A stretch of 64,000 bases of DNA from a virus: IMG/VR virus record IMGVR_UViG_3300028908_000006, positions 26,339-90,338 of that record. The stretch is one strand, 5' to 3'. Position 1 is the stretch's first letter; every line of letters starts with the position of its first letter. Below, piece by piece: positions 1-64,000 of the stretch. The notes beneath the pieces were generated by a model. It searched no databases and was not told the origin of the DNA. It saw only the letters and a list, made by a program, of their open reading frames with translations. A program made the translations under genes and the position numbers.

Positions 1-299
1 TTGGAGCTAAGCTATTCTCTTCAAATCCGCCAGAGAGCACGCCTTACTGCCTGTTTTTTATCAATGTCGTAACGCTTAAGGACGCTTTTACAGTTCGGAC
101 CTCTACTTTCTGGTGGGGCCGGACTTTTCAAGCCAGCGAAGTGATGGAAATCCTTGCTAGTGACGATTTTATGCCAAGCTCTTTGGTCGCTACGACGCCT
201 ATAGGGAATGAAGCACCTAAGGGGGATACAAAAACCATTAAGGAAGATAAGATTGATGGCTACGATGAAAATGCTGTTGTAAGGAGTATTTTCTTGTGA
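1..299 (+). CDS. Hypothetical protein, 5' end outside the window
   Basis: The frame is open from the left edge (codons in phase with position 3) to a TGA at 297-299, giving about 98 C-terminal residues. The start lies outside the window. The part seen has a hydrophobic, aromatic stretch (CLFFINVV, then TFWWGRTF) followed by an acidic tail. I recognise no family. The stop overlaps the start of the next gene, so the two are probably translationally coupled in one rightward operon. Confidence 0.6.
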   Translation, partial: GAKLFSSNPPESTPYCLFFINVVTLKDAFTVRTSTFWWGRTFQASEVMEILASDDFMPSSLVATTPIGNEAPKGDTKTIKEDKIDGYDENAVVRSIFL

Positions 300-622
300 T
301 GGTAGATTTAGAGAAATGTCTTGCTGACTTTTTCTTTATTGTTTTTGATAAAAAACTTTCTTGTGTAATTAAAATTCAGACTCAAGAAGAATACGGTGAC
401 TTTGTCAAGTTTCTTGAGCCAATTAAAGCAGTTGGGTTTATTGGAAATTATAGTATCACGGATAATAAGTCTTGCGGCTTTCCTACAGCCCTAAAACTTT
501 TTATAGATTTTAATCCTGGGCGGATGAAATTAAATGTCGTTCCAACGCAGGAAGTCTGTGATGCTATTTCCATCTCCGCTTTTTTTGAAAAAGTTACAGA
601 TGTTCTGAAGTTAGAGCTATGA
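296..622 (+). CDS. Hypothetical protein, 108 aa
   Basis: Soluble-looking mixed alpha/beta protein of no recognised family. The GTG at 296 and the ATG at 299 are both possible. AAGGAG at 281-286 is 9 nt from the GTG and 12 nt from the ATG, slightly favouring GTG. The gene overlaps the upstream stop codon and its own stop overlaps the next start at 619, so it belongs to the operon ending in thyX. Confidence 0.6.
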   Translation: MMVDLEKCLADFFFIVFDKKLSCVIKIQTQEEYGDFVKFLEPIKAVGFIGNYSITDNKSCGFPTALKLFIDFNPGRMKLNVVPTQEVCDAISISAFFEKVTDVLKLEL

Positions 623-927
623 ATCTTTCTTACCGCATGGTCTATAAGGGAACCACTTATCTCCGCTATGGTTATATCGTAGTGGGCTCATCTTTTCTTG
701 AGAAACGGCCAGAACTTCTTTTTGAAGCCTTCTCGAAAATAAAGTTCTTGCCCACCAAGGTAGTTCATGATATTATAGAGCAGAAACTTACCTACTACGG
801 TCTGTCACCACATTTTGATTTTATCAAGGTTGGAGAGAAGGCACCGCAGTATGAGATCTTTATTTCTCCTGCTTCCTTCCTTGGAAGCAAGGAGACAATT
901 GTAAAAGTAGTCAAGAAAGGAGAATAG
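619..927 (+). CDS. Hypothetical protein, 102 aa
   Basis: Starts in an ATGA overlap with the preceding gene and ends 3 nt before the PRTase gene, so it is tightly packed in the nucleotide-metabolism operon. The sequence is basic and aromatic with no catalytic motif I can name. A role linked to the following pyrimidine genes would be guilt by association only. Confidence 0.6.
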   Translation: MNLSYRMVYKGTTYLRYGYIVVGSSFLEKRPELLFEAFSKIKFLPTKVVHDIIEQKLTYYGLSPHFDFIKVGEKAPQYEIFISPASFLGSKETIVKVVKKGE

Positions 928-930
928 CCT

Positions 931-1479
931 ATGGTTGAACTATCTCCACAACAACTAGCCTATGATCTTACAGAGTCTCTCTTCACCAAGAATATTATCA
1001 TAAGGGACTGTGAGGTTATCCTACGTGGTGGAGAGAAATCAAACTTCTATATTGACTTCAAGTCCTCTGCTATGACTTCTCCTGAGATATTGAACGCTAT
1101 AAACTATGAGCTACACAAACAGCTCACAACGATGTTCTTCCAAAGACCCATCCAGCTGGTAGGAAAAGGGCTTTCTGGTGCCATCATGGTAACCTCACTT
1201 CTTTCTTTTGCCCCCTATATATTTAAGGGTATAATAATCCGTCCTGAAGTAAAATCTCATGGCTATGTCTCCCAAATAGTAGGCGACATAAATCCAACCG
1301 CACCCATTGTTATTTTGGATGATGTTGTGACTACGGGCGGGACTATCAAGGAAATTGCTTCCTTCCTGCCAAGGAAGCCAGACTGCGCTTTCGTTCTTGT
1401 AAGAAGGAATAGTATTGACCATGTGGAAGGAGTACCTGTCTATTCTCTCTTTGAAGTTAAGGAACTTGACACGAACTAG
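931..1479 (+). CDS. pyrE: Orotate phosphoribosyltransferase-like protein (PyrE family)
   Basis: Type I phosphoribosyltransferase of 182 residues, close to the usual PyrE length. Visible signatures are SNFYIDFKS (about 37-45), matching the orotate enzyme beta-strand motif, RPEVKSHGY (104-112), matching the catalytic-loop RKExKxHG, and the PRPP-binding loop VILDDVVTTGGT (127-138) with paired Asp. The expected reaction is orotate plus PRPP to OMP in de novo UMP synthesis. It lies directly upstream of thyX, suggesting a phage pyrimidine-supply operon. Another nucleobase substrate cannot be excluded. The start is preceded by AAAGGAG. Confidence 0.78.
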   Translation: MVELSPQQLAYDLTESLFTKNIIIRDCEVILRGGEKSNFYIDFKSSAMTSPEILNAINYELHKQLTTMFFQRPIQLVGKGLSGAIMVTSLLSFAPYIFKGIIIRPEVKSHGYVSQIVGDINPTAPIVILDDVVTTGGTIKEIASFLPRKPDCAFVLVRRNSIDHVEGVPVYSLFEVKELDTN

Positions 1480-1493
1480 AAGGAGGTTCCTCA

Positions 1494-2399
1494 ATGCCAT
1501 CTCTCAAAGACTTTCTAGAAGAGTCCAGAGCAGGTGTTGATGTTTCAATGTTTTATCCAAACGACAACTTCATTCTCTCGGCCCTTGGTGCCCGTGTTTG
1601 TTACTCGGACACCAATGATTTCTGTGTCCTTTATGCTGATCCCAGGGTGTCTGATCTTGGTGAAAGGAAGGCTTTCCTTGAGAGACTTCGTAAGGCAGGT
1701 CATTTCTCTGTCTTTGCTCATTCTCCTGTGGAATTTATGACGGTTGATCCACAACCCTATAGGAAGTTATATAAAGCGTTCATATATCGAAACGAGGTCT
1801 GTCTCAATGGCAGGCATTTGGTCGAGCTTACAGGAAAGCTCAACTTCTTTGAAGAAGATCCAAGAATAGACGGGTTCTTCTTCGCTGATCTTGAGTCTGG
1901 ATTCGCCTTTAAGGCTTCCTCCCTGGCGGAACTCTCTCCATATACGGAAAAGGCTGATTCCTATCTTGTAGGTATTCCTATTCCTGGTATCTTTAACTGG
2001 CTTTCTGTTACAGCGTTTGGAATTTCAAGAGTTACATCCCATCAATGGGTAAGGCACACTTGGCAAAATTTTAGCCAGCGCTCCCACCGCTATACTGCTG
2101 TTGATGGGTTTGTAATACCGCCTTCTTTTGATAAGCTCAGGTTCAGGGATATTCCGGGAAGATTGTTTGTTGAAAACATCTACACGGAAACGGCCACGGC
2201 GTATCAGATTGCTGTCAATCAGGGAATTCCAAAGGAAGATGCCAGGTATTTAATTCCCAACGGAGCAAGGACTACTTTGATGTCTTCAGGGCCGTATTTT
2301 GTCTGGGAAGACTTTGTAGCAAAGCGGGCTGTGAAGGGTGCTCAATGGGAGATTAGGAGAGTGGCTGAAGCAATCTGTAGGTTTCTTTCTTTCATCTAA
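1494..2399 (+). CDS. thyX: Flavin-dependent thymidylate synthase ThyX
   Basis: 301-residue ThyX-family protein that makes dTMP from dUMP using FAD, NAD(P)H and methylene-tetrahydrofolate. The signature RHRx7S appears as RHTWQNFSQRS (187-197), with Thr replacing the third Arg. GHFSVFAHSPVEF (69-81) matches the GHxSxxEHxxFTF element, and EDARYLIPNGARTTL near residues 250-265 matches the dUMP/FAD-binding C-terminal motif. AAGGAGGTTCCTCA lies just before the ATG at 1494. With PyrE and the dUTPase at 55.4 kb it forms a dTMP supply pathway. Confidence 0.88.
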   Translation: MPSLKDFLEESRAGVDVSMFYPNDNFILSALGARVCYSDTNDFCVLYADPRVSDLGERKAFLERLRKAGHFSVFAHSPVEFMTVDPQPYRKLYKAFIYRNEVCLNGRHLVELTGKLNFFEEDPRIDGFFFADLESGFAFKASSLAELSPYTEKADSYLVGIPIPGIFNWLSVTAFGISRVTSHQWVRHTWQNFSQRSHRYTAVDGFVIPPSFDKLRFRDIPGRLFVENIYTETATAYQIAVNQGIPKEDARYLIPNGARTTLMSSGPYFVWEDFVAKRAVKGAQWEIRRVAEAICRFLSFI

Positions 2400-2413
2400 A
2401 GGAGGGTCTAAAA

Positions 2414-3073
2414 ATGACAATACAGGAGCTGGTAGAAGAACAGATTGCTCCCTGGGAGTATAGTTTTGCTGGCGAGCCCAAGAACATCTTCTCTATTCCA
2501 GAACCAACTAAAAACTTTAGCCGTGAATGGTTCAAGGCCCTTGAAAAGCCAGGCCAAAACTGGTGGTTGGAATTTTCTGATGACACATTTCCTGATGGGT
2601 GGGAAGATAAAATGCTTGTTGTTCTTGACAAAGCAGGTTTCAAGCCAAGAAAGAAAAGCAGTCTCAAACATTTTTTCCTCATTTTCCTGAAAAGAATGAG
2701 TGCCACTATATCAATCGCCATGCCAGTAAGCTACCTCTACTATATAGCTACTGGAAAATCCATCTTTTCTATGAGATATATGCTTGAGCTTGATAACTTC
2801 CTTGCTTGGTGGAAGGAAATACGCAACAGGCCAGCGGATGAAACTCTTGTTGAGCCGCTATCCAAGCTTTCGCTTTACATAGCCATTATCTTCGCCAAGG
2901 CGATAGACCTCCGCTTCCTTTCACGGGATCGTTGGATCTTCAAAGGGCTAATCTATGTCAGCCGTAATCGCGGAGCTGAAACGCTTCTTCCTGAATTTGG
3001 TGCTTGTGATCCTTACTTTCCCTATATCCTTGAACTTTTGGAATATAGAAAAAGACTTGACATCCATTTGTAG
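2414..3073 (+). CDS. Hypothetical protein, 219 aa
   Basis: No family recognised. The N-terminal half is acidic and Trp-rich (NWWLEF, GWEDK). A moderately hydrophobic stretch runs from about residue 84 to 112 (FFLIFLKR, then MPVSYLYYIATG), and Trp/Arg-rich helices follow. The gene follows thyX by 14 nt with AAAGGAGGGT before the ATG and is the last gene before a structured intergenic region. Confidence 0.6.
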   Translation: MTIQELVEEQIAPWEYSFAGEPKNIFSIPEPTKNFSREWFKALEKPGQNWWLEFSDDTFPDGWEDKMLVVLDKAGFKPRKKSSLKHFFLIFLKRMSATISIAMPVSYLYYIATGKSIFSMRYMLELDNFLAWWKEIRNRPADETLVEPLSKLSLYIAIIFAKAIDLRFLSRDRWIFKGLIYVSRNRGAETLLPEFGACDPYFPYILELLEYRKRLDIHL

Positions 3074-3099
3074 GTTGGTTATATTGAAAAGTGAGGGGT

Positions 3100-3166
3100 A
3101 GCGGGCGGCCTTGGTGAGAGGTCACTACAATCAAGGCTACGGGAGAGGGCTCTAGAGCCCTCTCCC
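3100..3166 (+). other. Structured intergenic region with a 26-bp perfect palindrome
   Basis: GCCTTG (3108-3113) pairs with CAAGGC (3132-3137) around an inner GTGA/TCAC hairpin (3114-3125). It is followed by a perfect 26-bp palindrome (3141-3166) that would form an 11-bp hairpin with a CTAG loop. No T-run follows, so this is not a standard intrinsic terminator. It may be an mRNA 3' structure, a small RNA or a protein-binding site. Confidence 0.45.
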
Positions 3167-3178
3167 ACTTAATGGGGT

Positions 3179-3232
3179 TTAGTTTTTCTTGGGAAAAAAG
3201 AGAAGAGCTAAGGCAATGATTATAAATTTCAT
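3179..3232 (-). CDS. Possible 17-aa hydrophobic micropeptide
   Basis: A 17-codon frame (MKFIIIALALLFFPKKN) reads leftward between two rightward genes. It has a near-perfect ribosome-binding site (CAGGAGG) 5 nt from its ATG. The product is a single short membrane-spanning stretch with a basic tail, like small phage or toxin-like membrane peptides. The strong ribosome-binding site is the main support, because a frame this short can occur by chance. Confidence 0.35.
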   Translation of the reverse strand: MKFIIIALALLFFPKKN

Positions 3233-3260
3233 ATAAACCTCCTGATAGGTTTTAGTTTTG

Positions 3261-3291
3261 AAGGGAAGCTGGCACTCAGCTTCCCTTTTTT
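3261..3291 (+). terminator. Intrinsic terminator
   Basis: An 11-bp perfect stem AAGGGAAGCTG/CAGCTTCCCTT (3261-3271 with 3277-3287) and a 5-nt loop are followed by a T-rich run (3286-3299). It should end rightward transcription from the pyrE-thyX operon before the small basic gene at 3314. Confidence 0.8.
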
Positions 3292-3313
3292 ATTTTTTTA
3301 ACAATTGGTTGAT

Positions 3314-3607
3314 ATGGCCAAGAAATATGTTGATCGAAAACACAAGCTATATGTCTATACCGGTGGAAAGTATCTAAGGCAAGAGCTTTCTTCTGCCCGT
3401 GGATGTAAGGCTTACCGTGTGAAAACAATTGACCCGCAGACGAAACTTCTTGTCTGTGTTACCAGCAAGAAGGGAAAGCGTGGTGGGAAAACAAAGGCAG
3501 TTGCTATCCTTCGGTCGCCAAATAAAGATCTAAGGCGTTACAACAAGCGTGGCAGAAAGTATTTGAAGAGAGCCCTTAAGAAGGCCAGGAAACTTCTCAA
3601 AAACTAA
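3314..3607 (+). CDS. Small basic hypothetical protein, 97 aa
   Basis: Very Lys/Arg-rich protein, likely to bind nucleic acid, with no recognised family. The ATG at 3314 (MAKKYVD) is preferred; an in-frame TTG at 3305 is possible. There is no clear Shine-Dalgarno sequence, and the gene sits immediately after a terminator, so its promoter and start are uncertain. It ends tail-to-tail with the helicase gene, overlapping by 4 bp. It resembles the basic protein at 25274 in composition only. Confidence 0.6.
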   Translation: MAKKYVDRKHKLYVYTGGKYLRQELSSARGCKAYRVKTIDPQTKLLVCVTSKKGKRGGKTKAVAILRSPNKDLRRYNKRGRKYLKRALKKARKLLKN

Positions 3608-5121
3608 CCAACGGCAATCTTAGCGAGTTCCTTCCTTAATACCCTAGCCGTAACCCTTCCTTTACTCTTGGCTGTCTTTAAGATTCTATCATCCATCAGC
3701 CCCTTAGTAAGGAAGAAATCTACATACACCTTCCTGGTCTGTCCTATCCGGTTAACCCGCCCCACAGCCTGTTCTATGCTTGCTGGAGTCCAGTCATATT
3801 CCACGAACACGACCCGCCTAGCATTCTGAAGATTGAGAGCAAACTCTCCTTTCTGTATCTGTATCACAATAACATCTATCTTTCCATTCTGGAATTGATC
3901 AATCACAGCATCAGCAAGTTTGTCTCTTATCCTTCCAGTAAAGGCTTCAACCTTTATTCCTTTTTTATGGAGCCCTTCAACTATTCTTCCTATGGTCTCT
4001 AAGAACTTAGCGAACACCACAACCTGATCTCCATTTTTTACTACATACTTCTCTATCGTCTCTATAGCTTTCTCTATCTTTGGAGACTCAAACCTTTCTA
4101 CTATATCTCTTTCATAGACCAGGAAGCCAGAGCTCACCTGTTGAAGTTTCATGATCGTGTTCTTGATCTCAATAAGGGTTCCGTTTCTTTCCACAATTTC
4201 TGAAGAGATGTCTCTGGCCAGGTCTACCTGCTTATCCGTGGGATTGACGTATATTTTATTGAACACAACATTTTCTTGCTCTTTCTCTTCCTTTGGAACT
4301 TTTATTGTGTTCTCATCTACTATAGCTTGGATTTCAGCAAGCCTTTGTGGTCTTGGCTCATATTTGACATAATTCTTCCCTTCTATCTTGATGAAGTATC
4401 GGTTGAGGAAGTGCCACCAAGACATCCTAAAGGCCCAGGGATTTATCACAGACAGCTGGAAGAAAAGATCGTTTGGCTGATTTCTGATTGGGGTTCCTGT
4501 CATCAAGATTCTGTAGCGAGCAGTCTTCATTATCTCAGCTACCACAGCTGCTCTAACCGAATATGGGTTTTTTATCAGATGAGCTTCATCACAGACGATC
4601 ATATCTACATTTCTATACTCTGGCCGAATAAGATCAGCCAGATCTCCTTCTTGGTGGAAATAAAGACCATCGTAATTTGTGACTATGATCTTATCTCCAA
4701 ACCAGGATTCTGGAATATCGAAGAATTTCTTTAGCTCAGCTATCATCTGCGTAATTCCTGCCTTTGGGACTACTATCAACGCTTTTCTTATCTTTCCTGT
4801 AATGAGCCTTCTTATGACTACATATCCGGCCATGTATGTCTTACCACGCCCAACTTCACCAAAGAGAAAGGCTCTTCTGAATGAGAGCAGGATCTTTATA
4901 GGCAGCTCCTGGTGTGGCTTTGGTGGATATTTACAGAATGAGAGATCAAGCGGCCTTTCATCTTTCAGCAGCCCTTGATTAAACAACTTACAAACCTTCT
5001 TATATTTTTGGCACTCGTTATAGAGAGCTTTTATGTCTTCTATCTTCTCACCACGTATAAAATTGCTGGCGTGCTTCATTGAAAATATGAGTGGAAATTC
5101 TTTCTTTACACGCTTCTTCAT
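3604..5121 (-). CDS. SNF2-family DEAD/DEAH-box helicase
   Basis: Superfamily 2 ATPase of about 505 aa from the ATG at 5121, which has GGAGAGG upstream; a longer frame to 5199 would run into the preceding gene. Visible motifs are GEVGRGKT (Walker A, about 88-95), VCDEAHL (motif II, about 176-182), LMTGTPIRN (motif III, about 206-214) and a C-terminal helicase half ending in QAVGRVNRIGQT (motif VI), which is typical of SNF2/Swi2 proteins. It probably translocates on duplex DNA. In phages such proteins act in replication, recombination or remodelling; the exact role here is unknown. It is the last gene of the leftward early cluster. Confidence 0.88.
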   Translation of the reverse strand: MKKRVKKEFPLIFSMKHASNFIRGEKIEDIKALYNECQKYKKVCKLFNQGLLKDERPLDLSFCKYPPKPHQELPIKILLSFRRAFLFGEVGRGKTYMAGYVVIRRLITGKIRKALIVVPKAGITQMIAELKKFFDIPESWFGDKIIVTNYDGLYFHQEGDLADLIRPEYRNVDMIVCDEAHLIKNPYSVRAAVVAEIMKTARYRILMTGTPIRNQPNDLFFQLSVINPWAFRMSWWHFLNRYFIKIEGKNYVKYEPRPQRLAEIQAIVDENTIKVPKEEKEQENVVFNKIYVNPTDKQVDLARDISSEIVERNGTLIEIKNTIMKLQQVSSGFLVYERDIVERFESPKIEKAIETIEKYVVKNGDQVVVFAKFLETIGRIVEGLHKKGIKVEAFTGRIRDKLADAVIDQFQNGKIDVIVIQIQKGEFALNLQNARRVVFVEYDWTPASIEQAVGRVNRIGQTRKVYVDFFLTKGLMDDRILKTAKSKGRVTARVLRKELAKIAVG

Positions 5122-5131
5122 TCTACCTCTC

Positions 5132-5677
5132 CTAGATCTTGTAGAAACTTGATCTGATAGCGTATGCACAAATATTTTTAAGTGCTTCTTGCACGTCACT
5201 TATTTTCCATAAGACTGAAAGGCAGCATATAAACATACCACTATCAGTAATGACAATATAAGCTTTCTCTATTCCTGGCTTGCCATATCTATCAGGAAGC
5301 ATCAGCATATTTACAGTCCCTATCTGTTTTGGCTCCAGTCCGTAATCAATTATATGATCTATCATAATCTCGTGTATAAACTTCTCATCTTCGTAGAAAT
5401 CTTCTATTGTGGTCAAAATCTCACCACGATACAGTATCGGAAAATCGAACCACAACCCCAATGTCCCGCATCCCTCTATGTATCTTTCATTGATTTTATA
5501 ATGTGTATCACAGAAAAGTATGTAACAATCTTTTTCTTTTATTAGCACCATATCTGGCCTTGTTTTTTGTGTTTCAATATCAGGAATACGGCCTTCTCTT
5601 ATAATAATGTATGCCGGATGAAGGAATGGCTCCTTCGCTGGTATGGTAAAGAACTTTTTATCGTATTCAAGTATCAT
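5132..5677 (-). CDS. Hypothetical protein, 181 aa
   Basis: Mixed alpha/beta protein with no recognised family, rich in Ile, Tyr and acidic residues. Paired Cys occur at MFICCLSVLW. A PDMVLIKEKD segment near residue 41 loosely resembles the beta-strand core of some nucleases, but I see no complete catalytic set. Its start overlaps the previous gene by 4 bp (ATGA) and it lies 10 nt from the helicase start, so they are co-transcribed. Confidence 0.6.
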   Translation of the reverse strand: MILEYDKKFFTIPAKEPFLHPAYIIIREGRIPDIETQKTRPDMVLIKEKDCYILFCDTHYKINERYIEGCGTLGLWFDFPILYRGEILTTIEDFYEDEKFIHEIMIDHIIDYGLEPKQIGTVNMLMLPDRYGKPGIEKAYIVITDSGMFICCLSVLWKISDVQEALKNICAYAIRSSFYKI

Positions 5678-6030
5678 AATGCCTTCTTTATTACCTTTAT
5701 ATACGGTGTTTCTTCATAGTATCCCAGTTCATCTAGAGGCACCTCAGCTATCTTCGCTATTGCTTTCAGATCACCAACCTTTACGCCCACAACTTTAAGA
5801 AATAAGTCCCATCCTAGCTTCCTATATACGACTGTGGTTATTGGCCTGAAATTTGTCTTGCATTTCTTCACAACTTCAATATCACCTAAGTCAACATCTC
5901 CCTCTATATTTAGGAACAACTCTTCTATCTTCTTCTTTTCATCTCTGAGTTTTTTTAGCTCAGTATTCAAAAATTTGATCTTGTTTTCAATTTCAAGGTA
6001 TCTTTCAGCCTTTTTCTTTAAATTGTCCAT
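5674..6030 (-). CDS. Hypothetical protein with N-terminal coiled coil, 118 aa
   Basis: Residues 1-40 form a heptad-like Lys/Glu/Leu coiled coil (NLKKKAERYLEIENK, then KKLRDEKKKIEEL). A globular C-terminal part follows, with no recognised family. The start has GAGGAGGTAAAG upstream. The end overlaps the next gene by 4 bp. Oligomerisation is likely, function unknown. Confidence 0.6.
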   Translation of the reverse strand: MDNLKKKAERYLEIENKIKFLNTELKKLRDEKKKIEELFLNIEGDVDLGDIEVVKKCKTNFRPITTVVYRKLGWDLFLKVVGVKVGDLKAIAKIAEVPLDELGYYEETPYIKVIKKAL

Positions 6031-6034
6031 AGCT

Positions 6035-6268
6035 TTACCTCCTCTTTTTTGGTTTTACACAAACTCTGTAACCTTCACCAATCTTATCTCCTTTTATCGG
6101 ATATACGATCCACTCGTGGCGCCCAACACGCTCCATCCATATCCCTTGGCTCTTCTTTAATGCTCCGGCCCTTTTTAGGGCCTTCTTTACAGCCTGTATA
6201 TAGTCCCTTGCATATACAACTTCCACAACAGTATCATTTCTGTATTTGGCTTCAACTTTTACCAGCAC
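6035..6268 (-). CDS. Hypothetical protein, 77 aa
   Basis: Small basic alpha/beta protein (VEAKYRNDTVVEVVYARDY, then AVKKALKRAG) of unknown function. It uses a GTG start with AGGAGGTAACATACT just upstream and overlaps the end of the preceding zinc-knuckle gene by 17 bp. Confidence 0.55.
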   Translation of the reverse strand: MLVKVEAKYRNDTVVEVVYARDYIQAVKKALKRAGALKKSQGIWMERVGRHEWIVYPIKGDKIGEGYRVCVKPKKRR

Positions 6269-6488
6269 AGTATGTTACCTCCTCAAATCGGATTATATTT
6301 TTATTTGAAGTCCATGGAATACAATGTCGCTTCCCACAGGTCTTGCATTCAAACGGGCGCAATACAGCTCCTGATCTAGCCCTGAATGGTCTTCCAACAA
6401 CGGTTCCAATATGCTCTCCATTTAACTTGCTACGTCCCCAACTGATAACAGCCCTTACCATTTGTCCTTCTTTTGGATAGGCTTTCAT
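6252..6488 (-). CDS. Small zinc-knuckle protein, 78 aa
   Basis: CKTCGKRHC (about 49-57) gives a CxxC plus a further Cys, and another Cys occurs near the C-terminus (YCAGKS), a likely metal-binding arrangement. The N-terminal half is beta-rich (GQMVRAVISWGRSKLNG). AAAGGAGGTAGGGCT precedes the ATG. No named family; a nucleic-acid or protein adaptor role is inferred. Confidence 0.55.
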   Translation of the reverse strand: MKAYPKEGQMVRAVISWGRSKLNGEHIGTVVGRPFRARSGAVLRPFECKTCGKRHCIPWTSNKNIIRFEEVTYCAGKS

Positions 6489-6507
6489 AGCCCTACCTCC
6501 TTTCCTT

Positions 6508-6906
6508 TTAGTTTTCGCTTACATCAATCTCTATGGCTTTGGTCATCTTGTTCTCTATGGAAGCTATTACAACAATATCTACCAATGCAGACTTATAAAG
6601 GAAGAGTGTCTTATAGTTTTCCTTTATCCTTTCCACCAGCTCTTCTAGCTCTCCTATATCCCTTGGATAGAAGAGATACCCGCCAGCCTGAGCCACATAA
6701 TCGCAAATATCCTTAAACATTTTTGTTTCTGCATTGTTTACGGCTGTATATGCAGTTATGGCAAGCGATCTTGCTAGCTCTTCTGGAGACATTGTCTGTA
6801 TCAGCACCAAGGCGTCTATAGGCTTATCTTCAAGGAGACACTTAAGAAACATCCTTATCTTGGCTGTTTCTTCATATCTTTGAATCTGGTCTTGTTGCTT
6901 AAGCAT
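6508..6906 (-). CDS. Hypothetical helical protein, paralogue of the 8138-8572 gene
   Basis: All-helical 132-residue protein. It shares with the 8138-8572 product the layout of a helical N-terminal region, a central Ala/Ile-rich helix and the element GGYLFYPRDIGELEELV (GGQFWFPRDMGDLDRLA in the paralogue). This suggests duplication around the intervening sliding-clamp gene. Function unknown; clamp association is only a positional guess. GGAGGTGTAACCC precedes the ATG. Confidence 0.6.
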   Translation of the reverse strand: MLKQQDQIQRYEETAKIRMFLKCLLEDKPIDALVLIQTMSPEELARSLAITAYTAVNNAETKMFKDICDYVAQAGGYLFYPRDIGELEELVERIKENYKTLFLYKSALVDIVVIASIENKMTKAIEIDVSEN

Positions 6907-6909
6907 GGG

Positions 6910-8124
6910 TTACACCTCCGCTCCACAGAATGTGCATTTTCCTTCCTTTATTACCGTCTCATATCCGCAATTCTTGCACTTATGCAGGTCTCCTTTGATG
7001 AGACCTTTCAGATATGAGATATAGGAAGTCTTTGAAGGCTTCCTTCTCGTCTTCTGTTTCTTGGGAACCATCAGCTTTTCAGGCGGGAGCCAGCCTACCT
7101 TCTGTTCTAATCTCCAATCAGAAAGTTCTGTATTTGTGTAAGGCATAAGAAGTCCCTTGAAATATGGCTTTCCATAGACCTGAACCCCTATCTGTTCTTC
7201 CTTTCCCTTTACATGGAATACAACATTTTCGATTTCTTTATCATTGAAAATCCTTATAAGTAGGCGTGGATTTACTGCTAAAGGATATTTTCCATGATGG
7301 TCTGTATGGATTCCATCTTCATCAAGGTATACGACTGGGTTATATGTTTGTGTTTTTACTATTGTTTTTAGCTTGTTTACAAGTTCTCTGGTTACTGTTA
7401 CATTGACGCTATATGCAAATGTTTCAGGAATGACACATTCATATTGTGGAAAATCATAACCTACATTAAAATACAGATAATTATTTATGTTAATTGTGTT
7501 TTCTGCGTATGAATATCTAAATACAAACTCTTCATCACTACTGTTTATCAGCGCCTTAACCAAGTAATGAGGTATGGTGAACGGTTCATTTACCGTGAAT
7601 GTATATGTTGTATCTTCTAACCCAAGAATATGTCCATCCGTAGCTACTACACGCAATTTACCATCAACTTCATCAAATAATATCTCATCTAACCTTCTAC
7701 CTAATACTATTCCGTCATAGTAATTCATAATGTATCTCAGGTTTCTCTTTACAAATCCTTTTGGAAATGTAAGAATCTTATCCCAATCAATAGGTTGTTC
7801 GCATTCCTCAATGTGAGGTTTCCTTGAATGGATCGTAATTCCGTTAATCAAAAACCTACCTTCGTCTTTATTGTAGTGGAAAGCATTCTCTTCAAGAATA
7901 ACATCCTTGAGCTTATTGAATTCTATTTCAACATCAAAAACATCTCCGCTGTATGGAACTTCCTTGATAAAGAAGACGTTGTAACATCTGGCCATAAACT
8001 TAAGGCTCTTTCCATTGGCCTTAAGTCTTACATACCTGTGTTGTGTGTATGCTTCCTTCATGATAGGTTTCAGAGGGTTAACAATATTTTCCTTGATCCA
8101 TTTGCCGGAAATCTTTTGTACCAT
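6910..8124 (-). CDS. dnaN: DNA polymerase sliding clamp (DnaN-like) with C-terminal zinc ribbon
   Basis: About 404 aa from the ATG at 8124, which has AAAGGAGGTAAAGTT upstream. Beta-clamp hallmarks are VVATDGHIL (about 159-167, DnaN consensus ATDGHRL), GYDFPQYECVIP (about 222-233, consensus FPDYxxVIP), VNPRLLIRIF in the third domain and a terminal LLMPYTN near the usual LMPMR end. The protein then continues about 50 residues through a basic linker to a CKNCG...CTFCG zinc ribbon, absent from ordinary clamps. It should tether polymerase to DNA; the ribbon may recruit a phage factor. Identification rests on short motifs because overall divergence is high. Confidence 0.7.
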   Translation of the reverse strand: MVQKISGKWIKENIVNPLKPIMKEAYTQHRYVRLKANGKSLKFMARCYNVFFIKEVPYSGDVFDVEIEFNKLKDVILEENAFHYNKDEGRFLINGITIHSRKPHIEECEQPIDWDKILTFPKGFVKRNLRYIMNYYDGIVLGRRLDEILFDEVDGKLRVVATDGHILGLEDTTYTFTVNEPFTIPHYLVKALINSSDEEFVFRYSYAENTININNYLYFNVGYDFPQYECVIPETFAYSVNVTVTRELVNKLKTIVKTQTYNPVVYLDEDGIHTDHHGKYPLAVNPRLLIRIFNDKEIENVVFHVKGKEEQIGVQVYGKPYFKGLLMPYTNTELSDWRLEQKVGWLPPEKLMVPKKQKTRRKPSKTSYISYLKGLIKGDLHKCKNCGYETVIKEGKCTFCGAEV

Positions 8125-8137
8125 AACTTTACCTCCT

Positions 8138-8572
8138 TTAGTGTTTTGTTTCCTTGGTCTCAAGAATCTCCATTCCAGTTATGGCTTCTATGATCTTTCC
8201 TTCTATCCTTTCAAGAACTTCCATATTTCCTTCTATCTCTTTTGCCAGCCTATCAAGATCACCCATATCCCGTGGAAACCAGAACTGGCCTCCTATCTCT
8301 TTGGCTATTTCTGAAAAAATCCCACCTTCACCACTCATGGCTAGTGCTATCGCACCTATTTCAGCTATATACCTGTCATCCATCTCTTCCACAATATCAA
8401 TAGCTTCCGAATATTGGCGATTATATACAGCCACAACTATCTCTGCTAACATTCTCGTTGATTCCGGAAATTTTTTAATGATTTCTCCATATTCCATGTT
8501 TCTATTCCTCCGTTGAAACCACTCATGAATATCTTCTCTTGAAGAGTCTTCTAAAATTTCATAATCACCCAC
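8138..8572 (-). CDS. Hypothetical helical protein, paralogue of the 6508-6906 gene
   Basis: 144-residue helical protein with an acidic N-terminus. The shared segment FWFPRDMGDLDRL near residues 95-107 marks it as a relative of the product at 6508. It uses GTG at 8572 with AAAGGAGGTAATGTT upstream and ends 13 nt before the clamp start. The two paralogues bracket the clamp gene. Function unknown. Confidence 0.6.
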   Translation of the reverse strand: MGDYEILEDSSREDIHEWFQRRNRNMEYGEIIKKFPESTRMLAEIVVAVYNRQYSEAIDIVEEMDDRYIAEIGAIALAMSGEGGIFSEIAKEIGGQFWFPRDMGDLDRLAKEIEGNMEVLERIEGKIIEAITGMEILETKETKH

Positions 8573-8590
8573 AACATTACCTCCTTTCTT

Positions 8591-9007
8591 TTAAAGCTTG
8601 ATTTGGGCAATACTGTCTATTCCACCATATACTTGTTCTGCGTGTGTCTTTGCAGTTTCTATTGCTTCTTCAGGAGTATCGCTCCCAAAGATATAACGCC
8701 CACGCGATCTTCCTTCTTTAAGAACTTCATATGCCCATGTTTCATTATCTACTCGCCATAAAACTATAATTTCGCCGCCATTTGTGGTGATTATATACAG
8801 CTTTAATTTTCTATAATACAGACCATCTTTTATGAGGTTCTCGACTTCTTTTTTAAGACCTTCCTTAGCAGTCTTTTCCTTATGTGAATATTCATAAATC
8901 TCGTCAAATTCTGGATGATCTATCGAGGCCATATATAACTCGCCATACTTTGGATCATATTGTTTCTTAATGACTCCTTTAATAACTGTAAACCTCTTTT
9001 CCTTCAT
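8591..9007 (-). CDS. Hypothetical protein, 138 aa
   Basis: Beta-rich soluble protein (KLYIITTNGGEIIVLWRV) with a helical C-terminus (PEEAIETAKTHAEQVYGG). No family recognised. AAAGGAGGAGAA precedes the ATG. It belongs to the leftward early operon. Confidence 0.55.
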   Translation of the reverse strand: MKEKRFTVIKGVIKKQYDPKYGELYMASIDHPEFDEIYEYSHKEKTAKEGLKKEVENLIKDGLYYRKLKLYIITTNGGEIIVLWRVDNETWAYEVLKEGRSRGRYIFGSDTPEEAIETAKTHAEQVYGGIDSIAQIKL

Positions 9008-9072
9008 TTCTCCTCCTTTTTACATTTCACATAAATGTTTTTCTTATCAAGCAGTATTATTGAGAATGATTA

Positions 9073-9315
9073 TCATTTGTCATTATGGTCTTCTGGGTCC
9101 CACAATGGGACCAATTTCCCGTTTCGTATGAAATAATATTTCCCATCCTTAACAATCACTATTCTTGTTCCGTGGTATCTCATTAGTCTTGATACTTTTT
9201 TTATATCAACTTCTATTCCAGATACTAGTGCAGTTCTTGCTCTATGCATTATATAGCAGTAACTTGCTATCAAGAATAATATTGATAATACAATAACTAC
9301 TATACTAGTTTTCAT
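9073..9315 (-). CDS. Small membrane-anchored protein, 80 aa
   Basis: Residues 4-22 (SIVVIVLSILFLIASYCYI) form a single transmembrane segment or uncleaved signal anchor, followed by a basic stretch and a small soluble tail. Its start overlaps the preceding zinc-knuckle gene by 11 bp. No family recognised; a host-membrane takeover role is possible but not shown. Confidence 0.55.
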   Translation of the reverse strand: MKTSIVVIVLSILFLIASYCYIMHRARTALVSGIEVDIKKVSRLMRYHGTRIVIVKDGKYYFIRNGKLVPLWDPEDHNDK

Positions 9316-9586
9316 CTTTATCCTCCAATAACTTCATCAATTCAGCCATATTTCTAGCTTTTTCGTATTTCTCAATATTTTTTCTATCTATTCTAGCAAT
9401 AATTTTGAAATCTCTCCTTTTCATGTATGTGGGCTTGAAGAGATATATAAGGAATCCTTTATGTTCGCACCACCAACAACCTCTTCCTCTGCATATACAG
9501 CATTCTACTATGAACGCTCTATTGGATCTTGTGAGCTTCTCAAGTCTTTCAATATCTCTTAGTATTTTTTGATCTGGATGTGGCAC
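9305..9586 (-). CDS. Small zinc-knuckle protein, 93 aa
   Basis: CCICRGRGCWWCEHKG (about 29-44) resembles half of a DnaJ-type CxxCxGxG zinc centre with a further CxxC, flanked by helices. It has a GTG start at 9586, with AAGGAGGG about 9 nt upstream. No further similarity to DnaJ. Probably a metal-stabilised interaction module. Confidence 0.55.
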   Translation of the reverse strand: MPHPDQKILRDIERLEKLTRSNRAFIVECCICRGRGCWWCEHKGFLIYLFKPTYMKRRDFKIIARIDRKNIEKYEKARNMAELMKLLEDKDEN

Positions 9587-9606
9587 GTAACAATCCCTCC
9601 TTTTTC

Positions 9607-10272
9607 TTAAGTTTTCTCAAAAACATCAATAAAGACTATACATCCGTCTTTTCGCTTTACGTATTTTACTATGAACCACGGGCAGTCCATAATTATCATA
9701 TATTTATTTCTTTTGTTTATCACTTTATTACCCATATTTATCTGCTGTATCACGCATCTTGGAGAGAATTCCGCTAGAATTCTCTCTTTCCACTTTTCTA
9801 TGAACCTCTGTGTAAAGTAATATCTATCGTTGTATTTGAAACCAAGTATAGTCTTTTTATTTATCTGAATCTTTCCGGCGCTATCACTCGTTTTTCTATA
9901 GATGTCTTCCCAAGATTTCTCTCCTTCATCTATGTCTGTCTTGGCTATGTCACATAACTTCTCAAGAAATCCAGTATGTTGCCCTATCGCTATATCTGAA
10001 ATATAAAAACCAGCATATTTTGGGCGTTTAAATCCGTATTTAACTAGGAATTTATGCCATGCGTTATATATGAACCCAGGTAATGCCTTATCACCATATT
10101 TTAAACCTTCACTGGCGGCCTCAAGGGCAATGCAATAGCCCTCGTGCCGCCAGTCCTGGATTAACCCTCTCTCTCGCAGGCGTGGCCAGACGTGGAAGAA
10201 TCGTTGTTTCCAGATTCTGAAAACCACGCCTGCGAGGCCATTTACAGGCTCGGAGAGGGCGTAGTGCTTCAT
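9607..10272 (-). CDS. Hypothetical protein, possibly sigma-factor-like N-terminus, 221 aa
   Basis: The first about 85 residues (RLRERGLIQDWRHEGY, EAASEGLKYG, FIYNAWHKFLVKYG) have the spacing and acidic/aromatic character of a sigma region 2 helix bundle, resembling the product at 49942. The C-terminal half is beta-rich with basic patches. The match is weak and function remains unassigned. GGGGAGAG precedes the ATG, and the gene directly abuts the upstream stop. Confidence 0.5.
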   Translation of the reverse strand: MKHYALSEPVNGLAGVVFRIWKQRFFHVWPRLRERGLIQDWRHEGYCIALEAASEGLKYGDKALPGFIYNAWHKFLVKYGFKRPKYAGFYISDIAIGQHTGFLEKLCDIAKTDIDEGEKSWEDIYRKTSDSAGKIQINKKTILGFKYNDRYYFTQRFIEKWKERILAEFSPRCVIQQINMGNKVINKRNKYMIIMDCPWFIVKYVKRKDGCIVFIDVFEKT

Positions 10273-11034
10273 CTATTTACTCTCCCCTTCTTTCCTCATG
10301 GAGAGAACCGGATATATAAAGATTCTATCTTCAATCCCGGCTACTGGTGGTCCATCTGGAGGCCGGGATACGAACGCACCTTCATATCTGTTCACAAAGA
10401 TGCGCATATATGTATAATCAGGGTTGAACTGGAGCATCCTGACCCGGAAGCGCTTGATTGGTTCTCCACTTTTTCGTGGAAACTCGTACATGAATCCGTA
10501 AGAAGAGAGGAGTTGTTTCTTCAGCCAGTTTTCTTCATGATAAACCTGAAGCTTTTGGTTGATGGCCCTAGCAAGCTCCAGGGCCAGCTGATCACGGGTG
10601 CGAGCGATGGATAGAGTGATTACCTCCATACCGTTTGAATCTAGTATCTGTTCTCCAAGAGGGCTGGAGAACTTAAGGATGCCTGCTTCTTTTATTTCAT
10701 CCAAGTGGTCGCAAATCCACCATATCACATATTCTGCAATTGTGAGTGGCATATCATTTATTGGGAGGCCGCCATCATACCACCTACGCAGGTGGTTAAT
10801 ATCTTCGATCTTTAGTTTATCAGGTACTCCACCACGGCAAAGCTCATCTATATCCGCTTTATCTAGCGGTATTTCAAACTTCCATGTATCATCTTCCTGG
10901 ATATCAAAATATTCTGAGATATAAGAGTGAGAGTCTGGGTTTTCTCCTTCGATAATGGCTATCTCACGCTCTTCAGCAAGGAGAGCATATACATGACCGC
11001 CCTTGTCTACGGAGAAACTAAAGAATTGACACAT
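10273..11034 (-). CDS. Phage protein of the MCxFFS/DSHS type, unknown function, 253 aa
   Basis: The N-terminal MCQFFSFSV, the following DSHSYISEYF (about 34-43) and a KLKIEDINHLRRW segment (about 74-86) match a widespread phage and plasmid protein type I recall, whose members begin MCKFFS and carry a DSHS motif and then an NLxxL-like segment. Function is not known to me. The C-terminal 100 residues appear specific to this phage. AAAAGGAGGTAAAGGTT precedes the ATG. Confidence 0.6.
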   Translation of the reverse strand: MCQFFSFSVDKGGHVYALLAEEREIAIIEGENPDSHSYISEYFDIQEDDTWKFEIPLDKADIDELCRGGVPDKLKIEDINHLRRWYDGGLPINDMPLTIAEYVIWWICDHLDEIKEAGILKFSSPLGEQILDSNGMEVITLSIARTRDQLALELARAINQKLQVYHEENWLKKQLLSSYGFMYEFPRKSGEPIKRFRVRMLQFNPDYTYMRIFVNRYEGAFVSRPPDGPPVAGIEDRIFIYPVLSMRKEGESK

Positions 11035-11057
11035 AACCTTTACCTCCTTTTTTAGTT

Positions 11058-11486
11058 TTAATAAATTTCTACAGCTTCCAATGGAAGCCTATGTCCTTCC
11101 GCATTGTATGCGGAAGTTATACAACCGCCACATATAATTACTATCCCACAACACCCAGCGAAGTCCAAATATCCAAGATCTTGTTTGCTTGGCAAAATAT
11201 GAGGGCATGGGTGCTTATGGACGATTATGAAATGAGTTGATGGGAAATCGTTGAAATGTATGGCAGTATCGTCTGAGCTTGTAATTTGTTCTGGAACTGC
11301 TATCTCGTCTCCTATGAATGTTTTGGTATTTGTGTCTATATGACCAAGAATGAAGAAGACCCACTCGTTATCTTTTCCATATTCATTTTCCATTGCATCT
11401 GCTATCTCCAGCATTCTAGCTGGAAGTTTATATTTCTTTATCCCTTTTTTATCTTCAAGGATTTTTTTGAGATCAAGGCTGGTCAC
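11058..11486 (-). CDS. JAMM/MPN-type metalloprotease-like protein, about 142 aa
   Basis: The full JAMM signature is visible: E41 upstream, then HKHP...S..D with H90, H92, S100 and D103, spaced exactly HxHx7SxxD. Members are zinc isopeptidases or peptidases (Rpn11, RadC, prokaryotic JAB proteins); the bacterial phage substrates are mostly unknown. I choose GTG at 11486 (GGCGGTGA upstream, 14-bp overlap with the preceding gene). A start at 11564 would overlap that gene by 92 bp. A CCxxxxxxCGGC cluster near the C-terminus may bind an extra metal. Confidence 0.65.
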   Translation of the reverse strand: MTSLDLKKILEDKKGIKKYKLPARMLEIADAMENEYGKDNEWVFFILGHIDTNTKTFIGDEIAVPEQITSSDDTAIHFNDFPSTHFIIVHKHPCPHILPSKQDLGYLDFAGCCGIVIICGGCITSAYNAEGHRLPLEAVEIY

Positions 11487-11790
11487 TATCACCGCCAACG
11501 ATTTCAAAATTTTCCATATCGTAGTAGTCCCACAGGGCGTTATCTGGATTGTCAGGCTCTCCATCCCAACAGGCTTTGAAGTCTCCTATCAACTCTGCAT
11601 TATTTGGGACGCCCAAGTATTCAGCAAAGTCTTTTTTTGCTATCACCATTGCCTTACATTTGTAGCAATGTTCATATCTTGTTATACAATTGTGTGGTTC
11701 CCAATCAGATAGTCTGTACACTTTACTACCATCAAGTAAATCATAGCTATTTTTTACTTTTTCCCTCTCTATGGTTTCAGTTTTCTGCAT
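11473..11790 (-). CDS. Hypothetical protein, 105 aa
   Basis: Acidic protein with one CYKC pair (HCYKCKAM, about 41-48) that could be half a zinc site. No family recognised. AAAGGAGGTGTAGAT precedes the ATG. It overlaps the JAMM gene start and may be translationally coupled to it. Confidence 0.55.
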   Translation of the reverse strand: MQKTETIEREKVKNSYDLLDGSKVYRLSDWEPHNCITRYEHCYKCKAMVIAKKDFAEYLGVPNNAELIGDFKACWDGEPDNPDNALWDYYDMENFEIVGGDSDQP

Positions 11791-11792
11791 AT

Positions 11793-12254
11793 CTACACCT
11801 CCTTTTTATACGCTTCAATCATTTTTTCTAGAACTTTAATACTATTCTCAGCATCTTCGTTACTACTTTTAATAGTATCTACCAATGCTTCCATAAATTC
11901 AGGAAGCATTTTGGCTGCTTCTCTATATATCTTTGGCGTGCCAGTATATAACCTGCAGTTGTAATCGTTCATATAATACCAAACATCATTTGGTGGTCTA
12001 TCTCCTGTAATTATATAATCATATACATCAACTACCCACGCGAATACTGGTCCGTATGACCACCTTGGATTATGCCCCAAAACATCTCTATACCACATTA
12101 GTCTTTTGTATCTAAACGAGTTGTATGGGATATGTTTACCAATAATGTCGGCTATCTCATCCATCAGTTCTCCGATTCTCCGGAGAGACGAATTATAGCG
12201 CTCTCCAAGAGCGCGGATATTTTCTAGAATGGTTTTTTGGTGTTTGTTTTTCAT
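11793..12254 (-). CDS. Hypothetical protein, 153 aa
   Basis: Helical protein with a central Trp/Tyr-rich part (GHNPRWSYGPVFAWVVDVYDY). No family recognised. AAAGGAGGTAGAGGCT precedes the ATG. It lies 14 nt after the preceding gene in the leftward cluster. Confidence 0.55.
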   Translation of the reverse strand: MKNKHQKTILENIRALGERYNSSLRRIGELMDEIADIIGKHIPYNSFRYKRLMWYRDVLGHNPRWSYGPVFAWVVDVYDYIITGDRPPNDVWYYMNDYNCRLYTGTPKIYREAAKMLPEFMEALVDTIKSSNEDAENSIKVLEKMIEAYKKEV

Positions 12255-12268
12255 AGCCTCTACCTCCT

Positions 12269-12910
12269 TTAACTGTAGAAACTACATTGTTTTTCGCCTG
12301 TTATGCGCCACTTATTGTATAGCTCATGTAAGTATTCAATCACACCTTCTGTAAAATGCTCCATTATTTTGTTAACTGCCTTGGCGTAGATCAAGTTTAG
12401 TTTATCAATTATTTGTTGTATAATCTCATCATCGTCTGGCGGAGGTACTGGAGGTGGAGGCCCTATCGTGCTTGATATAGATGGGGTGATGATCTCTACT
12501 ACAACTGGATATTTTTCTTTATATTCTCTTAACTTTTCCAAGTATTTTCTTCTATCTGAAGACATATCATAATGCTTTCCATGATAGTAATATTCTGAAT
12601 AATACCAGCCAGATTTATGAACTTTACCGTTCTCGTCCATTGCTACTATATATTTCAGTCTACCACTAGCAAATAAGATATTGTTTCTACCATTTTTATT
12701 GAGTTTATTTAAGCATTCGTAAAGAATTTCGTCTATTTCTTCGAGAACTTCTTCATCAATGAACTCTTCATCTACTGTTTTGGCAATCCAGTTTACTGTG
12801 TCTGATATTAAGCATAATTCCAATTCATCGAAATCTTCATCAATGTTGTTTATAGTCCTGCTGAGCGATTCTACCGCACTTATAACCATTTTTTCTTTAT
12901 TGTTGTCCAT
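12269..12910 (-). CDS. Hypothetical acidic protein, 213 aa
   Basis: Start set at ATG 12910 (MDNNKEK), where AAGGAGG lies 8 nt upstream; ATGs at 12928 and 12916 are too close to or upstream of that site. The N-terminal half is acidic and helical, a PPPPVPPPDDDE linker lies near residue 150, and the C-terminus is helical. No family recognised. The proline linker suggests two separate domains. Confidence 0.55.
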   Translation of the reverse strand: MDNNKEKMVISAVESLSRTINNIDEDFDELELCLISDTVNWIAKTVDEEFIDEEVLEEIDEILYECLNKLNKNGRNNILFASGRLKYIVAMDENGKVHKSGWYYSEYYYHGKHYDMSSDRRKYLEKLREYKEKYPVVVEIITPSISSTIGPPPPVPPPDDDEIIQQIIDKLNLIYAKAVNKIMEHFTEGVIEYLHELYNKWRITGEKQCSFYS

Positions 12911-12931
12911 CACCATGCCTCCTTTCATATT

Positions 12932-13417
12932 CTAATAACCCAAATCTTCAATGTATTCTTCAAGTCTTTGCCTATCTTCTTGTCTCCAGCTATTCAAGAT
13001 TTCTCCGACAATCTTATCAAGGCTATACGCTTCTCTATATGCGCCGCCTACCTTGCATATTAGTTTTGTACATTTAAGAAGATCATGCACAAATTCTTGA
13101 CTATAGCTTGATAACCCACCTATCCCAAAATTATAATCCAGCCAGAATAAGAACTTATCCGGATCTTTTGGCGGTGTATCTTTTATAAGCCATTCAGGAT
13201 AGATCCTTATGGTTCTTGTATCATTATATATTTCTATAACATATCCTCTATCCTTGGCTATTTCTACGGCTTCATCTCTATTTTCAAATATAGCTTCATA
13301 TTTATCGGCTTCCTGTTTTATTGTTTGATATTCCGGAATATCTGCCTGCTCCATATAGGTGATTACTTTTTCTATGAGTTCGTTTATAAGCTTTTCTAAA
13401 GCTTTCTTGTTTTCCAT
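12932..13417 (-). CDS. Hypothetical protein, 161 aa
   Basis: The ATG at 13417 is chosen because AAGGAGG lies 8 nt upstream; the longer frame to 13594 overlaps the preceding gene. The N-terminal half is helical and charged, and the C-terminal half has a WLDYNFGIGG loop and a final basic helix. No family recognised. Confidence 0.55.
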   Translation of the reverse strand: MENKKALEKLINELIEKVITYMEQADIPEYQTIKQEADKYEAIFENRDEAVEIAKDRGYVIEIYNDTRTIRIYPEWLIKDTPPKDPDKFLFWLDYNFGIGGLSSYSQEFVHDLLKCTKLICKVGGAYREAYSLDKIVGEILNSWRQEDRQRLEEYIEDLGY

Positions 13418-13470
13418 AATCTCTTCCTCCTTAGAATAAATAGATTTCAATCTCTGTGATATTAAGTAAC

Positions 13471-13530
13471 CTATGACCGAACCAAGGAAGAGCCTTCTTT
13501 CTTCATCATTGGTATCATTGAAAGGTTCAT
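13471..13530 (-). CDS. Possible 19-aa peptide
   Basis: A 19-codon frame starts right after the stop of the preceding gene (TAAATG), with AGGAGG 6 nt upstream. It fills part of an otherwise empty 113-nt gap. The length is too short for confidence, and the ribosome-binding site is the only strong evidence. Confidence 0.3.
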   Translation of the reverse strand: MNLSMIPMMKKEGSSLVRS

Positions 13531-13785
13531 TTAAGCCCTCCTTATTCTCAGGAGTGCGTCCATATAAGATCGGCGTATTTCCTCCCACTCGCATATTTTC
13601 TCAATATCTTCATCTCGCATATTGACAAACGCATAGTGATCTTCTTTTATGAAAGTTTCTATCACTTCTTTTGCTAAGTCCATAGCGTATATGGCTGTAT
13701 CTATAACTTGCTCAGCGGCAAGCCTTCTATCAGCGCCTTTTGTGCGTATAGCAATATCTGCAAGGCTTTTAAGGACCTCTTTCAT
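13531..13785 (-). CDS. Hypothetical helical protein, 84 aa
   Basis: All-helical, Ala/Arg/Glu-rich protein of no recognised family. The ATG at 13785 overlaps the stop of the 33-aa frame upstream (ATGA), and GGAAAGGAG provides a ribosome-binding site. Confidence 0.55.
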   Translation of the reverse strand: MKEVLKSLADIAIRTKGADRRLAAEQVIDTAIYAMDLAKEVIETFIKEDHYAFVNMRDEDIEKICEWEEIRRSYMDALLRIRRA

Positions 13786-13883
13786 TGTCCACTCTCCTTT
13801 CCCTGATTTTCTTGCAGTCCCCGAGAATATCCCAGAGACTCCAGGAAAACCAGAGATTTTTCTATAGCTGTATCTGGCCGCAT
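13782..13883 (-). CDS. Small hypothetical protein, 33 aa
   Basis: A 33-codon frame (MRPDTAIEKSLVFLESLG...) whose TGA overlaps the next start in an ATGA junction, as is usual for true genes in this cluster. The ribosome-binding site is weak (GAG). It lies 11 nt after the 50-aa zinc-ribbon gene. Function unknown. Confidence 0.4.
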   Translation of the reverse strand: MRPDTAIEKSLVFLESLGYSRGLQENQGKESGQ

Positions 13884-13894
13884 ATAGGGCTCGT

Positions 13895-14047
13895 TCATTT
13901 ATTTTTCCTTATTTCAGCTAAACATTTTTCGCATATTCCATGGCTTATTCCAAGAACACCGTGTCCGGGCTTTATGCCCAGGAATATTCCACACTTTATG
14001 CAAAAACGGAATATAACCTTATCTCGCAACAAGTCTCTTATTGGCAT
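13895..14047 (-). CDS. Small zinc-ribbon protein, 50 aa
   Basis: CIKCG and CEKC pairs enclose GHGVLGISHGI, giving a CxxC-x20-CxxC zinc ribbon similar to the SHGICxxC ending found in many small bacterial proteins. GGAG lies 9 nt before the ATG, and the gene begins 3 nt after the preceding stop. Probably a genuine small phage gene; partner unknown. Confidence 0.55.
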   Translation of the reverse strand: MPIRDLLRDKVIFRFCIKCGIFLGIKPGHGVLGISHGICEKCLAEIRKNK

Positions 14048-14050
14048 ATT

Positions 14051-14185
14051 CTAGTCTCCACTATCGTCAAATAAATCTATATTATTTTCTACGATATATG
14101 AGATTATTGCTCTTTCTATAGTCTCAATTATGAAACGTTTCTTATTAGCTATGAATTTTACAATACAGATCAATATATCAAACAT
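14051..14185 (-). CDS. Small hypothetical protein, 44 aa
   Basis: Starts in a TAATG overlap with the preceding gene and ends 3 nt before the zinc-ribbon gene. The sequence is hydrophobic then acidic (MFDILICIVKFIANKKRF... ends in DLFDDSGD). Tight packing supports expression; function unknown. Confidence 0.45.
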   Translation of the reverse strand: MFDILICIVKFIANKKRFIIETIERAIISYIVENNIDLFDDSGD

Positions 14186-14568
14186 TATCTCAGGTCCCCT
14201 CTAATAATATCTTGAATTCTATAGAAGAAACTCTTCTTATACTCGCAGGCATTGTTATATTGCTCGATAATCAGAGTCCTAATTGCCTTTATGGTTTCGA
14301 TATCGGCTAGGATAGAAATAGTATCGGTGGGCAGGTTATTGGCTGGAACATATTTACTTTTCTTGGGACTATAGCGTCTGAATATAATCTTCTTTCTATT
14401 GGGATCATATTTAATTTCTATATCGTTGAACGCGCTTGATATTTCTTGAGACAATATGTCGCTATCAAGGACTATTGTCTGGTTTATGCCAATATTATCA
14501 CGGATATCTTGTGCTAAGGCCGCATAGGCGGCCTTAATATCGCTAAAAGACAAGATCGTGTTTTTCAT
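14185..14568 (-). CDS. Hypothetical protein, 127 aa
   Basis: Start placed at ATG 14568, with AGGAGG 8 nt upstream; a longer frame to 14601 would begin inside a terminator. It is a helical protein with a basic central hairpin (KKIIFRRYSPKKSKY). No family recognised. First gene after two tandem terminators, so a promoter or readthrough must feed it. Confidence 0.55.
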   Translation of the reverse strand: MKNTILSFSDIKAAYAALAQDIRDNIGINQTIVLDSDILSQEISSAFNDIEIKYDPNRKKIIFRRYSPKKSKYVPANNLPTDTISILADIETIKAIRTLIIEQYNNACEYKKSFFYRIQDIIRGDLR

Positions 14569-14602
14569 AGGTTTTTCCTCCTTTTTTTGTTTTTTGACCA
14601 AA

Positions 14603-14642
14603 GAAAAACCCCTACAGGCCCGATTATGAGCCTATAGGGGTT
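14603..14642 (-). terminator. Intrinsic terminator, leftward
   Basis: A 13-bp stem (14607-14619 with 14630-14642) is fully paired on the leftward RNA through one G-U wobble, but has a C/A mismatch on the other strand, so it acts leftward. GTTTTTCTTT follows. It is the second of two tandem terminators after the 14690-15010 gene. Confidence 0.7.
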
Positions 14643-14649
14643 ATAAGAC

Positions 14650-14682
14650 AAAAAAAGGGAGACTCCTTAGTAGGAGTCTCCC
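14650..14682 (-). terminator. Intrinsic terminator, leftward
   Basis: A perfect 10-bp stem GGGAGACTCC/GGAGTCTCCC (14657-14666 with 14673-14682) and a 6-nt loop are followed on the leftward strand by TTTTTTTG. It ends the 14690-15010 transcript. Confidence 0.85.
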
Positions 14683-14689
14683 CTAGGCG

Positions 14690-15010
14690 TTACTTAGAAG
14701 TAAGGTCGGCGAGAAGGAAACCGTGCCTTCTTGGTTTAGGCTCGCGTACAAAAGCTTTCGGTAGTGTTACGTTACCAGAGAAGAAATCGTCGCGTTGGTA
14801 ACCGTACTCAGCAAGCTTGCCGAGTACAACGTCGCGGACATAAAAACCGAGACTAGCCAGTTCTTTTTTCATAAACTGGCGGATCATCTTTTTACCGGCG
14901 AAACTGAGCCTTAAAAACTTCTCAAACTCAACGACGGCGAGATTGCCGTCTACCTTAAACCAGAACTTGGTTCCATCTTTACTTTGTTCCTGTTTCTTTT
15001 GTTCTGCCAT
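14690..15010 (-). CDS. Hypothetical protein, 106 aa, monocistronic
   Basis: Soluble alpha/beta protein with basic C-terminus (REPKPRRHGFLLADLTSK). No family recognised. It is insulated by its own upstream region and two strong terminators downstream, unlike the rest of the cluster, which suggests independent and probably strong early expression. AAAGGAGGTAAGAAG precedes the ATG. Confidence 0.6.
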   Translation of the reverse strand: MAEQKKQEQSKDGTKFWFKVDGNLAVVEFEKFLRLSFAGKKMIRQFMKKELASLGFYVRDVVLGKLAEYGYQRDDFFSGNVTLPKAFVREPKPRRHGFLLADLTSK

Positions 15011-15329
15011 CTTCTTACCTCCTTTATCTTTTTTCTCTTCCTAAGTAACTTGATTTAAGCGTCAAAAATTTGACACCTTGAAAATTTTTCTTCGATGCAA
15101 GGGTAACTTACAAAAACAAGAACAAAAAACGCAATGCGCAAGAACCAAAACAAACTTTAGTCAATTATACAAGCAAAGCAATTAAATCTCTCACGCAGAC
15201 TGTAAAATTAAACTTTTTTCTTGAAATTTCTTGCCAAACGAAAAAGTTTCGCTTAGTGATTTAGACTAAGTCTCAGTAGTGAATGCAACGTAAAGAATAA
15301 GAATGAAGGAAAAGTGCTACTGGTAGGCA
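15011..15329. promoter_or_regulatory. Upstream region of the 14690-15010 gene
   Basis: No gene seen. The + strand is strongly A/C-rich. A perfect TATAAT reads leftward at 15164-15169, about 155 nt before the start codon, without a good -35 box. An inverted repeat GTCAAA-AA-TTTGAC lies at 15061-15074 and could be an operator. AGTCTCAGTAG at 15269-15279 recurs at 16069-16079. Confidence 0.4.
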
Positions 15330-15357
15330 AAAAAAAGAAAAGGGCCTAAGCGGCCCC
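15330..15357 (-). terminator. Intrinsic terminator, leftward
   Basis: A GC stem GGGCC/GGCCC (15342-15346 with 15352-15356) is followed on the leftward strand by TTTTCTTTTTTTT. It lies 37 nt after the stop of the 15395-15844 gene. Confidence 0.75.
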
Positions 15358-15394
15358 AAAGGAAAAAGAAGAAAAGAGAACCTAGTTAGCCAGC

Positions 15395-15844
15395 CTAGAC
15401 CTTACAGCCCAGACTGGCTAATTTCTTTTCTACTAGCGAGACCTTCTTGGTCTCGCCCTTCTTCTTATACTCACGCAGGAGATCTCTAAGATAGATCTCT
15501 TGCGCAAGCGTGCTCATGTGGGAAAGGCTTTTATCTATGTAGGCCTTGCCGGTGCCGGCTTGGGAAAGAATAACTCCAAGCTGCTCAAAAACTTGTCGGC
15601 ACGCTTGTTTCTCTTTCCATGCTGACAAGTCGCGGTAGCTATCCTCCAAGAATGTTTGATATATCTCTAAAGACTTCTTGACAAAAAAAGGCAAACGCTT
15701 TCGGTGCCGCTTGCCTCTTGCGTGTTCCGCAAGGCTTTCTTCAAGGCTTTGCGGAAGATTAAAACCGTTGTCAATCAGGGTGACGTCCTTTTCGATGTTG
15801 TCGTCTTGGTTCCAAGGATACAAGCTTCTTTCAAACTCTCTCAT
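15395..15844 (-). CDS. Hypothetical protein, 149 aa, first leftward gene
   Basis: Helical, very basic protein (ARGKRHRKRLPFFVKKSLE) of unknown function, possibly DNA-binding. The ATG at 15844 is chosen (GGGAGG 8 nt upstream) over 15913, which lies inside the promoter. It has its own consensus-like promoter and terminator and faces the putative control region, so it is probably an early gene. Confidence 0.6.
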   Translation of the reverse strand: MREFERSLYPWNQDDNIEKDVTLIDNGFNLPQSLEESLAEHARGKRHRKRLPFFVKKSLEIYQTFLEDSYRDLSAWKEKQACRQVFEQLGVILSQAGTGKAYIDKSLSHMSTLAQEIYLRDLLREYKKKGETKKVSLVEKKLASLGCKV

Positions 15845-15884
15845 AGTCTCTTCCTCCCTATTTTTGGTTTTATCCTTTATTTCC

Positions 15885-15913
15885 TTTCTATCTCTCCTCA
15901 TCGTCTTTGTCAA
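15885..15913 (-). promoter_or_regulatory. Leftward promoter
   Basis: TTGACA (15908-15913) and TAGAAA (15885-15890), separated by exactly 17 nt on the leftward strand, place the transcription start about 34 nt before the ATG at 15844. It is a good match to a sigma-70-type promoter. Confidence 0.65.
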
Positions 15914-17006
15914 GTTAAAACTTTACTCATTTCCCCTCGTTACAATCGAAACTTATGCCACATGCATCCTATCATCCTAGCCATCTTAGCCACACCACCA
16001 CAACGACAAAAAGCGTACTTACAAAACACCACTATTATCCTTCCCTACCAAACAAGCAAGTGAGAATGAGTCTCAGTAGCTAGTTAAGTGTGTTGGTCCT
16101 TAGTTACTTAGAGACGTAGAAGGCAAGAAGCGCACCCAAAAGAAAGAGAGACAAGCTACAAAACAGGCCAGACAAGAAGGAAGTGTGTAGCTGCTAGTGA
16201 ATCTGAGATACAGTAGAGGCAAGGCGTTTTTGTGGGAGTGGCGAATTTTTCTGGGAGAAGGGGAGGGGCGTGTCTGGGCCATAGCTCCATACAAGTATTT
16301 ACAAGTATTTTATGCAGGTATATTTTATCCTGTAACTGTATCCTACAATCACATAATAATCCCTTTATATATTGTATAGATGGTATCCTGGATGTAAAAC
16401 AGTTTTATTGTGGTTTGGCGTGTGGGAAATCTCTTGTCTCTGTGGTGTGGGTGATGGTTTGGGAGTAATTTTTCTGGGGCAGGGGTAGGGGGGATGTTTT
16501 TTAGAATAGTTTTAATTTCATTGTGGTGGCGTGGTGTTGATAGGCTATTATTTCTGGTTATCTGTTGTTATTGGTTATTATTTGCTGTTATGGCGGATTA
16601 TTGGTAGCGGAGCTGGTTTGGGGGTGGTTAGTGGTGTGGGAGAGGGTTGTGAATGGTAATTTGGCTGAAAGTGTTGATAGAGTAGGGAAAGAATAGAATT
16701 TGTCATTTGAATTCTCCTAGGGGGAAAGTAAAGGGAGAGGGCTGGAATTTTGTGCAGTATAGTGCGTGGAGTGCTCAAAATTTCTTTCGAAATCTATTGT
16801 TTTCTGCTTGGTGGCTATGGGTGTGATTTCACGATGGTCCATTTTTCTGCTAGGGATTGGAATAAGCTGGAACCATTGATAGCCAACGGATTGCTGGAAA
16901 TGTAGTAAAATGAATGGCGATTCAGTTATGATCTGCTTGGGTAGATAAGATAACAAACAAGAGATGGTTAGTCTATACCTGGGTATTCTTGGTAGTGGTA
17001 TATCCT
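15914..17006. other. Long non-coding divergent region, candidate replication origin
   Basis: No convincing gene in about 1.1 kb. The + strand is C-rich and G-poor up to about 16.08 kb and G/T-rich from about 16.2 kb, so composition flips where gene direction flips. Four G-runs at 16253-16278 fit a quadruplex motif, and three more lie at 16476-16493. Both follow an AATTTTTCTGGG repeat. Between them lies an AT-rich stretch (about 16285-16385) containing the direct repeat ACAAGTATTT (twice near 16290-16310). Repeated GGTTATT/CTGTTAT elements occur at 16545-16605. Confidence 0.45.
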
Positions 17007-17242
17007 TATGGGCATAATTATGCCCATAGAGGAAATGGTCATTTTTATGCACATAAAACCATGACCAACAATATGGGCAATAATATGCCCATAAGCTATG
17101 TAGGTATTTTTATGGATGCTTTTATGCCCATAATCCGTATGGGTAATATTATGCCCATAAAGTTAATGGCCGTAAAAATGCCCATACTTGACAAGGGGTA
17201 TAATTATGGGTATTTTAAGGTATGGGCATAAAAATGGTCATA
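17007..17242. repeat. Array of about eight 22-bp palindromic operator-like sites
   Basis: The best copy (17007-17028) is a perfect 22-bp palindrome with half-site TATGGGCATAA. Related 22-bp copies start at 17034, 17072, 17111, 17138, 17165 and 17221, plus a half-site at 17205. Start-to-start spacings are 27, 38, 39, 27 and 27 bp. The last sites overlap the promoter at 17188-17216. This looks like an operator array for cooperative binding of a dimeric repressor, or iterons of an origin. Confidence 0.75.
17188..17216 (+). promoter_or_regulatory. Rightward promoter within the operator array
   Basis: TTGACA (17188-17193) and TATTTT (17211-17216) are 17 nt apart, giving a start near 17223 and a leader of about 45 nt before the ATG at 17270. 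Palindromic sites lie directly upstream, across the -10 box and downstream, so binding there should control this promoter. Confidence 0.65.
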
Positions 17243-17269
17243 GATACCACATAAAAGGAGGGTCTGTTT

Positions 17270-17560
17270 ATGAAACCATACAAGGTATTGATTGATGAGA
17301 ATCTGGTTCGGTTGGTTCCAAGAAGGAAGCTGAGTGAGTGGGTGCGGGAAGGGCTACTCTGGCGGATTGGTGTGGCTTATGGGATTTCTGATTTTGGGAA
17401 ACTGCTCGAGATGGTGGAAAGTGATGCTGCGTTTCAGGGAGTGCCTGAAGAGTTGCGGGCCAGGCTTTGTGTTTTAGCCACTAAGCTCTTGCTCAAGAAG
17501 TATGGTGCTGATAAACTTATGTCTATGCTTGGAATCGAAAAGGAGGTAAGCCATGATTAA
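17270..17560 (+). CDS. Hypothetical protein, 96 aa, first rightward gene
   Basis: Helical protein (KLSEWVREGLLWRIGVAYGISDFGKLLEMV) with no named family. The fold could be a small DNA-binding or adaptor domain. It follows the operator-controlled promoter with AAAGGAGGGTC before the ATG, so it is a candidate product or regulator of that control circuit. The last 8 bp overlap the next gene. Confidence 0.6.
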   Translation: MKPYKVLIDENLVRLVPRRKLSEWVREGLLWRIGVAYGISDFGKLLEMVESDAAFQGVPEELRARLCVLATKLLLKKYGADKLMSMLGIEKEVSHD

Positions 17561-17978
17561 GCCTGGAGACCTGGTTGTTTTTGATGGTTACTATTATGAC
17601 AATAAGGAAAAGAAGGTTGGGGCCTATCTTGGAGAAGCTACGGTATCTGGTACAGAATCTCCCAAGTATCATGTCGTGGTTCCACTCTCAGGTTTTGTAG
17701 AAGAGAAAGACCTTTCAAAAGTCCTTGTTGAAAAGAAAGTGGATTTAAATACCTGCAAAAAGCTCAACGATAGAGAAGTGTATTACCGTACTTTGTTAGT
17801 TCCAGAGATCTGGCCGATTGACGATTTTGATGTCCAGATTCGTGTAAGAGTTTATGGCACGGTAAATATTCCTCTGGAAAGAGCCCATGAGTTACCTTCT
17901 TTGGATCTTCTTGCTGATGTCTGTGAGCTTAAGGTCTTGGTCAAAGACAAACTTACTTCTCAAGGCCAAGAGAGCTAG
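17553..17978 (+). CDS. Hypothetical protein, 141 aa
   Basis: Begins KPGDLVVFDGYYYDNKEKKVGAY, a small beta-barrel-like start seen in many phage proteins of unknown role, followed by more beta strands and a helical C-terminus. AAAGGAGGTAAGCC precedes the ATG. No family recognised. Confidence 0.55.
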   Translation: MIKPGDLVVFDGYYYDNKEKKVGAYLGEATVSGTESPKYHVVVPLSGFVEEKDLSKVLVEKKVDLNTCKKLNDREVYYRTLLVPEIWPIDDFDVQIRVRVYGTVNIPLERAHELPSLDLLADVCELKVLVKDKLTSQGQES

Positions 17979-17996
17979 TGATTGGAGGTGGCCAAA

Positions 17997-18095
17997 ATGA
18001 AACCCAATGAGTGGTTTGAAAGAAAACTTTCCGAGGCCCGTGAAACTATAGAAAACAAAACAGAAAAAGTTAAAGAAAAAAATGGAGGTGAATAA
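17997..18095 (+). CDS. Small charged protein, 32 aa
   Basis: A 32-codon frame (MKPNEWFERKLSEARETIEN...) is almost all Lys/Glu helix. GGAGGTGGCCAAA precedes the ATG, and its TAA overlaps the next start (TAATG). These junctions support a real translated gene. Confidence 0.5.
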   Translation: MKPNEWFERKLSEARETIENKTEKVKEKNGGE

Positions 18096-18466
18096 TGGAA
18101 AAGTTTGTAAGCTACAAATGGTTTGGTGGGAAAGTATCAGGCACCAGGGATTGGGAGCTTGAAACGTTTATGGGAGCAGTCCCATTCATGGGGACGACAT
18201 CGTTTGATTCTGGTTTTGAGACAATACAGATAGATTTCCCTGTATCCATGTTGATTCATGTTAAGCTCGAATTCGGATGTCTCGTGTTCGTTTTCAAAGA
18301 CAAACTTCAGTTCCTGTATGCAGAAACAGAAAACAGCAGGACCACCGTGCGATCCATGATGGTGTTCAATAAGATAACAGTCCCGGTTGTAAGGGATATT
18401 AAAGGCCTCGAAAAAGAATTGTCTTCTCTTGGGATACAGTTTGTTGGGAGGATAAAAGATGGCTAG
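18095..18466 (+). CDS. Hypothetical protein, 123 aa
   Basis: Beta-rich soluble protein with no family recognised. AATGGAGGTGAATA lies before the ATG. The end overlaps the following zinc-ribbon gene by 8 bp. Confidence 0.55.
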   Translation: MEKFVSYKWFGGKVSGTRDWELETFMGAVPFMGTTSFDSGFETIQIDFPVSMLIHVKLEFGCLVFVFKDKLQFLYAETENSRTTVRSMMVFNKITVPVVRDIKGLEKELSSLGIQFVGRIKDG

Positions 18467-18632
18467 TCTCAAGGATCTCCCATGTCGTGTATGTGGGGAG
18501 GAGGTAAAAGTTGACCGTAAGGCAATTTCTGTGATATGTGGTTCTTGCTCACAAAAGCTTGTCAATTATATCAGGCGCAAAGAGGAAGAAGCCCTTGAAA
18601 AACAAAAAAGGAAAAGGAGATCCGCCAGATGA
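18459..18632 (+). CDS. Small zinc-ribbon protein with basic tail, 57 aa
   Basis: CRVCG (9-13) and CGSC (27-30) form a CxxC-x14-CxxC zinc ribbon, followed by a Lys/Arg/Glu-rich helix. GGGAGGATAAAAG precedes the ATG, and the stop overlaps the HTH gene start (ATGA). Probably a nucleic-acid-binding or transcription-related accessory protein. Confidence 0.55.
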   Translation: MASLKDLPCRVCGEEVKVDRKAISVICGSCSQKLVNYIRRKEEEALEKQKRKRRSAR

Positions 18633-18856
18633 CCATCCAGGAGATCAAGAAGCTTCTGTGGCAGGCTACCAGAGAGAAATTCCTGATGTCAGGGAAGACG
18701 TATGAGGAGATAGCCAGAGAGATGGGTGTTACTAGACAATGGGTATGGCAGGTCATCGGCCCTCACTTCAAGGAAAATATCTTGCTTGAAACCCTGGATG
18801 AGTTTGCATCCCATTTTGGGATCAAATGTAATTACAAAATTGAAATGGAGGGGTGA
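18629..18856 (+). CDS. Helix-turn-helix DNA-binding protein, 75 aa
   Basis: TYEEIAREMGVTRQWVWQVI (about 24-43) is a clear helix-turn-helix of the Xre/sigma region 4 type, preceded by a basic helix and followed by a short C-terminal domain. It could be the factor binding the 22-bp palindromes about 1.4 kb upstream, but no sequence evidence links them. Confidence 0.65.
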   Translation: MTIQEIKKLLWQATREKFLMSGKTYEEIAREMGVTRQWVWQVIGPHFKENILLETLDEFASHFGIKCNYKIEMEG

Positions 18857-18858
18857 GA

Positions 18859-19197
18859 ATGAGAAGTGTTATGCTTGCTTTGTTATTTATGGTATTGTGT
18901 ATCGGTCAAGGATTCTGTGGTCCGTATTGTGAGATTGTGGGTGACTTTGTAACAAACGCATACCGTATGGGCTACAACACGAATAGAGACTGTGCTCGTT
19001 TTGGGGAGTTCTTTTACAGAAGCTTGAGGAGAGCGTCTATTGAGGATGCGGCTTATTTTTCTGACCTTGCAAGCAAGGCCTGTGCAATGGGCCGGCTCGA
19101 TAGGATAGCTGGCCGTGGTTCCAGGGAAGACTACGTTAGGATGGTCGTTGTTGATAGATGCAATATGATCGAAGCAGCCAAGAACAAGAAGAAATAA
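18859..19197 (+). CDS. Secreted hypothetical protein, 112 aa
   Basis: MRSVMLALLFMVLCIGQGFCG is a typical signal peptide, cleaved near FCG. The mature part contains several Cys (YCEIVGDFV, RDCARFG, KACAMG, RCNMIE), suggesting disulphides in the periplasm. The ATG at 18859 has GGAGGGGTGAGA upstream. Family unknown; a superinfection-exclusion or envelope role is conceivable. Confidence 0.6.
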   Translation: MRSVMLALLFMVLCIGQGFCGPYCEIVGDFVTNAYRMGYNTNRDCARFGEFFYRSLRRASIEDAAYFSDLASKACAMGRLDRIAGRGSREDYVRMVVVDRCNMIEAAKNKKK

Positions 19198-19198
19198 C

Positions 19199-19227
19199 TT
19201 GACATTTGTTTTGCTGGTTATTATTCT
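19199..19227 (+). promoter_or_regulatory. Rightward promoter
   Basis: TTGACA (19199-19204) and TATTCT (19222-19227), 17 nt apart, give a start near 19234, about 25 nt before the HTH gene ATG. It overlaps the stop codon of the secreted-protein gene. Confidence 0.65.
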
Positions 19228-19258
19228 TTGTAGAAAAACACGAGAAGGAGGTTTGGTT

Positions 19259-19489
19259 ATGGGTAGGAAGAGGTCTCGTAACATCACCAAGGATGATGTC
19301 AGGTTTGTTTACGAAAACTATGGCAGGATGACCCATCGCCAGATGGCTGAGCAGCTTGGTATCTCCTACTATCAGGTGGCCAGGATTGTTAATAGTTTGC
19401 GGCAAAAAGGAGTCGACCTTCCCACACTCAGGGCGTCCAGGAACCCAATAGATGAGTTTGTGGCCGAGTTGAAGTCTGAGCAGATGTAA
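19259..19489 (+). CDS. Helix-turn-helix protein, 76 aa
   Basis: MTHRQMAEQLGISYYQVARI (about 24-43) is a strong helix-turn-helix resembling the DNA-binding half of resolvase or MarR-like small regulators. It has its own promoter (19199-19227), GAAGGAGGTTTGGTT before the ATG, and a strong terminator. The monocistronic layout suits a regulator needed at a defined level. Confidence 0.65.
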   Translation: MGRKRSRNITKDDVRFVYENYGRMTHRQMAEQLGISYYQVARIVNSLRQKGVDLPTLRASRNPIDEFVAELKSEQM

Positions 19490-19514
19490 TCCTGGTGAGG
19501 TTGAAGGGATGTGG

Positions 19515-19548
19515 AAAGGCCCGGGGCATCTCTTCCCGGGCCTTTTTT
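19515..19548 (+). terminator. Intrinsic terminator
   Basis: Stem AAAGGCCCGGG/CCCGGGCCTTT (19515-19525 with 19535-19545) is followed by TTTTTT. It ends the 19259-19489 transcript and lies just before the convergent gene at 19551. Confidence 0.88.
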
Positions 19549-19550
19549 GT

Positions 19551-19859
19551 TTATGCTTTTCCCGGTTTGATGATTGGCTTTGATTCGATTACAAGCCCGC
19601 TGGTGATCTTGACGTATTCCTTTACAAGCTCCTTGTTTATATCTGGTTCTCTCACAATAGCTGTCACATGATCTTTGTTCACCTTGATGGTTGTATTTTG
19701 TTCTGCTCCAACTATAAAACTCTGAAATGCAATCCCAATCCTCCCATCCGGTGTTGGTTGCAAGAAGATGGACATGGGTTGTTTGAGCTTATAAATATCA
19801 CCCTCTGTCCTGCCAATAACTGTCTCCCCTGAAATAAGCCTTAGCAAAACAAACATCAA
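19551..19859 (-). CDS. Sm-like (LSm/Hfq-fold) phage protein, 102 aa
   Basis: FVLLRLISGETVIGRTEG...YKLKQPMSIFLQP, then an I-A-F-Q-SFIVGA segment and NKDHVTAIVREP, match the small beta-barrel of Sm-like proteins described from cyanophage-type sequences, including the long C-terminal tail. Sm proteins form rings that bind RNA. This could be a phage RNA chaperone, relevant to a phage that also encodes Ro60 and Y-RNA-like folds. Assignment is by recalled pattern. Confidence 0.5.
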   Translation of the reverse strand: MMFVLLRLISGETVIGRTEGDIYKLKQPMSIFLQPTPDGRIGIAFQSFIVGAEQNTTIKVNKDHVTAIVREPDINKELVKEYVKITSGLVIESKPIIKPGKA

Positions 19860-20461
19860 AACCTCCTTGTATCTAATTTGAATTGTATTGTAAAGTTACC
19901 TGAAAACAGGTTATAGATGACGTTTACAATGCTATCGGTAATGTGTTTTCTCTTGTAGTCTATCAAGAACGGGTATTCATCTGCTATCTTTCTGACGAAA
20001 TCGTCAAATGTGATGTCTGAAACGAGTTTATTGCCTGTATGCTCCAGAAGCAAGCAGGATCTGATGAATCCGAATCCAAGCCCAATGAGGGGCCCGTATC
20101 CAGGATTTCTGGCCTCTTCTTCAGACTCAAATACAATCTCTATCGTAAGCAATGACCACAAGGCGCTATTGTGTAGATGAGTGCTTTCGTGGTCTATGTA
20201 AAAATCATAGGAAGCAAAGGCGTCCCTGGCCATCATTCTCAGAATATCGAGGGTTGCCTCATCATCCCTGTAACTCATTACTTTCTTTTCATCCACTCGA
20301 ATTTCTATCATCTTGTTTTCCTCATAGTGTCGATGACTGGTTGCCACGTATATTATTTGAGAAAATTCCCTTTCATTGTTTAAATCAAGTCTTGATCCAA
20401 CATAAAGCCTGTTATTTACCTTACTTACTATTTCTGAGACTTTGTTCTGTATAGGAGTCAT
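19856..20461 (-). CDS. Hypothetical protein, 201 aa
   Basis: Mixed alpha/beta protein with no family recognised. HxxxxHxH-like residues (IDHESTHLHNSALW, about 98-111) could bind metal, but no known motif is complete. It overlaps the Sm-like gene by 4 bp (ATGA), so the two are coupled. CAAAGGAGGTTTCC precedes the ATG. Confidence 0.55.
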   Translation of the reverse strand: MTPIQNKVSEIVSKVNNRLYVGSRLDLNNEREFSQIIYVATSHRHYEENKMIEIRVDEKKVMSYRDDEATLDILRMMARDAFASYDFYIDHESTHLHNSALWSLLTIEIVFESEEEARNPGYGPLIGLGFGFIRSCLLLEHTGNKLVSDITFDDFVRKIADEYPFLIDYKRKHITDSIVNVIYNLFSGNFTIQFKLDTRRF

Positions 20462-20487
20462 TTGGAAACCTCCTTTGTCCCGATCGT

Positions 20488-20564
20488 TGGAGCCGGTGGA
20501 GGGACTCGAACCCTCAACCTATGGATTACAAATCCATTGCTCTACCAAATTGAGCTACACCGGC
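20488..20564 (-). tRNA. tRNA-Thr (anticodon TGT)
   Basis: Acceptor GCCGGTG/CACCGGC, a D-arm with GTAGCTCAATTTGGTAGAGC, an anticodon stem-loop with loop TTTGTAA (anticodon TGT at 20528-20530) and a T-arm GAGGGTTCGAGTCCCTC form a complete cloverleaf. CCA is encoded at the 3' end. It may offset demand for ACA codons in the phage genes. Confidence 0.95.
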
Positions 20565-20617
20565 TTTTCAAACGCTGAATAACATTTTATAATCCAATCA
20601 AAAACGGAGGTGATCTT

Positions 20618-20980
20618 ATGGTGCGTGGCGAAACAATAACAGTATCAGCCATTGGATGTTCTTATTTTCCTCTCACTTCCATCGATGTCATCAAAAACTT
20701 CCTTATTAACACAGTTAAACTGCTTGGTATGACTCCTGTAGATGACACTCTCACCATAAGAACCTTTCCAACCCTTGATGGTAGAGGAGACTATGGTATC
20801 TCTGGATTTTTGATTTTAACAGAATCCCACATCTCTGTCCATACATGGCCCCAGGAAAAATTCATCAGGGTAGAGTTCTCGTCCTGTAAACCTCAGGATG
20901 AAAGTGAAAAGATCATAGAATCGTGCATAGAGGCTACATTCATCCCGGATTCCATGAAAACCATGAAATTGAGATGGTGA
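20618..20980 (+). CDS. speH: Pyruvoyl-dependent S-adenosylmethionine decarboxylase family protein (SpeH/SpeD)
   Basis: 120-residue proenzyme-type AdoMet decarboxylase. TESHISVHTWP (68-78) holds the self-cleaving Glu-Ser site, with Ser70 as the pyruvoyl precursor and His75 as the processing residue. Cys90 lies exactly 20 residues after Ser70, as in Thermotoga AdoMetDC (Ser63/His68/Cys83). The canonical product is decarboxylated AdoMet for spermidine synthesis. Some phage homologues are reported to decarboxylate ornithine or arginine instead, so the substrate is uncertain. AACGGAGGTGATCTT precedes the ATG. Confidence 0.85.
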   Translation: MVRGETITVSAIGCSYFPLTSIDVIKNFLINTVKLLGMTPVDDTLTIRTFPTLDGRGDYGISGFLILTESHISVHTWPQEKFIRVEFSSCKPQDESEKIIESCIEATFIPDSMKTMKLRW

Positions 20981-20981
20981 C

Positions 20982-21158
20982 TCAATCGTCATTATTCAGA
21001 AACTCTCTCTGTAAGAACTTTTCATGGCGTTCAAGGGCTGTAATGAATTTCTTGTTTCTTTTGAGATGTTGTATCTTGACATGAGACCGATGTCCTAGTA
21101 AATTGAAGAGGTAACGAGGAAGCTTCTTTTTTGATCTTGGGCTCCTGTATTTAGGCAT
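20982..21158 (-). CDS. Small basic hypothetical protein, 58 aa
   Basis: From ATG 21158 the product (MPKYRSPRSKKKLPRYLF...) is highly basic and helical. Its stop is 1 bp from the convergent stop of the decarboxylase gene, as expected for a real compact gene. No Shine-Dalgarno sequence is visible. A longer frame to 21281 would overlap the next rightward gene. Confidence 0.45.
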   Translation of the reverse strand: MPKYRSPRSKKKLPRYLFNLLGHRSHVKIQHLKRNKKFITALERHEKFLQREFLNNDD

Positions 21159-21189
21159 CACAAAAAATGAGTTAGCATAGGAGGATTCG

Positions 21190-21654
21190 ATGCAGCAGGA
21201 TGTTTCTATCATTGAAAGGTTCAATTTTTCTGGGAGTGACATCCCAAAGACGTTCATGGATCTTGAGAAGTGTATCGGCAAGAGCTATGAGAATGAGAGG
21301 GAACGTGCACTTGTCTCCATTGTTTTGACTGTAAGTTTTTCAGTTGCATCCAACAAGCACCCATCTTTCATCCTCATGAAGGGGCTCCTCTCAAAGGATG
21401 GCGTGACCTACACCTACAATGATATTGCCTGGCGTATCTATGATTTTTTGACGAAATGTATCTCTTATCTTCGGAAAAGAGAATATGAGCGTTATGTCGT
21501 TTCCATCATACAGGAGCTTCTTGCCCTTGATGACATGGATTTCCAGCAGCTGATTAGCGTAGCTCAGTTGCTGGGGGCAATTAAGGAAGACCTCAACATC
21601 AATGATAAGATGGATTTGAATAGGGTCTTTACTGAAAACAAGAAACCAATCTAA
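21190..21654 (+). CDS. Hypothetical helical protein, 154 aa
   Basis: All-helical protein with no family recognised. The ATG has ATAGGAGGATTCG upstream. It lies between the decarboxylase and tRNA-Met genes. Confidence 0.55.
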   Translation: MQQDVSIIERFNFSGSDIPKTFMDLEKCIGKSYENERERALVSIVLTVSFSVASNKHPSFILMKGLLSKDGVTYTYNDIAWRIYDFLTKCISYLRKREYERYVVSIIQELLALDDMDFQQLISVAQLLGAIKEDLNINDKMDLNRVFTENKKPI

Positions 21655-21667
21655 TCTATTCTCGTGT

Positions 21668-21741
21668 GGGCCTGTAGCTCAGCTGGTTAGAGCCACCGGC
21701 TCATAACCGGTAGGTCCCTGGTTCAAGTCCAGGCAGGCCCA
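21668..21741 (+). tRNA. tRNA-Met (anticodon CAT)
   Basis: Acceptor GGGCCTG/CAGGCCC, a D-arm with GTAGCTCAGCTGGTTAGAGC, the anticodon arm ACCGG-CTCATAA-CCGGT (anticodon CAT at 21702-21704) and the T-arm CCTGGTTCAAGTCCAGG are complete. CCA is not encoded. An elongator Met identity is likely; an Ile2 (lysidine) identity cannot be excluded from sequence alone. Confidence 0.95.
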
Positions 21742-21742
21742 C

Positions 21743-22561
21743 TCAAGTCAAAAACCTTACATTAGCATCTAAATTATCACCACGTCTGAAGAATTCGATA
21801 GCCACCGTCCCTGTCACGTTTGGTGGGTAACCGGCCTTTTCTTCATAATCACTTGCATCTGATCTTGATTTTCTGAAACCAGCTATCCTTATCAACCAGC
21901 GTGTTTTTTCAATAAGAGATGTGCCGTTGAGGTTAAGAGAAACTACCCTTTCAGGGGCGGCCATCATATCGTGGGCATGGCCGGCTATGTATATGTCAGC
22001 ATCAAAATTTTTACTCATGAGGGATAATCTGTTGAGTTTGTTGCCTTTGTATAACCCACCTCCGAAGCCGTGGCTCAGATAAAGGCTTGCTGAAAATCTG
22101 CTTTTCTTTCCAAAGAAGAGCTTTACAAGGGCCTCGTATGGATATGAGTTTTGTTTTATTCCCAGACGTTCCGCTATTATAGCTACTATATCAACCCCGA
22201 CAGTTTTCCTGTATTTGTCATCATGGTTTCCACTTAACATCAGAAGCAGCTTGTCCTTTATAGGGGAGAACTCCTCTACGATGAGATCTATGGTGGCTGT
22301 AATTATATCCCCTGCTCTGTTCTTGAGATAGCGATTCAATAACTTGCCATCATATCTGCGGTCCCCAGGGGGGATGAACTCTCCCATATCACCAAGACAG
22401 ATCCAGTAACAGGATGGTGTCTCTTTGATGAATGTCTTTACCCTCTCCCAGGATTGATGGTCGTGGGCTATACTGCCAAAGTGAGTGTCTGATACAGGCA
22501 CTATGGTTATAGGCTTGGTGGTGGTTGGCGTTTCTGGTATCCTTATCTGAAAGCAATCCAT
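21743..22561 (-). CDS. Calcineurin-like metallophosphoesterase, 272 aa
   Basis: The dinuclear-metal motifs appear in order: SDTHFGS (D25, H27), LGDMGE (56-61), SGNHDD (110-115), LSHGFGG (about 163-169) and GHAHDM (about 195-200). Family members cleave phosphomonoesters, diesters or DNA ends (Mre11/SbcD-like, YfcE-like). Here the substrate is unknown. It ends 1 nt after tRNA-Met on the opposite strand, and its start is only 12 bp from the divergent zinc-finger gene with no clear ribosome-binding site. Confidence 0.82.
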   Translation of the reverse strand: MDCFQIRIPETPTTTKPITIVPVSDTHFGSIAHDHQSWERVKTFIKETPSCYWICLGDMGEFIPPGDRRYDGKLLNRYLKNRAGDIITATIDLIVEEFSPIKDKLLLMLSGNHDDKYRKTVGVDIVAIIAERLGIKQNSYPYEALVKLFFGKKSRFSASLYLSHGFGGGLYKGNKLNRLSLMSKNFDADIYIAGHAHDMMAAPERVVSLNLNGTSLIEKTRWLIRIAGFRKSRSDASDYEEKAGYPPNVTGTVAIEFFRRGDNLDANVRFLT

Positions 22562-22573
22562 TTGTGAGGGGGA

Positions 22574-22858
22574 ATGTTAGTGAAGGAGAAGATACTTTCC
22601 TTGATACCAAAGGAAAAGCAAGGAGCTATTGTTGGTGATGAATTGTTTTTCGAATGCCCCAATCCTGAACATGATGATGAAAACTATACGAACTGTTCTA
22701 TAAACTTGAAAACAGGCCTGTATTATTGCTTTGTGTGTGGAGAGAAAGGCAACTTGAAGAAACTAAGTCGCATTTACAAATCGTCATCTAACAATATGGA
22801 GTATGATCCATTCAAGCCCGCTAAACAGGGCGTCAAACGAAGCTGGAGAATATGGTGA
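22574..22858 (+). CDS. Primase-type (CHC2) zinc-finger protein, 94 aa
   Basis: FECPNPEHDDENYTNCSINL (26-45) followed by GLYYCFVCGEKGNL fits the DnaG zinc-binding domain pattern (C-x4-H...C-x2-C). No TOPRIM primase domain follows, so this is a free-standing zinc-binding module. It could act in trans with a primase encoded elsewhere, or have been repurposed for head gene control. GAGGGGGA precedes the ATG, and the end overlaps the portal gene by 7 bp. Confidence 0.7.
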   Translation: MLVKEKILSLIPKEKQGAIVGDELFFECPNPEHDDENYTNCSINLKTGLYYCFVCGEKGNLKKLSRIYKSSSNNMEYDPFKPAKQGVKRSWRIW

Positions 22859-24318
22859 GTGATCCCAGAATCGAAGTAAGTGACGTAGCCCACCCATACC
22901 ACACCAGTAACGTGTCTTTGTGGCGTGAGTGCCACCTCGCTTTTAGAGGTGGTAAGGAGTTTATAGAGTATGTGATCTCACGCCATCAGCTTGAACTTGA
23001 TGATGATTTTTACATCCGTAAAAAGAGAGCCTTCTACCTGAATTTCGTGAAACGGATCGTAAATACGATGACGGACATCATTTTCGATAATATGATAGTC
23101 CGTCCAACGATTGATAAATACAAAGTTTTAAAACCTTTTTACAAGAAAGCGTCTTTCTATGGCGAATCGTATGAGACCTTCATAAGGAGAGTTTCAAAAC
23201 TCTCCTCTGTTTTTGGTTGGGTAGTGGTGGCCGTTGATTTCTTCGGGACAAAGGTACCCACTCTTGCTGATGTTGAAAATGGTGTTGCATACCCGCGTTT
23301 GAGGCTCTTCACTCCCCTTGAATTTGTTGATTGGCAGAGAAATGGTGATGGGTTCAAGTATGGGGTGGTGAAGAGAGAGGTCTATGTGAAGGAAGATCCT
23401 GACAATCCGTTTTCTGAGACAAAGAACATAGATGAATATATCCTTTATACCGATAAAGAAGTCGTTGTAATCAGAGAGGATGTAATTTCAGCACGTTACA
23501 AGCATAACCTCGGATTCGCTCCTTTGATCCTGGTAAATGATTCCACAGTTGACGAGTTTGGGTTCTCTGAACCCCTCATCAAGGATGCCTCTCGAATAGC
23601 GGCCACAATAGTAAACTGGTCGTCTGTTCTTGATGAGGTCTTTTCAAGACAGACATTGTCCCAGCTTGTCTATCCCAATGAAGGGTCAATTGAAGAGGAA
23701 GCAGCAAGGCTCCTGGATCGTAGCAACATCCAGGGCCAGATCTCAAACCTGGATGATCTGGCTAACTTCGAGAAACTAGTGTTGAAGAAGATAGGGACGG
23801 CCAAAGTATTTACATATCCGGCAAATGCCGGCCACCCTCCACAATATATCTCACCACCGGCTTCTGATATGAGGATTGGCTGGGAGATAATAATGCAGCT
23901 TGCCCAGGTGATGTTCTTCCTTGTTGGTCTTGGTAGTGTGAGAGAAGATATTTATACAGCATCTTCCAAGGCCAGAGAGTCTGCTCTTTCTTTGATGAAG
24001 TCATACCTTAAGGATAAGGCAAACAATCTTCAAACAGCAGAAGAGAATATTCTTCAAACATTCTTTGCCTATATGCCGCCAAGCATTTGCCCTGCATCTA
24101 TTGAAGTTAAGTATCCAGCCGAGATAGATCCTGGTCCTTATATTGATTTCTTTAACGCTACTGTTCAGTCTCTCATTAAACCGAACATATCAACGGAATT
24201 CAACAAGGCAATTCTTAAGAAGCTCGTAGATAAGTGCCCATACTTGACAGATGAAGAGAAGAGTGTTATAAAAGACGAAATAGATGCTTCTTCTGGCATA
24301 TTCAACATTCCAAAATAA
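22852..24318 (+). CDS. Portal protein, 488 aa
   Basis: Portal-type dodecamer subunit through which DNA is packaged. The sequence matches the DUF4055-like portal group: an N-terminal helical region with KRIVNTMTDIIFDNMI, an SVFGWVVVAVDFFG core strand, RLRLFTPLEFVDWQ and a C-terminal stem/crown. Length and position before the scaffold and terminase genes support it. It overlaps the zinc-finger gene. Confidence 0.8.
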   Translation: MVSDPRIEVSDVAHPYHTSNVSLWRECHLAFRGGKEFIEYVISRHQLELDDDFYIRKKRAFYLNFVKRIVNTMTDIIFDNMIVRPTIDKYKVLKPFYKKASFYGESYETFIRRVSKLSSVFGWVVVAVDFFGTKVPTLADVENGVAYPRLRLFTPLEFVDWQRNGDGFKYGVVKREVYVKEDPDNPFSETKNIDEYILYTDKEVVVIREDVISARYKHNLGFAPLILVNDSTVDEFGFSEPLIKDASRIAATIVNWSSVLDEVFSRQTLSQLVYPNEGSIEEEAARLLDRSNIQGQISNLDDLANFEKLVLKKIGTAKVFTYPANAGHPPQYISPPASDMRIGWEIIMQLAQVMFFLVGLGSVREDIYTASSKARESALSLMKSYLKDKANNLQTAEENILQTFFAYMPPSICPASIEVKYPAEIDPGPYIDFFNATVQSLIKPNISTEFNKAILKKLVDKCPYLTDEEKSVIKDEIDASSGIFNIPK

Positions 24319-24352
24319 AGAGCCAAATAAATCCTAATAAAGGAGGTTTTGT

Positions 24353-25234
24353 ATGCCTGATAAGGACAAGGATAAAGATGTGCAGAAAGATGTCCATGAT
24401 GGACAACAGCCAAACGTGAATGACGATGATGGTCGTTCAACGACTGATGCCGTTAAGAAAGGTATTGACGACATAAAGAAACAGGCTGCATCTACCAATG
24501 ATCCTGAAGTGTTGAAGATCCTGCTGGACAAAATAACCTCTCTTGAAGAGCGTTTGTTGGAGTTACAACGACAGGAGGCTGAGAGGAAGGAACGAGAGGA
24601 GCAGGAAATACTGAAGCGTATGTCTGAGACTGAGAGGTTACGTTATGAGCTTGAGAAGAAGGAAAAGGAAATTGAGAAGGTTAAGAAGGAGCTTGAGGAG
24701 AGCCTTGGGAAGAAAGCGAGGGAGCTTGAAGAGCGTCTCAAGAAATATGAAGAGGATCGCAAAAAGCTTGCTGAAGCAGCGGCCAGGGCAAAAGCATTAG
24801 AGGCCGCTTCAAGATTTGGAGCATACAATCCTGAGCAGGTTTATCTCCTTATCAAGGACAATCTTGTGGCTGGAGAAGACGGAAGCGTATTTGTAAGAGT
24901 GCGTGATGGTGAGCAATTCAAGCAGGTTCCTGTGGATGAGTATCTTAAAGAATTTCTTGCCCGTCCAGAAAACAAGAACCTCCTCAAAACCAATGCTGCT
25001 ATTGGGGACAGGGATATAAGGCCCGAGGAAGGGGTAAAGACTTCCGCCCCATCTGCTGAAGGACTCACTCCAGAGGTCGAGAAATTCTGGCGTGGTCTGT
25101 CTGAGCGTCAAAAGGAAAACATCATGAACAAAGCTATGATTATGAAGCGGCCGTGGCAGGAACTGGCTCACCTGGAGTATATCAAATATACAAAGGCCAA
25201 ACAATACAAGGAAAAATATATGAAGCGATCTTAA
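24353..25234 (+). CDS. Capsid scaffolding protein, 293 aa
   Basis: Highly charged, with a long coiled coil (about residues 65-145, rich in Glu/Lys/Arg/Leu), then a short globular part (VYLLIKDNLVAGEDGSV) and a basic C-terminal helix, the layout of phage scaffolding proteins such as GP20-type. It should nucleate capsid assembly and leave the shell. AAAGGAGGTTTTGT precedes the ATG. Confidence 0.75.
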   Translation: MPDKDKDKDVQKDVHDGQQPNVNDDDGRSTTDAVKKGIDDIKKQAASTNDPEVLKILLDKITSLEERLLELQRQEAERKEREEQEILKRMSETERLRYELEKKEKEIEKVKKELEESLGKKARELEERLKKYEEDRKKLAEAAARAKALEAASRFGAYNPEQVYLLIKDNLVAGEDGSVFVRVRDGEQFKQVPVDEYLKEFLARPENKNLLKTNAAIGDRDIRPEEGVKTSAPSAEGLTPEVEKFWRGLSERQKENIMNKAMIMKRPWQELAHLEYIKYTKAKQYKEKYMKRS

Positions 25235-25263
25235 CTCCTGATTCAGAAATGACGAGTCAGGAG
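25235..25263 (+). promoter_or_regulatory. Hairpin enclosing the ribosome-binding site of the 25274 gene
   Basis: CTCCTGATT (25235-25243) can pair over 9 bp, with one G-U, with AGTCAGGAG (25255-25263). The latter contains the AGGAG ribosome-binding site 10 nt before the ATG at 25274. This is like the hairpins before the capsid and tail-tube genes. Confidence 0.5.
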
Positions 25264-25273
25264 GGAAGCTATT

Positions 25274-25519
25274 ATGGCCAGAAAGAAGTCCAAGTTTAGA
25301 GTCCAGGAAGCTATCAAGCGTCCTGGTCGTGTTAGGAGCTACATCAAGAGACTTTATGGTGACAGGGCATTTACCAAGCAGGGCACGATCAAGCAGGAGT
25401 ATCTCATGCGTGCCATTGAACGTGTCAAGAATTCCAGAATGCCTAAGGAAAAGAAGAAGTCGTTACTTTCTGCACTAAATCTGGCAAGGAATCTCAAGTC
25501 TTGGGCAAAGAAGAGATAA
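25274..25519 (+). CDS. Small basic head-module protein, 81 aa
   Basis: About one third Lys/Arg, helical (RRKSKF-like start, IKRLYGDRAFTKQGTIKQEY). It probably binds DNA or the capsid interior. No family recognised. It lies between the scaffold and the putative small terminase gene. Confidence 0.65.
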   Translation: MARKKSKFRVQEAIKRPGRVRSYIKRLYGDRAFTKQGTIKQEYLMRAIERVKNSRMPKEKKKSLLSALNLARNLKSWAKKR

Positions 25520-25938
25520 ACGAAATTGTCGAGCTTTCAGAGGTTATAGAAGAGGCTCAGGATGATATGGTTGACATTCCTGAGCCTCTTCATGCTGGTG
25601 AAATAACAGATCCCCATGAGATTGAAGAGAAGCTGGCTGAACTTCCGGAGGAGCTAAAAACCCATGCTGCTCAGGGGATATTGAAGAAGATTGATGAGGG
25701 GCTTGAGTGGGCTGAGAGAGGAGTGAGACAGTTCTTCAATACCTCTCCGAAGAGAGCTGTAGAGTTCCAGCAAAACTACATTTCATTCCTGGAACTTAAA
25801 GCCAAAATCCTGAAACTCATCTCTGATACCGGTAGCACGAAACAACAGGCTGTTAGTGCACAACAGAATAACATCATTGTAGATCCTGAATCGGCAAAGG
25901 AACTTGTTAACAAGCTGGTAAAGAAGCTCTATGAATAA
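25501..25938 (+). CDS. Acidic protein before the terminase, possible small subunit, 145 aa
   Basis: Acidic helical protein (EEKLAELPEELKTHAAQGILKK and following helices). A TTG start at 25501 gives 145 aa; ATG at 25567 gives 123 aa, and neither has a strong ribosome-binding site. Its position directly before terL, with an 8-bp overlap, suggests a small terminase subunit, but no DNA-binding motif is visible, so this is positional inference only. Confidence 0.5.
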   Translation: MGKEEINEIVELSEVIEEAQDDMVDIPEPLHAGEITDPHEIEEKLAELPEELKTHAAQGILKKIDEGLEWAERGVRQFFNTSPKRAVEFQQNYISFLELKAKILKLISDTGSTKQQAVSAQQNNIIVDPESAKELVNKLVKKLYE

Positions 25939-27511
25939 CATTGATGTCTCAAGTCTTTCAGACAATGAAAGGAAACTTCTCGGATATGCTTGTTCACTTG
26001 ATTTCAAGGCTTTTATAGCCGTCTGTCTGAGAGACCAACTCAACTATCCTTTTTCGCCCTTCCATGATTTCATTTGTGACCTTATAACCCATAAGCTTGG
26101 GAGCAGGATGCGATATGTGGTAGCAGCTCCCCGTGGATTTGGAAAGAGCTCCATCATAACGGAAGCTGCTGCCTTATGGCTTATCTGTCGTAGAGAATAC
26201 ATTTCTCTGTCCGATAGAGATCCAAGGAATAAAAACTACATCATAGTGATTTCAGACACCATAGATCAGGCCGTGGAGCACCTGGCAAACGTAAAAGAGT
26301 TGCTTGTGAACAATGATACGATACGGATGTTGTTTCCAAATGCTTCTGGTGAGGGGCGGGTATGGAAATCAGACATGATTGTTTCAAGATCCGGGGTTGT
26401 GGTGAGATCTCTTGGAACGACATCCAAGATAAGAGGACGGAGATTTGGGTTTGCAAGGCCGGATCTTGTCCTTGCGGATGATATAGAGAATCTTGAAATG
26501 GTGCAATCTGAATCTATGAGGAACTATCTCTATGAGTGGTTCACGCGTGACGTGTTGAAAGCAGTTGATCCGGAACGCTCAGATGTCATCGTGGTTGGAA
26601 CGATAATATCCAAGAATGCTTTACTATACAAGTTGTTTCACTCTGAAGAATTTGCAGGGTGGGATGGTAGGAAGTTCAAAGCCATTATTTCCTGGCCAAA
26701 GAGGATGGATCTGTGGGATGCCTTTGGTGAGATCATAAAAGATCGCAGAGATCCGAATAGATTCCAGAAAGCTATGGAATTTTATGAAGCGCACAAAGAG
26801 GAGATGGACGAGGGTGCTGAGATACTATGGCCTCAGAGATTTACTCTTGTTGACCACATGACAGAGTTCTATCTCGAAGGCAAAAAAACGTTCATGCTGG
26901 AAAGACAGAATGAGGTTGTGGAAGATGTAGATCGTGTCTTTGAGATTGATAAATACTACTATTATCAGGATGAGGAGCTGGAAGAAATACCAAAATCAAG
27001 ACTCCTTTTCTATATGTATGTAGATCCAGCCACGGGCAAGAAGAAAGGCAGATCACGAAAACAATCAACTGATATGTTTGCCTGTGTGGTGATAGCAAAG
27101 GACATTGGAACGAACGTGTATTATCTGATAGATTACTACGCTGATATTATATCACCCAACAGGCAATTCGCTGTAATAAAGAAATTCATAAACACATATC
27201 CGATATACAGGTTCTTCGTGGAATCAAATACAAGCCAGTTCTACTACTACGAGTCGTTGAGAGATTGGTTGTTGAGGTCCGGGATACATCGCCCGATACC
27301 GAGACCTCATGTGAACAAGGAAAACAAAGAAAGAAGGATTGAGGCTCTGGCACCGTATCTTGAGAACTGGACATTGAGACTGTCTCCAAACCACAGACAG
27401 ATGATAAGGGATCTTGAGGATTATCCGGCAGTAGAATACGATGACCTTCTTGATTGCCTTTCATCCTGTTTCTTCAATGCATACAAACAAAGGAGATTGG
27501 TTATTGCCTGA
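25931..27511 (+). CDS. terL: Terminase large subunit, 526 aa
   Basis: Packaging ATPase-nuclease. VVAAPRGFGKSS (63-74) is the Walker A loop, PDLVLADDIE (177-186) Walker B, and LFYMYVDPATGKKKG with a later FFVESN and DDLLDCLSS segment supply the RNase H-like nuclease acidic residues. It translocates DNA into the prohead through the portal at 22852 and cuts concatemers. The stop overlaps the next start (TGATG). Confidence 0.88.
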   Translation: MNNIDVSSLSDNERKLLGYACSLDFKAFIAVCLRDQLNYPFSPFHDFICDLITHKLGSRMRYVVAAPRGFGKSSIITEAAALWLICRREYISLSDRDPRNKNYIIVISDTIDQAVEHLANVKELLVNNDTIRMLFPNASGEGRVWKSDMIVSRSGVVVRSLGTTSKIRGRRFGFARPDLVLADDIENLEMVQSESMRNYLYEWFTRDVLKAVDPERSDVIVVGTIISKNALLYKLFHSEEFAGWDGRKFKAIISWPKRMDLWDAFGEIIKDRRDPNRFQKAMEFYEAHKEEMDEGAEILWPQRFTLVDHMTEFYLEGKKTFMLERQNEVVEDVDRVFEIDKYYYYQDEELEEIPKSRLLFYMYVDPATGKKKGRSRKQSTDMFACVVIAKDIGTNVYYLIDYYADIISPNRQFAVIKKFINTYPIYRFFVESNTSQFYYYESLRDWLLRSGIHRPIPRPHVNKENKERRIEALAPYLENWTLRLSPNHRQMIRDLEDYPAVEYDDLLDCLSSCFFNAYKQRRLVIA

Positions 27512-28098
27512 TGTTTACCATAGCTGTCAAGCAAAGAAATCCCATCACAAAAGAACCAGCTCTATGGTTTTATTCACCAAGATGTTCTCTATGTTGCCGT
27601 GATTGCATAGTTCCGTTCAAGACGCAGACAGATTACACGAAACTCGATATTGTGCCTGTCACAGAGAGATACAGGAACGAAATATCAAGTCTCGTTCTCT
27701 ATCTTGGTAACATGACACAGAAGCCACATATCATTATAAAATATCTAAACGTGTTCAAATCTAGGTGGCCTGGGCTGAAACGCTACATTGCCTTCGCTGT
27801 CCCAAGCCTTGGTTATCTCTGGAAGTATTTCACCTACAATCTTGCTGATGGGCTTATATTTGATCTCCATGCCCCGGCAGTAGTGCCAAGATCAGGGAAG
27901 CCTCCCCTCATGAAAGAAACCTGCTGCAATGAAAGACAGTTTATCCAAGCTCTCATTTTGTTGAGAGCGCTTGAAACGGACCCAAAGTCACCTCCTCATG
28001 TAATACGGGTGATGTTTGATCCCAGAAGATACAAGGCTAACCATGTTAAGGAATGGATGGGCTGGCTTAAAAATACATTTCCATTGGAGATGCCGTGA
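27511..28098 (+). CDS. Radical-SAM-like protein, degenerate, 195 aa
   Basis: RCSLCCRDC places Cys25, Cys29 and Cys32 in the CxxxCxxC arrangement of radical-SAM iron-sulphur clusters. Further on, LYLGNMTQKPHI sits where GGE usually lies, and LADGLIFDLHAP resembles the strand motif VDYVLLDIKAP of NrdG/PflA-type activases. Other radical-SAM elements are not obvious, so function is uncertain. ATG 27511 is coupled to the terL stop; its last 4 bp overlap the next gene. Confidence 0.4.
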   Translation: MFTIAVKQRNPITKEPALWFYSPRCSLCCRDCIVPFKTQTDYTKLDIVPVTERYRNEISSLVLYLGNMTQKPHIIIKYLNVFKSRWPGLKRYIAFAVPSLGYLWKYFTYNLADGLIFDLHAPAVVPRSGKPPLMKETCCNERQFIQALILLRALETDPKSPPHVIRVMFDPRRYKANHVKEWMGWLKNTFPLEMP

Positions 28099-28352
28099 AG
28101 GATAATATCATTTCCCTTTCAGAAAAGAGGAAAGAGAAAAAGGAGTTTGAAAAGGTTGTTCTTTCTGGTATCTGGGAAGCTATCTTCCAGAACATCCTGA
28201 AAGTGATTGAAAAAGATCCAGACGCAGTCTCATTCGTTCTCATCACCTGGGACAAGAACTCAAACACGATAGACTGTCAGGCACACTCAGAGGGACCAGC
28301 TGATGTCCTGGTGATGATTGAGAAGGTGAAACACTACTTGATGGAAGACTAG
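28095..28352 (+). CDS. Hypothetical protein, 85 aa
   Basis: Small helical/beta protein (VVLSGIWEAIFQNILKVIEK, then SFVLITWDKNSN) with a GTG start in a GTGA overlap. No family recognised. Last rightward gene before the antisense nuclease. Confidence 0.55.
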   Translation: MKDNIISLSEKRKEKKEFEKVVLSGIWEAIFQNILKVIEKDPDAVSFVLITWDKNSNTIDCQAHSEGPADVLVMIEKVKHYLMED

Positions 28353-28358
28353 TTTACT

Positions 28359-28889
28359 TTAGGTTATTCCAAGTTTTTCTACAAACCAGGGAATATTTGG
28401 GATTACTTCTTCCGGATGCATCTCTTCCATTTTCTTCCTCAGGCTTAAAATAATATCTTCTCTTGCAAACCTGAACGTCTCTAAATCATCCAAAAACCTC
28501 AGAAGCCCAAGATAGCAGAAATCTGCAGGAAGGGGTGCCTTTGGGGAGATGAATCCATGCGGATAAGTCTGTTTTATTTCTTTGTTTTTGATGGTGGTGA
28601 TGTGGTAGAATAATTCGCTGCGCCATTGAACAAAATAAGGAACTCTGATAACTCGCATTCCATATTCTCTTAGAAGGCTTGATTTACTCTTATCGTTGAG
28701 AATCACTTTTGCCTTCGTGTAATGTAACGGACCATCGAACTCTACGACAGTATCAAGGTCTGGGATATAAATATCTGGAATAACTACTCTTCCAGCAACC
28801 TTTATCCTTTTGTTTCTTTCAATTTTTAATTCACATTCTCTTTTTAAGTATCTGTATAACCTTTCTTCCGTTAGAAACTTTTCTCTCAT
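28359..28889 (-). CDS. Free-standing PD-(D/E)XK-type nuclease, 176 aa
   Basis: VVIPDIYIPDLDTVVEFDGPLHY (about 35-57) followed by a conserved Lys/Arg helix and YGMRVIRVPYF resembles the VSR/DUF559 restriction-endonuclease-like core: an Asp in the first strand, E-x-D-G, then an R-V-x-x-V strand. It reads against all surrounding genes, just upstream of the capsid gene, which suits an inserted homing-type nuclease. The ATG at 28889 has no ribosome-binding site but lies 7 nt from a consensus promoter -10 box, implying a leaderless message. Confidence 0.6.
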   Translation of the reverse strand: MREKFLTEERLYRYLKRECELKIERNKRIKVAGRVVIPDIYIPDLDTVVEFDGPLHYTKAKVILNDKSKSSLLREYGMRVIRVPYFVQWRSELFYHITTIKNKEIKQTYPHGFISPKAPLPADFCYLGLLRFLDDLETFRFAREDIILSLRKKMEEMHPEEVIPNIPWFVEKLGIT

Positions 28890-28896
28890 AGCGATG

Positions 28897-28925
28897 TATC
28901 TACCACAGAAGCTTGTTGTAGTCAA
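28897..28925 (-). promoter_or_regulatory. Leftward promoter for the antisense nuclease
   Basis: TTGACT (28920-28925) and TAGATA (28897-28902), separated by 17 nt. The -10 box ends 7 nt before the ATG at 28889, so transcription should begin at or within a base or two of the start codon. Confidence 0.55.
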
Positions 28926-28942
28926 GATTAAAAATTTTAGCC

Positions 28943-28986
28943 TAACTACTTCCTCCCAAAATAACAAGGATAGGAGGAAGTAGTTA
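28943..28986 (+). promoter_or_regulatory. Hairpin enclosing the capsid gene ribosome-binding site
   Basis: A perfect 14-bp inverted repeat (28943-28956 with 28973-28986) with a 16-nt A-rich loop buries AGGAGG and the first base of the AUG. The 5' arm and its flank (a 21-nt stretch ending CCTCCCAAA) recur before the tail-tube gene at 32414-32434. A stabiliser, thermosensor or protein-binding control element of the major capsid mRNA is likely. Confidence 0.75.
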
Positions 28987-29993
28987 TGCCCTACGATATT
29001 ACAACCTTTAAAGAGTATATAGAGAAAGAGGCGTATTCGATCTTCTTCGACTCGCTTCCTGCCCCGGACCAGCCTTACTATCAGTTCGTTGAGGTGGATG
29101 AGGATACCGGTAAGATTCTCCACCAGACAGATTCTCTTGCTTACTCCGGGACTCTTGATACCTGGGAAGAGGGAGACACCCTCACTTATGAAGAGCCTCA
29201 GTTCGGTTATCCGGTGTATGGCCGAGTGAGGTTCTTCAGGAAGGGACGTAAGCTTACCTGGCATCAGCAGCAGATTCAGTCCCTCGCGGACCAGCTTCTG
29301 GCTCAGGTGCGTGATTGGGCCTGGGCTTATACCAGGACTAAGAATGAGTGGATTCGCCGGATGATCGAGGAAGGCGCTTTGACGGCTGGTTCTGCAGTAT
29401 TCAACCAGTCCATTGCTGGTTCCGATCCCTGGACAGACCCAACTGGTAACTTTATCTATGATAACAAGCCTTTCTTTGCCAATGACCTGTCTGGGACGGG
29501 TGGAAGCGACAATCGTCACCCTCTCAAGACAGATCCTACTAAGCTTTATGAGAACTATGCGGCTCTTCCGCTTACTTATGATAATTTGCTCACGGTTTAC
29601 AACAAGATGGTCCAGAACAATGTTGACGACTGGGGCCGTAAGATAGAGGTGCGACCTGATATTCTCCTGGTGCCAACTGCTCTTGAAGTAACTGCTCGTC
29701 AGCTGGTGGAAGCCGACTTCGCGCCTCATGATGATACCACTCCATCCAAGCCTAACCCGTTCAAGAATGTGCTTCGGGTAGTGGTATGGCCTGAGCTTCA
29801 GGTAAGTGATGGGTGGTGTTTGATCGATTCCAAGATGAAGGGAATCGTGGTGCTTGAGAATCCGGCTGACGTTGACATCAACGTTTGGATTGATGAGAAG
29901 GAGCGGGCGCTTTACTGTGACATCGTGTGTAAGTTTGGTGCCTATGTAAGGAACTGGCGTCCGTTCTTTGGTTGTAACTATCCTCAGAGCTAA
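28986..29993 (+). CDS. Major capsid protein (HK97-like), 335 aa
   Basis: Positioned after scaffold and terminase genes. It shows features of an HK97-fold shell protein: N-terminal arm, a beta-rich E-loop-like region (GTLDTWEEGDTLTYEEPQFG), a long spine helix (QQIQSLADQLLAQVRDWAWAYT), a P-domain with ILLVPTALEVTARQLVEA and a terminal strand with Trp/Tyr. No scaffold is fused to it, consistent with the separate scaffold gene. Codon use is noticeably more GC-rich and regular than in neighbours, as expected for a highly expressed gene. Confidence 0.78.
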   Translation: MPYDITTFKEYIEKEAYSIFFDSLPAPDQPYYQFVEVDEDTGKILHQTDSLAYSGTLDTWEEGDTLTYEEPQFGYPVYGRVRFFRKGRKLTWHQQQIQSLADQLLAQVRDWAWAYTRTKNEWIRRMIEEGALTAGSAVFNQSIAGSDPWTDPTGNFIYDNKPFFANDLSGTGGSDNRHPLKTDPTKLYENYAALPLTYDNLLTVYNKMVQNNVDDWGRKIEVRPDILLVPTALEVTARQLVEADFAPHDDTTPSKPNPFKNVLRVVVWPELQVSDGWCLIDSKMKGIVVLENPADVDINVWIDEKERALYCDIVCKFGAYVRNWRPFFGCNYPQS

Positions 29994-30013
29994 TCCCTGA
30001 GATTATAGGGGTG

Positions 30014-30049
30014 GCGCTGGGCTTCCGTCTCATGGTGGGTGCCTGGCGC
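30014..30049 (+). other. Intergenic hairpin after the capsid gene
   Basis: GCGCTGGGC (30014-30022) pairs with GCCTGGCGC (30041-30049) through 9 bp including two G-U pairs. No T-run follows. It may stabilise or help process the capsid mRNA rather than terminate it. Confidence 0.4.
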
Positions 30050-30084
30050 TGCCCTTCATCATATTATCATAGGAGGATAATAAA

Positions 30085-30246
30085 ATGCCAAGGGGCAAGC
30101 GAAGTGAACCAAAGTTTAAGGACTTTGATGTCTTTACTAAGGAAGTTGCTGAGGCTGTTAGAGAAGGCCGTGTGTTGAAAATCAAAAATGGCTGGAGAGT
30201 GTTCTATGGCGAAGAAAAAGGGAAGAAAGAAGAAGAAAAAGTGTAA
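30085..30246 (+). CDS. Small basic protein, 53 aa
   Basis: MPRGKRSEPKFKDFDVFTKE... ending in a Lys/Glu-rich tail. ATAGGAGGATAATAAA precedes the ATG. The short winged segment VREGRVLKIKNGWRVFYG is beta-hairpin-like. Probably a head accessory protein; no family recognised. Confidence 0.6.
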   Translation: MPRGKRSEPKFKDFDVFTKEVAEAVREGRVLKIKNGWRVFYGEEKGKKEEEKV

Positions 30247-30265
30247 AAAGAAGAAGTGATGAAAG

Positions 30266-31237
30266 ATGTTAATTTCTACACCATGCCATCCAAAGGCAAA
30301 TTCCTATGTTTCGTATGAGGAACTTGAAGACGCCCTCTCTGTTTTTGATTGGTGGGAAGCTTTAACACCAAAACGGAAAGAAAACGCCGCCATATTAGCC
30401 GCAAGTGCTATAGACGCCGTCCCGTATATTGGGAGGAAGCTCCTTTTAGGACAAAGGCTTCAGTTTCCAAGAGCAGACCATCCTGTTCTAAAAATAGAGG
30501 GAAACATACTTCTGCTTGTGGAAAACTATGAAGGTGTTGGGGCAGAAGTAACAGAGCCTTCTACGAGCTTTTCATTTGATATAGACATCTTCCCAACCTC
30601 TCTCACTATCAAGTATAAGATAGGCGGGAATGATTATTCTGTTGGTATGGATGACGATGGAAGCATAAATGATTCCTACGTCTCGGGGTATTGTGATCGC
30701 AACCGTGGCCGTGTCGAATTGACATTCACGGTCTCTCCTGATGTTGGGTCTTCGATTACATATAGCGGTGATGGTTACCATAGAAAGAAGGTGAAACACG
30801 AGACTCTTGAGGCCGATCCTGAAAATGTCATGGAAGGGTTCATGAACACCGGGGCCGTTAGATGTGTTGGAGATGACTTTGACATCATTTCAAGTATCAC
30901 GGCATCACACCCCAGGAGTGGTATTCTGGAATTTGAGAACCTCATCCCTGGGCTACCTGATACAGAGACGCATTTTTACATAATTGCACCAATACATGAA
31001 GACATAAAGATTGCTCAGCTCATTCAGACTGCTCATATAATAAACCCAACCGGGGTATTTCCAGTTGAGGGTATCAGGATAAGGAAGATAGCCGATACTA
31101 TGGTTTCATTTTCAGATCGTATTCTTGGTTATTCTCGCTATGTAAGAATGGCCTCCAGGTATGGGCTTCACCCTGCTGCTTTCACCAGATTGATACCTTA
31201 TTCAATATACGGAAAGGCTGAAGTGGGTGTCGCATGA
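30266..31237 (+). CDS. Head-tail connector of the DnaT-like/Gp6 type with inserted beta domain, 323 aa
   Basis: The first 70 residues (NSYVSYEELEDALSVFDWW, RKENAAILAASAID, LGQRLQFPR) match phage head-completion proteins annotated as DnaT-like. Their C-terminal helix pattern resumes at HEDIKIAQLIQTAHIINP (about 244-261). Between these lies about 160 residues of beta-rich sequence not found in ordinary family members. The protein should sit on the portal ring. The ribosome-binding site is weak. Confidence 0.6.
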   Translation: MLISTPCHPKANSYVSYEELEDALSVFDWWEALTPKRKENAAILAASAIDAVPYIGRKLLLGQRLQFPRADHPVLKIEGNILLLVENYEGVGAEVTEPSTSFSFDIDIFPTSLTIKYKIGGNDYSVGMDDDGSINDSYVSGYCDRNRGRVELTFTVSPDVGSSITYSGDGYHRKKVKHETLEADPENVMEGFMNTGAVRCVGDDFDIISSITASHPRSGILEFENLIPGLPDTETHFYIIAPIHEDIKIAQLIQTAHIINPTGVFPVEGIRIRKIADTMVSFSDRILGYSRYVRMASRYGLHPAAFTRLIPYSIYGKAEVGVA

Positions 31238-31599
31238 TCTCTCATATAAGCGATGACATTCTCGCCGGAGCATACAATAATTTTGTCGATATAATACTTG
31301 TCAAACGTGATGAATATCACAATGAAGAATCCGTGCAGGTTGCTCAGGATGTTCCGGCAAGGATCATAAAAGAGTCCAGGTATGTAAGAACCTACCGCAG
31401 GGACAAAGGGATAGCTGAGACTCACGCTTTAATGTATGAGGTAATGATACGGATAGACGAAACATCGCGCCATATACTGACCAAGATAAGAAAAGGAGAT
31501 ATAATAGTTTTCAATAACAAAGAACATTGTGTTATCGATTCGACAATACTATACTCTCTTTCAGGAAGAGAGGAATATGTCAGGATCATAGTAGCATGA
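31234..31599 (+). CDS. Head closure/stopper-type protein, 121 aa
   Basis: A compact beta-barrel-like sequence (VDIILVKRDEY, QDVPARIIKESRYVRTY, KGDIIVFNNKEHCVID) of the size and place of head-closure (stopper) proteins of siphophages. It overlaps both neighbours by 4 bp, as connector genes usually do. Confidence 0.6.
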   Translation: MISHISDDILAGAYNNFVDIILVKRDEYHNEESVQVAQDVPARIIKESRYVRTYRRDKGIAETHALMYEVMIRIDETSRHILTKIRKGDIIVFNNKEHCVIDSTILYSLSGREEYVRIIVA

Positions 31600-32006
31600 T
31601 AGTGGAATGTCTCCTGGAAAAACTAAAAACATTGCCAGATACACATTCAGCAATAGTGGCCTGGGGAGATAAACTGAAACCAGGCGAAACGTTGTTTGCT
31701 TACAGGGAAGGGGATGAAGAGCATGATTGTGTCTGGATTAGGGCTGATACAGCCTACTCCCCAGATATGACAGATTCAGGGATGTTTGATACGAGAGTAT
31801 CTTTGTTTGCAAGAAGTTTCAATCTTCAGAAGGGAAAGAAGTTTATCGAGGCCATAATAAGTGACTGGGATGGAAGAGAAATGGTATGTGGAGACTATGT
31901 GTTTTTGGTTCGTGCTGAATCTGTTGAGGCGTATGCCTTCCTGCTGGATGCACTTGGAAGGACTACCTGGACGATAACGTTCTATATAGAGGGTCGTCGT
32001 GCATAA
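31596..32006 (+). CDS. Head-tail joining or minor tail protein, 136 aa
   Basis: The ATG at 31596 overlaps the previous stop (ATGA). Position, size and alpha/beta pattern (VRAESVEAYAFLLDALG, then WTITFYIEGRRA) suit a neck or tail-completion protein. No specific family recognised. Confidence 0.5.
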   Translation: MIVECLLEKLKTLPDTHSAIVAWGDKLKPGETLFAYREGDEEHDCVWIRADTAYSPDMTDSGMFDTRVSLFARSFNLQKGKKFIEAIISDWDGREMVCGDYVFLVRAESVEAYAFLLDALGRTTWTITFYIEGRRA

Positions 32007-32400
32007 GGTTATTGAGTATGTAAAAACAAAGCTTGAGACTTGTGTGGTTCCAGAGTTCCCTGGGACTACGATTTACACGTATGCTCCACAGGCAATGAAG
32101 TATGAAAGGCCATTTATAGGTATCCAGTATAAGGGCCACACCAATTCTACTATCATGAGGACCATAGGACGGGTTCCAATAGAACATACTATTGATCTTG
32201 TTATAGGCGCGAAGGAGACATCACCATCCTCATCTGAGGATTGGTTTGTATCAGTTATAAGCAAGGTGAAGGATTGTTTCAGGCCGTGGGTGATAGAGAA
32301 TGATCTCATGCCTATCTCCACAACATCCATGGTGGAAGACGACAACTATTCACGCCTGAAAGATAGCGCCACCATCACGATACGCATACTCGAAATATAA
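31999..32400 (+). CDS. Tail terminator-type protein, 133 aa
   Basis: Starts at GTG 31999, overlapping the previous gene by 8 bp. An N-terminal helix (HKVIEYVKTKLETCVVPEFPG) then strands (YERPFIGIQYKGH, HTIDLVIGAKE, SATITIRILEI) are the usual order in tail-terminator proteins, which cap the tail tube. It is directly before the tail-tube gene, which fits. Confidence 0.55.
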   Translation: MHKVIEYVKTKLETCVVPEFPGTTIYTYAPQAMKYERPFIGIQYKGHTNSTIMRTIGRVPIEHTIDLVIGAKETSPSSSEDWFVSVISKVKDCFRPWVIENDLMPISTTSMVEDDNYSRLKDSATITIRILEI

Positions 32401-32422
32401 GCCAAAATAACAAGCCTAACTA

Positions 32423-32455
32423 CTTCCTCCCAAACAAAATAGATGAGGGAGGAAG
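32423..32455 (+). promoter_or_regulatory. Hairpin enclosing the tail-tube gene ribosome-binding site
   Basis: CTTCCTCCC (32423-32431) pairs perfectly with GGGAGGAAG (32447-32455), which holds the ribosome-binding site 3-11 nt before the ATG at 32459. The upstream arm and flank are identical over 21 nt (32414-32434) to those before the capsid gene. Confidence 0.7.
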
Positions 32456-32458
32456 ACT

Positions 32459-33442
32459 ATGCCACAGGTAACAGGCTCGTTCGGTAGAGTAGTAATAGAC
32501 ACTGAACAGACATATAAGACTGAAAAAACAACGAAGGCTGGATGGATTATACCATTCACTACGTGTTCTCTCGGTAAGGATCAGAACCTGCTTGAGAGTA
32601 ACACCATCTCTGCTTCTCGTAACCCACAACAGCCCGGTCTCGGGCAGATAAACGTATCCGGCGACCTGAGTGTTGAGCTTGGTGGAGCGGCCCACACTCG
32701 CCTTCTCTACCTGGCTCTTGGTGGTTACTCTGTAACCGGGACAGGGCCTTACACCCACACCATCAAGGTTGGGTCGTCTATCCCATCCTTTATTACAGAG
32801 GTTCGTTTCTCTGATGGTGATGCTTTCACTCGTTATGCGAAATATGATGGTTGTAAGATCAATCAATGGTCATTTGCTGTCAGGACTGATGCCTTTGTAG
32901 AGAGCACCTTCTCCATCATAGGATCTGAAGAGGTATTCGGCAGCACGGCTTACCAGGCTGATACAGATCTTGAAGATCCCGGCCTGAAGCCATTTACGAA
33001 CTACAATGCTACTCTCTATCTTGGTGGTAGTGCGGTGGCCTTCATTACCGAGATTTCGTTTACTGTTACCAATAACTTGGATGAAAATACATTTGCTATT
33101 GGGTCTGGCTCTGCCAGGACTTCGTTGCCAGAAGGCCGGGTGGCGGTCAATGGTAGCTTTACTGCCCAGTTCGTAGAAGATGTTGAGACCTACATAAACA
33201 TAGCTCAGAATTCTGATGAAACTCAGATTCAGATAGATCTTCAGCGTGGGACTGGTGATGGGACCGATGGTAATGAGAAGATTTCCATTCTGTTTCCTGA
33301 AGTGAAGCTGCAACCGCCCCGTAAGGAAATCCCTGGGCCTCAGGGAGTATTCCTTACGTTTAATTTCATTGCTTATGCTGATGATACTGATTCTGCTATA
33401 CAGGTCACTTGTAACAACAGCATAGCTGATCTGTCCATCTAA
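32459..33442 (+). CDS. Major tail tube protein, 327 aa
   Basis: Beta-rich protein with Gly/Thr/Ser-rich strands (YSVTGTGPYTHTIKVGSSIP, ETTFSIIGSEE-like strands, NGSFTAQFVEDVETYINIAQ) and a C-terminal PQGVFLTFNFIAY strand, typical of siphophage tail-tube proteins. Its place between the tail terminator and tail chaperone genes and its enhanced ribosome-binding region fit a major virion protein. Confidence 0.75.
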   Translation: MPQVTGSFGRVVIDTEQTYKTEKTTKAGWIIPFTTCSLGKDQNLLESNTISASRNPQQPGLGQINVSGDLSVELGGAAHTRLLYLALGGYSVTGTGPYTHTIKVGSSIPSFITEVRFSDGDAFTRYAKYDGCKINQWSFAVRTDAFVESTFSIIGSEEVFGSTAYQADTDLEDPGLKPFTNYNATLYLGGSAVAFITEISFTVTNNLDENTFAIGSGSARTSLPEGRVAVNGSFTAQFVEDVETYINIAQNSDETQIQIDLQRGTGDGTDGNEKISILFPEVKLQPPRKEIPGPQGVFLTFNFIAYADDTDSAIQVTCNNSIADLSI

Positions 33443-33457
33443 GCTTAGAACGAGTGG

Positions 33458-33534
33458 CGGGGAGTGGCGCAGTCAAGTAGCGCATCTGCCTTGGGAGCAG
33501 AAGGTCGGCGGTTCAAATCCGCCCTCCCCGACCA
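33458..33534 (+). tRNA. tRNA-Pro (anticodon TGG)
   Basis: Acceptor CGGGGAG/CTCCCCG, the anticodon arm TCTGC-CTTGGGA-GCAGA (anticodon TGG at 33492-33494) and the T-arm GGCGGTTCAAATCCGCC are present, and ACCA is encoded. It sits in the 130-nt gap between the tail-tube and tail-chaperone genes and must be cut out of a structural-gene transcript. Confidence 0.95.
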
Positions 33535-33573
33535 CTATCTAAACCAAAACACAAAAAAGGAGGTTTGTTTTAG

Positions 33574-33813
33574 ATGGCCACAACTTACAAGCCGAAGCAC
33601 TACAAGGATGAGATTAAGGTAAGGAGGCTTTTGTGGAAGGAGGTGACAAAACTCCGTAAGCTCGAGGAAGATGCAAAGGACAATTTTGAAGTCATGCGTA
33701 TTGTAATGGAATGTGTGGTTGAACCAAAAGAAGCGATTGATGAACTCGATGTCAAGGAGGTAAAGAACATAGTTGATTACGCATGGGGACTCATAGACGA
33801 TTTGACAACCTAA
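33574..33813 (+). CDS. Tail assembly chaperone, first frame, 79 aa
   Basis: Small helical protein directly after the tail tube and before a second overlapping frame and the tape measure, the standard position of gpG-type chaperones. AAAAGGAGGTTTGTTTTAG precedes the ATG. Its last 31 bp overlap the next frame, which is in the -1 phase. Confidence 0.65.
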   Translation: MATTYKPKHYKDEIKVRRLLWKEVTKLRKLEEDAKDNFEVMRIVMECVVEPKEAIDELDVKEVKNIVDYAWGLIDDLTT

Positions 33814-34226
33814 CGAAGTATTGCGAATGGTATTTTTCAAGAGACCAGGAATACTGCTCTCATTGTAAGAAGATCCACAAAGACAGCCCGCCATGTGATA
33901 ACTGTAAGTGGGGGGAAAAGGCAGCCCCCCACTTATCTCCATTCGAGCGAGAAGTCTTCGACATCTACCTGATGATTTCAAATCAGGTGAGGACATCTTT
34001 CGGTGGTGTCGTTGGGCTTGACTACAATGTCCTTTTCAGTTTGTTTGACATCCTTGGAATAGATATGGATGACAGACTGATGTATTTCAATGGAATAAGG
34101 GTAATAGAATCATATTATCTAAAGTCACTTGACGACAAGAGAAGGAAGATGGAAAGGCAGGTTACACAGGCAGATAGTAACACTACCAAACAACTAATAC
34201 CAAAATCAATCTCTGGTAAGAGATAA
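33783..34226 (+). CDS. Tail assembly chaperone, second frame (DUF1799-like) with zinc knuckle
   Basis: FDIYLMISNQVRTSFGGVVG-LDY (about 59-81) matches the QWR...GG..GLDY core of phage DUF1799/gpT-type chaperones. The N-terminal YCSHCKKIHKDSPPCDNC supplies two CxxC pairs. The frame is -1 relative to the upstream gene and is open from 33777. Its ATG has no ribosome-binding site at normal distance (AGGAGG is 22 nt away), so expression by -1 frameshifting in 33777-33812 is likely; TGG-GGA at 33784-33789 is one weak slip candidate. Confidence 0.6.
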   Translation: MGTHRRFDNLTKYCEWYFSRDQEYCSHCKKIHKDSPPCDNCKWGEKAAPHLSPFEREVFDIYLMISNQVRTSFGGVVGLDYNVLFSLFDILGIDMDDRLMYFNGIRVIESYYLKSLDDKRRKMERQVTQADSNTTKQLIPKSISGKR

Positions 34227-34251
34227 TTTTCTGTTTAACAGATAGATACAC

Positions 34252-34692
34252 ATGAGGCTCCATCACCCATCTATGCTGAAAAACATCATTCATGAAAAAG
34301 TATGCAATAGCATGACAAAGAAGCTTGAAGTGTTTATTGATAAGCTCCATAGTGAAGTCCAGCGCAGGACAAGATTCTCATTCCAGAGATGGAAAAAGGA
34401 ATTTCATTTTTCAGGAAGCAATATAAGGGCTGCCGTGTATCTTCCGTTTGATACTGGAAACTCTGCTTCGAAGGTGAGATACACGGCGAACTTATACAAC
34501 AACCCGTATTTTGAGGCGAAGTTTCCAGGAAAGATCCACCAGCCGTTACAGGAAGCCCTTGAGTCTCTTGGTATCAGGTGTGAACCGGCACGTGGGACTC
34601 CGATAAAGCCAACACCGTGGAAGGAAGGCGCTCCAAATCTTGGAGTGAGGATAAATATTCATGATTTTGTAAGGATTCTTGAGGGGATGTAA
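34252..34692 (+). CDS. Hypothetical tail-module protein, 146 aa
   Basis: Basic alpha/beta protein ending directly before the tape-measure start. No clear ribosome-binding site; ATG at 34312 (MTKKLEVF) is an alternative start. No family recognised; the position suggests a tail-assembly accessory protein. Confidence 0.5.
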   Translation: MRLHHPSMLKNIIHEKVCNSMTKKLEVFIDKLHSEVQRRTRFSFQRWKKEFHFSGSNIRAAVYLPFDTGNSASKVRYTANLYNNPYFEAKFPGKIHQPLQEALESLGIRCEPARGTPIKPTPWKEGAPNLGVRINIHDFVRILEGM

Positions 34693-37600
34693 ATGGCCAG
34701 AGATACCGTAAGGACGGAAGTAGAGGTCCAGATAAACCCTCTAATTGATGGTCTCAATGACCTCATAAGGGCCCTTGAGATCTATAAGCAGGATATTCCT
34801 CGTGGTCTTGATGCATTCACACGGGCCCAGGAGCAGTTTGCTACCTCTCTGGAGAAGGCCAGCAAAGCGCAGCGTTCTGCTGCTGGAATGCTGATAAACC
34901 AGGTGAAGCGTGATGTAAACTCCGTCCTTAGGGAATTCGATAAACTGAAGGTAAAAGCCGGCCTGATTGCAAAGGAGCTATCGGATATTGCTCCAAAAAT
35001 TGGCGGGGAGCAAGCAAAGGAGCTTGCCAGAGAACTCTCTATTGTTGAGAAGCAGGTCAAAAATATTGCAAACGATTTTTCAACTGTTCTTCCGAAGGCT
35101 CTGAAAGAGAATCGCCAGATACTCACGACTCAGTTCACAACCGATCTCAGGAAGATAAGCAGAGAGTTTGATAACATCGTCAAGAAAGCTCGCCAACTAG
35201 CTGCTGAGAATGAAAGAGCCGAGCGAGCTGAGAGAAGGAGACTTATAGAGACTGAAAGGATACGCGCTCGTTATCAAGACAGAGTATCACGCATAAGAAC
35301 AGGCGAGGAATTCAGGAAGACAGCACGAGAAATATCCTCTGTAAGAAGGAATGTCCAGGCCCTGGGCAGGGAGATAGAGAAGGAAGCTTCCAGGCTTGAT
35401 ACTCTCAATAAGAAGATGATGGCTGGGGCACGGAGCCTTGAACAATTCGAGGCCCGTGTCGCAGCTAGAATGAAACAGCAGGAAAAACTCTATGCCATTC
35501 GTGGACGTGAGCTCTCTCTCATAGCAGAGAGAATGCGCACCTATCCATTTCAGGCCCATGAGCTTGCTCGACCAGCAGAGCAAGTAATAACATCGATGTG
35601 GATTGCCGGGCCAAGACAGACACTCAAGACGTGGTGGGCTGAGGCCGGTAAGATCGCAGAGAAAGAAGGGCGAAGGCAGGCCGGTGTCTTCATCCAATCC
35701 TTTGGGCAGTTCTTCAAACAAAACTTTGCAAGAGCATTTGGGGCCTGGTTGGGTGCCGCCATTACAACCTTCCCAATCGCTTATGGTGTTATTTCTACAA
35801 TTGGGGAGCTGAACCGGCAATATAACGTGCTGGTTGATGTCTCTCGTTATGTCCAGTCAGCAACGGTTGGTGTGGCCGGGACGTTTGCTGATCTCTCCGG
35901 GATAATGAAGAACATCATATCCCTCTCTGTCAAAACAGGAAAGAGCTTCGAGGAAGTTGGTAAGGCTCTCTGGGAAATGAAATCTGCTGGTTTTGGTATG
36001 AGGGAAGCTCTTGCTGGGACAGAAGTGGCATTGAAACTCACCATGTTAGCTGGTGGCGGCATAGACATAGGTAAGGCCACAAGAATAGTGGCTGGTATGT
36101 ATAGATTGTTCAAAGATCAGTTTGCTGGGATCGCTGATGAAACGGAACGCTTCAAAAATATGTTTGGTGAAGTGGTCTATGTCCTTAACTCCAGCCAGAT
36201 AGCATTAGACGAACTATTGAGATCATTTGAATACTTTGGTGCTACTGCCAAAGCAACAGGAATGCCTCTTGAGCAGATGCTGGGCTATCTATCTGTGCTA
36301 TCTGATGAGAGACTTCCAGGGGTAGGTAGGGCGGCCAGGCAGGCTGCGAACCAGATAGCCCAGGCCATTCCAATGATAGCAGCCAGGTATGGGATCGTTC
36401 TTGACTCATCTAAAAGCCTGGCTTCTGAAATGAACAAGGTGTTCGAAGCACTCAATGCCAGGATAAAAGATGGGACGCTATCCCTTGAGGAATTTTCAGT
36501 CTGGATGAAAGAAGCCGGAGTGAGAGGCGGACCTGCTATCATAGCGCTCGCACGTAACTGGGACAAGGTGAAGAGGACAATTGAATTGTTGAAAGACTCT
36601 CAGAAATCTCTCGCAATGGATTTCGATGAGTTCTTCGAAACCGTTGCTGAGATAAGAATGTCAACTTTTGAGATGCAATGGAACCGCCTCAAGAACGCCA
36701 TCTTCGGTGTTACAGCAGAAGGGATACATCCTCTCAAGAACGAGATGGCCGATCTGTTCAAGATAATGGCTGATGGATTTGAGACTTTATGGAAAGCTCT
36801 TGATAATACAAGTCTTGCCCTTGATGCCTTACTTGCAAGTGCCGGCGCCTTCATTGGAGCTCGAGTTGGTGCCGCCACAGGTGCAATGTTTGGTGGTCCG
36901 CTTGGAGCAATGATAGGCGGATCACTTGGTCTTGGTGCCGGTATAGGGCTTGGTAAGTTCCAGCATTGGTCTGAAGAACAGATCCAGAAACAAATAATAG
37001 GATTCACGTATGATGATCTGTCGAAAGCCATAAACAATCTCTTTGCCCCAGAACGTTTCGTGCCGCTCATAGAGGACGCTCTTTCAAATGTCAAGAAGAG
37101 CATGGACACCGTGGATGCCGCTTTTGGAGACGATCTCATAGAATCGTCATTTTCGTATGACGAAGCAAGCGTGAAGGCGGCAGCTGAGAGGATAGCAAGA
37201 GCATTCAACGCCCAGTTCGTGCTGGCTATATCAAGTTCTAATCTGAAAGACGAAATAAGTAAGAAGCTTAGTGAATCGTTCAGGATTGATCCAGATGTCA
37301 TAGCCAATATGATACAGTCCGGGGCCACGACAGAGGAGATATGGAAGTATATAAACGATAGGTTACTTGAGGCCGCTGAAGCTGCTGGTGTAACTGAAGA
37401 ACAGTTGCGATCTCTCACGACAACTTTAAAGGAAGGTTATACAGAGACAAAGAGATATGCCGACAATCTGAAATATTTTGCTGAGACCCTTGTCTTGGCT
37501 TCCACAGGAAAGAAAGGGCTTGAAAACGCTGCCATTGGCATAAATGAGAATTACAAATCCCTTCTTGTTACTCTTGGGCGTCTGTCAGATAAGCTTTATG

Positions 37601-40600
37601 AAATAAAACAAATAGAAGCAAGAATTGCTGCCGGGGAATCTGGTGATGAATTGGCCCGGCAATGGAATGAACTTGTCGCCCAGGCCAACGCCTTATCTGA
37701 TAGTGTTGTAACGTATGCCAAGAATATAGCTTCCAAGTATTCAACAATTTCAAGGGGAATCTCTGAAATAGAGAACAAATACAGGTCTCTTGCAGCCATT
37801 GGGAATCCTTTTGAAGGTATGTTAAAGGCTGCGGATGACATTGAACGTATCAGAAAAACGATAGCGGCCTTGAATAGTGAAGGGACAAGGTTCAAAGAAG
37901 TTGGGAAGAAGATAGAGGAAGCTCTGGCAAATGTATCAGATGAGAATATCAGGAAAGGGCTTGAGGCCCTTCTTGATATATACAAGAAGATAGGAGAGCT
38001 ATCTGGTAAGGATTTCGGTGGTCTTAAGGAAAGTATATTCGATGCTGAACTCGATAAGATCCTGAAGAAACTTGATACCAAGATCAGAAGCCATGTTGTA
38101 GCTCTTGGTGAAGATCTGTCAGGTGATATTGCCCAGATATACAAAGACACCGTGAATGCTGTCCTTTCTGGAGAAGGTGCAGAAGGCACTTCAGCCATTG
38201 ATGAACTTGAGAAACAATTGAAGGCGCGAAGAGATGAGATAGTAAGTAAATACGGAGAAGAAAAGTATAAAAAGATTCTTGATGAGATAATAGACCGTAA
38301 GAAGAAGCTAATCCAACTAGAGGAAATAAGGATAGGACTAGCTGAATCAAAGAAGATAATAGAGGCGCTGAAGAAGGAAAAGGAAGCTGTCCAGTCATTG
38401 GGAGACGTTTACAAAGAAGTTTCTGATATGGTCTTTGAGCTTTATGTATCTTCTCTACCTGAAAAGGAGCAAGAATACATAAAGCTCGTTCAAAAATATA
38501 ACGAGCTGTCAGGGAGGATAGTCCAGGAACGAAACAAAGCCTTAGAGGCTGGTGTTGATATATCTATATATGATAAAGCGCAGGAGTTACTGGACGAATG
38601 GTTAAAGAAACAAAAAGAGATACTTGAAGGGCAGGAAAAGATAAAGATAGGGCTAGCTGAATCAAAAAAGATAATAGAAACTTTGAAAAAAGAAAAAGAG
38701 GCATTACAGAGCCTTGGAGACACATATAGAGAAGTATCAGAGCTAGTATTTGAGCTTTATGTATCATCGCTACCTGAGAAGGAACAGGAATATATAAAGC
38801 TGGTCAGGAAATACAGAGAATTATCTGGGAAGATAATACAGGAGCGTAATAAAGCCCTAGAGGCTGGTATAGATACCTCAGCATACGATAGAGCACAGGA
38901 GTTACTGGATGAATGGTTCAATAGACAAAAAGAGAAATTAAACGAGCAGTATGACATCCATAAGAAAACTACTGAAAAGATAAAGAATATATGGAAAGGA
39001 GTTCCAGACAGCCTAGAAAACGTCATTGCCAATTGGATACGTGAGCTGAAAGTAGATTTTGATGATGTTGTTGAGATAGTGAAGGATGCTGCTGCACGAT
39101 CGGTTGCAGCCTGGATAATGGCCTGGGCACAGGCCCAATTCATGGTTCCCATCCCGATGGCCGCTCCAGCGTATGGTGGCGGCCAGGCTGGAGTTCAGGT
39201 AGGAGGGGCATCTGCTGGCGGTGGATTCGTTGCTCCACCAGGCACGTGGAGTGCCTTCAATAATGGGCTCCAGAATTACTTTACTGCCCCAACACGTTTC
39301 ATGGGCTGGCTTACCTATTCACTCCCATCAGGCCCATGGACAAAGCCTTTAGCATACGGAACCGCATGGCTTTACAATAACCCGTGGGCCTCTGCCGGCA
39401 TCATGTCCGGTTTTACTACCTACCTCTTCACCGGTGATTTGAAATCAGCAGCCTTTTCAGGCTTAGGAGCGGGAATTGGTTATGCACTTGGAGGTCCTGT
39501 AGGCGGTTTTCTCGGCGGGGCCGCTGGTTCATTTCTTGGGGGATTATTTGGAAAGAAGAAATATCCAAAGGTGAAATATGAAGCTGAATTTACTGTTGAT
39601 TTTGTCCCTGGAAGTGGATTCAGGTTAGCAGAATTCGATCTTACAACCACTAGAAAACACGGGGCTAAGAAAGAATATGAGGAAAGTGTCAGGAAGGAAA
39701 TAGAACAGATAATAAATCAGCCTATTGACTGGCTGAACCAGATGTATGCCGAGGTTATTGGAGATCTACCTGACAATTTAAGGCAGCGCTTTGATAGAGA
39801 GCTGGCGCAGATCAAATATAGTGCAACATTAAAAGAAAGAACACACAAGTCCCTGAAGGGTGACATAAATACCATGCAGTTTCAGGCATATATCAGGGAC
39901 TTGTTTCTCACGTATGGCCAGACGTTTGAAGAGGCATTCCAGGAAGAGATGCGGCTTGGTGTAGAAAAGTTTGAAGTCGTATCTCCATATCTAAAAGAGA
40001 ATGTAAGAAACTGGATCGTGGAGCAGGCGCAGGAGCTGTTTCCTGACGATGTGTTCGAAAAATTAAAAGAAATCCCAATAGAAAACATGGGATCTAAGGA
40101 TTTCGAAAAGTGGCTTGAAGAGAACATCAAGCCGCTCTTTGACGACATCTCAGCCTGGGAAGAGTTCTACGACTGGGCAATGGAATATCTGTCCAATGTT
40201 GAAGAGATCGTTACCTCCATCGAGGATGGCCTAAAGTATTTCACTTCATTCGGATCAAAGATGCGCTCGCTGTCAATTGAGTTCAAAGAACTCGTATCAC
40301 AGATGGATGAGATGGGAATTGATTTCTCAAAGCTATATGACTCCTACAAAAACATGGTGCAGCAGCAGTTCAGATTGTCACTCGTCCAACAGTTTCCTGA
40401 GCTATATTCTGGTGATTTGTATCTAGAAACACTTATGAACAATCTTGCACCGGTGATTGATTATCTTGGCATTGGTTATGAGCAAATATGGAACTTGGTT
40501 AAATCTGGAAATTATCAAGCATTTACAGACATCCTATGGAATATAGGCGACAACCTTGAGTTCCTAATGCAGGTCTCAGAAGAAACAGGTATATCAATAG

Positions 40601-41592
40601 AAGATTTGATAGGGTATCTGGCATCTCTTGGTGATGCTGCCTACCAGGTGAACCAGCAGCTGGCTCAGCTCCAATATACGGCAGCATCAAGCGTGTTTGA
40701 GTGGAAAGGTGGAAGCTATGAGCTCTATGTAAAGAGACAGCGGCTTTCAGAAATAGAGGCAAAATATGGTATCTCTGATCGCGAAGTAGAGTATCTAGCA
40801 AATATGTATTACAAGTATCTTACAGGCGACCAGCAGGCTAAACAATTCGCAGAAGAGCTAATTGCTGCCTACGGGACAGAAGGAGAGAGGGACGCTTTAG
40901 AAGCTATCACGATCTGGACAGAACTCCAAAAGAATAATATGCGTGAGGCTTCAGATTATTCCAGCCAGATTCCTGATTACATGGATAAAGCAAAGCAGAA
41001 GATGATAGAGGCGCTCGATCTAATAGATCAAAAAATTACAGATCTAAAGCTTGGATCGCTTAACGTGGCTCTTCCAACTGAAAAACTGTCTGTTGCTGAA
41101 GAAGAATATAGAAAACTCTATAAAGAGGCACTATCAGGCGATAGTGACGCATTACGTGAGTATCTTAGTTTCAGCAGTCAATATCTTGAACTTTACCAAA
41201 GTGTATATAAATCATCGGAAGAGTATCAGAAAAAGTTTGACCAGGTAATGAGAGATCTTGAATACCTGAAACAGGTGTATGGGAGTCTCCCGTCATATCA
41301 GACAGGTGGTGTGGTAGAGGCGAGCCAGCTTGCAATTCTTCACGGGCCCGAAGCTGTGGTTCCGCTTGTAAATGGAGCGATCCCAGTTGCTATATCAGGT
41401 GGTGTTTCAAAAGAAGAGCTGGTAGAAGCTATGAAGGTGGCAATTTTATCAGCAGCAAATGAACGCCCACTAATGATAAAGGTATACATTGGTGGTGAAG
41501 AATTAACAGAGCATATCATAAAACTTGTTGACGAATACCGGGTCCAGGCTGCTGCAAGAAACGTCGTAGCGGATACTGTGAGGGTTTTCTGA
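34693..41592 (+). CDS. Tape measure protein, 2,299 aa
   Basis: Sets tail length and is probably ejected with the DNA. It is very long, with helical coiled-coil regions at the N-terminus, a conserved core (FADLSGIMKNIISLSVKTGKS, then KATGMPLEQMLGYLSVLSD) of the tape-measure family, glycine-zipper membrane-type segments near residues 715-755 and 1590-1620, and the usual C-terminal YQTGGVVEASQLAILHGPEAVVPL. Residues 1212-1316 and 1317-1421 are a near-perfect tandem duplication of 105 residues. At about 1.5 angstrom per residue this suggests a tail of several hundred nanometres. Confidence 0.9.
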   Translation: MARDTVRTEVEVQINPLIDGLNDLIRALEIYKQDIPRGLDAFTRAQEQFATSLEKASKAQRSAAGMLINQVKRDVNSVLREFDKLKVKAGLIAKELSDIAPKIGGEQAKELARELSIVEKQVKNIANDFSTVLPKALKENRQILTTQFTTDLRKISREFDNIVKKARQLAAENERAERAERRRLIETERIRARYQDRVSRIRTGEEFRKTAREISSVRRNVQALGREIEKEASRLDTLNKKMMAGARSLEQFEARVAARMKQQEKLYAIRGRELSLIAERMRTYPFQAHELARPAEQVITSMWIAGPRQTLKTWWAEAGKIAEKEGRRQAGVFIQSFGQFFKQNFARAFGAWLGAAITTFPIAYGVISTIGELNRQYNVLVDVSRYVQSATVGVAGTFADLSGIMKNIISLSVKTGKSFEEVGKALWEMKSAGFGMREALAGTEVALKLTMLAGGGIDIGKATRIVAGMYRLFKDQFAGIADETERFKNMFGEVVYVLNSSQIALDELLRSFEYFGATAKATGMPLEQMLGYLSVLSDERLPGVGRAARQAANQIAQAIPMIAARYGIVLDSSKSLASEMNKVFEALNARIKDGTLSLEEFSVWMKEAGVRGGPAIIALARNWDKVKRTIELLKDSQKSLAMDFDEFFETVAEIRMSTFEMQWNRLKNAIFGVTAEGIHPLKNEMADLFKIMADGFETLWKALDNTSLALDALLASAGAFIGARVGAATGAMFGGPLGAMIGGSLGLGAGIGLGKFQHWSEEQIQKQIIGFTYDDLSKAINNLFAPERFVPLIEDALSNVKKSMDTVDAAFGDDLIESSFSYDEASVKAAAERIARAFNAQFVLAISSSNLKDEISKKLSESFRIDPDVIANMIQSGATTEEIWKYINDRLLEAAEAAGVTEEQLRSLTTTLKEGYTETKRYADNLKYFAETLVLASTGKKGLENAAIGINENYKSLLVTLGRLSDKLYEIKQIEARIAAGESGDELARQWNELVAQANALSDSVVTYAKNIASKYSTISRGISEIENKYRSLAAIGNPFEGMLKAADDIERIRKTIAALNSEGTRFKEVGKKIEEALANVSDENIRKGLEALLDIYKKIGELSGKDFGGLKESIFDAELDKILKKLDTKIRSHVVALGEDLSGDIAQIYKDTVNAVLSGEGAEGTSAIDELEKQLKARRDEIVSKYGEEKYKKILDEIIDRKKKLIQLEEIRIGLAESKKIIEALKKEKEAVQSLGDVYKEVSDMVFELYVSSLPEKEQEYIKLVQKYNELSGRIVQERNKALEAGVDISIYDKAQELLDEWLKKQKEILEGQEKIKIGLAESKKIIETLKKEKEALQSLGDTYREVSELVFELYVSSLPEKEQEYIKLVRKYRELSGKIIQERNKALEAGIDTSAYDRAQELLDEWFNRQKEKLNEQYDIHKKTTEKIKNIWKGVPDSLENVIANWIRELKVDFDDVVEIVKDAAARSVAAWIMAWAQAQFMVPIPMAAPAYGGGQAGVQVGGASAGGGFVAPPGTWSAFNNGLQNYFTAPTRFMGWLTYSLPSGPWTKPLAYGTAWLYNNPWASAGIMSGFTTYLFTGDLKSAAFSGLGAGIGYALGGPVGGFLGGAAGSFLGGLFGKKKYPKVKYEAEFTVDFVPGSGFRLAEFDLTTTRKHGAKKEYEESVRKEIEQIINQPIDWLNQMYAEVIGDLPDNLRQRFDRELAQIKYSATLKERTHKSLKGDINTMQFQAYIRDLFLTYGQTFEEAFQEEMRLGVEKFEVVSPYLKENVRNWIVEQAQELFPDDVFEKLKEIPIENMGSKDFEKWLEENIKPLFDDISAWEEFYDWAMEYLSNVEEIVTSIEDGLKYFTSFGSKMRSLSIEFKELVSQMDEMGIDFSKLYDSYKNMVQQQFRLSLVQQFPELYSGDLYLETLMNNLAPVIDYLGIGYEQIWNLVKSGNYQAFTDILWNIGDNLEFLMQVSEETGISIEDLIGYLASLGDAAYQVNQQLAQLQYTAASSVFEWKGGSYELYVKRQRLSEIEAKYGISDREVEYLANMYYKYLTGDQQAKQFAEELIAAYGTEGERDALEAITIWTELQKNNMREASDYSSQIPDYMDKAKQKMIEALDLIDQKITDLKLGSLNVALPTEKLSVAEEEYRKLYKEALSGDSDALREYLSFSSQYLELYQSVYKSSEEYQKKFDQVMRDLEYLKQVYGSLPSYQTGGVVEASQLAILHGPEAVVPLVNGAIPVAISGGVSKEELVEAMKVAILSAANERPLMIKVYIGGEELTEHIIKLVDEYRVQAAARNVVADTVRVF
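38326..38955 (+). repeat. 315-bp in-frame tandem duplication inside the tape measure gene
   Basis: Two copies (38326-38640 and 38641-38955) encode 105-residue units sharing long identical runs such as FELYVSSLPEKEQEYIKLV. Both copies are in frame. Divergence is mostly at third positions and a few residues, so it is a fairly recent duplication that would lengthen the tail. Confidence 0.85.
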
Positions 41593-42974
41593 TGAAAAAA
41601 CTGTTCATTAAGCTGGTAAGCCAGATTGACCCGTCAAAAGAATTTTATTTTGCAGTTGGTGGACACCAAGGAAGCCACAATTGGAAAGATGCAATTCTGA
41701 ATGACGTTCAAATATCATGGGGAGTAAGAAACAATCTTGGCGGATATGCTTATGTCAACTGGGGAAGGCTTGAGATAGCACGAACTGAGATAGATTCGGA
41801 TCCATATAATATGTATGCATATATCGGAGAAGATGAAGACAGCCTGGAATTATTCTTTGAAGGTTATGCTATCCGTGAACAGCTTACATATCCATCGTTG
41901 GTTCTTGGAGTGTATGGTAAAGACTATGATGCACTCGTTCTAGACGAGGGAGTGTTCCTTGACAGGGACGGGAATGCATCACCAGAGAAATACAAGAAGA
42001 TAACATTTGGGACGTTACTGGAATATATTCCATGTCAACGAGTCGGATCGTCGAGTGAGTATAAATACGTAAAGCCGTTGATAAAGGGGACAAGCCCAGG
42101 AACTGATTATCATGTTTATGATGACGGGGTGAATATAGACGGTAACGTGACTGACAATGGCGACGGGACATTTAATCTCAGTAGTGCGCCTGTTGGAGAA
42201 GTATCAATATCAGGGACTTCAGAATATGTGCATTCTACTCCCTATTCTCCATACGGAGATAGATTTTCAGATTCTGTGTATGATTTCGTAGCTGATAGAA
42301 TATCGGCAACACTCATAACAACACCCTACTGGAAAGATTCACCGACAATTTCAAAGTTCGTAAAAACACAACTAAAGATAACCGACTTGCTGGACCATGT
42401 ATCACGGCTCGTCCCAGCAATAGCATATTGTGTTGGTAGTAATGTATATGCGTTTGCAATAGGACGCCTAAAAACATACAGCACTTCATTTTCAGAGTTC
42501 GTTTCGAATCAGCCTGAAGAGGAGCCATACTCATTCTACCTCAACGAAGACATGATGATAGATTTTAAAATCGAATGGCCATCTCCAACAAAATTCATTG
42601 TTGGAAACTACGAATATCGTGAGGCAGTCCTTGATAGGACTGGTTACCATGTAAAGACAGAACGAATGGATCTAAAACATGATGTTGGCTTTGCAGTTGG
42701 TGGAGAATACAATGTTGGAGATTGGATTCATCCATCATTATTTTGGAGCGAAGTAGGAGGAATACATAATTACATCAACAACATCAGATGTAGAGTGAAA
42801 TGTAACCTTGAAGACGTTTATGGAATAAAACCAGGCTACATACTTGGAATTGATGTCCCAGATGAGTTCATGAGTATATTTACGCAAAAGTTTAATATAT
42901 TTGTGGTAACAGGGATAAACATTAACTTTTCAAGATATACGGTTGATCTTACCGGAGTTTGGAGCCCGTTATGA
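41592..42974 (+). CDS. Distal tail or tail-tip protein, 460 aa
   Basis: Starts at the A that closes the tape-measure stop codon (TGATG). The sequence is beta-rich, with small domains (SWGVRNNLGGYAYVNWGR, DYHVYDDGVNIDGNV, FKIEWPSPTKFIVGNY). Position after the tape measure suits a tail-tip/baseplate hub protein. No exact family recognised. Confidence 0.55.
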   Translation: MKKLFIKLVSQIDPSKEFYFAVGGHQGSHNWKDAILNDVQISWGVRNNLGGYAYVNWGRLEIARTEIDSDPYNMYAYIGEDEDSLELFFEGYAIREQLTYPSLVLGVYGKDYDALVLDEGVFLDRDGNASPEKYKKITFGTLLEYIPCQRVGSSSEYKYVKPLIKGTSPGTDYHVYDDGVNIDGNVTDNGDGTFNLSSAPVGEVSISGTSEYVHSTPYSPYGDRFSDSVYDFVADRISATLITTPYWKDSPTISKFVKTQLKITDLLDHVSRLVPAIAYCVGSNVYAFAIGRLKTYSTSFSEFVSNQPEEEPYSFYLNEDMMIDFKIEWPSPTKFIVGNYEYREAVLDRTGYHVKTERMDLKHDVGFAVGGEYNVGDWIHPSLFWSEVGGIHNYINNIRCRVKCNLEDVYGIKPGYILGIDVPDEFMSIFTQKFNIFVVTGININFSRYTVDLTGVWSPL

Positions 42975-43702
42975 AGGTTATCTATCCTGATAGGATACAG
43001 TCGATTTCAGCATCATCGTCTGCAAGCGGATTTCCAGTTGAAAACCTGCTCGATGATTGGCCGCAGAACATCTGGAAGGCTACAAGTAATACAGCTTCAA
43101 TCACAATTGAGGTTGGTGGGAGCTCAGATGCTATTGCAATGTTCAATGTCAATGCTGACACAGTTACAATCAATGTTGAAGATGAAGATCAAATAGAGAT
43201 AGATCTCAGAGTGATCGACACCTATGAAAGCCTCATACTCGACACACCAAACATATACAGAGAGTTCTTTATAGAATATCCGTATAAGGCTGTCCAGCAC
43301 ACAATAACAATTGAGCTGGAAGCGCCAGAAGGAGATATTGTTTCTGCTGGAATCATACGGGCGGGGTTGTCAAGAACTTTCAGTAATCCCGATTACCCTC
43401 TCCAGGAGACCTGGCAGGACTATTCCATCATCAAGAGGACAGTTACAGGGCGAACATATGTGGTCCACAAACCAAAAGCAAGGAAGCTGTCAGGGAGTTT
43501 CCTGGCTCCATTTGAGAGTGATTTCTTGAAGTTCATAACCCTTTATAGAGAGCTTGACTTCAAGCCATTTGCCTGGCTTGTAGCCTCTGATGTTGATGAT
43601 AAACACTTTGCGGTGTTTGCCAGATTTGAAAATCCGCCATCTATCAGACATGCATATCCAGGCTATGTCGTAATAAATTTTATACTTGAGGAGGTAGTAT
43701 AA
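42971..43702 (+). CDS. Tail-tip protein, 243 aa
   Basis: ATG 42971 overlaps the previous stop (ATGA). It begins KVIYPDRIQSISASSSASGF-PVENLLDDWPQNIWKA, a jelly-roll-like opening seen in phage tail-tip proteins, and ends in beta strands (HAYPGYVVINFILEEVV). It is probably a structural partner of the preceding protein. Confidence 0.55.
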   Translation: MKVIYPDRIQSISASSSASGFPVENLLDDWPQNIWKATSNTASITIEVGGSSDAIAMFNVNADTVTINVEDEDQIEIDLRVIDTYESLILDTPNIYREFFIEYPYKAVQHTITIELEAPEGDIVSAGIIRAGLSRTFSNPDYPLQETWQDYSIIKRTVTGRTYVVHKPKARKLSGSFLAPFESDFLKFITLYRELDFKPFAWLVASDVDDKHFAVFARFENPPSIRHAYPGYVVINFILEEVV

Positions 43703-44622
43703 TGCCCAGTTACACATGGCCGGAATTCCCGGCTACAAAAGAAAGTAATTTTGAACAAAAAGCCAGAACGGCGTTGAACAGTTGGCGGTCAAATGCCGCT
43801 GATATGGATATACGCATAGAAGACATAGAAGGATTTCTGGAAAATAATTCTGATTTCACACCAGACCCAACAAGGTTCAGAAATAGCGTTCATAATGCGC
43901 TTATTACAGATGGTGTAGCGAAGAACATAAACTATTATGTTGACCCTGATACAGGATCTGATACGAATGATGGATCTTCTAGTGCTCCGTTTGCAACACT
44001 TGAAAAAGCACTTGAAAGTGTCCCACCAGGCGGTCATGCTGTAATATACTTAAATGCTGGGAAAACGTACACACTTACAAGACCTGTAATATTATTTAAT
44101 ACCACTATTCTCGTATCAAAAACGGGAACTGATTCTGTAACTATCACGCCGCAGTATTACGTATCAGGAGATAAAGCGTGGTGTCCGTGTATTTCACTAA
44201 GAAATTCATGTATACGTTTTGAGAAGGTAACCTTTAATATCGTAACCAATACAACAGGTTATTCGTTTTCATTACATCAGAACTCAATAGTAAGAGTAGG
44301 GCGGAATGATTGTTTTGGGGCTGTTCATTTCTATTACTGTGACATTGATATAAATGATATAGATGTAAGACTAGTATCAGGTAATAATTATGGAGATGGA
44401 CCATCAATAATAGGCGTCTCACATTATGCGATTACAATAAACGTAAATGCAGATGGATTTCTTATAGACATATCAAAAAGTACATTGGCATATAGTGTAT
44501 CTGGTGGGACAATAAATGACAACGCCGGCACAGGAAAAACAACGTATCAATCACTTGTAACAGGAGTTGTCAAAGATACAGATGGGAAGCCAAGGAACGT
44601 TATAAGCAATCTCATATTCTAA
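43702..44622 (+). CDS. Tail fibre/spike with pectate-lyase-like beta-helix, 306 aa
   Basis: After an N-terminal helical adaptor (about 1-60), NYYVDPDTGSDTNDGSSSAP-FATLEKALESVP begins a right-handed beta-helix of the DUF1565/pectate-lyase type, continuing through repeated short strands to the C-terminus. This is typical of receptor-binding or polysaccharide-degrading spikes. It is short for a spike. The IscB locus begins directly after its stop. Confidence 0.65.
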   Translation: MPSYTWPEFPATKESNFEQKARTALNSWRSNAADMDIRIEDIEGFLENNSDFTPDPTRFRNSVHNALITDGVAKNINYYVDPDTGSDTNDGSSSAPFATLEKALESVPPGGHAVIYLNAGKTYTLTRPVILFNTTILVSKTGTDSVTITPQYYVSGDKAWCPCISLRNSCIRFEKVTFNIVTNTTGYSFSLHQNSIVRVGRNDCFGAVHFYYCDIDINDIDVRLVSGNNYGDGPSIIGVSHYAITINVNADGFLIDISKSTLAYSVSGGTINDNAGTGKTTYQSLVTGVVKDTDGKPRNVISNLIF

Positions 44623-44627
44623 GGACC

Positions 44628-44945
44628 TCCCTAAACCATAAGCTTTTATGAGTTTTCTTATGGTTTAGGCGGGTCTGAGGCAGAGGTGGTTCCAATGTGG
44701 GATAAGCTGAACTCAGCAAATGTGAAGCTGAGAGGTGAAGAGGAGAGATTAATTCTCTCCCTCCACCTATGTCCCATGGTTACCCACAAGGGTAGGCACC
44801 TTGGGGTGGTGCGCCAGCTCCAAGCTCTGCCGGTGGTGGGGAACGAAACCCAGCCTGAGACGGCGTTGGTGAACATCTCCATCACTATCAGAGACCATGG
44901 GACTTTGCCGAGGCGCAACATAACCCTATTTGGGAGATGGCTTAA
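44628..44945 (+). ncRNA. Candidate omega-RNA of the IscB system
   Basis: The 318 nt between the spike stop and iscB contain no gene but dense secondary structure. There is a perfect 13-bp hairpin (44630-44642 with 44657-44669), a hairpin at 44733-44768 (AGGTG/CACCT around GGAGAGA-TTAAT-TCTCTCC), a CACC/GGTG hairpin near 44799-44812 and a GGGG-AACGAAA-CCC loop near 44838-44851. IscB omega-RNAs are encoded immediately 5' of iscB on the same strand with the guide at the RNA 5' end. The exact ends and guide are not determined here. Confidence 0.6.
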
Positions 44946-46136
44946 ATGCCAACTACTCAAATGAAAGTTTTTGTAGTAGACGCAGAAGGTGAGCCTCTTC
45001 TACCTACTACTCCAGCAAGAGCAAGGTTATTGTTGAAAAGAGGGAAAGCAAGGGTTTATAGAATGATTCCATTTGCAATTCAGTTAAACAGAGCTGTTAA
45101 CAATCATGTTGGAAAATTCACGGCAGCTGTTGATGATGGAGCTAAGTGGATAGGAATTGCTGTTAAAGGTAAAGATGAAATTGTATTTGCCGCTAACGTT
45201 AGGTTGAGACAGAATGTGAGTAAGAAAGTCAAAGAAAGAGCAATGTATCGTAGGAACAGAAGAAACAGATTAAGATATAGGCCCGTACGGTTTTTGAATA
45301 GAAGTAGGGAAAAAGGTTGGTTGCCTCCTTCTATCAGATATAGGAAAGAGGTTGTTCTGAGAGTTATTAATGACCTTAGAAAATTTCTCAACATTACAGA
45401 TATTGTTATTGAACAAGGTTCCTTTGACGTTTCTTCAATTGCGGCAGGTAAAAAACTTAGTGGTAGGGAATACCAACAGAAGCGATATGAAGGTAAAAAC
45501 TTTAGAGAGAAGGTTCTTAAAAGAGATGGTTATACTTGTCAGATTTGTGGTAGTAGGAGAAGTCTTGAAGTGCACCATATAGTCCCAAGAAGCAAGGGTG
45601 GGACTAATATTGTGGAAAATGGGTTTACACTTTGTAAAGATTGCCACAAAGCTGTCCATGATGGAAAGGTAAAATTGACTGCTAACGTATTATCTCCAAA
45701 GTATGCTTCTATTACTCAACAAGGAAAGTTGTGGTTGTATAGGAAACTGAAAGAACAGTTCAGAAACGTAGAAATGACTTTTGGTTATTTGACAAGAAGA
45801 ATGAGAGAAAAGCTTGGACTTACAAAGGACCACTATGCAGATGCTTGCGCGATGCTTAACTGCAACAGAATAACCTCTCCCGTTTATCTCATCATTCCAC
45901 GAAGGAGGAGACCAGAGGTAAATAATCCAGCTAAAAAACGTGATGAGTATAAAGGTTTCAGACATTTTGACATTGTAGTTGCCTATCATAAGACAAAAGG
46001 AAAGGTAGTTGGCTGCGTGAGGAGTTTAAAAAAGAATGGTTTAGCGATAAGAACAAAGTTTTCAGACAACTTTGTGGTTGGATATACGAAGAGCAAACTA
46101 TTGTGGAGACCAAGAGGGTTAGTGTATGTGGTTTGA
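44946..46136 (+). CDS. iscB: IscB-type RNA-guided nuclease (RuvC plus HNH), 396 aa
   Basis: All IscB parts are visible in order. The N-terminal PLMP (RRXRR) domain is GEPLLPTTPARARLLLKRGK (15-34). RuvC-I is AAVDDGAKWIGIAV (D63), followed by the Arg-rich bridge helix YRRNRRNRLRYR (101-112), RuvC-II DIVIEQGSFD (E156), HNH CQIC...VHH...LCKDC (C198, C201, H210, H211, C230, C233) and RuvC-III DHYADACAM (H296, D299). The C-terminus (GFRHFDIVVAYHKTKGKVVG) resembles the target-adjacent-motif-reading domain. Catalytic residues are intact. GGGAG precedes the ATG at 44946; ATG 44961 is possible. No transposase is nearby. Confidence 0.88.
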   Translation: MPTTQMKVFVVDAEGEPLLPTTPARARLLLKRGKARVYRMIPFAIQLNRAVNNHVGKFTAAVDDGAKWIGIAVKGKDEIVFAANVRLRQNVSKKVKERAMYRRNRRNRLRYRPVRFLNRSREKGWLPPSIRYRKEVVLRVINDLRKFLNITDIVIEQGSFDVSSIAAGKKLSGREYQQKRYEGKNFREKVLKRDGYTCQICGSRRSLEVHHIVPRSKGGTNIVENGFTLCKDCHKAVHDGKVKLTANVLSPKYASITQQGKLWLYRKLKEQFRNVEMTFGYLTRRMREKLGLTKDHYADACAMLNCNRITSPVYLIIPRRRRPEVNNPAKKRDEYKGFRHFDIVVAYHKTKGKVVGCVRSLKKNGLAIRTKFSDNFVVGYTKSKLLWRPRGLVYVV

Positions 46137-46195
46137 AAACTATCAAGAACTAATGGAAACTAATGAAAAACTAGACTATTCAGAAGGGGGATGAA

Positions 46196-46657
46196 ATGAA
46201 GATTCTGAGAATAATAAAGATCGGAGATACGATCTATGAAAATATCTACCTCTATACCGAAGATGAGAATGGTAATAGGATTTATAACATCCCAACGGAC
46301 ATAACGGAATTGAAGCAAGCAGTAAACGATACTCTTGGTTATCTCACAATGAAAAAGATCTCTTCTATCTTGGTGGCAGTAGATAAAAAGGATGCCGCTA
46401 TGACAAAGGCCATCTGTCTGCTGGCAAAGGTGATTAACTCTTTGTCTCCAGATACAACCGTTCTCACAGATAAGGAACAGACAGCATTCAAGGCTATGGT
46501 ATCTCTGGCTGATAGCGGATATACGGATTCAGAACTCCTAAACAACGCTCTAACTGAAATCTCATCCGCCCTGGCCTGGTATGAATCAAAAGCAAGTGAA
46601 CTGGAGTCTTTAAATGATTTTGATTCTATTGTTTCTTTTCTTTCTGATCTCAAGTAA
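46196..46657 (+). CDS. Hypothetical protein, 153 aa
   Basis: Acidic helical protein with no family recognised. AGAAGGGGGATGAA precedes the ATG. It is the first gene after the IscB locus and overlaps the caspase-like gene by 44 bp. Confidence 0.55.
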   Translation: MKILRIIKIGDTIYENIYLYTEDENGNRIYNIPTDITELKQAVNDTLGYLTMKKISSILVAVDKKDAAMTKAICLLAKVINSLSPDTTVLTDKEQTAFKAMVSLADSGYTDSELLNNALTEISSALAWYESKASELESLNDFDSIVSFLSDLK

Positions 46658-47252
46658 CACTTACGCAGATTCCGTATGTTTATACCTTGATGAGGGAACA
46701 TCAACCTACCAAGAGGTATGTTTGGATGCCTGCCATCTCATTGAAAAATATCTAAATGATAATTGCGAAACAATACCAATAGACCAAATAAACACGATAG
46801 GCCTGTTCAGAGGATACAATGTTGTCTATCTTGCCACACATGGAAATGATGGAGGTATCTTGATAGGGCAGGATAGCATATACACGTGGAAGGACGTTCT
46901 AAAGATCCCATGCTCGCTACTTGTGGTAGATACGTGCTATTCAGGCTACATCCTGGATCATGTTAGCCAGGAAATCAAAAAGACGATAATTACGGCGTCT
47001 GGGAAATGCCTATCAGTAACAAAGGCTTTCATAAGGACACTTGAATGTTACTTTGGAGAATGCCAGACAGACATCTCTTGGTGCAACAATGTCTTTGATT
47101 TTGGTCTTTGTTATATGTGGTGGGCATGGGAGCTTGTGTTGAGGGATAGAATAAGCTCTCTATATGTGATAATGAATGAAAAACAACTTCCTTGCTGTAT
47201 TGGTAGTCCCATGATATACTCACCAGCAGATGGTGCACGCCCATTGCGTTAG
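46614..47252 (+). CDS. Secreted caspase-like (clan CD) cysteine peptidase, 212 aa
   Basis: MILILLFLFFLISSNTYA is a signal peptide, so the product acts outside the cytoplasm. YLATHGNDGG gives catalytic His76-Gly, and LVVDTCYSGY gives Cys108 in the D-x-C-Y-S-G context of caspase, metacaspase and gingipain-like peptidases, at the expected 30-residue spacing. The substrate is unknown. It lies between tail-fibre and lysis genes and overlaps the preceding gene by 44 bp; the signal peptide supports this start. Confidence 0.65.
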   Translation: MILILLFLFFLISSNTYADSVCLYLDEGTSTYQEVCLDACHLIEKYLNDNCETIPIDQINTIGLFRGYNVVYLATHGNDGGILIGQDSIYTWKDVLKIPCSLLVVDTCYSGYILDHVSQEIKKTIITASGKCLSVTKAFIRTLECYFGECQTDISWCNNVFDFGLCYMWWAWELVLRDRISSLYVIMNEKQLPCCIGSPMIYSPADGARPLR

Positions 47253-47277
47253 TAAAAAAAACAACAAGGAGGTTTGT

Positions 47278-48375
47278 ATGCTTGGAATCATTTTTACCGT
47301 TTTCATGTTGTTTGCTATGCCAGCATTTGCTGGTGGGGTGTTCATTGGACATGACAGCTCAAATGAAACACTCGTTTTGAGCAACGATTACCATGCAGTT
47401 CCAATTTTCATCCTCCAGGATGACTCTCAAGTTGGCAAGCCGGTTGAGGTGTCAATAGCCCGTCATCTCAACGGATGCTCGAATAGCGATGTTGTTCAGT
47501 ATTTAACCTACAATGGGCGGGAGTTTGTGTGGGTTGACACGATGGTGAGCATTGAGACTGTCTTTGATGTCAAGTGGTTTAATCTCATGTGGGATAGTGA
47601 AATTTGGACAGACTTCAAGGGAAGCAACAATGATGTGTGCCTTGAATACGACCTCACCATTTGCCTAAAGTATTCAATTTTCGACAATGTCTGTGGGAGC
47701 AGGCATATAAAGGTGATGAAAGACGGGTGTGGTGATGCGTTGATGGAGCCGGTTATATCTGCTCTTACATTTGAGACAGTAGGGAAAACAATCAAATATA
47801 TGCCAAAGACAACTTGTGGAGATGTTCTACATAATTGTATTATAGACAGTAAGCCGCCGTTCGTTTCTGGCATTGATTACAATGATGATACAATCACACT
47901 AAGATTCAAGCCCATGTTTGCTGGAAGTGTTTCCGATACTGTATCCTTGGTCTGTGACGAGGGAGTATTTGACCTCAAGTTAAGCTATACAGCAATCAGA
48001 TTCCCAGGATATATAGAAAAACATCTTGCAGAATGGGAACTGTGGAATGGGCCGTTTCTCGCTGGTATAGCTTATAAGATTCCAATAGATGTCAACACGG
48101 CGAAGAACATTGTCGTGGATGTTCAGGTGGCGTCAGCTTACAGCATAAGTAACCTCAGAATCGCTCTATGCCCATGTGGGAATGAGATAGATACAAGAGA
48201 ACTGTTCTTCGCCACAACAGGCTGGTATGGTTCATGCTATTGTGACACGTCAAGAAGTCTTACGCGTCAGATAAGGAGGTTACTTTCACCTGGATGTTGG
48301 TCACTCCTTATTTTCAACGCTAACCCTGAAGTAACGTATAACGCACCATCATCTGTTGTGTGGAGATTCAAATAG
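47278..48375 (+). CDS. Secreted Cys-rich protein, 365 aa
   Basis: ATG 47278 has ACAAGGAGGTTTGT upstream and begins a signal peptide (MLGIIFTVFMLFAMPAFA). The mature part is beta-rich with about 15 Cys (for example TCGDVLHNC, CPCGNE, CYCDTSR), implying a disulphide-bonded periplasmic or cell-surface protein. No family recognised. Paired with the caspase-like gene, it may be a substrate or partner. Confidence 0.6.
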   Translation: MLGIIFTVFMLFAMPAFAGGVFIGHDSSNETLVLSNDYHAVPIFILQDDSQVGKPVEVSIARHLNGCSNSDVVQYLTYNGREFVWVDTMVSIETVFDVKWFNLMWDSEIWTDFKGSNNDVCLEYDLTICLKYSIFDNVCGSRHIKVMKDGCGDALMEPVISALTFETVGKTIKYMPKTTCGDVLHNCIIDSKPPFVSGIDYNDDTITLRFKPMFAGSVSDTVSLVCDEGVFDLKLSYTAIRFPGYIEKHLAEWELWNGPFLAGIAYKIPIDVNTAKNIVVDVQVASAYSISNLRIALCPCGNEIDTRELFFATTGWYGSCYCDTSRSLTRQIRRLLSPGCWSLLIFNANPEVTYNAPSSVVWRFK

Positions 48376-48379
48376 GTAG

Positions 48380-48916
48380 ATGTTTACAAGTGAATTAAAG
48401 GCAGAACCCATAGATAAAAACTATTACAGAATAATAGATGGGTTCTGCCTAAATTTTTATATCAACCGTGACTTCTTCAAATACCACGCCAATAAATGGT
48501 GTGTCATTACTGTCTATCCAGGGGCGGTAACAGACTTCGCGTCCGTCCCCAAGTTTCTAAGGCATTGGTTCCCAAACAAAGGCAAGAAAGTGGCTCATGC
48601 GGCTGTGGTTCATGACCTGCTTTATCAATTCCAGCTATTTCCACGGATTACATGTGACCGAATCTTTCTATATGGGCTCGCTGTTCTTGGGATGAAGAAG
48701 TGGCGCAGGGAATTGATGTATCTCGGAGTAAGGGCTGGTGGCTGGAAGCCATATACTAGATATAGAAGGCGACATGAACAAGGGTGTGCTCCGCTTAACT
48801 ACTATACGATAGCTGACCAACCGGTAGAGGTAACATTCTTTGATTCTTTTCTTGAAAGCATGACATACACTTATGAAACAGAGAAAATAATAAGCCGTAA
48901 GGAGGACAACAAATGA
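48380..48916 (+). CDS. DUF1353 family phage protein, 178 aa
   Basis: VYPGAVTDFASVPKFLRHWFP followed by AHAAVVHDLLYQF and MYLGVRAGGWKPYTR matches the DUF1353 pattern (GFxTDFASVPR, AAxxHDxLY, MxxxxVRxxG). The family is common in phage lysis/tail regions and has unknown function. The conserved Asp/His residues suggest an enzyme, possibly acting on the cell wall. Confidence 0.75.
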   Translation: MFTSELKAEPIDKNYYRIIDGFCLNFYINRDFFKYHANKWCVITVYPGAVTDFASVPKFLRHWFPNKGKKVAHAAVVHDLLYQFQLFPRITCDRIFLYGLAVLGMKKWRRELMYLGVRAGGWKPYTRYRRRHEQGCAPLNYYTIADQPVEVTFFDSFLESMTYTYETEKIISRKEDNK

Positions 48917-49125
48917 AACCTGGCTACAAAACAACCGAGTTCTGGGTAACACTTTTGATTCAGATCCTTGGGATCTTGGTATTGTTTGGGGTTATCACTC
49001 CAGAGCAGAAAGGGACCCTCTCTGAGGCCATCCAGCAGGGAGCAGCTGCGGTGGCTATGGCACTTTCTGCTTTTGGTTACTCTGTGGCTCGTGGACAGGC
49101 CAAGAAAGAATCCAAGAAGGAGTAA
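48913..49125 (+). CDS. Small holin-like membrane protein, 70 aa
   Basis: Two hydrophobic segments (about 9-27, TEFWVTLLIQILGILVLFG, and 44-62) with a charged Lys/Glu C-terminal tail, in an ATGA overlap with the previous gene. Size, topology and neighbourhood (lipoprotein and amidase downstream) suggest a class II holin or antiholin. Confidence 0.6.
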   Translation: MKPGYKTTEFWVTLLIQILGILVLFGVITPEQKGTLSEAIQQGAAAVAMALSAFGYSVARGQAKKESKKE

Positions 49126-49131
49126 GAGAAA

Positions 49132-49539
49132 ATGAAGGGGCGGGCTCTCATTATACCTTTTTTGTTCATTGTAACCTTCTTCATCCATGCCTGTGGAATG
49201 TACCAAAATCCAAATGTCCACAACCTGAGAGATCAGGCAAAGCTTGAACTCAAGGTACTATTTGATTGGTATATGGCCGCATATAGAAGCACGAGTGAGT
49301 TCCTGAACAATCCTTATGTCAAGGAAAGCGCAAAGGAAAAGGTAAGACGTGAAATATCTCCAAAGATAAATGCTCTTAAGTATCAGCTGATCGAACTTTT
49401 CGATTTGCTGGACAATTCAGCAATTCCAGATACTGAATTATACAGGCAGGTAAAACTCCTTGAGGAGAATTTTAAGATTCTTATGACCCAAATGAAGGAA
49501 TTAGGGGTGGTCATCAATGAGCACGGAGAGGAAAAATAA
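49132..49539 (+). CDS. Lipoprotein, possible outer-membrane spanin, 135 aa
   Basis: MKGRALIIPFLFIVTFFIHAC ends in a lipobox (FIHAC, Cys21), so it is a lipoprotein. The mature part is helical. Its place in the lysis cassette suits an o-spanin, but it is longer than most. It implies a host with an outer membrane or at least lipoprotein processing. Confidence 0.6.
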   Translation: MKGRALIIPFLFIVTFFIHACGMYQNPNVHNLRDQAKLELKVLFDWYMAAYRSTSEFLNNPYVKESAKEKVRREISPKINALKYQLIELFDLLDNSAIPDTELYRQVKLLEENFKILMTQMKELGVVINEHGEEK

Positions 49540-49729
49540 CTTTGCTACCAAAGTTGATGAGGCTAGTATGGGGATAATCACGATTCTCCAGGCACTAAAC
49601 AGTATCTTGATGTTGCTTGGAGAGATGACAAAAGCAATTGAATTCCTGAAGAATGGTGATCCGGATAAGGTGGATGTAAGTAAAATGAAGAAGATGCTCC
49701 TGGAGCTTCCTGACCTTCCTGAAAAGTGA
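49517..49729 (+). CDS. Small hypothetical protein, 70 aa
   Basis: Overlaps the lipoprotein gene by 23 bp and the next start by a few bases. One amphipathic or weakly hydrophobic helix (GIITILQALNSILMLLGEMT) suggests membrane association. Possibly a lysis accessory gene; no family recognised. Confidence 0.5.
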   Translation: MSTERKNNFATKVDEASMGIITILQALNSILMLLGEMTKAIEFLKNGDPDKVDVSKMKKMLLELPDLPEK

Positions 49730-49743
49730 TGAGAGGGATGGAA

Positions 49744-49932
49744 ATGAGATGTTGTAAATGTGACGGTGAGACGAACAGAATGATCCATCATGAAGTAAGA
49801 AATGCCGTTCTGTCAATCAAGGCGATGGTTATCCTTCTTGGGAAGCGTGATAAATCACCTGATACAGCTCTTGCTCTTCACAACATAGAAGAACAATGCA
49901 AGCGCATCATGAGAGCGCTTGATAGGATTTGA
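49744..49932 (+). CDS. Mini histidine-kinase dimerisation-domain-like protein, 62 aa
   Basis: MIHHEVRNAVLSIKAMVILL (13-32) resembles the H-box of histidine kinases (HExRNPLxxIxxxxxLL), and a second helix (ALHNIEEQCKRIMRALDRI) completes a DHp-like pair. There is no kinase ATPase domain. A CCKC start may bind metal. ATG 49744 has AGAGGG 6 nt upstream; earlier in-frame starts at 49726-49738 exist. The resemblance may be coincidental in so short a helical protein. Confidence 0.4.
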   Translation: MRCCKCDGETNRMIHHEVRNAVLSIKAMVILLGKRDKSPDTALALHNIEEQCKRIMRALDRI

Positions 49933-49941
49933 GCGCCCGTC

Positions 49942-50403
49942 ATGGCTAGAGCTCCCATAGGCCCGCGGTATAAAGACGACGGGCGCTTTCTAGAATTTGG
50001 CCTCAGAGAAATAAAAAAGATCGTAAACACCTACCGTAGAAAACTGACCCACCTCTTTGATAAAGATGATATGGCTCAGGAGCTGGCTATTGTTCTTCTA
50101 CGAGTTATCTCACGTATAGACGAGTCGAAAAATCCTGAGGCTTATATCAAGGCCAGGCTATGGGGTTGTGCTAAAGATCTAATGCGATTGAAGATCAAGC
50201 CAAGATATTATCTCCTGGAATGCGAGCTTGAATGGCCAATAGACAGTTCTGTTGAGGATTATAACTATTATGAAGCAGTAGAACTTCAAGATCTTTTTGA
50301 ACATTATACAAAACGCGCAAGAACGTTTTCAATACATGACTTTATGCACGGTAACATCGGAACATATTGGAGAAAACAATTAAAGAGGGAGTTAATGAGA
50401 TGA
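49942..50403 (+). CDS. Sigma-70 region 2-like protein, 153 aa
   Basis: LFDKDDMAQELAIVLLRVIS followed by PEAYIKARLWGCAKDLMR resembles sigma region 2 (DLxQEGxxxLxxA ... FxxYxxxxIRxxIxDxxR). Region 4 is not clear. It could be a phage sigma-like transcription factor for late genes, or a repacked relative. Its stop overlaps the amidase start. Confidence 0.5.
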   Translation: MARAPIGPRYKDDGRFLEFGLREIKKIVNTYRRKLTHLFDKDDMAQELAIVLLRVISRIDESKNPEAYIKARLWGCAKDLMRLKIKPRYYLLECELEWPIDSSVEDYNYYEAVELQDLFEHYTKRARTFSIHDFMHGNIGTYWRKQLKRELMR

Positions 50404-50939
50404 AAGTAGTATTAGCTGTCGGCCATTGGAAAGATGCTCCAGGGGCTGTAAATAAGACCACCGGCCTTACAGAGTTTTACTTCAACTCTGTTGTAGCCAG
50501 CGGCGTTAAGCTATTGGCTACAAGGCTTGGTTATGATGTTGAGATATTCTATCGAGTGAACAACGATCTACATGATCTTGTAAGGCGAATAAATGAATTC
50601 AGGCCTGATTTAGCTATTGAGCTACATTGTAATTCATGCCGTGGGAATGCGAGTGGGAGTGAAGTCCTATTCTGGCATAGCAACAGAAGGATGGAAATCA
50701 TAGCAGAGGAAATGGCAGATCAATTTGCTCTTGCAATCTGTATCCCATCAAGGGGAGCCAAACCTGTTAAAAAAGGCGATCGCGGATGGCTCTTCCTTGG
50801 TAAGACAAAATGCCATGCTCTTCTATGTGAGCCTTTCTTTATCTCCAATGATAAAGACTTGAAACAGGCCATGATAAATATGGGTAAGCTAGTAACTGTG
50901 TATGTTAACACAATAAAGAGATTGGAGGAAACTCTATGA
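50400..50939 (+). CDS. N-acetylmuramoyl-L-alanine amidase (Amidase_3), endolysin, 179 aa
   Basis: Zinc amidase that cleaves the glycan-peptide bond of peptidoglycan. AVGHWKDAPGAV gives the first His, the metal-ligand Glu follows near TEFYFN, LAIELHCNSCRGNASGSEV is the second His motif, and LLCEPFFISNDKD holds the catalytic Glu. There is no signal peptide or wall-binding domain, so it needs a holin. ATG 50400 overlaps the sigma-like gene stop. Confidence 0.85.
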   Translation: MKVVLAVGHWKDAPGAVNKTTGLTEFYFNSVVASGVKLLATRLGYDVEIFYRVNNDLHDLVRRINEFRPDLAIELHCNSCRGNASGSEVLFWHSNRRMEIIAEEMADQFALAICIPSRGAKPVKKGDRGWLFLGKTKCHALLCEPFFISNDKDLKQAMINMGKLVTVYVNTIKRLEETL

Positions 50940-51295
50940 ATATAGACTTAAGATGTGTTGATAGCACATATTCGCTATCAGGAACAATCGCCACTCTTAG
51001 CATAAGATTCCAACTCATAGACCTGGATCAGGTAGATGAAAATGGTGATCCGAAAGTCTTAGATGAAAAGGTAATAAGCGTAAAACAGAATATCCTTGAT
51101 AGTGAGGCAAAAAATAATCTTAAAAAGAAGATTCTTGATGAAGTTGAGGATTATCTAATAAAAGCCAAGGAAAATATATACGCTCTGTATGCTATATTTG
51201 GGACAATAGACCCAAATGAAGTCTTAGGTTTATTGAAAAGTGAAATTGAGACAGATGTAAAGGCCTTAGTAGCGGCTGTATTTGGAGGTGTATAA
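50936..51295 (+). CDS. Hypothetical protein, 119 aa
   Basis: Starts in an ATGA overlap with the amidase. N-terminal beta strands then two Lys/Glu-rich helices and a hydrophobic C-terminal helix (DVKALVAAVFGGV). No family recognised. Likely a late structural or fibre-related gene. Confidence 0.55.
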   Translation: MNIDLRCVDSTYSLSGTIATLSIRFQLIDLDQVDENGDPKVLDEKVISVKQNILDSEAKNNLKKKILDEVEDYLIKAKENIYALYAIFGTIDPNEVLGLLKSEIETDVKALVAAVFGGV

Positions 51296-51657
51296 TGGCA
51301 GGCTTAGTTGCCCAAACACCAACCGATGTAACACTTGAGACCACAAGTGTATCTGCCGGTGCTGATGTTAAGCTGGCAGATATTACAGTTGATAACGCTG
51401 TCTGTGCTGATCTGATCGTGAGTGCTTCAACCAATTCTTCTTCTACAGATGGATTGGAAATTTATCTCGTGAAAAAGGTTGATACTGTGGTAGCTGATAA
51501 TAGGTATCTTACACTTGAAGTTGAAAAGGCTGGCGAAAGCAAAGATTTATGTTTCCCGCTTGAAGCGGGAAGCTATGAGTTACGAGCCAAGAACAATGAT
51601 GCTTCTTATGCCGCCACGGTAAGTGCGGCCAAACTAAAGACTTACATCTGGCAGTGA
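51295..51657 (+). CDS. Beta-sandwich-like structural protein, 120 aa
   Basis: Begins right at the previous stop (TAATG). Ala/Val/Thr-rich strands (DVTLETTSVSAGADVKLADI) and a terminal strand suit a small virion decoration or fibre-tip domain. It lies just before the LamG fibre. No specific family. Confidence 0.5.
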   Translation: MAGLVAQTPTDVTLETTSVSAGADVKLADITVDNAVCADLIVSASTNSSSTDGLEIYLVKKVDTVVADNRYLTLEVEKAGESKDLCFPLEAGSYELRAKNNDASYAATVSAAKLKTYIWQ

Positions 51658-51660
51658 TTT

Positions 51661-53445
51661 ATGCGCATCTGGCGAAAGTGGAGGGATCCTAGACAGAAAC
51701 CGCCCTTCGGTGCCCAAATTGACTGGAGCGACCCGATTACGGAAGGATTGTATGCTTGTTTTCTACTCAATGAGAACGTTGGTTCAAAGACTTTCGATAA
51801 GAGCAAATACGAACGAATTGGGGAAATTAGCGATGGCGGTAAGTGGCAAGCAGGCGGTGTATATCTTGGCTATTCCTCAGCTAATTATCCGTGCATTGTT
51901 TCAGAACCAATAGATCTCCTTTCTAAGGAGAGGTTTAGTATTGTCTCACGATTTACTTGTAACGCTTCTGGAGGTAATAACAGGTATTTACTAAGACTTA
52001 GCTCGTCAAGAGACGGGACAGATGTGCGGATATACTGGGTCGAATATAACCCATATCTTCATGTCATCGTTAGAGTCGATTACATCAGCGTAAGTTTTGA
52101 TGGGCAGAAAACTATAAACGATGGTAAAGTCCACGATGGAATCTTAGTAAGAAAAGGTGACCCAGGTGTTTACCTATATATTGACGGCGAACTTGATAAC
52201 TATGACGATAGTACTTCTATTGGCACTAAATATACTGATAGAAATGCCTATCTTGGTGGTGATTCAGGCCCTGGAGATGTGAACAATTGGCTAGGAACAC
52301 TATTTCACTTTTATTTTTTTGAGCGTGCTCTTACAGATTCCGAAATAGAACGCCTTCACTACGAACCATACTCCTTCTTTCTCGCACCCTTCCCCTGGTT
52401 CATGGTGGATCTGGGTGAAGAACCATCTTTGAAATACCTCACCGTTGATTTACTTTGGAATAATTTTACAGACGCTCAACTAGAAGCTCTTTACCGTATA
52501 AAAACAGAAACAAAGGCTGATGTTTCCTGGGCTGTCTTCAATTCCAGAGAAAAATCCATTGACTGGAAGGTTTTTACTGAAGACGGACGGGAAGTAGTAT
52601 TCAAGATCCTGGATGAAAAAGATATTGATTTCAGATACAAGATCCTTGCTTCCAAAGAAGAAGGATTGGTCTATAAGATCTTCACTTCTGATAAGAGAAC
52701 CTTCCCATATCTGGTAAAGACAGAAAAAGACTACTCCCTACCATGGAAGGTATTTGCTTCTAGTGCCCTTAAAGGGCTTTGGAATGTTTTTAATGAAAAA
52801 GGGGTTGAACTTGAATGGGCTATCCTTAGTGAAGGAGAGCTGGCTGTTACTCTCGAATGGGCGGTCTTCAATGAAGCTGGCCAAAAATACCAATACAGGA
52901 TAAAAGCAGGAGAAGAACTAGAAAGTCTATATGCTATTTATACAGACAGAGAAATAGATTTTGCCTATCGTGTCTTGACAGAACAAGAAAGAAACCTTCC
53001 GTGGAAGATAAAAAGCACCAAAGATGTTGATACCATCTGGAATGTGTTCACAGAAGGAGATCTTACCACCAAGTGGTTAATATACAAGGAAGACGATCTT
53101 TCTGCTATCTGGAGAGTTCTTTCTGAAGGTGGATTATCAGTCACTCTATCATGGAGAGTTTTTGAAGAGGCTGGTCTTTCTGCTATTTACAGAATTCTTA
53201 GAAGTAATGAGCTTGATAGTGGCTGGAAGGTATTCATCGTAGATGATGTTGAGTGTATCTGGAATATTCTAGAAGAGAAAGGACTGTCTGGTGAGTGGAA
53301 AATATTCTCTTCAAACGATGTTGATTTTTATTGGAAAGTAATAACGAGCGACATACCAAAACCTTTGTTCGTTTTCAAAGATCGTCCCTGCAAATTCATT
53401 ACCAACTCAAGGCTTAAGCTAATAATTCTATCTAAAAGAGATTAA
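51661..53445 (+). CDS. Tail fibre with LamG-like domain and aromatic repeats, 594 aa
   Basis: Residues about 60-240 form a concanavalin/LamG-like fold (KERFSIVSRFTCNASGG, VYLYIDGELDN, WLGTLFHFYFFERALTDSEI), a common sugar-binding module in receptor-binding fibres. From about 270 to 580 there are about 22 repeats of 12-14 residues with the pattern aromatic-K/R/A/N-V/I-F/L then polar, for example IDWKVFTEDG, TIWNVFTEGD and GEWKIFSSND. The repeats should build an elongated beta structure. Confidence 0.65.
   Translation: MRIWRKWRDPRQKPPFGAQIDWSDPITEGLYACFLLNENVGSKTFDKSKYERIGEISDGGKWQAGGVYLGYSSANYPCIVSEPIDLLSKERFSIVSRFTCNASGGNNRYLLRLSSSRDGTDVRIYWVEYNPYLHVIVRVDYISVSFDGQKTINDGKVHDGILVRKGDPGVYLYIDGELDNYDDSTSIGTKYTDRNAYLGGDSGPGDVNNWLGTLFHFYFFERALTDSEIERLHYEPYSFFLAPFPWFMVDLGEEPSLKYLTVDLLWNNFTDAQLEALYRIKTETKADVSWAVFNSREKSIDWKVFTEDGREVVFKILDEKDIDFRYKILASKEEGLVYKIFTSDKRTFPYLVKTEKDYSLPWKVFASSALKGLWNVFNEKGVELEWAILSEGELAVTLEWAVFNEAGQKYQYRIKAGEELESLYAIYTDREIDFAYRVLTEQERNLPWKIKSTKDVDTIWNVFTEGDLTTKWLIYKEDDLSAIWRVLSEGGLSVTLSWRVFEEAGLSAIYRILRSNELDSGWKVFIVDDVECIWNILEEKGLSGEWKIFSSNDVDFYWKVITSDIPKPLFVFKDRPCKFITNSRLKLIILSKRD
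52468..53400 (+). repeat. Coding repeat array of about 22 units of 36-42 bp
   Basis: The repeat region of the fibre gene. Units are diverged at DNA level but keep the protein pattern W/Y-x-V/I-F/L every 12-14 residues. Such arrays change length by recombination and can alter fibre reach. Confidence 0.7.
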
Positions 53446-53459
53446 AAGGAGGATCATAT

Positions 53460-53954
53460 ATGCCTGCCACAATGGAATTCAGATATACAGGCGGAAGCAC
53501 AAACACCGACCCCAATGCCTCTCTTGGTGGTGTTATGAGTTCTACCGTCATTCCTGACGCCACCATGAACAACCTGTTTGATGACGTTAGTGCGGATGAG
53601 GCTACAAACGGTGTTACTGATTACAGGGCGATAGATATATACAATGCCGGTGATGCAACCGGAACCGCTGTAAAAATCTGGGTAGATCAGCAGCCTGCCA
53701 GCGGGATACAGATAGAGATTGGATACGATGATACAAACTCTCCTCATACAGCTGATGCATCTCTTCCAAGTATAGCAAGTGAGACAGAGGCCCCGACAGG
53801 GATTACGTTTTCTGCCCCAGATGCTGGAAACAAACTGTCTCTTGAAGATTGCCCGGCAGGGCAGGCCCTGCGTATATGGGTCAAGAGGACAGTCCCAGCT
53901 GGGACAGGAAATACGGCCTCTGATTCCACACGGATAAAGATAGAATACGCTTAA
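53460..53954 (+). CDS. Virion structural protein, 164 aa
   Basis: Gly/Ala/Thr-rich beta protein. The GGSTNTDPNASLGGVMSSTV start, LFDDVSADEATNGVTDYRAI and C-terminal LRIWVKRTVPAGTG follow the pattern of a phage structural protein type that I recall only as unnamed. AAAGGAGGATCATAT precedes the ATG. High GC and regular codon use suggest strong expression. Confidence 0.6.
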   Translation: MPATMEFRYTGGSTNTDPNASLGGVMSSTVIPDATMNNLFDDVSADEATNGVTDYRAIDIYNAGDATGTAVKIWVDQQPASGIQIEIGYDDTNSPHTADASLPSIASETEAPTGITFSAPDAGNKLSLEDCPAGQALRIWVKRTVPAGTGNTASDSTRIKIEYA

Positions 53955-53961
53955 TAACATC

Positions 53962-53984
53962 GCCCCTGGGTGGTCCCCAGGGGC
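53962..53984 (+). other. Intergenic GC hairpin
   Basis: GCCCCTGGG (53962-53970) pairs perfectly with CCCAGGGGC (53976-53984) with a 5-nt loop. No T-run follows, so it is more likely an mRNA 3' stabiliser or partial terminator after the structural gene than a full terminator. Confidence 0.55.
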
Positions 53985-54002
53985 TGTATCTGGAGGTGAC
54001 AC

Positions 54003-54320
54003 GTGCCGTTCATTGAAGTTGATGCTGATACTATCTGTAAACACCCTGATGAGACGTTCTATATAGGCTTTGATTTTGGGGATGATCTTGGTTCTTCAGA
54101 GTTCATAGACCAGACAAAGACGGAGATCAAGACATATCGTATAGCTGATATGACTGAGGTTACTGGTATAGTTAATCCTGATGAAATATATTATGACGGA
54201 GATATTGTTATTTTCAGGATACAGGGCGGGGAGCAGGGAAAGCAGTATTTCATTGAAGTGAAGGTTACCACCAATGAGGGAAACGTTTTTGTGAGTAAGA
54301 GGAGACTCAAAGTTATATGA
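54003..54320 (+). CDS. Hypothetical beta-rich protein, 105 aa
   Basis: GTG start with TGGAGGTGACAC upstream. Immunoglobulin-like strand pattern (TFYIGFDFGDDLG, GDIVIFRIQGGEQGKQYFIEV, FVSKRRLKVI). Probably a small virion accessory protein of the fibre module. Confidence 0.55.
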   Translation: MPFIEVDADTICKHPDETFYIGFDFGDDLGSSEFIDQTKTEIKTYRIADMTEVTGIVNPDEIYYDGDIVIFRIQGGEQGKQYFIEVKVTTNEGNVFVSKRRLKVI

Positions 54321-54862
54321 TTAGCCCAGCATACATACCTAACTATGATGAACACGAACACAATGATTTGATAGGACAGTTTAATAGATGTGTAATATGG
54401 TATTATATGAAAGATTTACTTGATAATTTTGTTATCAAACTTATCGCCGCTTTTTTTGTAAATTCTTTTATTCTAATTCACGATAATTTCCCTCCAAAAA
54501 CATTTACAATAGTCACGGCCCTTGGTCTGATAGACCTTGTAGTTGGATTGATTAAAGCCATAAAGAACAGGGAATTGAGCTTGAAGAAGAGCAGTCGTGG
54601 TGTTATCAAGGTGGGGTTGTATGTAGTCCTGATAAGTGTCTCTGTGTTGGTAGAACACCACTTCTTCGGATGCACAAAGGAATACGGGCTCACATATTTT
54701 GTGAGTTCTTACATCATCGTAAACATAGCCATTTCCATCATGGAAAACTTGAGGGATTTAGGAGTTCCAGTTCCACAAAGCTGTCTCAGACTATTCAAGA
54801 AGGCCAGAAACAATATTGACAGTTGTGATAAGATTATCAAGTTTCCCGGTGATAAGAAATAG
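54317..54862 (+). CDS. Holin, Phage_holin_4-like, 181 aa
   Basis: Several hydrophobic segments (about 38-55, 63-80, 97-113, 127-143). ALGLIDLVVGLIKAIKNREL-SLKKSSRGVIKVGLYV matches the holin_4/toxin-secretion holin core (D-xx-G-xx-K-A-...-S...G..KK). It should form the membrane lesion for endolysin release. It is the last rightward gene and ends 1 bp from the convergent leftward gene, far from the amidase, with another holin-like gene at 48913. Confidence 0.7.
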   Translation: MISPAYIPNYDEHEHNDLIGQFNRCVIWYYMKDLLDNFVIKLIAAFFVNSFILIHDNFPPKTFTIVTALGLIDLVVGLIKAIKNRELSLKKSSRGVIKVGLYVVLISVSVLVEHHFFGCTKEYGLTYFVSSYIIVNIAISIMENLRDLGVPVPQSCLRLFKKARNNIDSCDKIIKFPGDKK

Positions 54863-54863
54863 C

Positions 54864-55040
54864 TCATCCACACCAGGGATTTCTGTTTGGGTCTTCTTCA
54901 GAGATTCCAAACTCCTTTAAGATCTCATCCAAATCCTTACTCCACCAAGGAGAAAACAGGCCTTCAGAAGTAATAGTGATTTCAATCACCTGAGACAGAG
55001 ATTGTTTCCTGTTCTTGGTAGTATTCTGGCTTGTGTTCTT
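54864..55040 (-). CDS. Hypothetical acidic protein, 58 aa
   Basis: From ATG 55040 (GGCGGAGAAACTACTC upstream) the frame overlaps the DUF2997 gene end by 59 bp and ends 1 bp from the holin stop. The C-terminal half (WWSKDLDEILKEFGISEEDP) looks like real protein sequence, but heavy overlap lowers confidence. Confidence 0.4.
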   Translation of the reverse strand, partial: KNTSQNTTKNRKQSLSQVIEITITSEGLFSPWWSKDLDEILKEFGISEEDPNRNPWCG

Positions 55041-55179
55041 CATGAGTAGTTTCTCCGCCAAAAGCCGAAATAAATTCAAGAACTTCTTTTTCACAGACAG
55101 GGCCGATAAAACCGTCTGCTTCAACCTTTATGGAGCCGTCCTTGTTGATGGTTATAATTAGCTTTTCTGGCATTTTCAT
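54982..55179 (-). CDS. DUF2997 family protein, 65 aa
   Basis: KLIITINKDGSIKVEADGFI followed by GPVCEKEVLEFISAFG matches the DUF2997 pattern (I-x-V-x-I-x-x-D-G-x-V-x-V-E-V-x-G-F-x-G-x-x-C). The family is usually found next to DUF1257 and Ycf46-like AAA+ proteins, as here. Start at 55179 is a TAATG overlap with the 52-aa gene. Function unknown. Confidence 0.7.
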   Translation of the reverse strand: MKMPEKLIITINKDGSIKVEADGFIGPVCEKEVLEFISAFGGETTHEEHKPEYYQEQETISVSGD

Positions 55180-55337
55180 TACCCCAAATGTTCTTCTTCC
55201 CATTCGTTTATTATTTTCTTAGCTACTTCTTCACTATCTAAAAGGTAATTAGTATATGCCCTCAAGATAACAAAAAGAGGCAATTTCCATAAGTGGGTTT
55301 CAAATTTTTCCAAAAATTCCACCCATGCCGGTCTCAT
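55179..55337 (-). CDS. Small hypothetical protein, 52 aa
   Basis: MRPAWVEFLEKFETHLWKLP then a hydrophobic helix and acidic tail (INEWEEEHLG). AAGGAG lies 8 nt before the ATG at 55337, and the stop overlaps the DUF2997 start. Not seen elsewhere in the window; function unknown. Confidence 0.5.
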   Translation of the reverse strand: MRPAWVEFLEKFETHLWKLPLFVILRAYTNYLLDSEEVAKKIINEWEEEHLG

Positions 55338-55386
55338 TTTCATATCTCCTTAAATTCAAGTTTTACACACTCAGATAGATTATAAT

Positions 55387-56403
55387 TTAATCTTTTAGAA
55401 TATCCCATATCTCTCTCGGGAAGAGAGGAGCGCTACTATTCTTATCGCCTGAAACATGATTGTATTCAAAACCTTCTTGATGTAACTTGAATTTTTCAAA
55501 TATTTCCATCTCCTCTTCAGTTAATAGATGACTATTCTTTGATAACAGCTGGACAATTTTACGGTTGTTTGGAATGATTTTCGTATGAACATATCTAATC
55601 CAGGCTTTATATGCATCCGTTAACAAAAGATCCGAGTGTTCAGAGTGGGGGCCATACGTTTGAAAGATCTGTTCATTTTCCAATAAAATCTTGTGAATCT
55701 CATTTCTAAGGGCGCTACGATCTTTATAAACAGGAACTTCAGATAGATCTCTGTAAAAAGATACTTCTGACGGGTCTTTTTGGCATAGCTTTTCCCTAAG
55801 CTTAAGTTTTACATAATCCATAAAACCTTCGATGTTATCAGGATCGAAAGGGATTTTATTTACGATTTCCAGGAGAATAGTATTGTCTTCCAAACCATTA
55901 TGTTCTTTATTGTAGCTTCCCGTCTTATAGCCCTGCTCTTGCCGGAACTGGTTCAGGGCATTCTTGGCAAAATAGAGCTTGGCAAGGAGATGTAAGGAAA
56001 GTCCGATTGAACGAGCTATTCGTGCAAAATGGACAACAAGAAGGGCCGGATCAGGGATCAGGAAAAAACTTTCAATTTCACCCAAAGTATCTCTGGACGG
56101 CATCTGATTATCTTGAAATACAGAAGCAATGTCTTCTGCTGTTATCAGGTCTTCAATACACCAAGAAAGAAGGAAGTGCCAGATGTCCACAAGCTCAATA
56201 TAGGCGTTGTTCAGATCGGGCTCTTTGTCGGTGTTTGCCCACCACTTCCACGGGAAGCAGTCCATCAGTTCAGCCGCTTCCATCCAGATAGCTCTCCACC
56301 ATGGAAAATTCTTTTCTTTCCAATCAGGCCCTGCTATTTTGGTGTTTAGCCGCTCCTGATGCTCAATCATCTTTTCAACTATTTTAACTATATCATCAAA
56401 CAT
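55387..56403 (-). CDS. dut: Dimeric all-alpha dUTPase with unknown C-terminal extension, 338 aa
   Basis: MEAAELMDCFPWKWWANTDK followed by NNAYIELVDIWHFLLS (about 41-82) and YFAKNALNQFRQEQGYKTG-SYNK (about 143-166) are the helix motifs of the dimeric dUTPase/MazG-like superfamily, with ExxE and ExxD magnesium ligands. It hydrolyses dUTP to dUMP, feeding ThyX and keeping uracil out of DNA. About 170 extra C-terminal residues match nothing I know. It overlaps the DUF1257 gene by 8 bp. Confidence 0.78.
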   Translation of the reverse strand: MFDDIVKIVEKMIEHQERLNTKIAGPDWKEKNFPWWRAIWMEAAELMDCFPWKWWANTDKEPDLNNAYIELVDIWHFLLSWCIEDLITAEDIASVFQDNQMPSRDTLGEIESFFLIPDPALLVVHFARIARSIGLSLHLLAKLYFAKNALNQFRQEQGYKTGSYNKEHNGLEDNTILLEIVNKIPFDPDNIEGFMDYVKLKLREKLCQKDPSEVSFYRDLSEVPVYKDRSALRNEIHKILLENEQIFQTYGPHSEHSDLLLTDAYKAWIRYVHTKIIPNNRKIVQLLSKNSHLLTEEEMEIFEKFKLHQEGFEYNHVSGDKNSSAPLFPREIWDILKD

Positions 56404-56785
56404 TTGCCTTCACCCCCACTATTTGAATTGATCCATTTTCAAGCTCTTGGGTTTCAAAGGTGTAGCCCATCTCCATGAGCTTTACTTCGGCCACTTTCCT
56501 TTGATAAGCTACGGTAAGCTTTTGGGCGGCCTCCTTGATTCTCTTTCCTTCCATACCAAAGAAATCTCCAACAAGGATGTAACCATCATCAGTCTCCTTT
56601 TCCTTCCTGAGACCTATAGTCCAGGGAGTTCCAGGAATGCTGATAGTATAGTCTGCTTTCTGCTCGCCTGCCCAGTAAACAACCTGTCCACCTTCCTTAA
56701 GTTCGTAACCTAGCTCTTGGCAGGCTTCTTCAAGGAGATCCAAATGAAGAATCTTTATGTTTGAGACTTGGACTATGTGGCTCAT
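56396..56785 (-). CDS. DUF1257 (Ycf35-like) protein, 129 aa
   Basis: MSHIVQVSNIKILHLDLLEE-ACQELGYEL is the hallmark start of DUF1257/Ycf35 (MSHFxxIxTxIxDxxxLxxAL). The rest follows the family pattern of two alpha/beta repeats, with YTFETQELENGSIQI at the end. It lies between the dUTPase and the AAA+ ATPase, its usual partner in cyanobacteria. AAGGAGATAGCT precedes the ATG. Confidence 0.75.
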   Translation of the reverse strand: MSHIVQVSNIKILHLDLLEEACQELGYELKEGGQVVYWAGEQKADYTISIPGTPWTIGLRKEKETDDGYILVGDFFGMEGKRIKEAAQKLTVAYQRKVAEVKLMEMGYTFETQELENGSIQIVGVKANV

Positions 56786-56795
56786 AGCTATCTCC

Positions 56796-58175
56796 TTAAG
56801 GGAGCGCTTTTAAACTCGCTGGTATAGTGCATTTTCTCATGAAGTCCCGTAGTTTGTCAAGATCTTCCTTGTAAATTCTGTAAACAGGATTCACGAAGCG
56901 GGAAGCAGAGACAAGATCAGTCTTCATGATGTGGGCAAGCCTGCAACAGGTCTTAATGTCTGCCCCAGTCCAGAATTCATCATTGGGTCTTGCCTTGGTT
57001 TCTACTTCATAGTAGCGGCCCCAGATCTCCCAGATAATTTCCTTCTCTTCTTCTGTTGGAAAGTCAAGCCCAAAGACTGCGTCCCATCTTTCTGATCTCA
57101 CGAACTCAGGTGGGATCTTTGAAACGTCATTACAGGTGGCGATTACATAGATTCCTTCTGGTCTTTCTTCAAGCCAGCGTAAGAAATAGGAGAAAACACG
57201 AGACCCAGTCCCACCATCAGAAAGATGAGAAGATCTGATTCCACCCATCCCTTTTTCTATCTCATCCACTATGAGCACACATGGTGTAAGCACTTCTATG
57301 AGCTGGAGCGCCCTTCTCATTCTTTCTTCAGACTGGCCCACAAGAGAACCAAATACGGCTCCAAAGTCAAAGATGACAGTTGGAAGGGAAAGAAAATTTC
57401 CTGTCGCTTTCCCAATAGCTGTTTTTCCAGTTCCAGGGATCCCAACGAGAAAGATACCTTTAGCGTCTGGATGATGGGCAGTCTCCTTGATGAATTCCTT
57501 GAGATTGTAAAGCCCACCAAGATATTCAAAACTGTCTTGTTCTGCTGGATGGTAGAGAGTAAGAACTTCTGTCTCCCTTATCCTTTCAAGCTTTAACTTT
57601 TCTACGAACTCACCTATTTCTTTCCCTGTCTTTTTACTATAAAGGATAGCCCTTCCAAAGTCGGTTATGGTTATCCCGGCAGGAACGTCGCCATTTAGGC
57701 TTACCCCGACACTATCAGCAAAAACCTTTATGTCTTCCCTGGCCGGATAACCAAAATCAACCACAAGGAAACTTCCTTTGAGTGTGGATGGGATGTCAAG
57801 GGTGTCGCTTATGAAGATGACAGACTCTCCTTCGTTCAGAAAACGGCTCTCGGAAATAAAGACCATGTCTATGGTATCAGGGCTCTTCAGGAAATGGTGG
57901 GCATTCAGGAAGATGATGTTCTTGATGGAAGTTGTGTCCAGGAACCACTTGAAGGCTCGCGGGAAGTCAAGGATTTTTTGCTTTACATCATATATATTCG
58001 TTGGATCAACGATCCCTTTAGATTTTGTCCACAATAGGACTTCTCGATCTTGTGAACGAAACTCTTGAGCAATTCTTTTAATAAGATACTGAGAATCAGG
58101 CGAAACGGCATAGGCGTAGGAATAAACATTTCCCAGGCCTTCAAAGAGGGTGTTGAGCTTATCGTGGTAGGACAT
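56796..58175 (-). CDS. Ycf46-like AAA+ ATPase, 459 aa
   Basis: Degenerate N-terminal P-loop-like domain (about 1-200), then a classical AAA+ module: GIPGTGKT (245-252, Walker A), PCVLIVDEIEKGMGG (298-312, Walker B), IATCND (345-350, sensor 1) and FVRSERWDAVFGLDFP (358-373, arginine finger region), all as in Ycf46. Such ATPases remodel protein or RNP complexes as rings; the target is unknown. The ATG has no ribosome-binding site but follows a consensus promoter by 6 nt, so the mRNA is probably leaderless. Confidence 0.82.
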   Translation of the reverse strand: MSYHDKLNTLFEGLGNVYSYAYAVSPDSQYLIKRIAQEFRSQDREVLLWTKSKGIVDPTNIYDVKQKILDFPRAFKWFLDTTSIKNIIFLNAHHFLKSPDTIDMVFISESRFLNEGESVIFISDTLDIPSTLKGSFLVVDFGYPAREDIKVFADSVGVSLNGDVPAGITITDFGRAILYSKKTGKEIGEFVEKLKLERIRETEVLTLYHPAEQDSFEYLGGLYNLKEFIKETAHHPDAKGIFLVGIPGTGKTAIGKATGNFLSLPTVIFDFGAVFGSLVGQSEERMRRALQLIEVLTPCVLIVDEIEKGMGGIRSSHLSDGGTGSRVFSYFLRWLEERPEGIYVIATCNDVSKIPPEFVRSERWDAVFGLDFPTEEEKEIIWEIWGRYYEVETKARPNDEFWTGADIKTCCRLAHIMKTDLVSASRFVNPVYRIYKEDLDKLRDFMRKCTIPASLKALP

Positions 58176-58181
58176 GAGGTC

Positions 58182-58210
58182 ATTTTATCTCTGGTCCTTC
58201 TGCTTGTCAA
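58182..58210 (-). promoter_or_regulatory. Leftward promoter of the AAA+/DUF1257 operon
   Basis: TTGACA (58205-58210) and TAAAAT (58182-58187), separated by 17 nt. The -10 box ends 6 nt before the A of the ATG at 58175, predicting a leaderless transcript for the AAA+ gene and downstream DUF1257, dUTPase and DUF2997 genes. Confidence 0.7.
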
Positions 58211-58243
58211 GCTCATGAGTTAGGGACTGTACCATTTCTTTTT

Positions 58244-58594
58244 TTAAGATTTACTTTTTACATCCTTCAAATTCTTTTGTACCTTTTTCCGACGAAGTTT
58301 TTCAATATCAACAACTATAACTTCATCACACTCTTCAAGTATCTTTTTGATTTTATCCTCAGATCCCCACCAGCATTCACATCCATATATCTTTTTCCCA
58401 TTATCCAGAAGGATACATGGATTTTCCCTCTTGACTTTCTTCAGAGAAACCCCAAAAAATTTCACACTATCCGTTTCTGGTACCTGACATCCAAGATATG
58501 TACCAAAACCGAAAATTTTGGCTATTCGTTTTCCGTCTTTTTCTTCTATATAATTGATAGCTCCTACTCGATCCCCAATTTTGAGTATTTCCAC
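58244..58594 (-). CDS. Conserved phage hypothetical protein, 116 aa
   Basis: GDRVGAINYIE, FGFGTYLGCQVP, NPCILLDNGKKIYGCECWWG follow a pattern I recall in many unrelated large phages (RVGAI..., GYGVYxG, NPKIxLDxGKxVWGCECWWGxE). Function unknown. AAAGGAGGTGCAGTTGTG precedes the ATG. Confidence 0.6.
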   Translation of the reverse strand: MEILKIGDRVGAINYIEEKDGKRIAKIFGFGTYLGCQVPETDSVKFFGVSLKKVKRENPCILLDNGKKIYGCECWWGSEDKIKKILEECDEVIVVDIEKLRRKKVQKNLKDVKSKS

Positions 58595-58648
58595 AACTGC
58601 ACCTCCTTTCTGCTGAGTTCTATACCCATGTTATAGAAGGAAAAATAC

Positions 58649-59566
58649 CTAAAGTTCATGTCCAATACATTCATACCCATTCAAGTCTGTTATCCAAATA
58701 CGGTCTGCATATTTTGCGAGGTTACTCTTTTTTATAATTTTAGCAACATCTCCCCACTTCAATTCACCGGCACCACAACCTGGTTTAGGAAGTACAATCC
58801 GATTCCATTTATATTCCTTTATAAGTTCCGCCAACCCATTAGCAGATTTTAAAATGGTATCCAGGTCAGCTTTAAGGAGATAGCCAGGCACAAGATCTCC
58901 TGGTAGGAAACGGTTTCTAGCATGAGATACCAACTCACAGGGATATTGATCTTCTGCACGTTTTACCGGGAACGATACAATAGCAGTTTCTTGAACTTTC
59001 CCAAGTATCCCAGGGCAATTGCCGTTATGTATTAGATGCTTACCAAGCCTATATTCTATATCTGGTAACCATACTTTAGCTTGGTAAGCCACTCCACGGC
59101 CCATCACACCGCGTGGTTTTCTAGTTTTCTTATCCCGGACCACAAAACCATTTGTAGTCACACAAATAGCATCAGATTTCCCTAACATAAACCAAATAGA
59201 AAAGTATTCTGTTCTGATAATCTTCATTCGAACTAGCTTATTGAATTTGTGAGCAGTAATTATTGTATGAGCTGTCCCTCGTGAAACACCATCCCAGAGG
59301 GCAATAATCAGATCAGAGGCCTCAACCATTTTGTGGTTGCGGATCAATCCTGCTCTCTTACCATACCGATACCAATCTGGTAGAAACCTTTTAATAGGAA
59401 TACCTTTATTACTTGCCCACTTTTCTGCAAGACGATCAACGCCACTAGCACCGCCAGAAATGATCGTTACCCGAGTGAGATCCAAATCTGCCGTAAGGTG
59501 GTTAAGATAGTGAAATACACTATCCTGGTCAGTAATAGAACGACTACCACAAATACAAACTCTCAT
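58649..59566 (-). CDS. SLOG-macro domain fusion protein, 305 aa
   Basis: Residues 1-115 are a DUF2493/YspA-type SLOG domain: MRVCICGSRSI, IISGGASGVDRLAE, RNHKMVEASDLIIALWDG, SRGTAHTI. Residues about 130-305 form a macro-like domain (SDAICVTTNGFV, GVMGRGVAYQ, IVLPKPGCGAGELKWGDVAK). Both domain types bind NAD-derived or ADP-ribose-type ligands. Cleaving or sequestering a nucleotide signal is a reasonable guess. ATG 59566 is favoured by homology; GTG at 59593 is possible. Ribosome-binding site is weak. Confidence 0.72.
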   Translation of the reverse strand: MRVCICGSRSITDQDSVFHYLNHLTADLDLTRVTIISGGASGVDRLAEKWASNKGIPIKRFLPDWYRYGKRAGLIRNHKMVEASDLIIALWDGVSRGTAHTIITAHKFNKLVRMKIIRTEYFSIWFMLGKSDAICVTTNGFVVRDKKTRKPRGVMGRGVAYQAKVWLPDIEYRLGKHLIHNGNCPGILGKVQETAIVSFPVKRAEDQYPCELVSHARNRFLPGDLVPGYLLKADLDTILKSANGLAELIKEYKWNRIVLPKPGCGAGELKWGDVAKIIKKSNLAKYADRIWITDLNGYECIGHEL

Positions 59567-59644
59567 AACTTTAACGATCTCCCATTCAGACACCCCATTC
59601 GGGCTTTGATGTGGATTATGATGCCCTCTGGGAGTATATCACCA

Positions 59645-61225
59645 TTACTTTAAATATTTTTCCTTGATTCTTTCTACTAGTCTTCGAATGTCTCCATCCC
59701 AAAGCTCAAGATAGCTGAACAGTCCTGGAGTCAGTTCAGAGATTCTTAGAACCTGTGGATGTTTGATTACTACACCACCTTTCGTCCCCATGTAGGCAAC
59801 ATTGCAGATTGCTACCTTCTGCTTTGCCTTGTTTGGTAGATATTCAAGTTCCCATGTTCTATTCTCTCGATCATCCCTGGTGATTTCATCTGAAATAATG
59901 ATATACAAATCAGCATCTGGAATATGACGGGTAAAATCTTTATATGCGTCAACAAGAGCCGTCCCGTTATGTGGTGTTCCATGAAATCTCTCATGCAAGA
60001 ATTGACTTAGCATGAACACGCTTTCCGTTCTAGCAATCATGTCCTTGATTTCCTCAAGATCAATTGTAGGCCAATGCTTACCATACAAACCTGGAGGCTC
60101 TATTTTACTCAAATACAGTTTACTGGTAAACGCACCGAGTTCAACAACAGTATACAACCCACCTATTACAGCCAGAAACTCAACCGCTCTTGTGATCCCA
60201 TATCCGTCCATTGATCCTGAAACATCAAGAAGAACAGCAGCTTTCTTTTCCTTCGTGCCTAACCTGTTTGCCCAGTAACTCACATAGCAATCCACCATCT
60301 CTTTTACTACATCCTGTAGGGCACCAAACTTTTTCCAGGAGTCGGATCTTGGAAGCGCCAGAAGATCAAATGGATTGACGACAGCAAGCGCTCGCGAATC
60401 TTCCTTTTTAAGAGCCTCAAGAACGCTTTTGAACCTTTCACGAATTTTAAGCTTCACCTCAAAATCAGAATCCGCAAATTGAGAAAGGTTCCTTACAAGA
60501 GCATTGAACGGTATTTTGTCGATCTGGTCTTCAAGTATCTCTTTCTTCTCCTTATCGGAAAGCTCGGTTGAAGAAAGAGTGGCCGTTATATGCTCATCCT
60601 TCTTTAAAGAAGCATACGGATCATTTTCTATAATGGTTTTGTAAAGCCTTGATCTCTCTTCAGAGGTAGGTCTCGGGCGAAATACTTTTATCAGGTCGGC
60701 CAGCTTTATCTTTCGCCTTCGCATTCGGTTCTTCTTAAGGGTGTATTCGTCATAAGATTCAAGAACGGCCTTAAAAAGGCCTTTATATGGAATAGACGCG
60801 AAAGATTTCACCCCAGCAAGCTGCTTGTAAACAGCTACCGCTTCAGCCATCCGTTTAGGGGTATCTATTATTCTGGCTGAAATGAAATTTGGAAGGTGTT
60901 TCCAGTCAGATTTCTTAGCAAGAAGAAATCCAATGACAGCCATAGGAGAAAGTTTGCGCCCGTGTTCAAAGCGAAGGTAAGGAACCAGCGCTTCCAAGAA
61001 CTCCGGATCTTGTTTGTAAACCTCTTCAAGAGTTTCCAGGAAGCTCTGAAATCGCTCTTCATCCGTATAATAGAAGGTTCTGCGTGGTCTAAGGTTGAGG
61101 CTCATTCCAGAAAGGATTGCGGCTCGAAATACATCATCTTTCCAGACAACAGCACCTTCAGGGTTTACTACCATGTCCTTTGGAAGAGAATTCTTGGAAA
61201 GGCTGGCTTTGGGATTGAGCTCCAT
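59645..61225 (-). CDS. rsr: Ro60/Rsr-type TROVE-vWA RNA-binding protein, 526 aa
   Basis: TROVE ring protein that binds Y RNA and misfolded RNAs. DMVVNPEGAVVWKDDVFR near the N-terminus, helical-repeat segments such as RFQSFLETLEEVYKQDPEFL, and DLIKVFRPRPTSEERSRLYK match Ro60. The C-terminal von Willebrand A domain has a complete MIDAS (DVSGSM, D334/S336/S338, then T in HNGTALVDAY and D in IIISDEIT). AAGGAGGTCACGTC precedes the ATG. Three Y-RNA-like folds lie in its 5' leader on the same transcript. Confidence 0.88.
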   Translation of the reverse strand: MELNPKASLSKNSLPKDMVVNPEGAVVWKDDVFRAAILSGMSLNLRPRRTFYYTDEERFQSFLETLEEVYKQDPEFLEALVPYLRFEHGRKLSPMAVIGFLLAKKSDWKHLPNFISARIIDTPKRMAEAVAVYKQLAGVKSFASIPYKGLFKAVLESYDEYTLKKNRMRRRKIKLADLIKVFRPRPTSEERSRLYKTIIENDPYASLKKDEHITATLSSTELSDKEKKEILEDQIDKIPFNALVRNLSQFADSDFEVKLKIRERFKSVLEALKKEDSRALAVVNPFDLLALPRSDSWKKFGALQDVVKEMVDCYVSYWANRLGTKEKKAAVLLDVSGSMDGYGITRAVEFLAVIGGLYTVVELGAFTSKLYLSKIEPPGLYGKHWPTIDLEEIKDMIARTESVFMLSQFLHERFHGTPHNGTALVDAYKDFTRHIPDADLYIIISDEITRDDRENRTWELEYLPNKAKQKVAICNVAYMGTKGGVVIKHPQVLRISELTPGLFSYLELWDGDIRRLVERIKEKYLK

Positions 61226-61251
61226 GACGTGACCTCCTTAAAAAGAAAATC

Positions 61252-61313
61252 GGCTGGGATTTTACGGTCCCGCAAACCGTTGCACTTTAGTGCAAGCCTA
61301 TGTAATCCCCGCC
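61252..61313 (-). ncRNA. Y-RNA-like fold, unit A
   Basis: The ends GGCGGGGATT (61304-61313) and AATCCCAGCC (61252-61261), read leftward, pair over 10 positions with one mismatch. Inside are the conserved TACATAGG, a hairpin TTGCAC-TAAA-GTGCAA and a hairpin ACGGT-TTGCGGG-ACCGT, giving a three-way junction. It lies 27 nt before rsr. Layout is as expected for a small Ro-bound RNA, but no published Y-RNA consensus was compared. Confidence 0.55.
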
Positions 61314-61348
61314 TGCTTATAGCCTCTTGTCTCCTTTGAGAAGAAATC

Positions 61349-61412
61349 GGCGAGGACATCTAGACGGCCTTAAAAGGCTATCACCCCAATGGTGTCCTAT
61401 GTAGTCCTCGCC
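61349..61412 (-). ncRNA. Y-RNA-like fold, unit B
   Basis: Same architecture with different sequence: a 9-bp end stem (GGCGAGGAC with GTCCTCGCC), conserved TACATAGG, a hairpin CACC-ATTGG-GGTG and a hairpin GCC-TTTTAA-GGC. Compensatory changes in the end stem relative to units A and C (GGCGAGG against GGTGGGG) support a real RNA fold. Confidence 0.55.
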
Positions 61413-61433
61413 TGCCATAAACAGATCGAAATC

Positions 61434-61495
61434 GGTGGGGATTCTACGGTTTACAAAACCGTTGCACTTTAGTGCAAGCCTATGTAGTCCCCACC
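61434..61495 (-). ncRNA. Y-RNA-like fold, unit C
   Basis: Perfect 8-bp end stem (GGTGGGGA with TCCCCACC), then CTAC/GTAG helix across a 2-nt bulge, conserved TACATAGG, the same TTGCAC-TAAA-GTGCAA hairpin as unit A, and ACGGT-TTTGTAA-ACCGT with a 7-nt loop identical to the tRNA-Thr anticodon loop. First unit after the promoter; the RNA would start about 7 nt upstream of it. Confidence 0.6.
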
Positions 61496-61508
61496 TACAT
61501 TGTTGTTC

Positions 61509-61537
61509 TTTATATCACGTCACGTAGAAGGTGTCAA
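61509..61537 (-). promoter_or_regulatory. Leftward promoter for the Y-RNA-like units and rsr
   Basis: TTGACA (61532-61537) and TATAAA (61509-61514) with a 17-nt spacer, a near-consensus sigma-70-type promoter. The predicted start near 61502 is directly before unit C. Confidence 0.8.
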
Positions 61538-61808
61538 GAGCTTTTTTGAAATTTTCCCATTGCGTAAGCTCTCGTTTCCGTTTTTCCACTACATCCTTCA
61601 TTCCTTCTTCCATAGCCGTTTCAATCCGAATTTTCAAATCATCAATAATTTTTTGGAGTGTTTCTTGAACTTTACTACTTAAAGCAATCTTTTCAACAAT
61701 TTGGTAGCAGAAAAACAAAGCTATCTCCTCTTCATAGGTAGAGAACAAACTATCAGGGATAGAAATTTCCACTTTTACATTCTTATCTGTTGACCTAAGC
61801 CACAACAT
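61515..61808 (-). CDS. Hypothetical helical protein, 97 aa
   Basis: Short N-terminal strands, then a long Glu/Lys-rich helix region (QKIIDDLKIRIETAMEEGMKD). No family recognised. Its 3' end contains the -35 box of the rsr promoter. Confidence 0.55.
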   Translation of the reverse strand: MLWLRSTDKNVKVEISIPDSLFSTYEEEIALFFCYQIVEKIALSSKVQETLQKIIDDLKIRIETAMEEGMKDVVEKRKRELTQWENFKKALDTFYVT

Positions 61809-61823
61809 ATTACCCTCCAGTAG

Positions 61824-62351
61824 CTACAACCTTTTCACTAGTTCCTTTATCAGCAATCTTACAAAATAAGGACTTCTACCATCTGCCAGCACTTTTTGGT
61901 ATAGCACTTCAAGATAGAGCCCAAGCCTATCCATTCGTTCGAGTGCAATTGCTTGTTTAAATTGACTCTCAATATCTGTTGGAACGATTAATTTTTCAAG
62001 CCCTTTTTCTGAAACTTCCTTACGGATCTCGTATTCTCTCATGATAGCGTTATACCGATCAAACGGCAAGACGCCAACCAGTTTCTCCCTTGGGTCTATC
62101 CCACAGGAACGAAAGGCTTCTTCAAGGAGCTCTGCCACTTCCTTTTTCTCTTCGATAATCTTTGTAGGCATACAAATATAATTTGGTGTTGTTCCTTTTG
62201 TGAAAGCCCCGCACCAACAGATTTTCTTTACATTATAGCTCTCCGCTCCACAGGTAAAACATTTATAGATCTTTCCACTTGGTGACATTTCAGATGTTAT
62301 CATAATTCGTGATCCACATTTTCTACATAGATGATCTACCGGTTCCCACAT
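61824..62351 (-). CDS. Zinc-ribbon protein, 175 aa
   Basis: LCRKCGS (8-14) and KCFTCGAE (about 30-37) form a zinc ribbon, followed by KICWCGAF; the rest is helical and charged. No family recognised. Probably nucleic-acid-related. GGGAGTGAACT precedes the ATG. Confidence 0.55.
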   Translation of the reverse strand: MWEPVDHLCRKCGSRIMITSEMSPSGKIYKCFTCGAESYNVKKICWCGAFTKGTTPNYICMPTKIIEEKKEVAELLEEAFRSCGIDPREKLVGVLPFDRYNAIMREYEIRKEVSEKGLEKLIVPTDIESQFKQAIALERMDRLGLYLEVLYQKVLADGRSPYFVRLLIKELVKRL

Positions 62352-62367
62352 AGTTCACTCCCATGTT

Positions 62368-62484
62368 TTAAATTTTACTTTGTTTAGAAACCCTATCGTT
62401 TATTTTGTTGATAATTTCCTTTGCAGCCGCAAGACAAAGATTTTCGCCATTTATTCTGTAAACGATCTTTTTATCTTGCCACAT
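62368..62484 (-). CDS. Small hypothetical protein, 38 aa
   Basis: A 38-codon frame (MWQDKKIVYRINGENLCLAA...) begins in a 14-bp overlap with the preceding gene and fills an otherwise empty gap. The protein-like composition supports it; the ribosome-binding site is weak. Confidence 0.4.
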   Translation of the reverse strand: MWQDKKIVYRINGENLCLAAAKEIINKINDRVSKQSKI

Positions 62485-63043
62485 AGGTCATTTTATTATT
62501 GATCTTCTTTAGGACAGAATTAAAGGTAATATCATCGTCTGCGAATCTCTTTTTTATATAATTATTATAGAAATCACTTTCCAATTTATTTTTTATTTCA
62601 ATAGTTTTAGAGCCAAATTTAAGCTTGAATATATCAATCTTTTTTATGGAAAAATCACTATCATCTATGAAATACGGCCTCATTACTATATTATTGTCCT
62701 TAAACTTATCAAGATTGGTTTTTAATATATTATGGATCTTAATAACATAGTTCCTATGTTTATGTAACACCATAACAAAAATATAATCCCTATGAACACA
62801 AATTGCTGGAATCAAAAATACATCTTTTAAAGGTATTTTGTTTTCACAAAGAAGACAGTTATCTCCTCTACAAACGGTATTCTTACCGACCAATTCTTTA
62901 GTAACATGATACTTTAAATAATATAGATATGACGGATCGTTTATTTGTGTTGAAAAGAAAATTATTGGTCTAAAAATCATAAGCAAACAAACCATACTCC
63001 AAGAATCTGATTCTAACTGTAACAACCATATATCACCTACCAC
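62471..63043 (-). CDS. Zinc-knuckle phage protein, possibly ssDNA-binding type, 190 aa
   Basis: VCRGDNCLLCENKIPLKDVF (about 57-76) gives a C-x4-C-x2-C zinc knuckle like that seen before a beta-barrel in some phage replication or ssDNA-binding proteins (CPGxxCPxCxxG). It is unusually AT-rich and Ile/Lys-rich. The first 30 residues may not be translated as drawn. It overlaps the preceding gene by 7 bp. Confidence 0.5.
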   Translation of the reverse strand: MVGDIWLLQLESDSWSMVCLLMIFRPIIFFSTQINDPSYLYYLKYHVTKELVGKNTVCRGDNCLLCENKIPLKDVFLIPAICVHRDYIFVMVLHKHRNYVIKIHNILKTNLDKFKDNNIVMRPYFIDDSDFSIKKIDIFKLKFGSKTIEIKNKLESDFYNNYIKKRFADDDITFNSVLKKINNKMTYVAR

Positions 63044-63555
63044 TCTGTTACGATTTTGATTCCTTCATAGTCTTTCAGTTTGTAATACAACCACTCATGG
63101 AAACGACTGACATCCGGTGATGCTTCCGGGATGATGACCATGTATCCGTTATTCTTCTTTAGGATTTCTATACTATCCTTATTTTGAAAAAGAGCAAGCC
63201 AATTGACCGGTTCGTTCTCAAGCCCTTCTTCCGCTAATTTTCTTTTGTCTATGCTGTAATTACCATGTTCATCCCTATAGAACAGTTCTGAGATAGCTTT
63301 TATTACAACAGATTTGACTTCTTCCGTTGCTTTGTTTATGAGTGGTTCCCTTTCCAAGACACGGATATGATTTTCAAGCTCACAAACAGGGCACTTAACA
63401 TAGTGGCACTTGCATTCCTTTCCGCCTTTACATCCATCATACCGCACATACACCTTACCGAAGGTTTCATTTTCTACATGGATTTTCTTACCAAACTCCT
63501 GCTCCCATACATTCCCACAATTCATACAATCAAACTTGACTTTGAACCTAGCCAT
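63037..63555 (-). CDS. Zinc-ribbon protein, 172 aa
   Basis: CMNCG (about 10-14), CKGGKECKCHYVKCPVCE (about 42-59) supply two CxxC pairs and extra Cys, a zinc ribbon at the N-terminus. A helical middle (VVIKAISELFYRDEHG) and strand-rich end follow. No family recognised. Confidence 0.55.
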   Translation of the reverse strand: MARFKVKFDCMNCGNVWEQEFGKKIHVENETFGKVYVRYDGCKGGKECKCHYVKCPVCELENHIRVLEREPLINKATEEVKSVVIKAISELFYRDEHGNYSIDKRKLAEEGLENEPVNWLALFQNKDSIEILKKNNGYMVIIPEASPDVSRFHEWLYYKLKDYEGIKIVTEW

Positions 63556-63568
63556 TCTTGGCCTCCAT

Positions 63569-63754
63569 CTATTTCACTTTGGCTTCAACCGAAACAAATA
63601 CATTGCGTTTACTATTTCCTATTTCCTGAACTGGAATGATTGTTATACTTTCAACACATACGCAATTGTTGAATTTGGCCTCGAACTCTTCTATCAGTTC
63701 TTTTACCTTCTCTTCTAAAGACCGCTTTTCATATATGAGTGTTTTAAGATCCAT
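63569..63754 (-). CDS. Small hypothetical protein, 61 aa
   Basis: A helix (KRSLEEKVKELIEEFEAKF) then two beta strands (VCVESITIIPVQE, RNVFVSVEAKVK). It overlaps the next upstream gene by 11 bp. No family recognised. Confidence 0.5.
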   Translation of the reverse strand: MDLKTLIYEKRSLEEKVKELIEEFEAKFNNCVCVESITIIPVQEIGNSKRNVFVSVEAKVK

Positions 63755-64000
63755 AATACGGCCCTTTTCGAAAGATATACTGAGTGTTATTTATCCCAAC
63801 ATGACTAAGAGAAGGGTTACCCCAATCGTATTCTTGATGGGAACTATATTTTATACGATGCATTCCTTCAGCCAACAAATCATATTTTACATTTAAAATT
63901 TTAAATTCTCTATTTATTTCTTCTATATCTTTTTTAAAAGATTTTATCTCATTCTTCAAAGATATTATCTCTTCCTTAAGAAGGGATATTTCTCTTTCAA
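63744..64000 (-). CDS. Hypothetical coiled-coil protein, 5' end outside the window
   Basis: The leftward frame is open to the right edge (reading ...EISLLKEEIISLKNEIKSFK), so the start is outside the window. A coiled coil is followed by a small C-terminal part with HRIKYSSHQEYDWGNPS. No family recognised. Confidence 0.5.
   Translation of the reverse strand, partial: EREISLLKEEIISLKNEIKSFKKDIEEINREFKILNVKYDLLAEGMHRIKYSSHQEYDWGNPSLSHVGINNTQYIFRKGPYYGS

What the first reader, a model, noticed from the sequence alone, without database searches (positions are those of the whole stretch)
44628..46136. Phage-borne IscB nuclease with a structured upstream omega-RNA candidate, no transposase
The IscB protein keeps every catalytic and structural element (PLMP, bridge helix, split RuvC, HNH), and the 318 nt before it are non-coding and highly structured. 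It sits between a tail spike gene and late genes with no tnpA, so the unit resembles a homing-type selfish element or a tool against competing phages more than an insertion sequence. If the element begins right after the spike stop, the guide at the RNA 5' end would be copied from the end of the spike gene and would target uninterrupted relatives.
Basis: partly seen in the sequence, partly recalled or inferred. Interest (0 to 1): 0.88.

Follow-up and report, generated by a model that had tools for sequence, protein, structure and literature searches.

The report
Phage-borne IscB element with guide RNA
A phage carries a small jumping unit made of an RNA-guided DNA-cutting enzyme (IscB, a relative of the Cas9 ancestor) and its guide RNA, slotted exactly between a tail gene and the ribosome-binding site of the next gene; nearly the same unit sits in an unrelated phage and in a bacterial chromosome, so it moves without a transposase of its own.

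Summary
Window 44946-46136 encodes a complete IscB (NCBIfam guided_IscB, E 1e-92). The ~320 nt before it is a HEARO/omega-RNA: full-length but sub-threshold Rfam match, fold z = -7.8, and across 13 related elements 42 of 69 base pairs show double compensatory changes. The unit has defined borders. A 77%-identical copy in a Desulfobacterales chromosome and a 77%-identical copy (protein 78%) in an unrelated phage both begin at window 44621-44623, just after the spike stop codon. No TnpA (Y1) gene was found in the 90-kb virus record. The three copies share no flanking sequence, so this is an IS-like mobile unit and not only a homing gene. Related chromosomal copies gave four uninterrupted sites, and all four already held GGAGG at the junction. 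In the window, GGGGG (the next gene's Shine-Dalgarno) takes that place. Most likely mechanism: RNA-guided cutting of element-free alleles, so the unit is retained and spreads among co-infecting phages. Cutting, guide identity and TAM are inferred. Phage-borne IscB is already known; new are the Shine-Dalgarno-adjacent insertion and a large phage clade with HNH-less forms.

The parts
43702..44622 (+). upstream neighbour: tail-spike-like gene (306 aa), intact, stop codon TAA at 44620-44622 directly abuts the element
   Evidence: ORF; weak Pel9A beta-helix and PHROG tail protein matches
44603..44622 (+). putative guide (16-20 nt 5' of the scaffold), TAAGCAATCTCATATTCTAA = 3' end of the spike gene with its stop codon
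   Evidence: inferred: scaffold begins at 44623 by comparison with L004 and L043 and 12 elements have 12 different left flanks before the same scaffold start; guide lies 5' of the scaffold in solved IscB/IsrB complexes (PMC9640706, PMC9581776)
44623..44676 (+). left end: stem GGACCU/GGGUCU carrying the hairpin CUAAACCAUAAG/CUUAUGGUUUAG (equivalent of the guide-adaptor stem and SL1)
   Evidence: MFE fold; compensatory changes in L043 and L004 and in 13-element alignment
44623..44945 (+). omega-RNA scaffold (about 323 nt from left end to the iscB start codon)
   Evidence: nhmmer finds it only once in the record
44712..44923 (+). Rfam HEARO RF02033 match (model 1-211 of 211, 54 bits, below gathering score)
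44946..46136 (+). iscB, 396 aa: N-terminal PLMP-like (PLLP), split RuvC, bridge helix, HNH, C-terminal TAM-interacting region
46137..46185 (+). right end with about 10-bp repeats (ACTAATGAAA-like); the end at 46185 is inferred
   Evidence: alignment with L004 runs to 46169; end placed by the GGRGG junction rule
46186..46190 (+). GGGGG: Shine-Dalgarno of the next gene and candidate 3' target-adjacent motif
   Evidence: sequence; four empty sites of relatives hold GGAGG at the junction; enrichment 19/28 v 57/260
46196..46657 (+). downstream neighbour (153 aa, unknown function), start codon 5 nt after GGGGG

Best explanation
A complete, transposase-less IscB/omega-RNA (HEARO) mobile element of about 1.56 kb (44623 to about 46185) sits in a tailed-phage genome between the stop codon of a tail-spike gene and the Shine-Dalgarno of the next gene. 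Proposed mechanism: transcription through the spike end yields an RNA whose first 16-20 nt (spike 3' end) are the guide and whose next ~320 nt are the scaffold. IscB binds it and cuts DNA that carries the uninterrupted junction ...CTCATATTCTAA|GGGGG..., with the G-rich Shine-Dalgarno as 3' target-adjacent motif. The resident copy is immune because the element separates guide sequence from motif. Repair from the element-bearing genome copies the element in, so it is retained and spreads among co-infecting or related phages. First arrival at a new site needs another agent, probably a transposase acting in trans. Shown: protein, RNA fold, borders, mobility between unrelated sites, insertion next to GGAGG in relatives. 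Inferred: guide identity, TAM, cleavage, homing.
For: Protein; purifying selection. RNA: HEARO; fold z -7.76; 42 of 69 pairs with double changes, 96.8% of cells paired, 0/500 shuffles, slid controls 37-51% paired. Borders and mobility: alignments with L004 (chromosome, mobA upstream and CNNM downstream) and L043 (phage, DNA polymerase A upstream) start at window 44621-44623 and have no flanking similarity. Empty sites: L004 v G085, L082 v G465, L006 v G468, L077 v G465 all hold GGAGG at the junction before insertion; L004's left flank matches the G085 empty allele over the TAM-proximal 13 nt. GGRGG within 65 nt after iscB: 19 of 28 against 57 of 260 other ORFs, p = 1.4e-6. Phage-chromosome exchange in the tree: L004 is sister to L043 (98/84) inside the window clade (100/100).
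Against: No transcript or cleavage data. No element-free relative of this phage was found, so the predicted target was not seen. The Rfam score is below the curated cut-off. The right border is inferred from the motif rule. Three of the four empty sites come from one pair of related genomes. In a dense phage genome an insertion just before a Shine-Dalgarno is also one of the few harmless places, so selection could explain part of the pattern. One empty allele (L077/G465) differs from the guide at two TAM-proximal positions.
Confidence: 0.75

Rival explanations
1. The unit is a phage weapon or counter-defence tool: IscB with its RNA was recruited to cut genomes of competing phages or host elements, and the target is not simply the empty allele.
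For: It lies in a late region; the clade is frequent in large phage contigs (34 viral loci), several copies can share one phage (L049, L050), and the protein is under purifying selection.
Against: Exact transposon-like borders, recurrence in unrelated sites and in bacterial chromosomes, and no extra guide RNA copies in the record point to a selfish unit whose only guide is its own insertion site. Cutting the empty allele would by itself exclude element-free relatives, so the two readings overlap.
Confidence: 0.12
2. Passenger remnant: a once mobile, non-autonomous insertion that is no longer active and only sits harmlessly between two genes.
For: No transposase in the record; no matching Y1 IS ends found near the Y1 genes of related chromosomes; no recognisable promoter above chance.
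Against: Intact 396-aa frame with all catalytic residues, dN/dS about 0.09, structure kept by compensatory changes.
Confidence: 0.1
3. The RNA starts at the HEARO model start (44712) and the guide is internal (44696-44711), not the host flank.
For: The Rfam match begins at 44712.
Against: The segment before 44712 (GGGATAAGCTGAA) is conserved in all relatives with invariant TAAG..GA and lies among paired, covarying helices, so it cannot record an insertion site; variable sequence begins only 5' of 44623. In the solved IsrB complex the guide adjoins the outer stem that corresponds to 44623-44676 (PMC9581776).
Confidence: 0.03

Closest known systems
IscB OMEGA nucleases of ISC / IS200-IS605-type elements (OgeuIscB, HfmIscB, TbaIscB; NCBIfam NF040563)
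   Same: Same domain order and catalytic residues, omega-RNA immediately upstream, guide expected 5' of the scaffold and a purine-rich motif 3' of the target (OgeuIscB TAM NNRR, PMC9640706)
   Different: Smaller (396 aa), no TnpA, carried by a phage, clade-specific left-end stem not captured by the Rfam model, insertion next to GGRGG Shine-Dalgarno sequences
HEARO RNA (Rfam RF02033)
   Same: Full-length structural match with the HNH-type ORF downstream; PMC9755519 equates HEARO with IscB and notes HEARO nucleases in viral genomes
   Different: Score below gathering cut-off; extra 54-nt left-end stem-hairpin
IsrB of Desulfovirgula thermocuniculi (PMC9581776)
   Same: Long omega-RNA with guide-adaptor stem plus hairpin at the 5' end and a 3' hairpin that contains the nuclease gene's own Shine-Dalgarno; PLMP-RuvC architecture
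   Different: IsrB lacks HNH; the window protein has it (close phage relatives without HNH exist)
HEARO-annotated IscB of Staphylococcus Silviavirus phages (PMC13346280; vB_SauM_VL10 etc.)
   Same: IscB-type HNH nuclease (with an annotated HEARO RNA in PMC13346280) in a lytic phage
   Different: Only about 30% protein identity
TnpB retention / plasmid gene drive (PMC11870625)
   Same: Proposed logic: guide copied from the insertion flank, cleavage of element-free molecules
   Different: TnpB is RuvC-only with 5' TAM and 3' guide (general knowledge of the family); shown in plasmids, not phages

Membership tests
IscB (NF040563 guided_IscB) | Sequence family score above curated cut-off | tested here: met
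   310.7 bits against 175
IscB (NF040563 guided_IscB) | Split RuvC catalytic residues, bridge helix, HNH, C-terminal TAM-interacting region | tested here: met
   (D63/D64, E156, H210/H211, H296/D299)
IscB (NF040563 guided_IscB) | RNA-guided DNA cleavage | not testable with these tools
   needs biochemistry
HEARO / omega-RNA (RF02033) | Covariance model match | tested here: inconclusive
   full model 1-211, E 1.2e-9 in 2.2 kb, but 54 bits below gathering 83; not listed in the gathering scan
HEARO / omega-RNA (RF02033) | Conserved structured RNA directly upstream of an HNH-type ORF | tested here: met
   covariation in 13 elements, all taken directly upstream of iscB
Autonomous ISC / IS200-IS605 transposon | Y1 TnpA transposase in the element | tested here: not met
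   no PF01797 match in the 90-kb record; element holds only iscB
Autonomous ISC / IS200-IS605 transposon | Defined ends and movement to unrelated sites | tested here: met
   three unrelated contexts; empty sites of related elements
Autonomous ISC / IS200-IS605 transposon | Subterminal left-end hairpin | tested here: met
   44623-44676, covarying; recognition by a TnpA not tested
Free-standing homing endonuclease | Cuts the cognate element-free allele and is copied into it | not testable with these tools
   no element-free relative of this phage found

The most novel reading that the evidence does not exclude
A phage-adapted clade of IscB elements uses the Shine-Dalgarno GGRGG as insertion and target-adjacent motif. 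Every landing is then a harmless gap between two genes, with the guide taken from the end of the upstream gene, and the elements spread between phages as RNA-guided, self-reprogramming homing genes without a transposase of their own.
Probability: 0.4. Interest if true: 0.75.

Novelty: new variant of a known kind. Interest (0 to 1): 0.55.

Why it matters
Conventional phage homing nucleases recognise fixed sites. An IscB unit that rewrites its own guide at each landing and prefers ribosome-binding sites would be a reprogrammable homing gene suited to gene-dense phage genomes. It also gives a specific, testable prediction (guide = spike 3' end, TAM = GGRGG) and a set of compact phage IscBs, with and without HNH, for enzymology.

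Tried and rejected
Empty site of this phage: no relatives found by DNA, by the neighbouring genes 41592-42974, 42959-43702, 43702-44622 and 46196-46657 or by the predicted junction sequence (the two 18-mer hits L117 and L118 are unrelated). The terminase search gave only distant phages. A second match to the guide in the window: none beyond chance. Extra stand-alone scaffold copies in the record: none. Mobilising Y1 IS with matching ends in related chromosomes: none in the four loci read. Promoter/terminator scan: not above shuffled expectation. PADLOC: only partial HNH matches. Element DNA in phage and plasmid records: none. VirB4 neighbour of L007: no relatives with the locus. Idea that GGAGG belongs to the element's right end rather than to the target: rejected because four uninterrupted alleles already carry it. 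Structure prediction was not run because sequence identity of the family is already decisive.

Full report
What is there. The ORF 44946-46136 (+) encodes a 396-aa IscB. It scores 310.7 bits against the NCBIfam equivalog guided_IscB (cut-off 175), has Pfam RRXRR and HNH, and matches solved IscBs from residue 5-8 onwards at E down to 1e-44. In an alignment of seven relatives the catalytic and zinc residues are invariant. Against the 76%-identical L004 protein the dN/dS ratio is about 0.09, so the protein is being kept. The surrounding genes (portal, scaffold, terminase, tail) make the record a tailed phage; the window is bases 26339-90338 of a 90,338-base virus record.

The RNA. Rfam at its gathering threshold reports no HEARO in the window. 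The permissive search gives the complete HEARO model at 44712-44923 with 54 bits and E 1.2e-9, under the gathering score of 83. A likely reason for the weaker score is that this clade has an extra 5' domain. The stretch 44623-44948 folds with -147 kcal/mol, z -7.76. I aligned 13 elements from phages and chromosomes from their left ends to the iscB start. The consensus has 69 pairs, 96.8% of cells paired, 42 pairs with changes on both sides, 0 of 500 shuffles as high on any measure, and slid controls at 37-51% paired. The fold was derived from the same alignment, which favours it over slid versions, but the shuffles and the number of double changes do not depend on that alone. The 5' domain (44623-44676) is a stem GGACCU/GGGUCU topped by a hairpin whose arms are rewritten in L043 (GAAACUGUAAC/GUUACAGUUUC) and L004 with pairing largely kept. 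It corresponds in place to the guide-adaptor stem and SL1 of the IsrB omega-RNA, where SL1 was found dispensable for nicking and suggested to serve transposon mobility (PMC9581776).

Borders. A chromosomal copy in a Desulfobacterales genome (L004) aligns to the window at 77% from 44622 to 46169 and nowhere outside; a copy in another phage (L043, 66-kb contig) starts at 44621 and also shares nothing outside. The L004 flanks are mobA and a CNNM/CBS gene, those of L043 a DNA polymerase A and an unknown gene. In the tree L004 is sister to L043, with the window next to them (100/100). One compact unit has therefore moved between two phages and a chromosome. The left border is firm to 1-2 nt. The right end after 46169 is inferred.

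The insertion site. Related genomes give uninterrupted alleles for four chromosomal copies: L004 v G085, GATATGA|GGAGG; L082 v G465, TTTGG|AAGGAGG; L006 v G468, within GAAGGAAGGGAGG; L077 v G465, TTAAGTA|GGAGGTG. Each had GGAGG before the insertion. Over 28 iscB-type genes of the clade, 19 have GGRGG within 65 nt after the stop, against 57 of 260 other ORFs in the same loci (p = 1.4e-6). L049 and L050 have GGGGG without an obvious Shine-Dalgarno context, which hints at a motif preference rather than only selection for harmless sites; the two are not separated by these data. In the window the same rule puts the right end at 46185, followed by GGGGG, a 5-nt spacer and the ATG of the next gene at 46196. 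The spike gene keeps its stop codon. Nothing is disrupted.

How it probably works. In solved IscB and IsrB complexes the guide is the 5' segment of the RNA (about 16-20 nt) and the TAM lies 3' of the target; OgeuIscB reads NNRR (PMC9640706, PMC9581776). Twelve elements with the same scaffold start have twelve different 20-nt left flanks, as expected if the flank is the guide. For the window the guide would be TAAGCAATCTCATATTCTAA, the end of the spike gene, and the target an uninterrupted phage with that sequence followed by GGGGG. The resident copy is protected because the element's own left end follows the guide sequence. This is the retention and drive logic shown for TnpB in plasmids (PMC11870625). 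In phages, repair of the cut by the co-infecting element-bearing genome would be homing. Guide, TAM and cutting are inference. Transfer to non-homologous sites needs something else; no Y1 transposase is in the record, and no IS with matching ends was found near the Y1 genes of related chromosomes that I read.

What is known and new. IscB/HEARO nucleases in viral genomes were noted in PMC9755519, and HEARO was annotated in Silviavirus phages (PMC13346280). The open library held no paper that links IscB insertion with Shine-Dalgarno sequences; subscription papers were not searchable. I therefore file the element as a variant of a known kind: an orphan (TnpA-less) IscB/omega-RNA element of a phage-rich clade with a ribosome-binding-site-adjacent insertion habit.

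Noticed in passing
L060, L065-L070, L072, L073 (viral contigs): Phage-borne relatives of about 309-321 aa lack the HNH domain (three checked: Pfam RRXRR only); the seven put in the tree form one clade (99/99) nested among HNH-bearing phage IscBs: an apparent single HNH loss that yields IsrB-like proteins inside an IscB clade, unless the rooting misleads.
   Followed up: partly
L049 and L050 (IMGVR_UViG_3300025669_002088); L053: One 126-kb phage contig carries two iscB elements (86% DNA identity), and a contig identical over 4.7 kb carries another copy about 5 kb from the L050 site, so these elements can be multicopy within one phage. L050 lacks the left-end hairpin.
   Followed up: partly
L084 and L085 (G468:C1:855305-858161): An iscB split into two parts about 1.7 kb apart, apparently interrupted by another insertion.
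   Followed up: no
L002:2662-4281: A Cpn60/TCP-1 chaperonin gene lies directly downstream of iscB in a viral contig.
   Followed up: no
window 46137-46169: About 10-bp repeats (ACTAATGAAA-like) between the iscB stop and the right end; similar period-10 repeats in L004, L006 and L007 right ends. Possible recognition sites for a mobilising enzyme.
   Followed up: no
window 28359-29729 (-): 456-aa gene with a weak PHROG HNH-endonuclease / DUF559 match between terminase and connector genes, on the opposite strand.
   Followed up: no
window 20488-20564, 21668-21742, 33458-33534: Three tRNA genes (Thr, Met, Pro) in the phage window.
   Followed up: no
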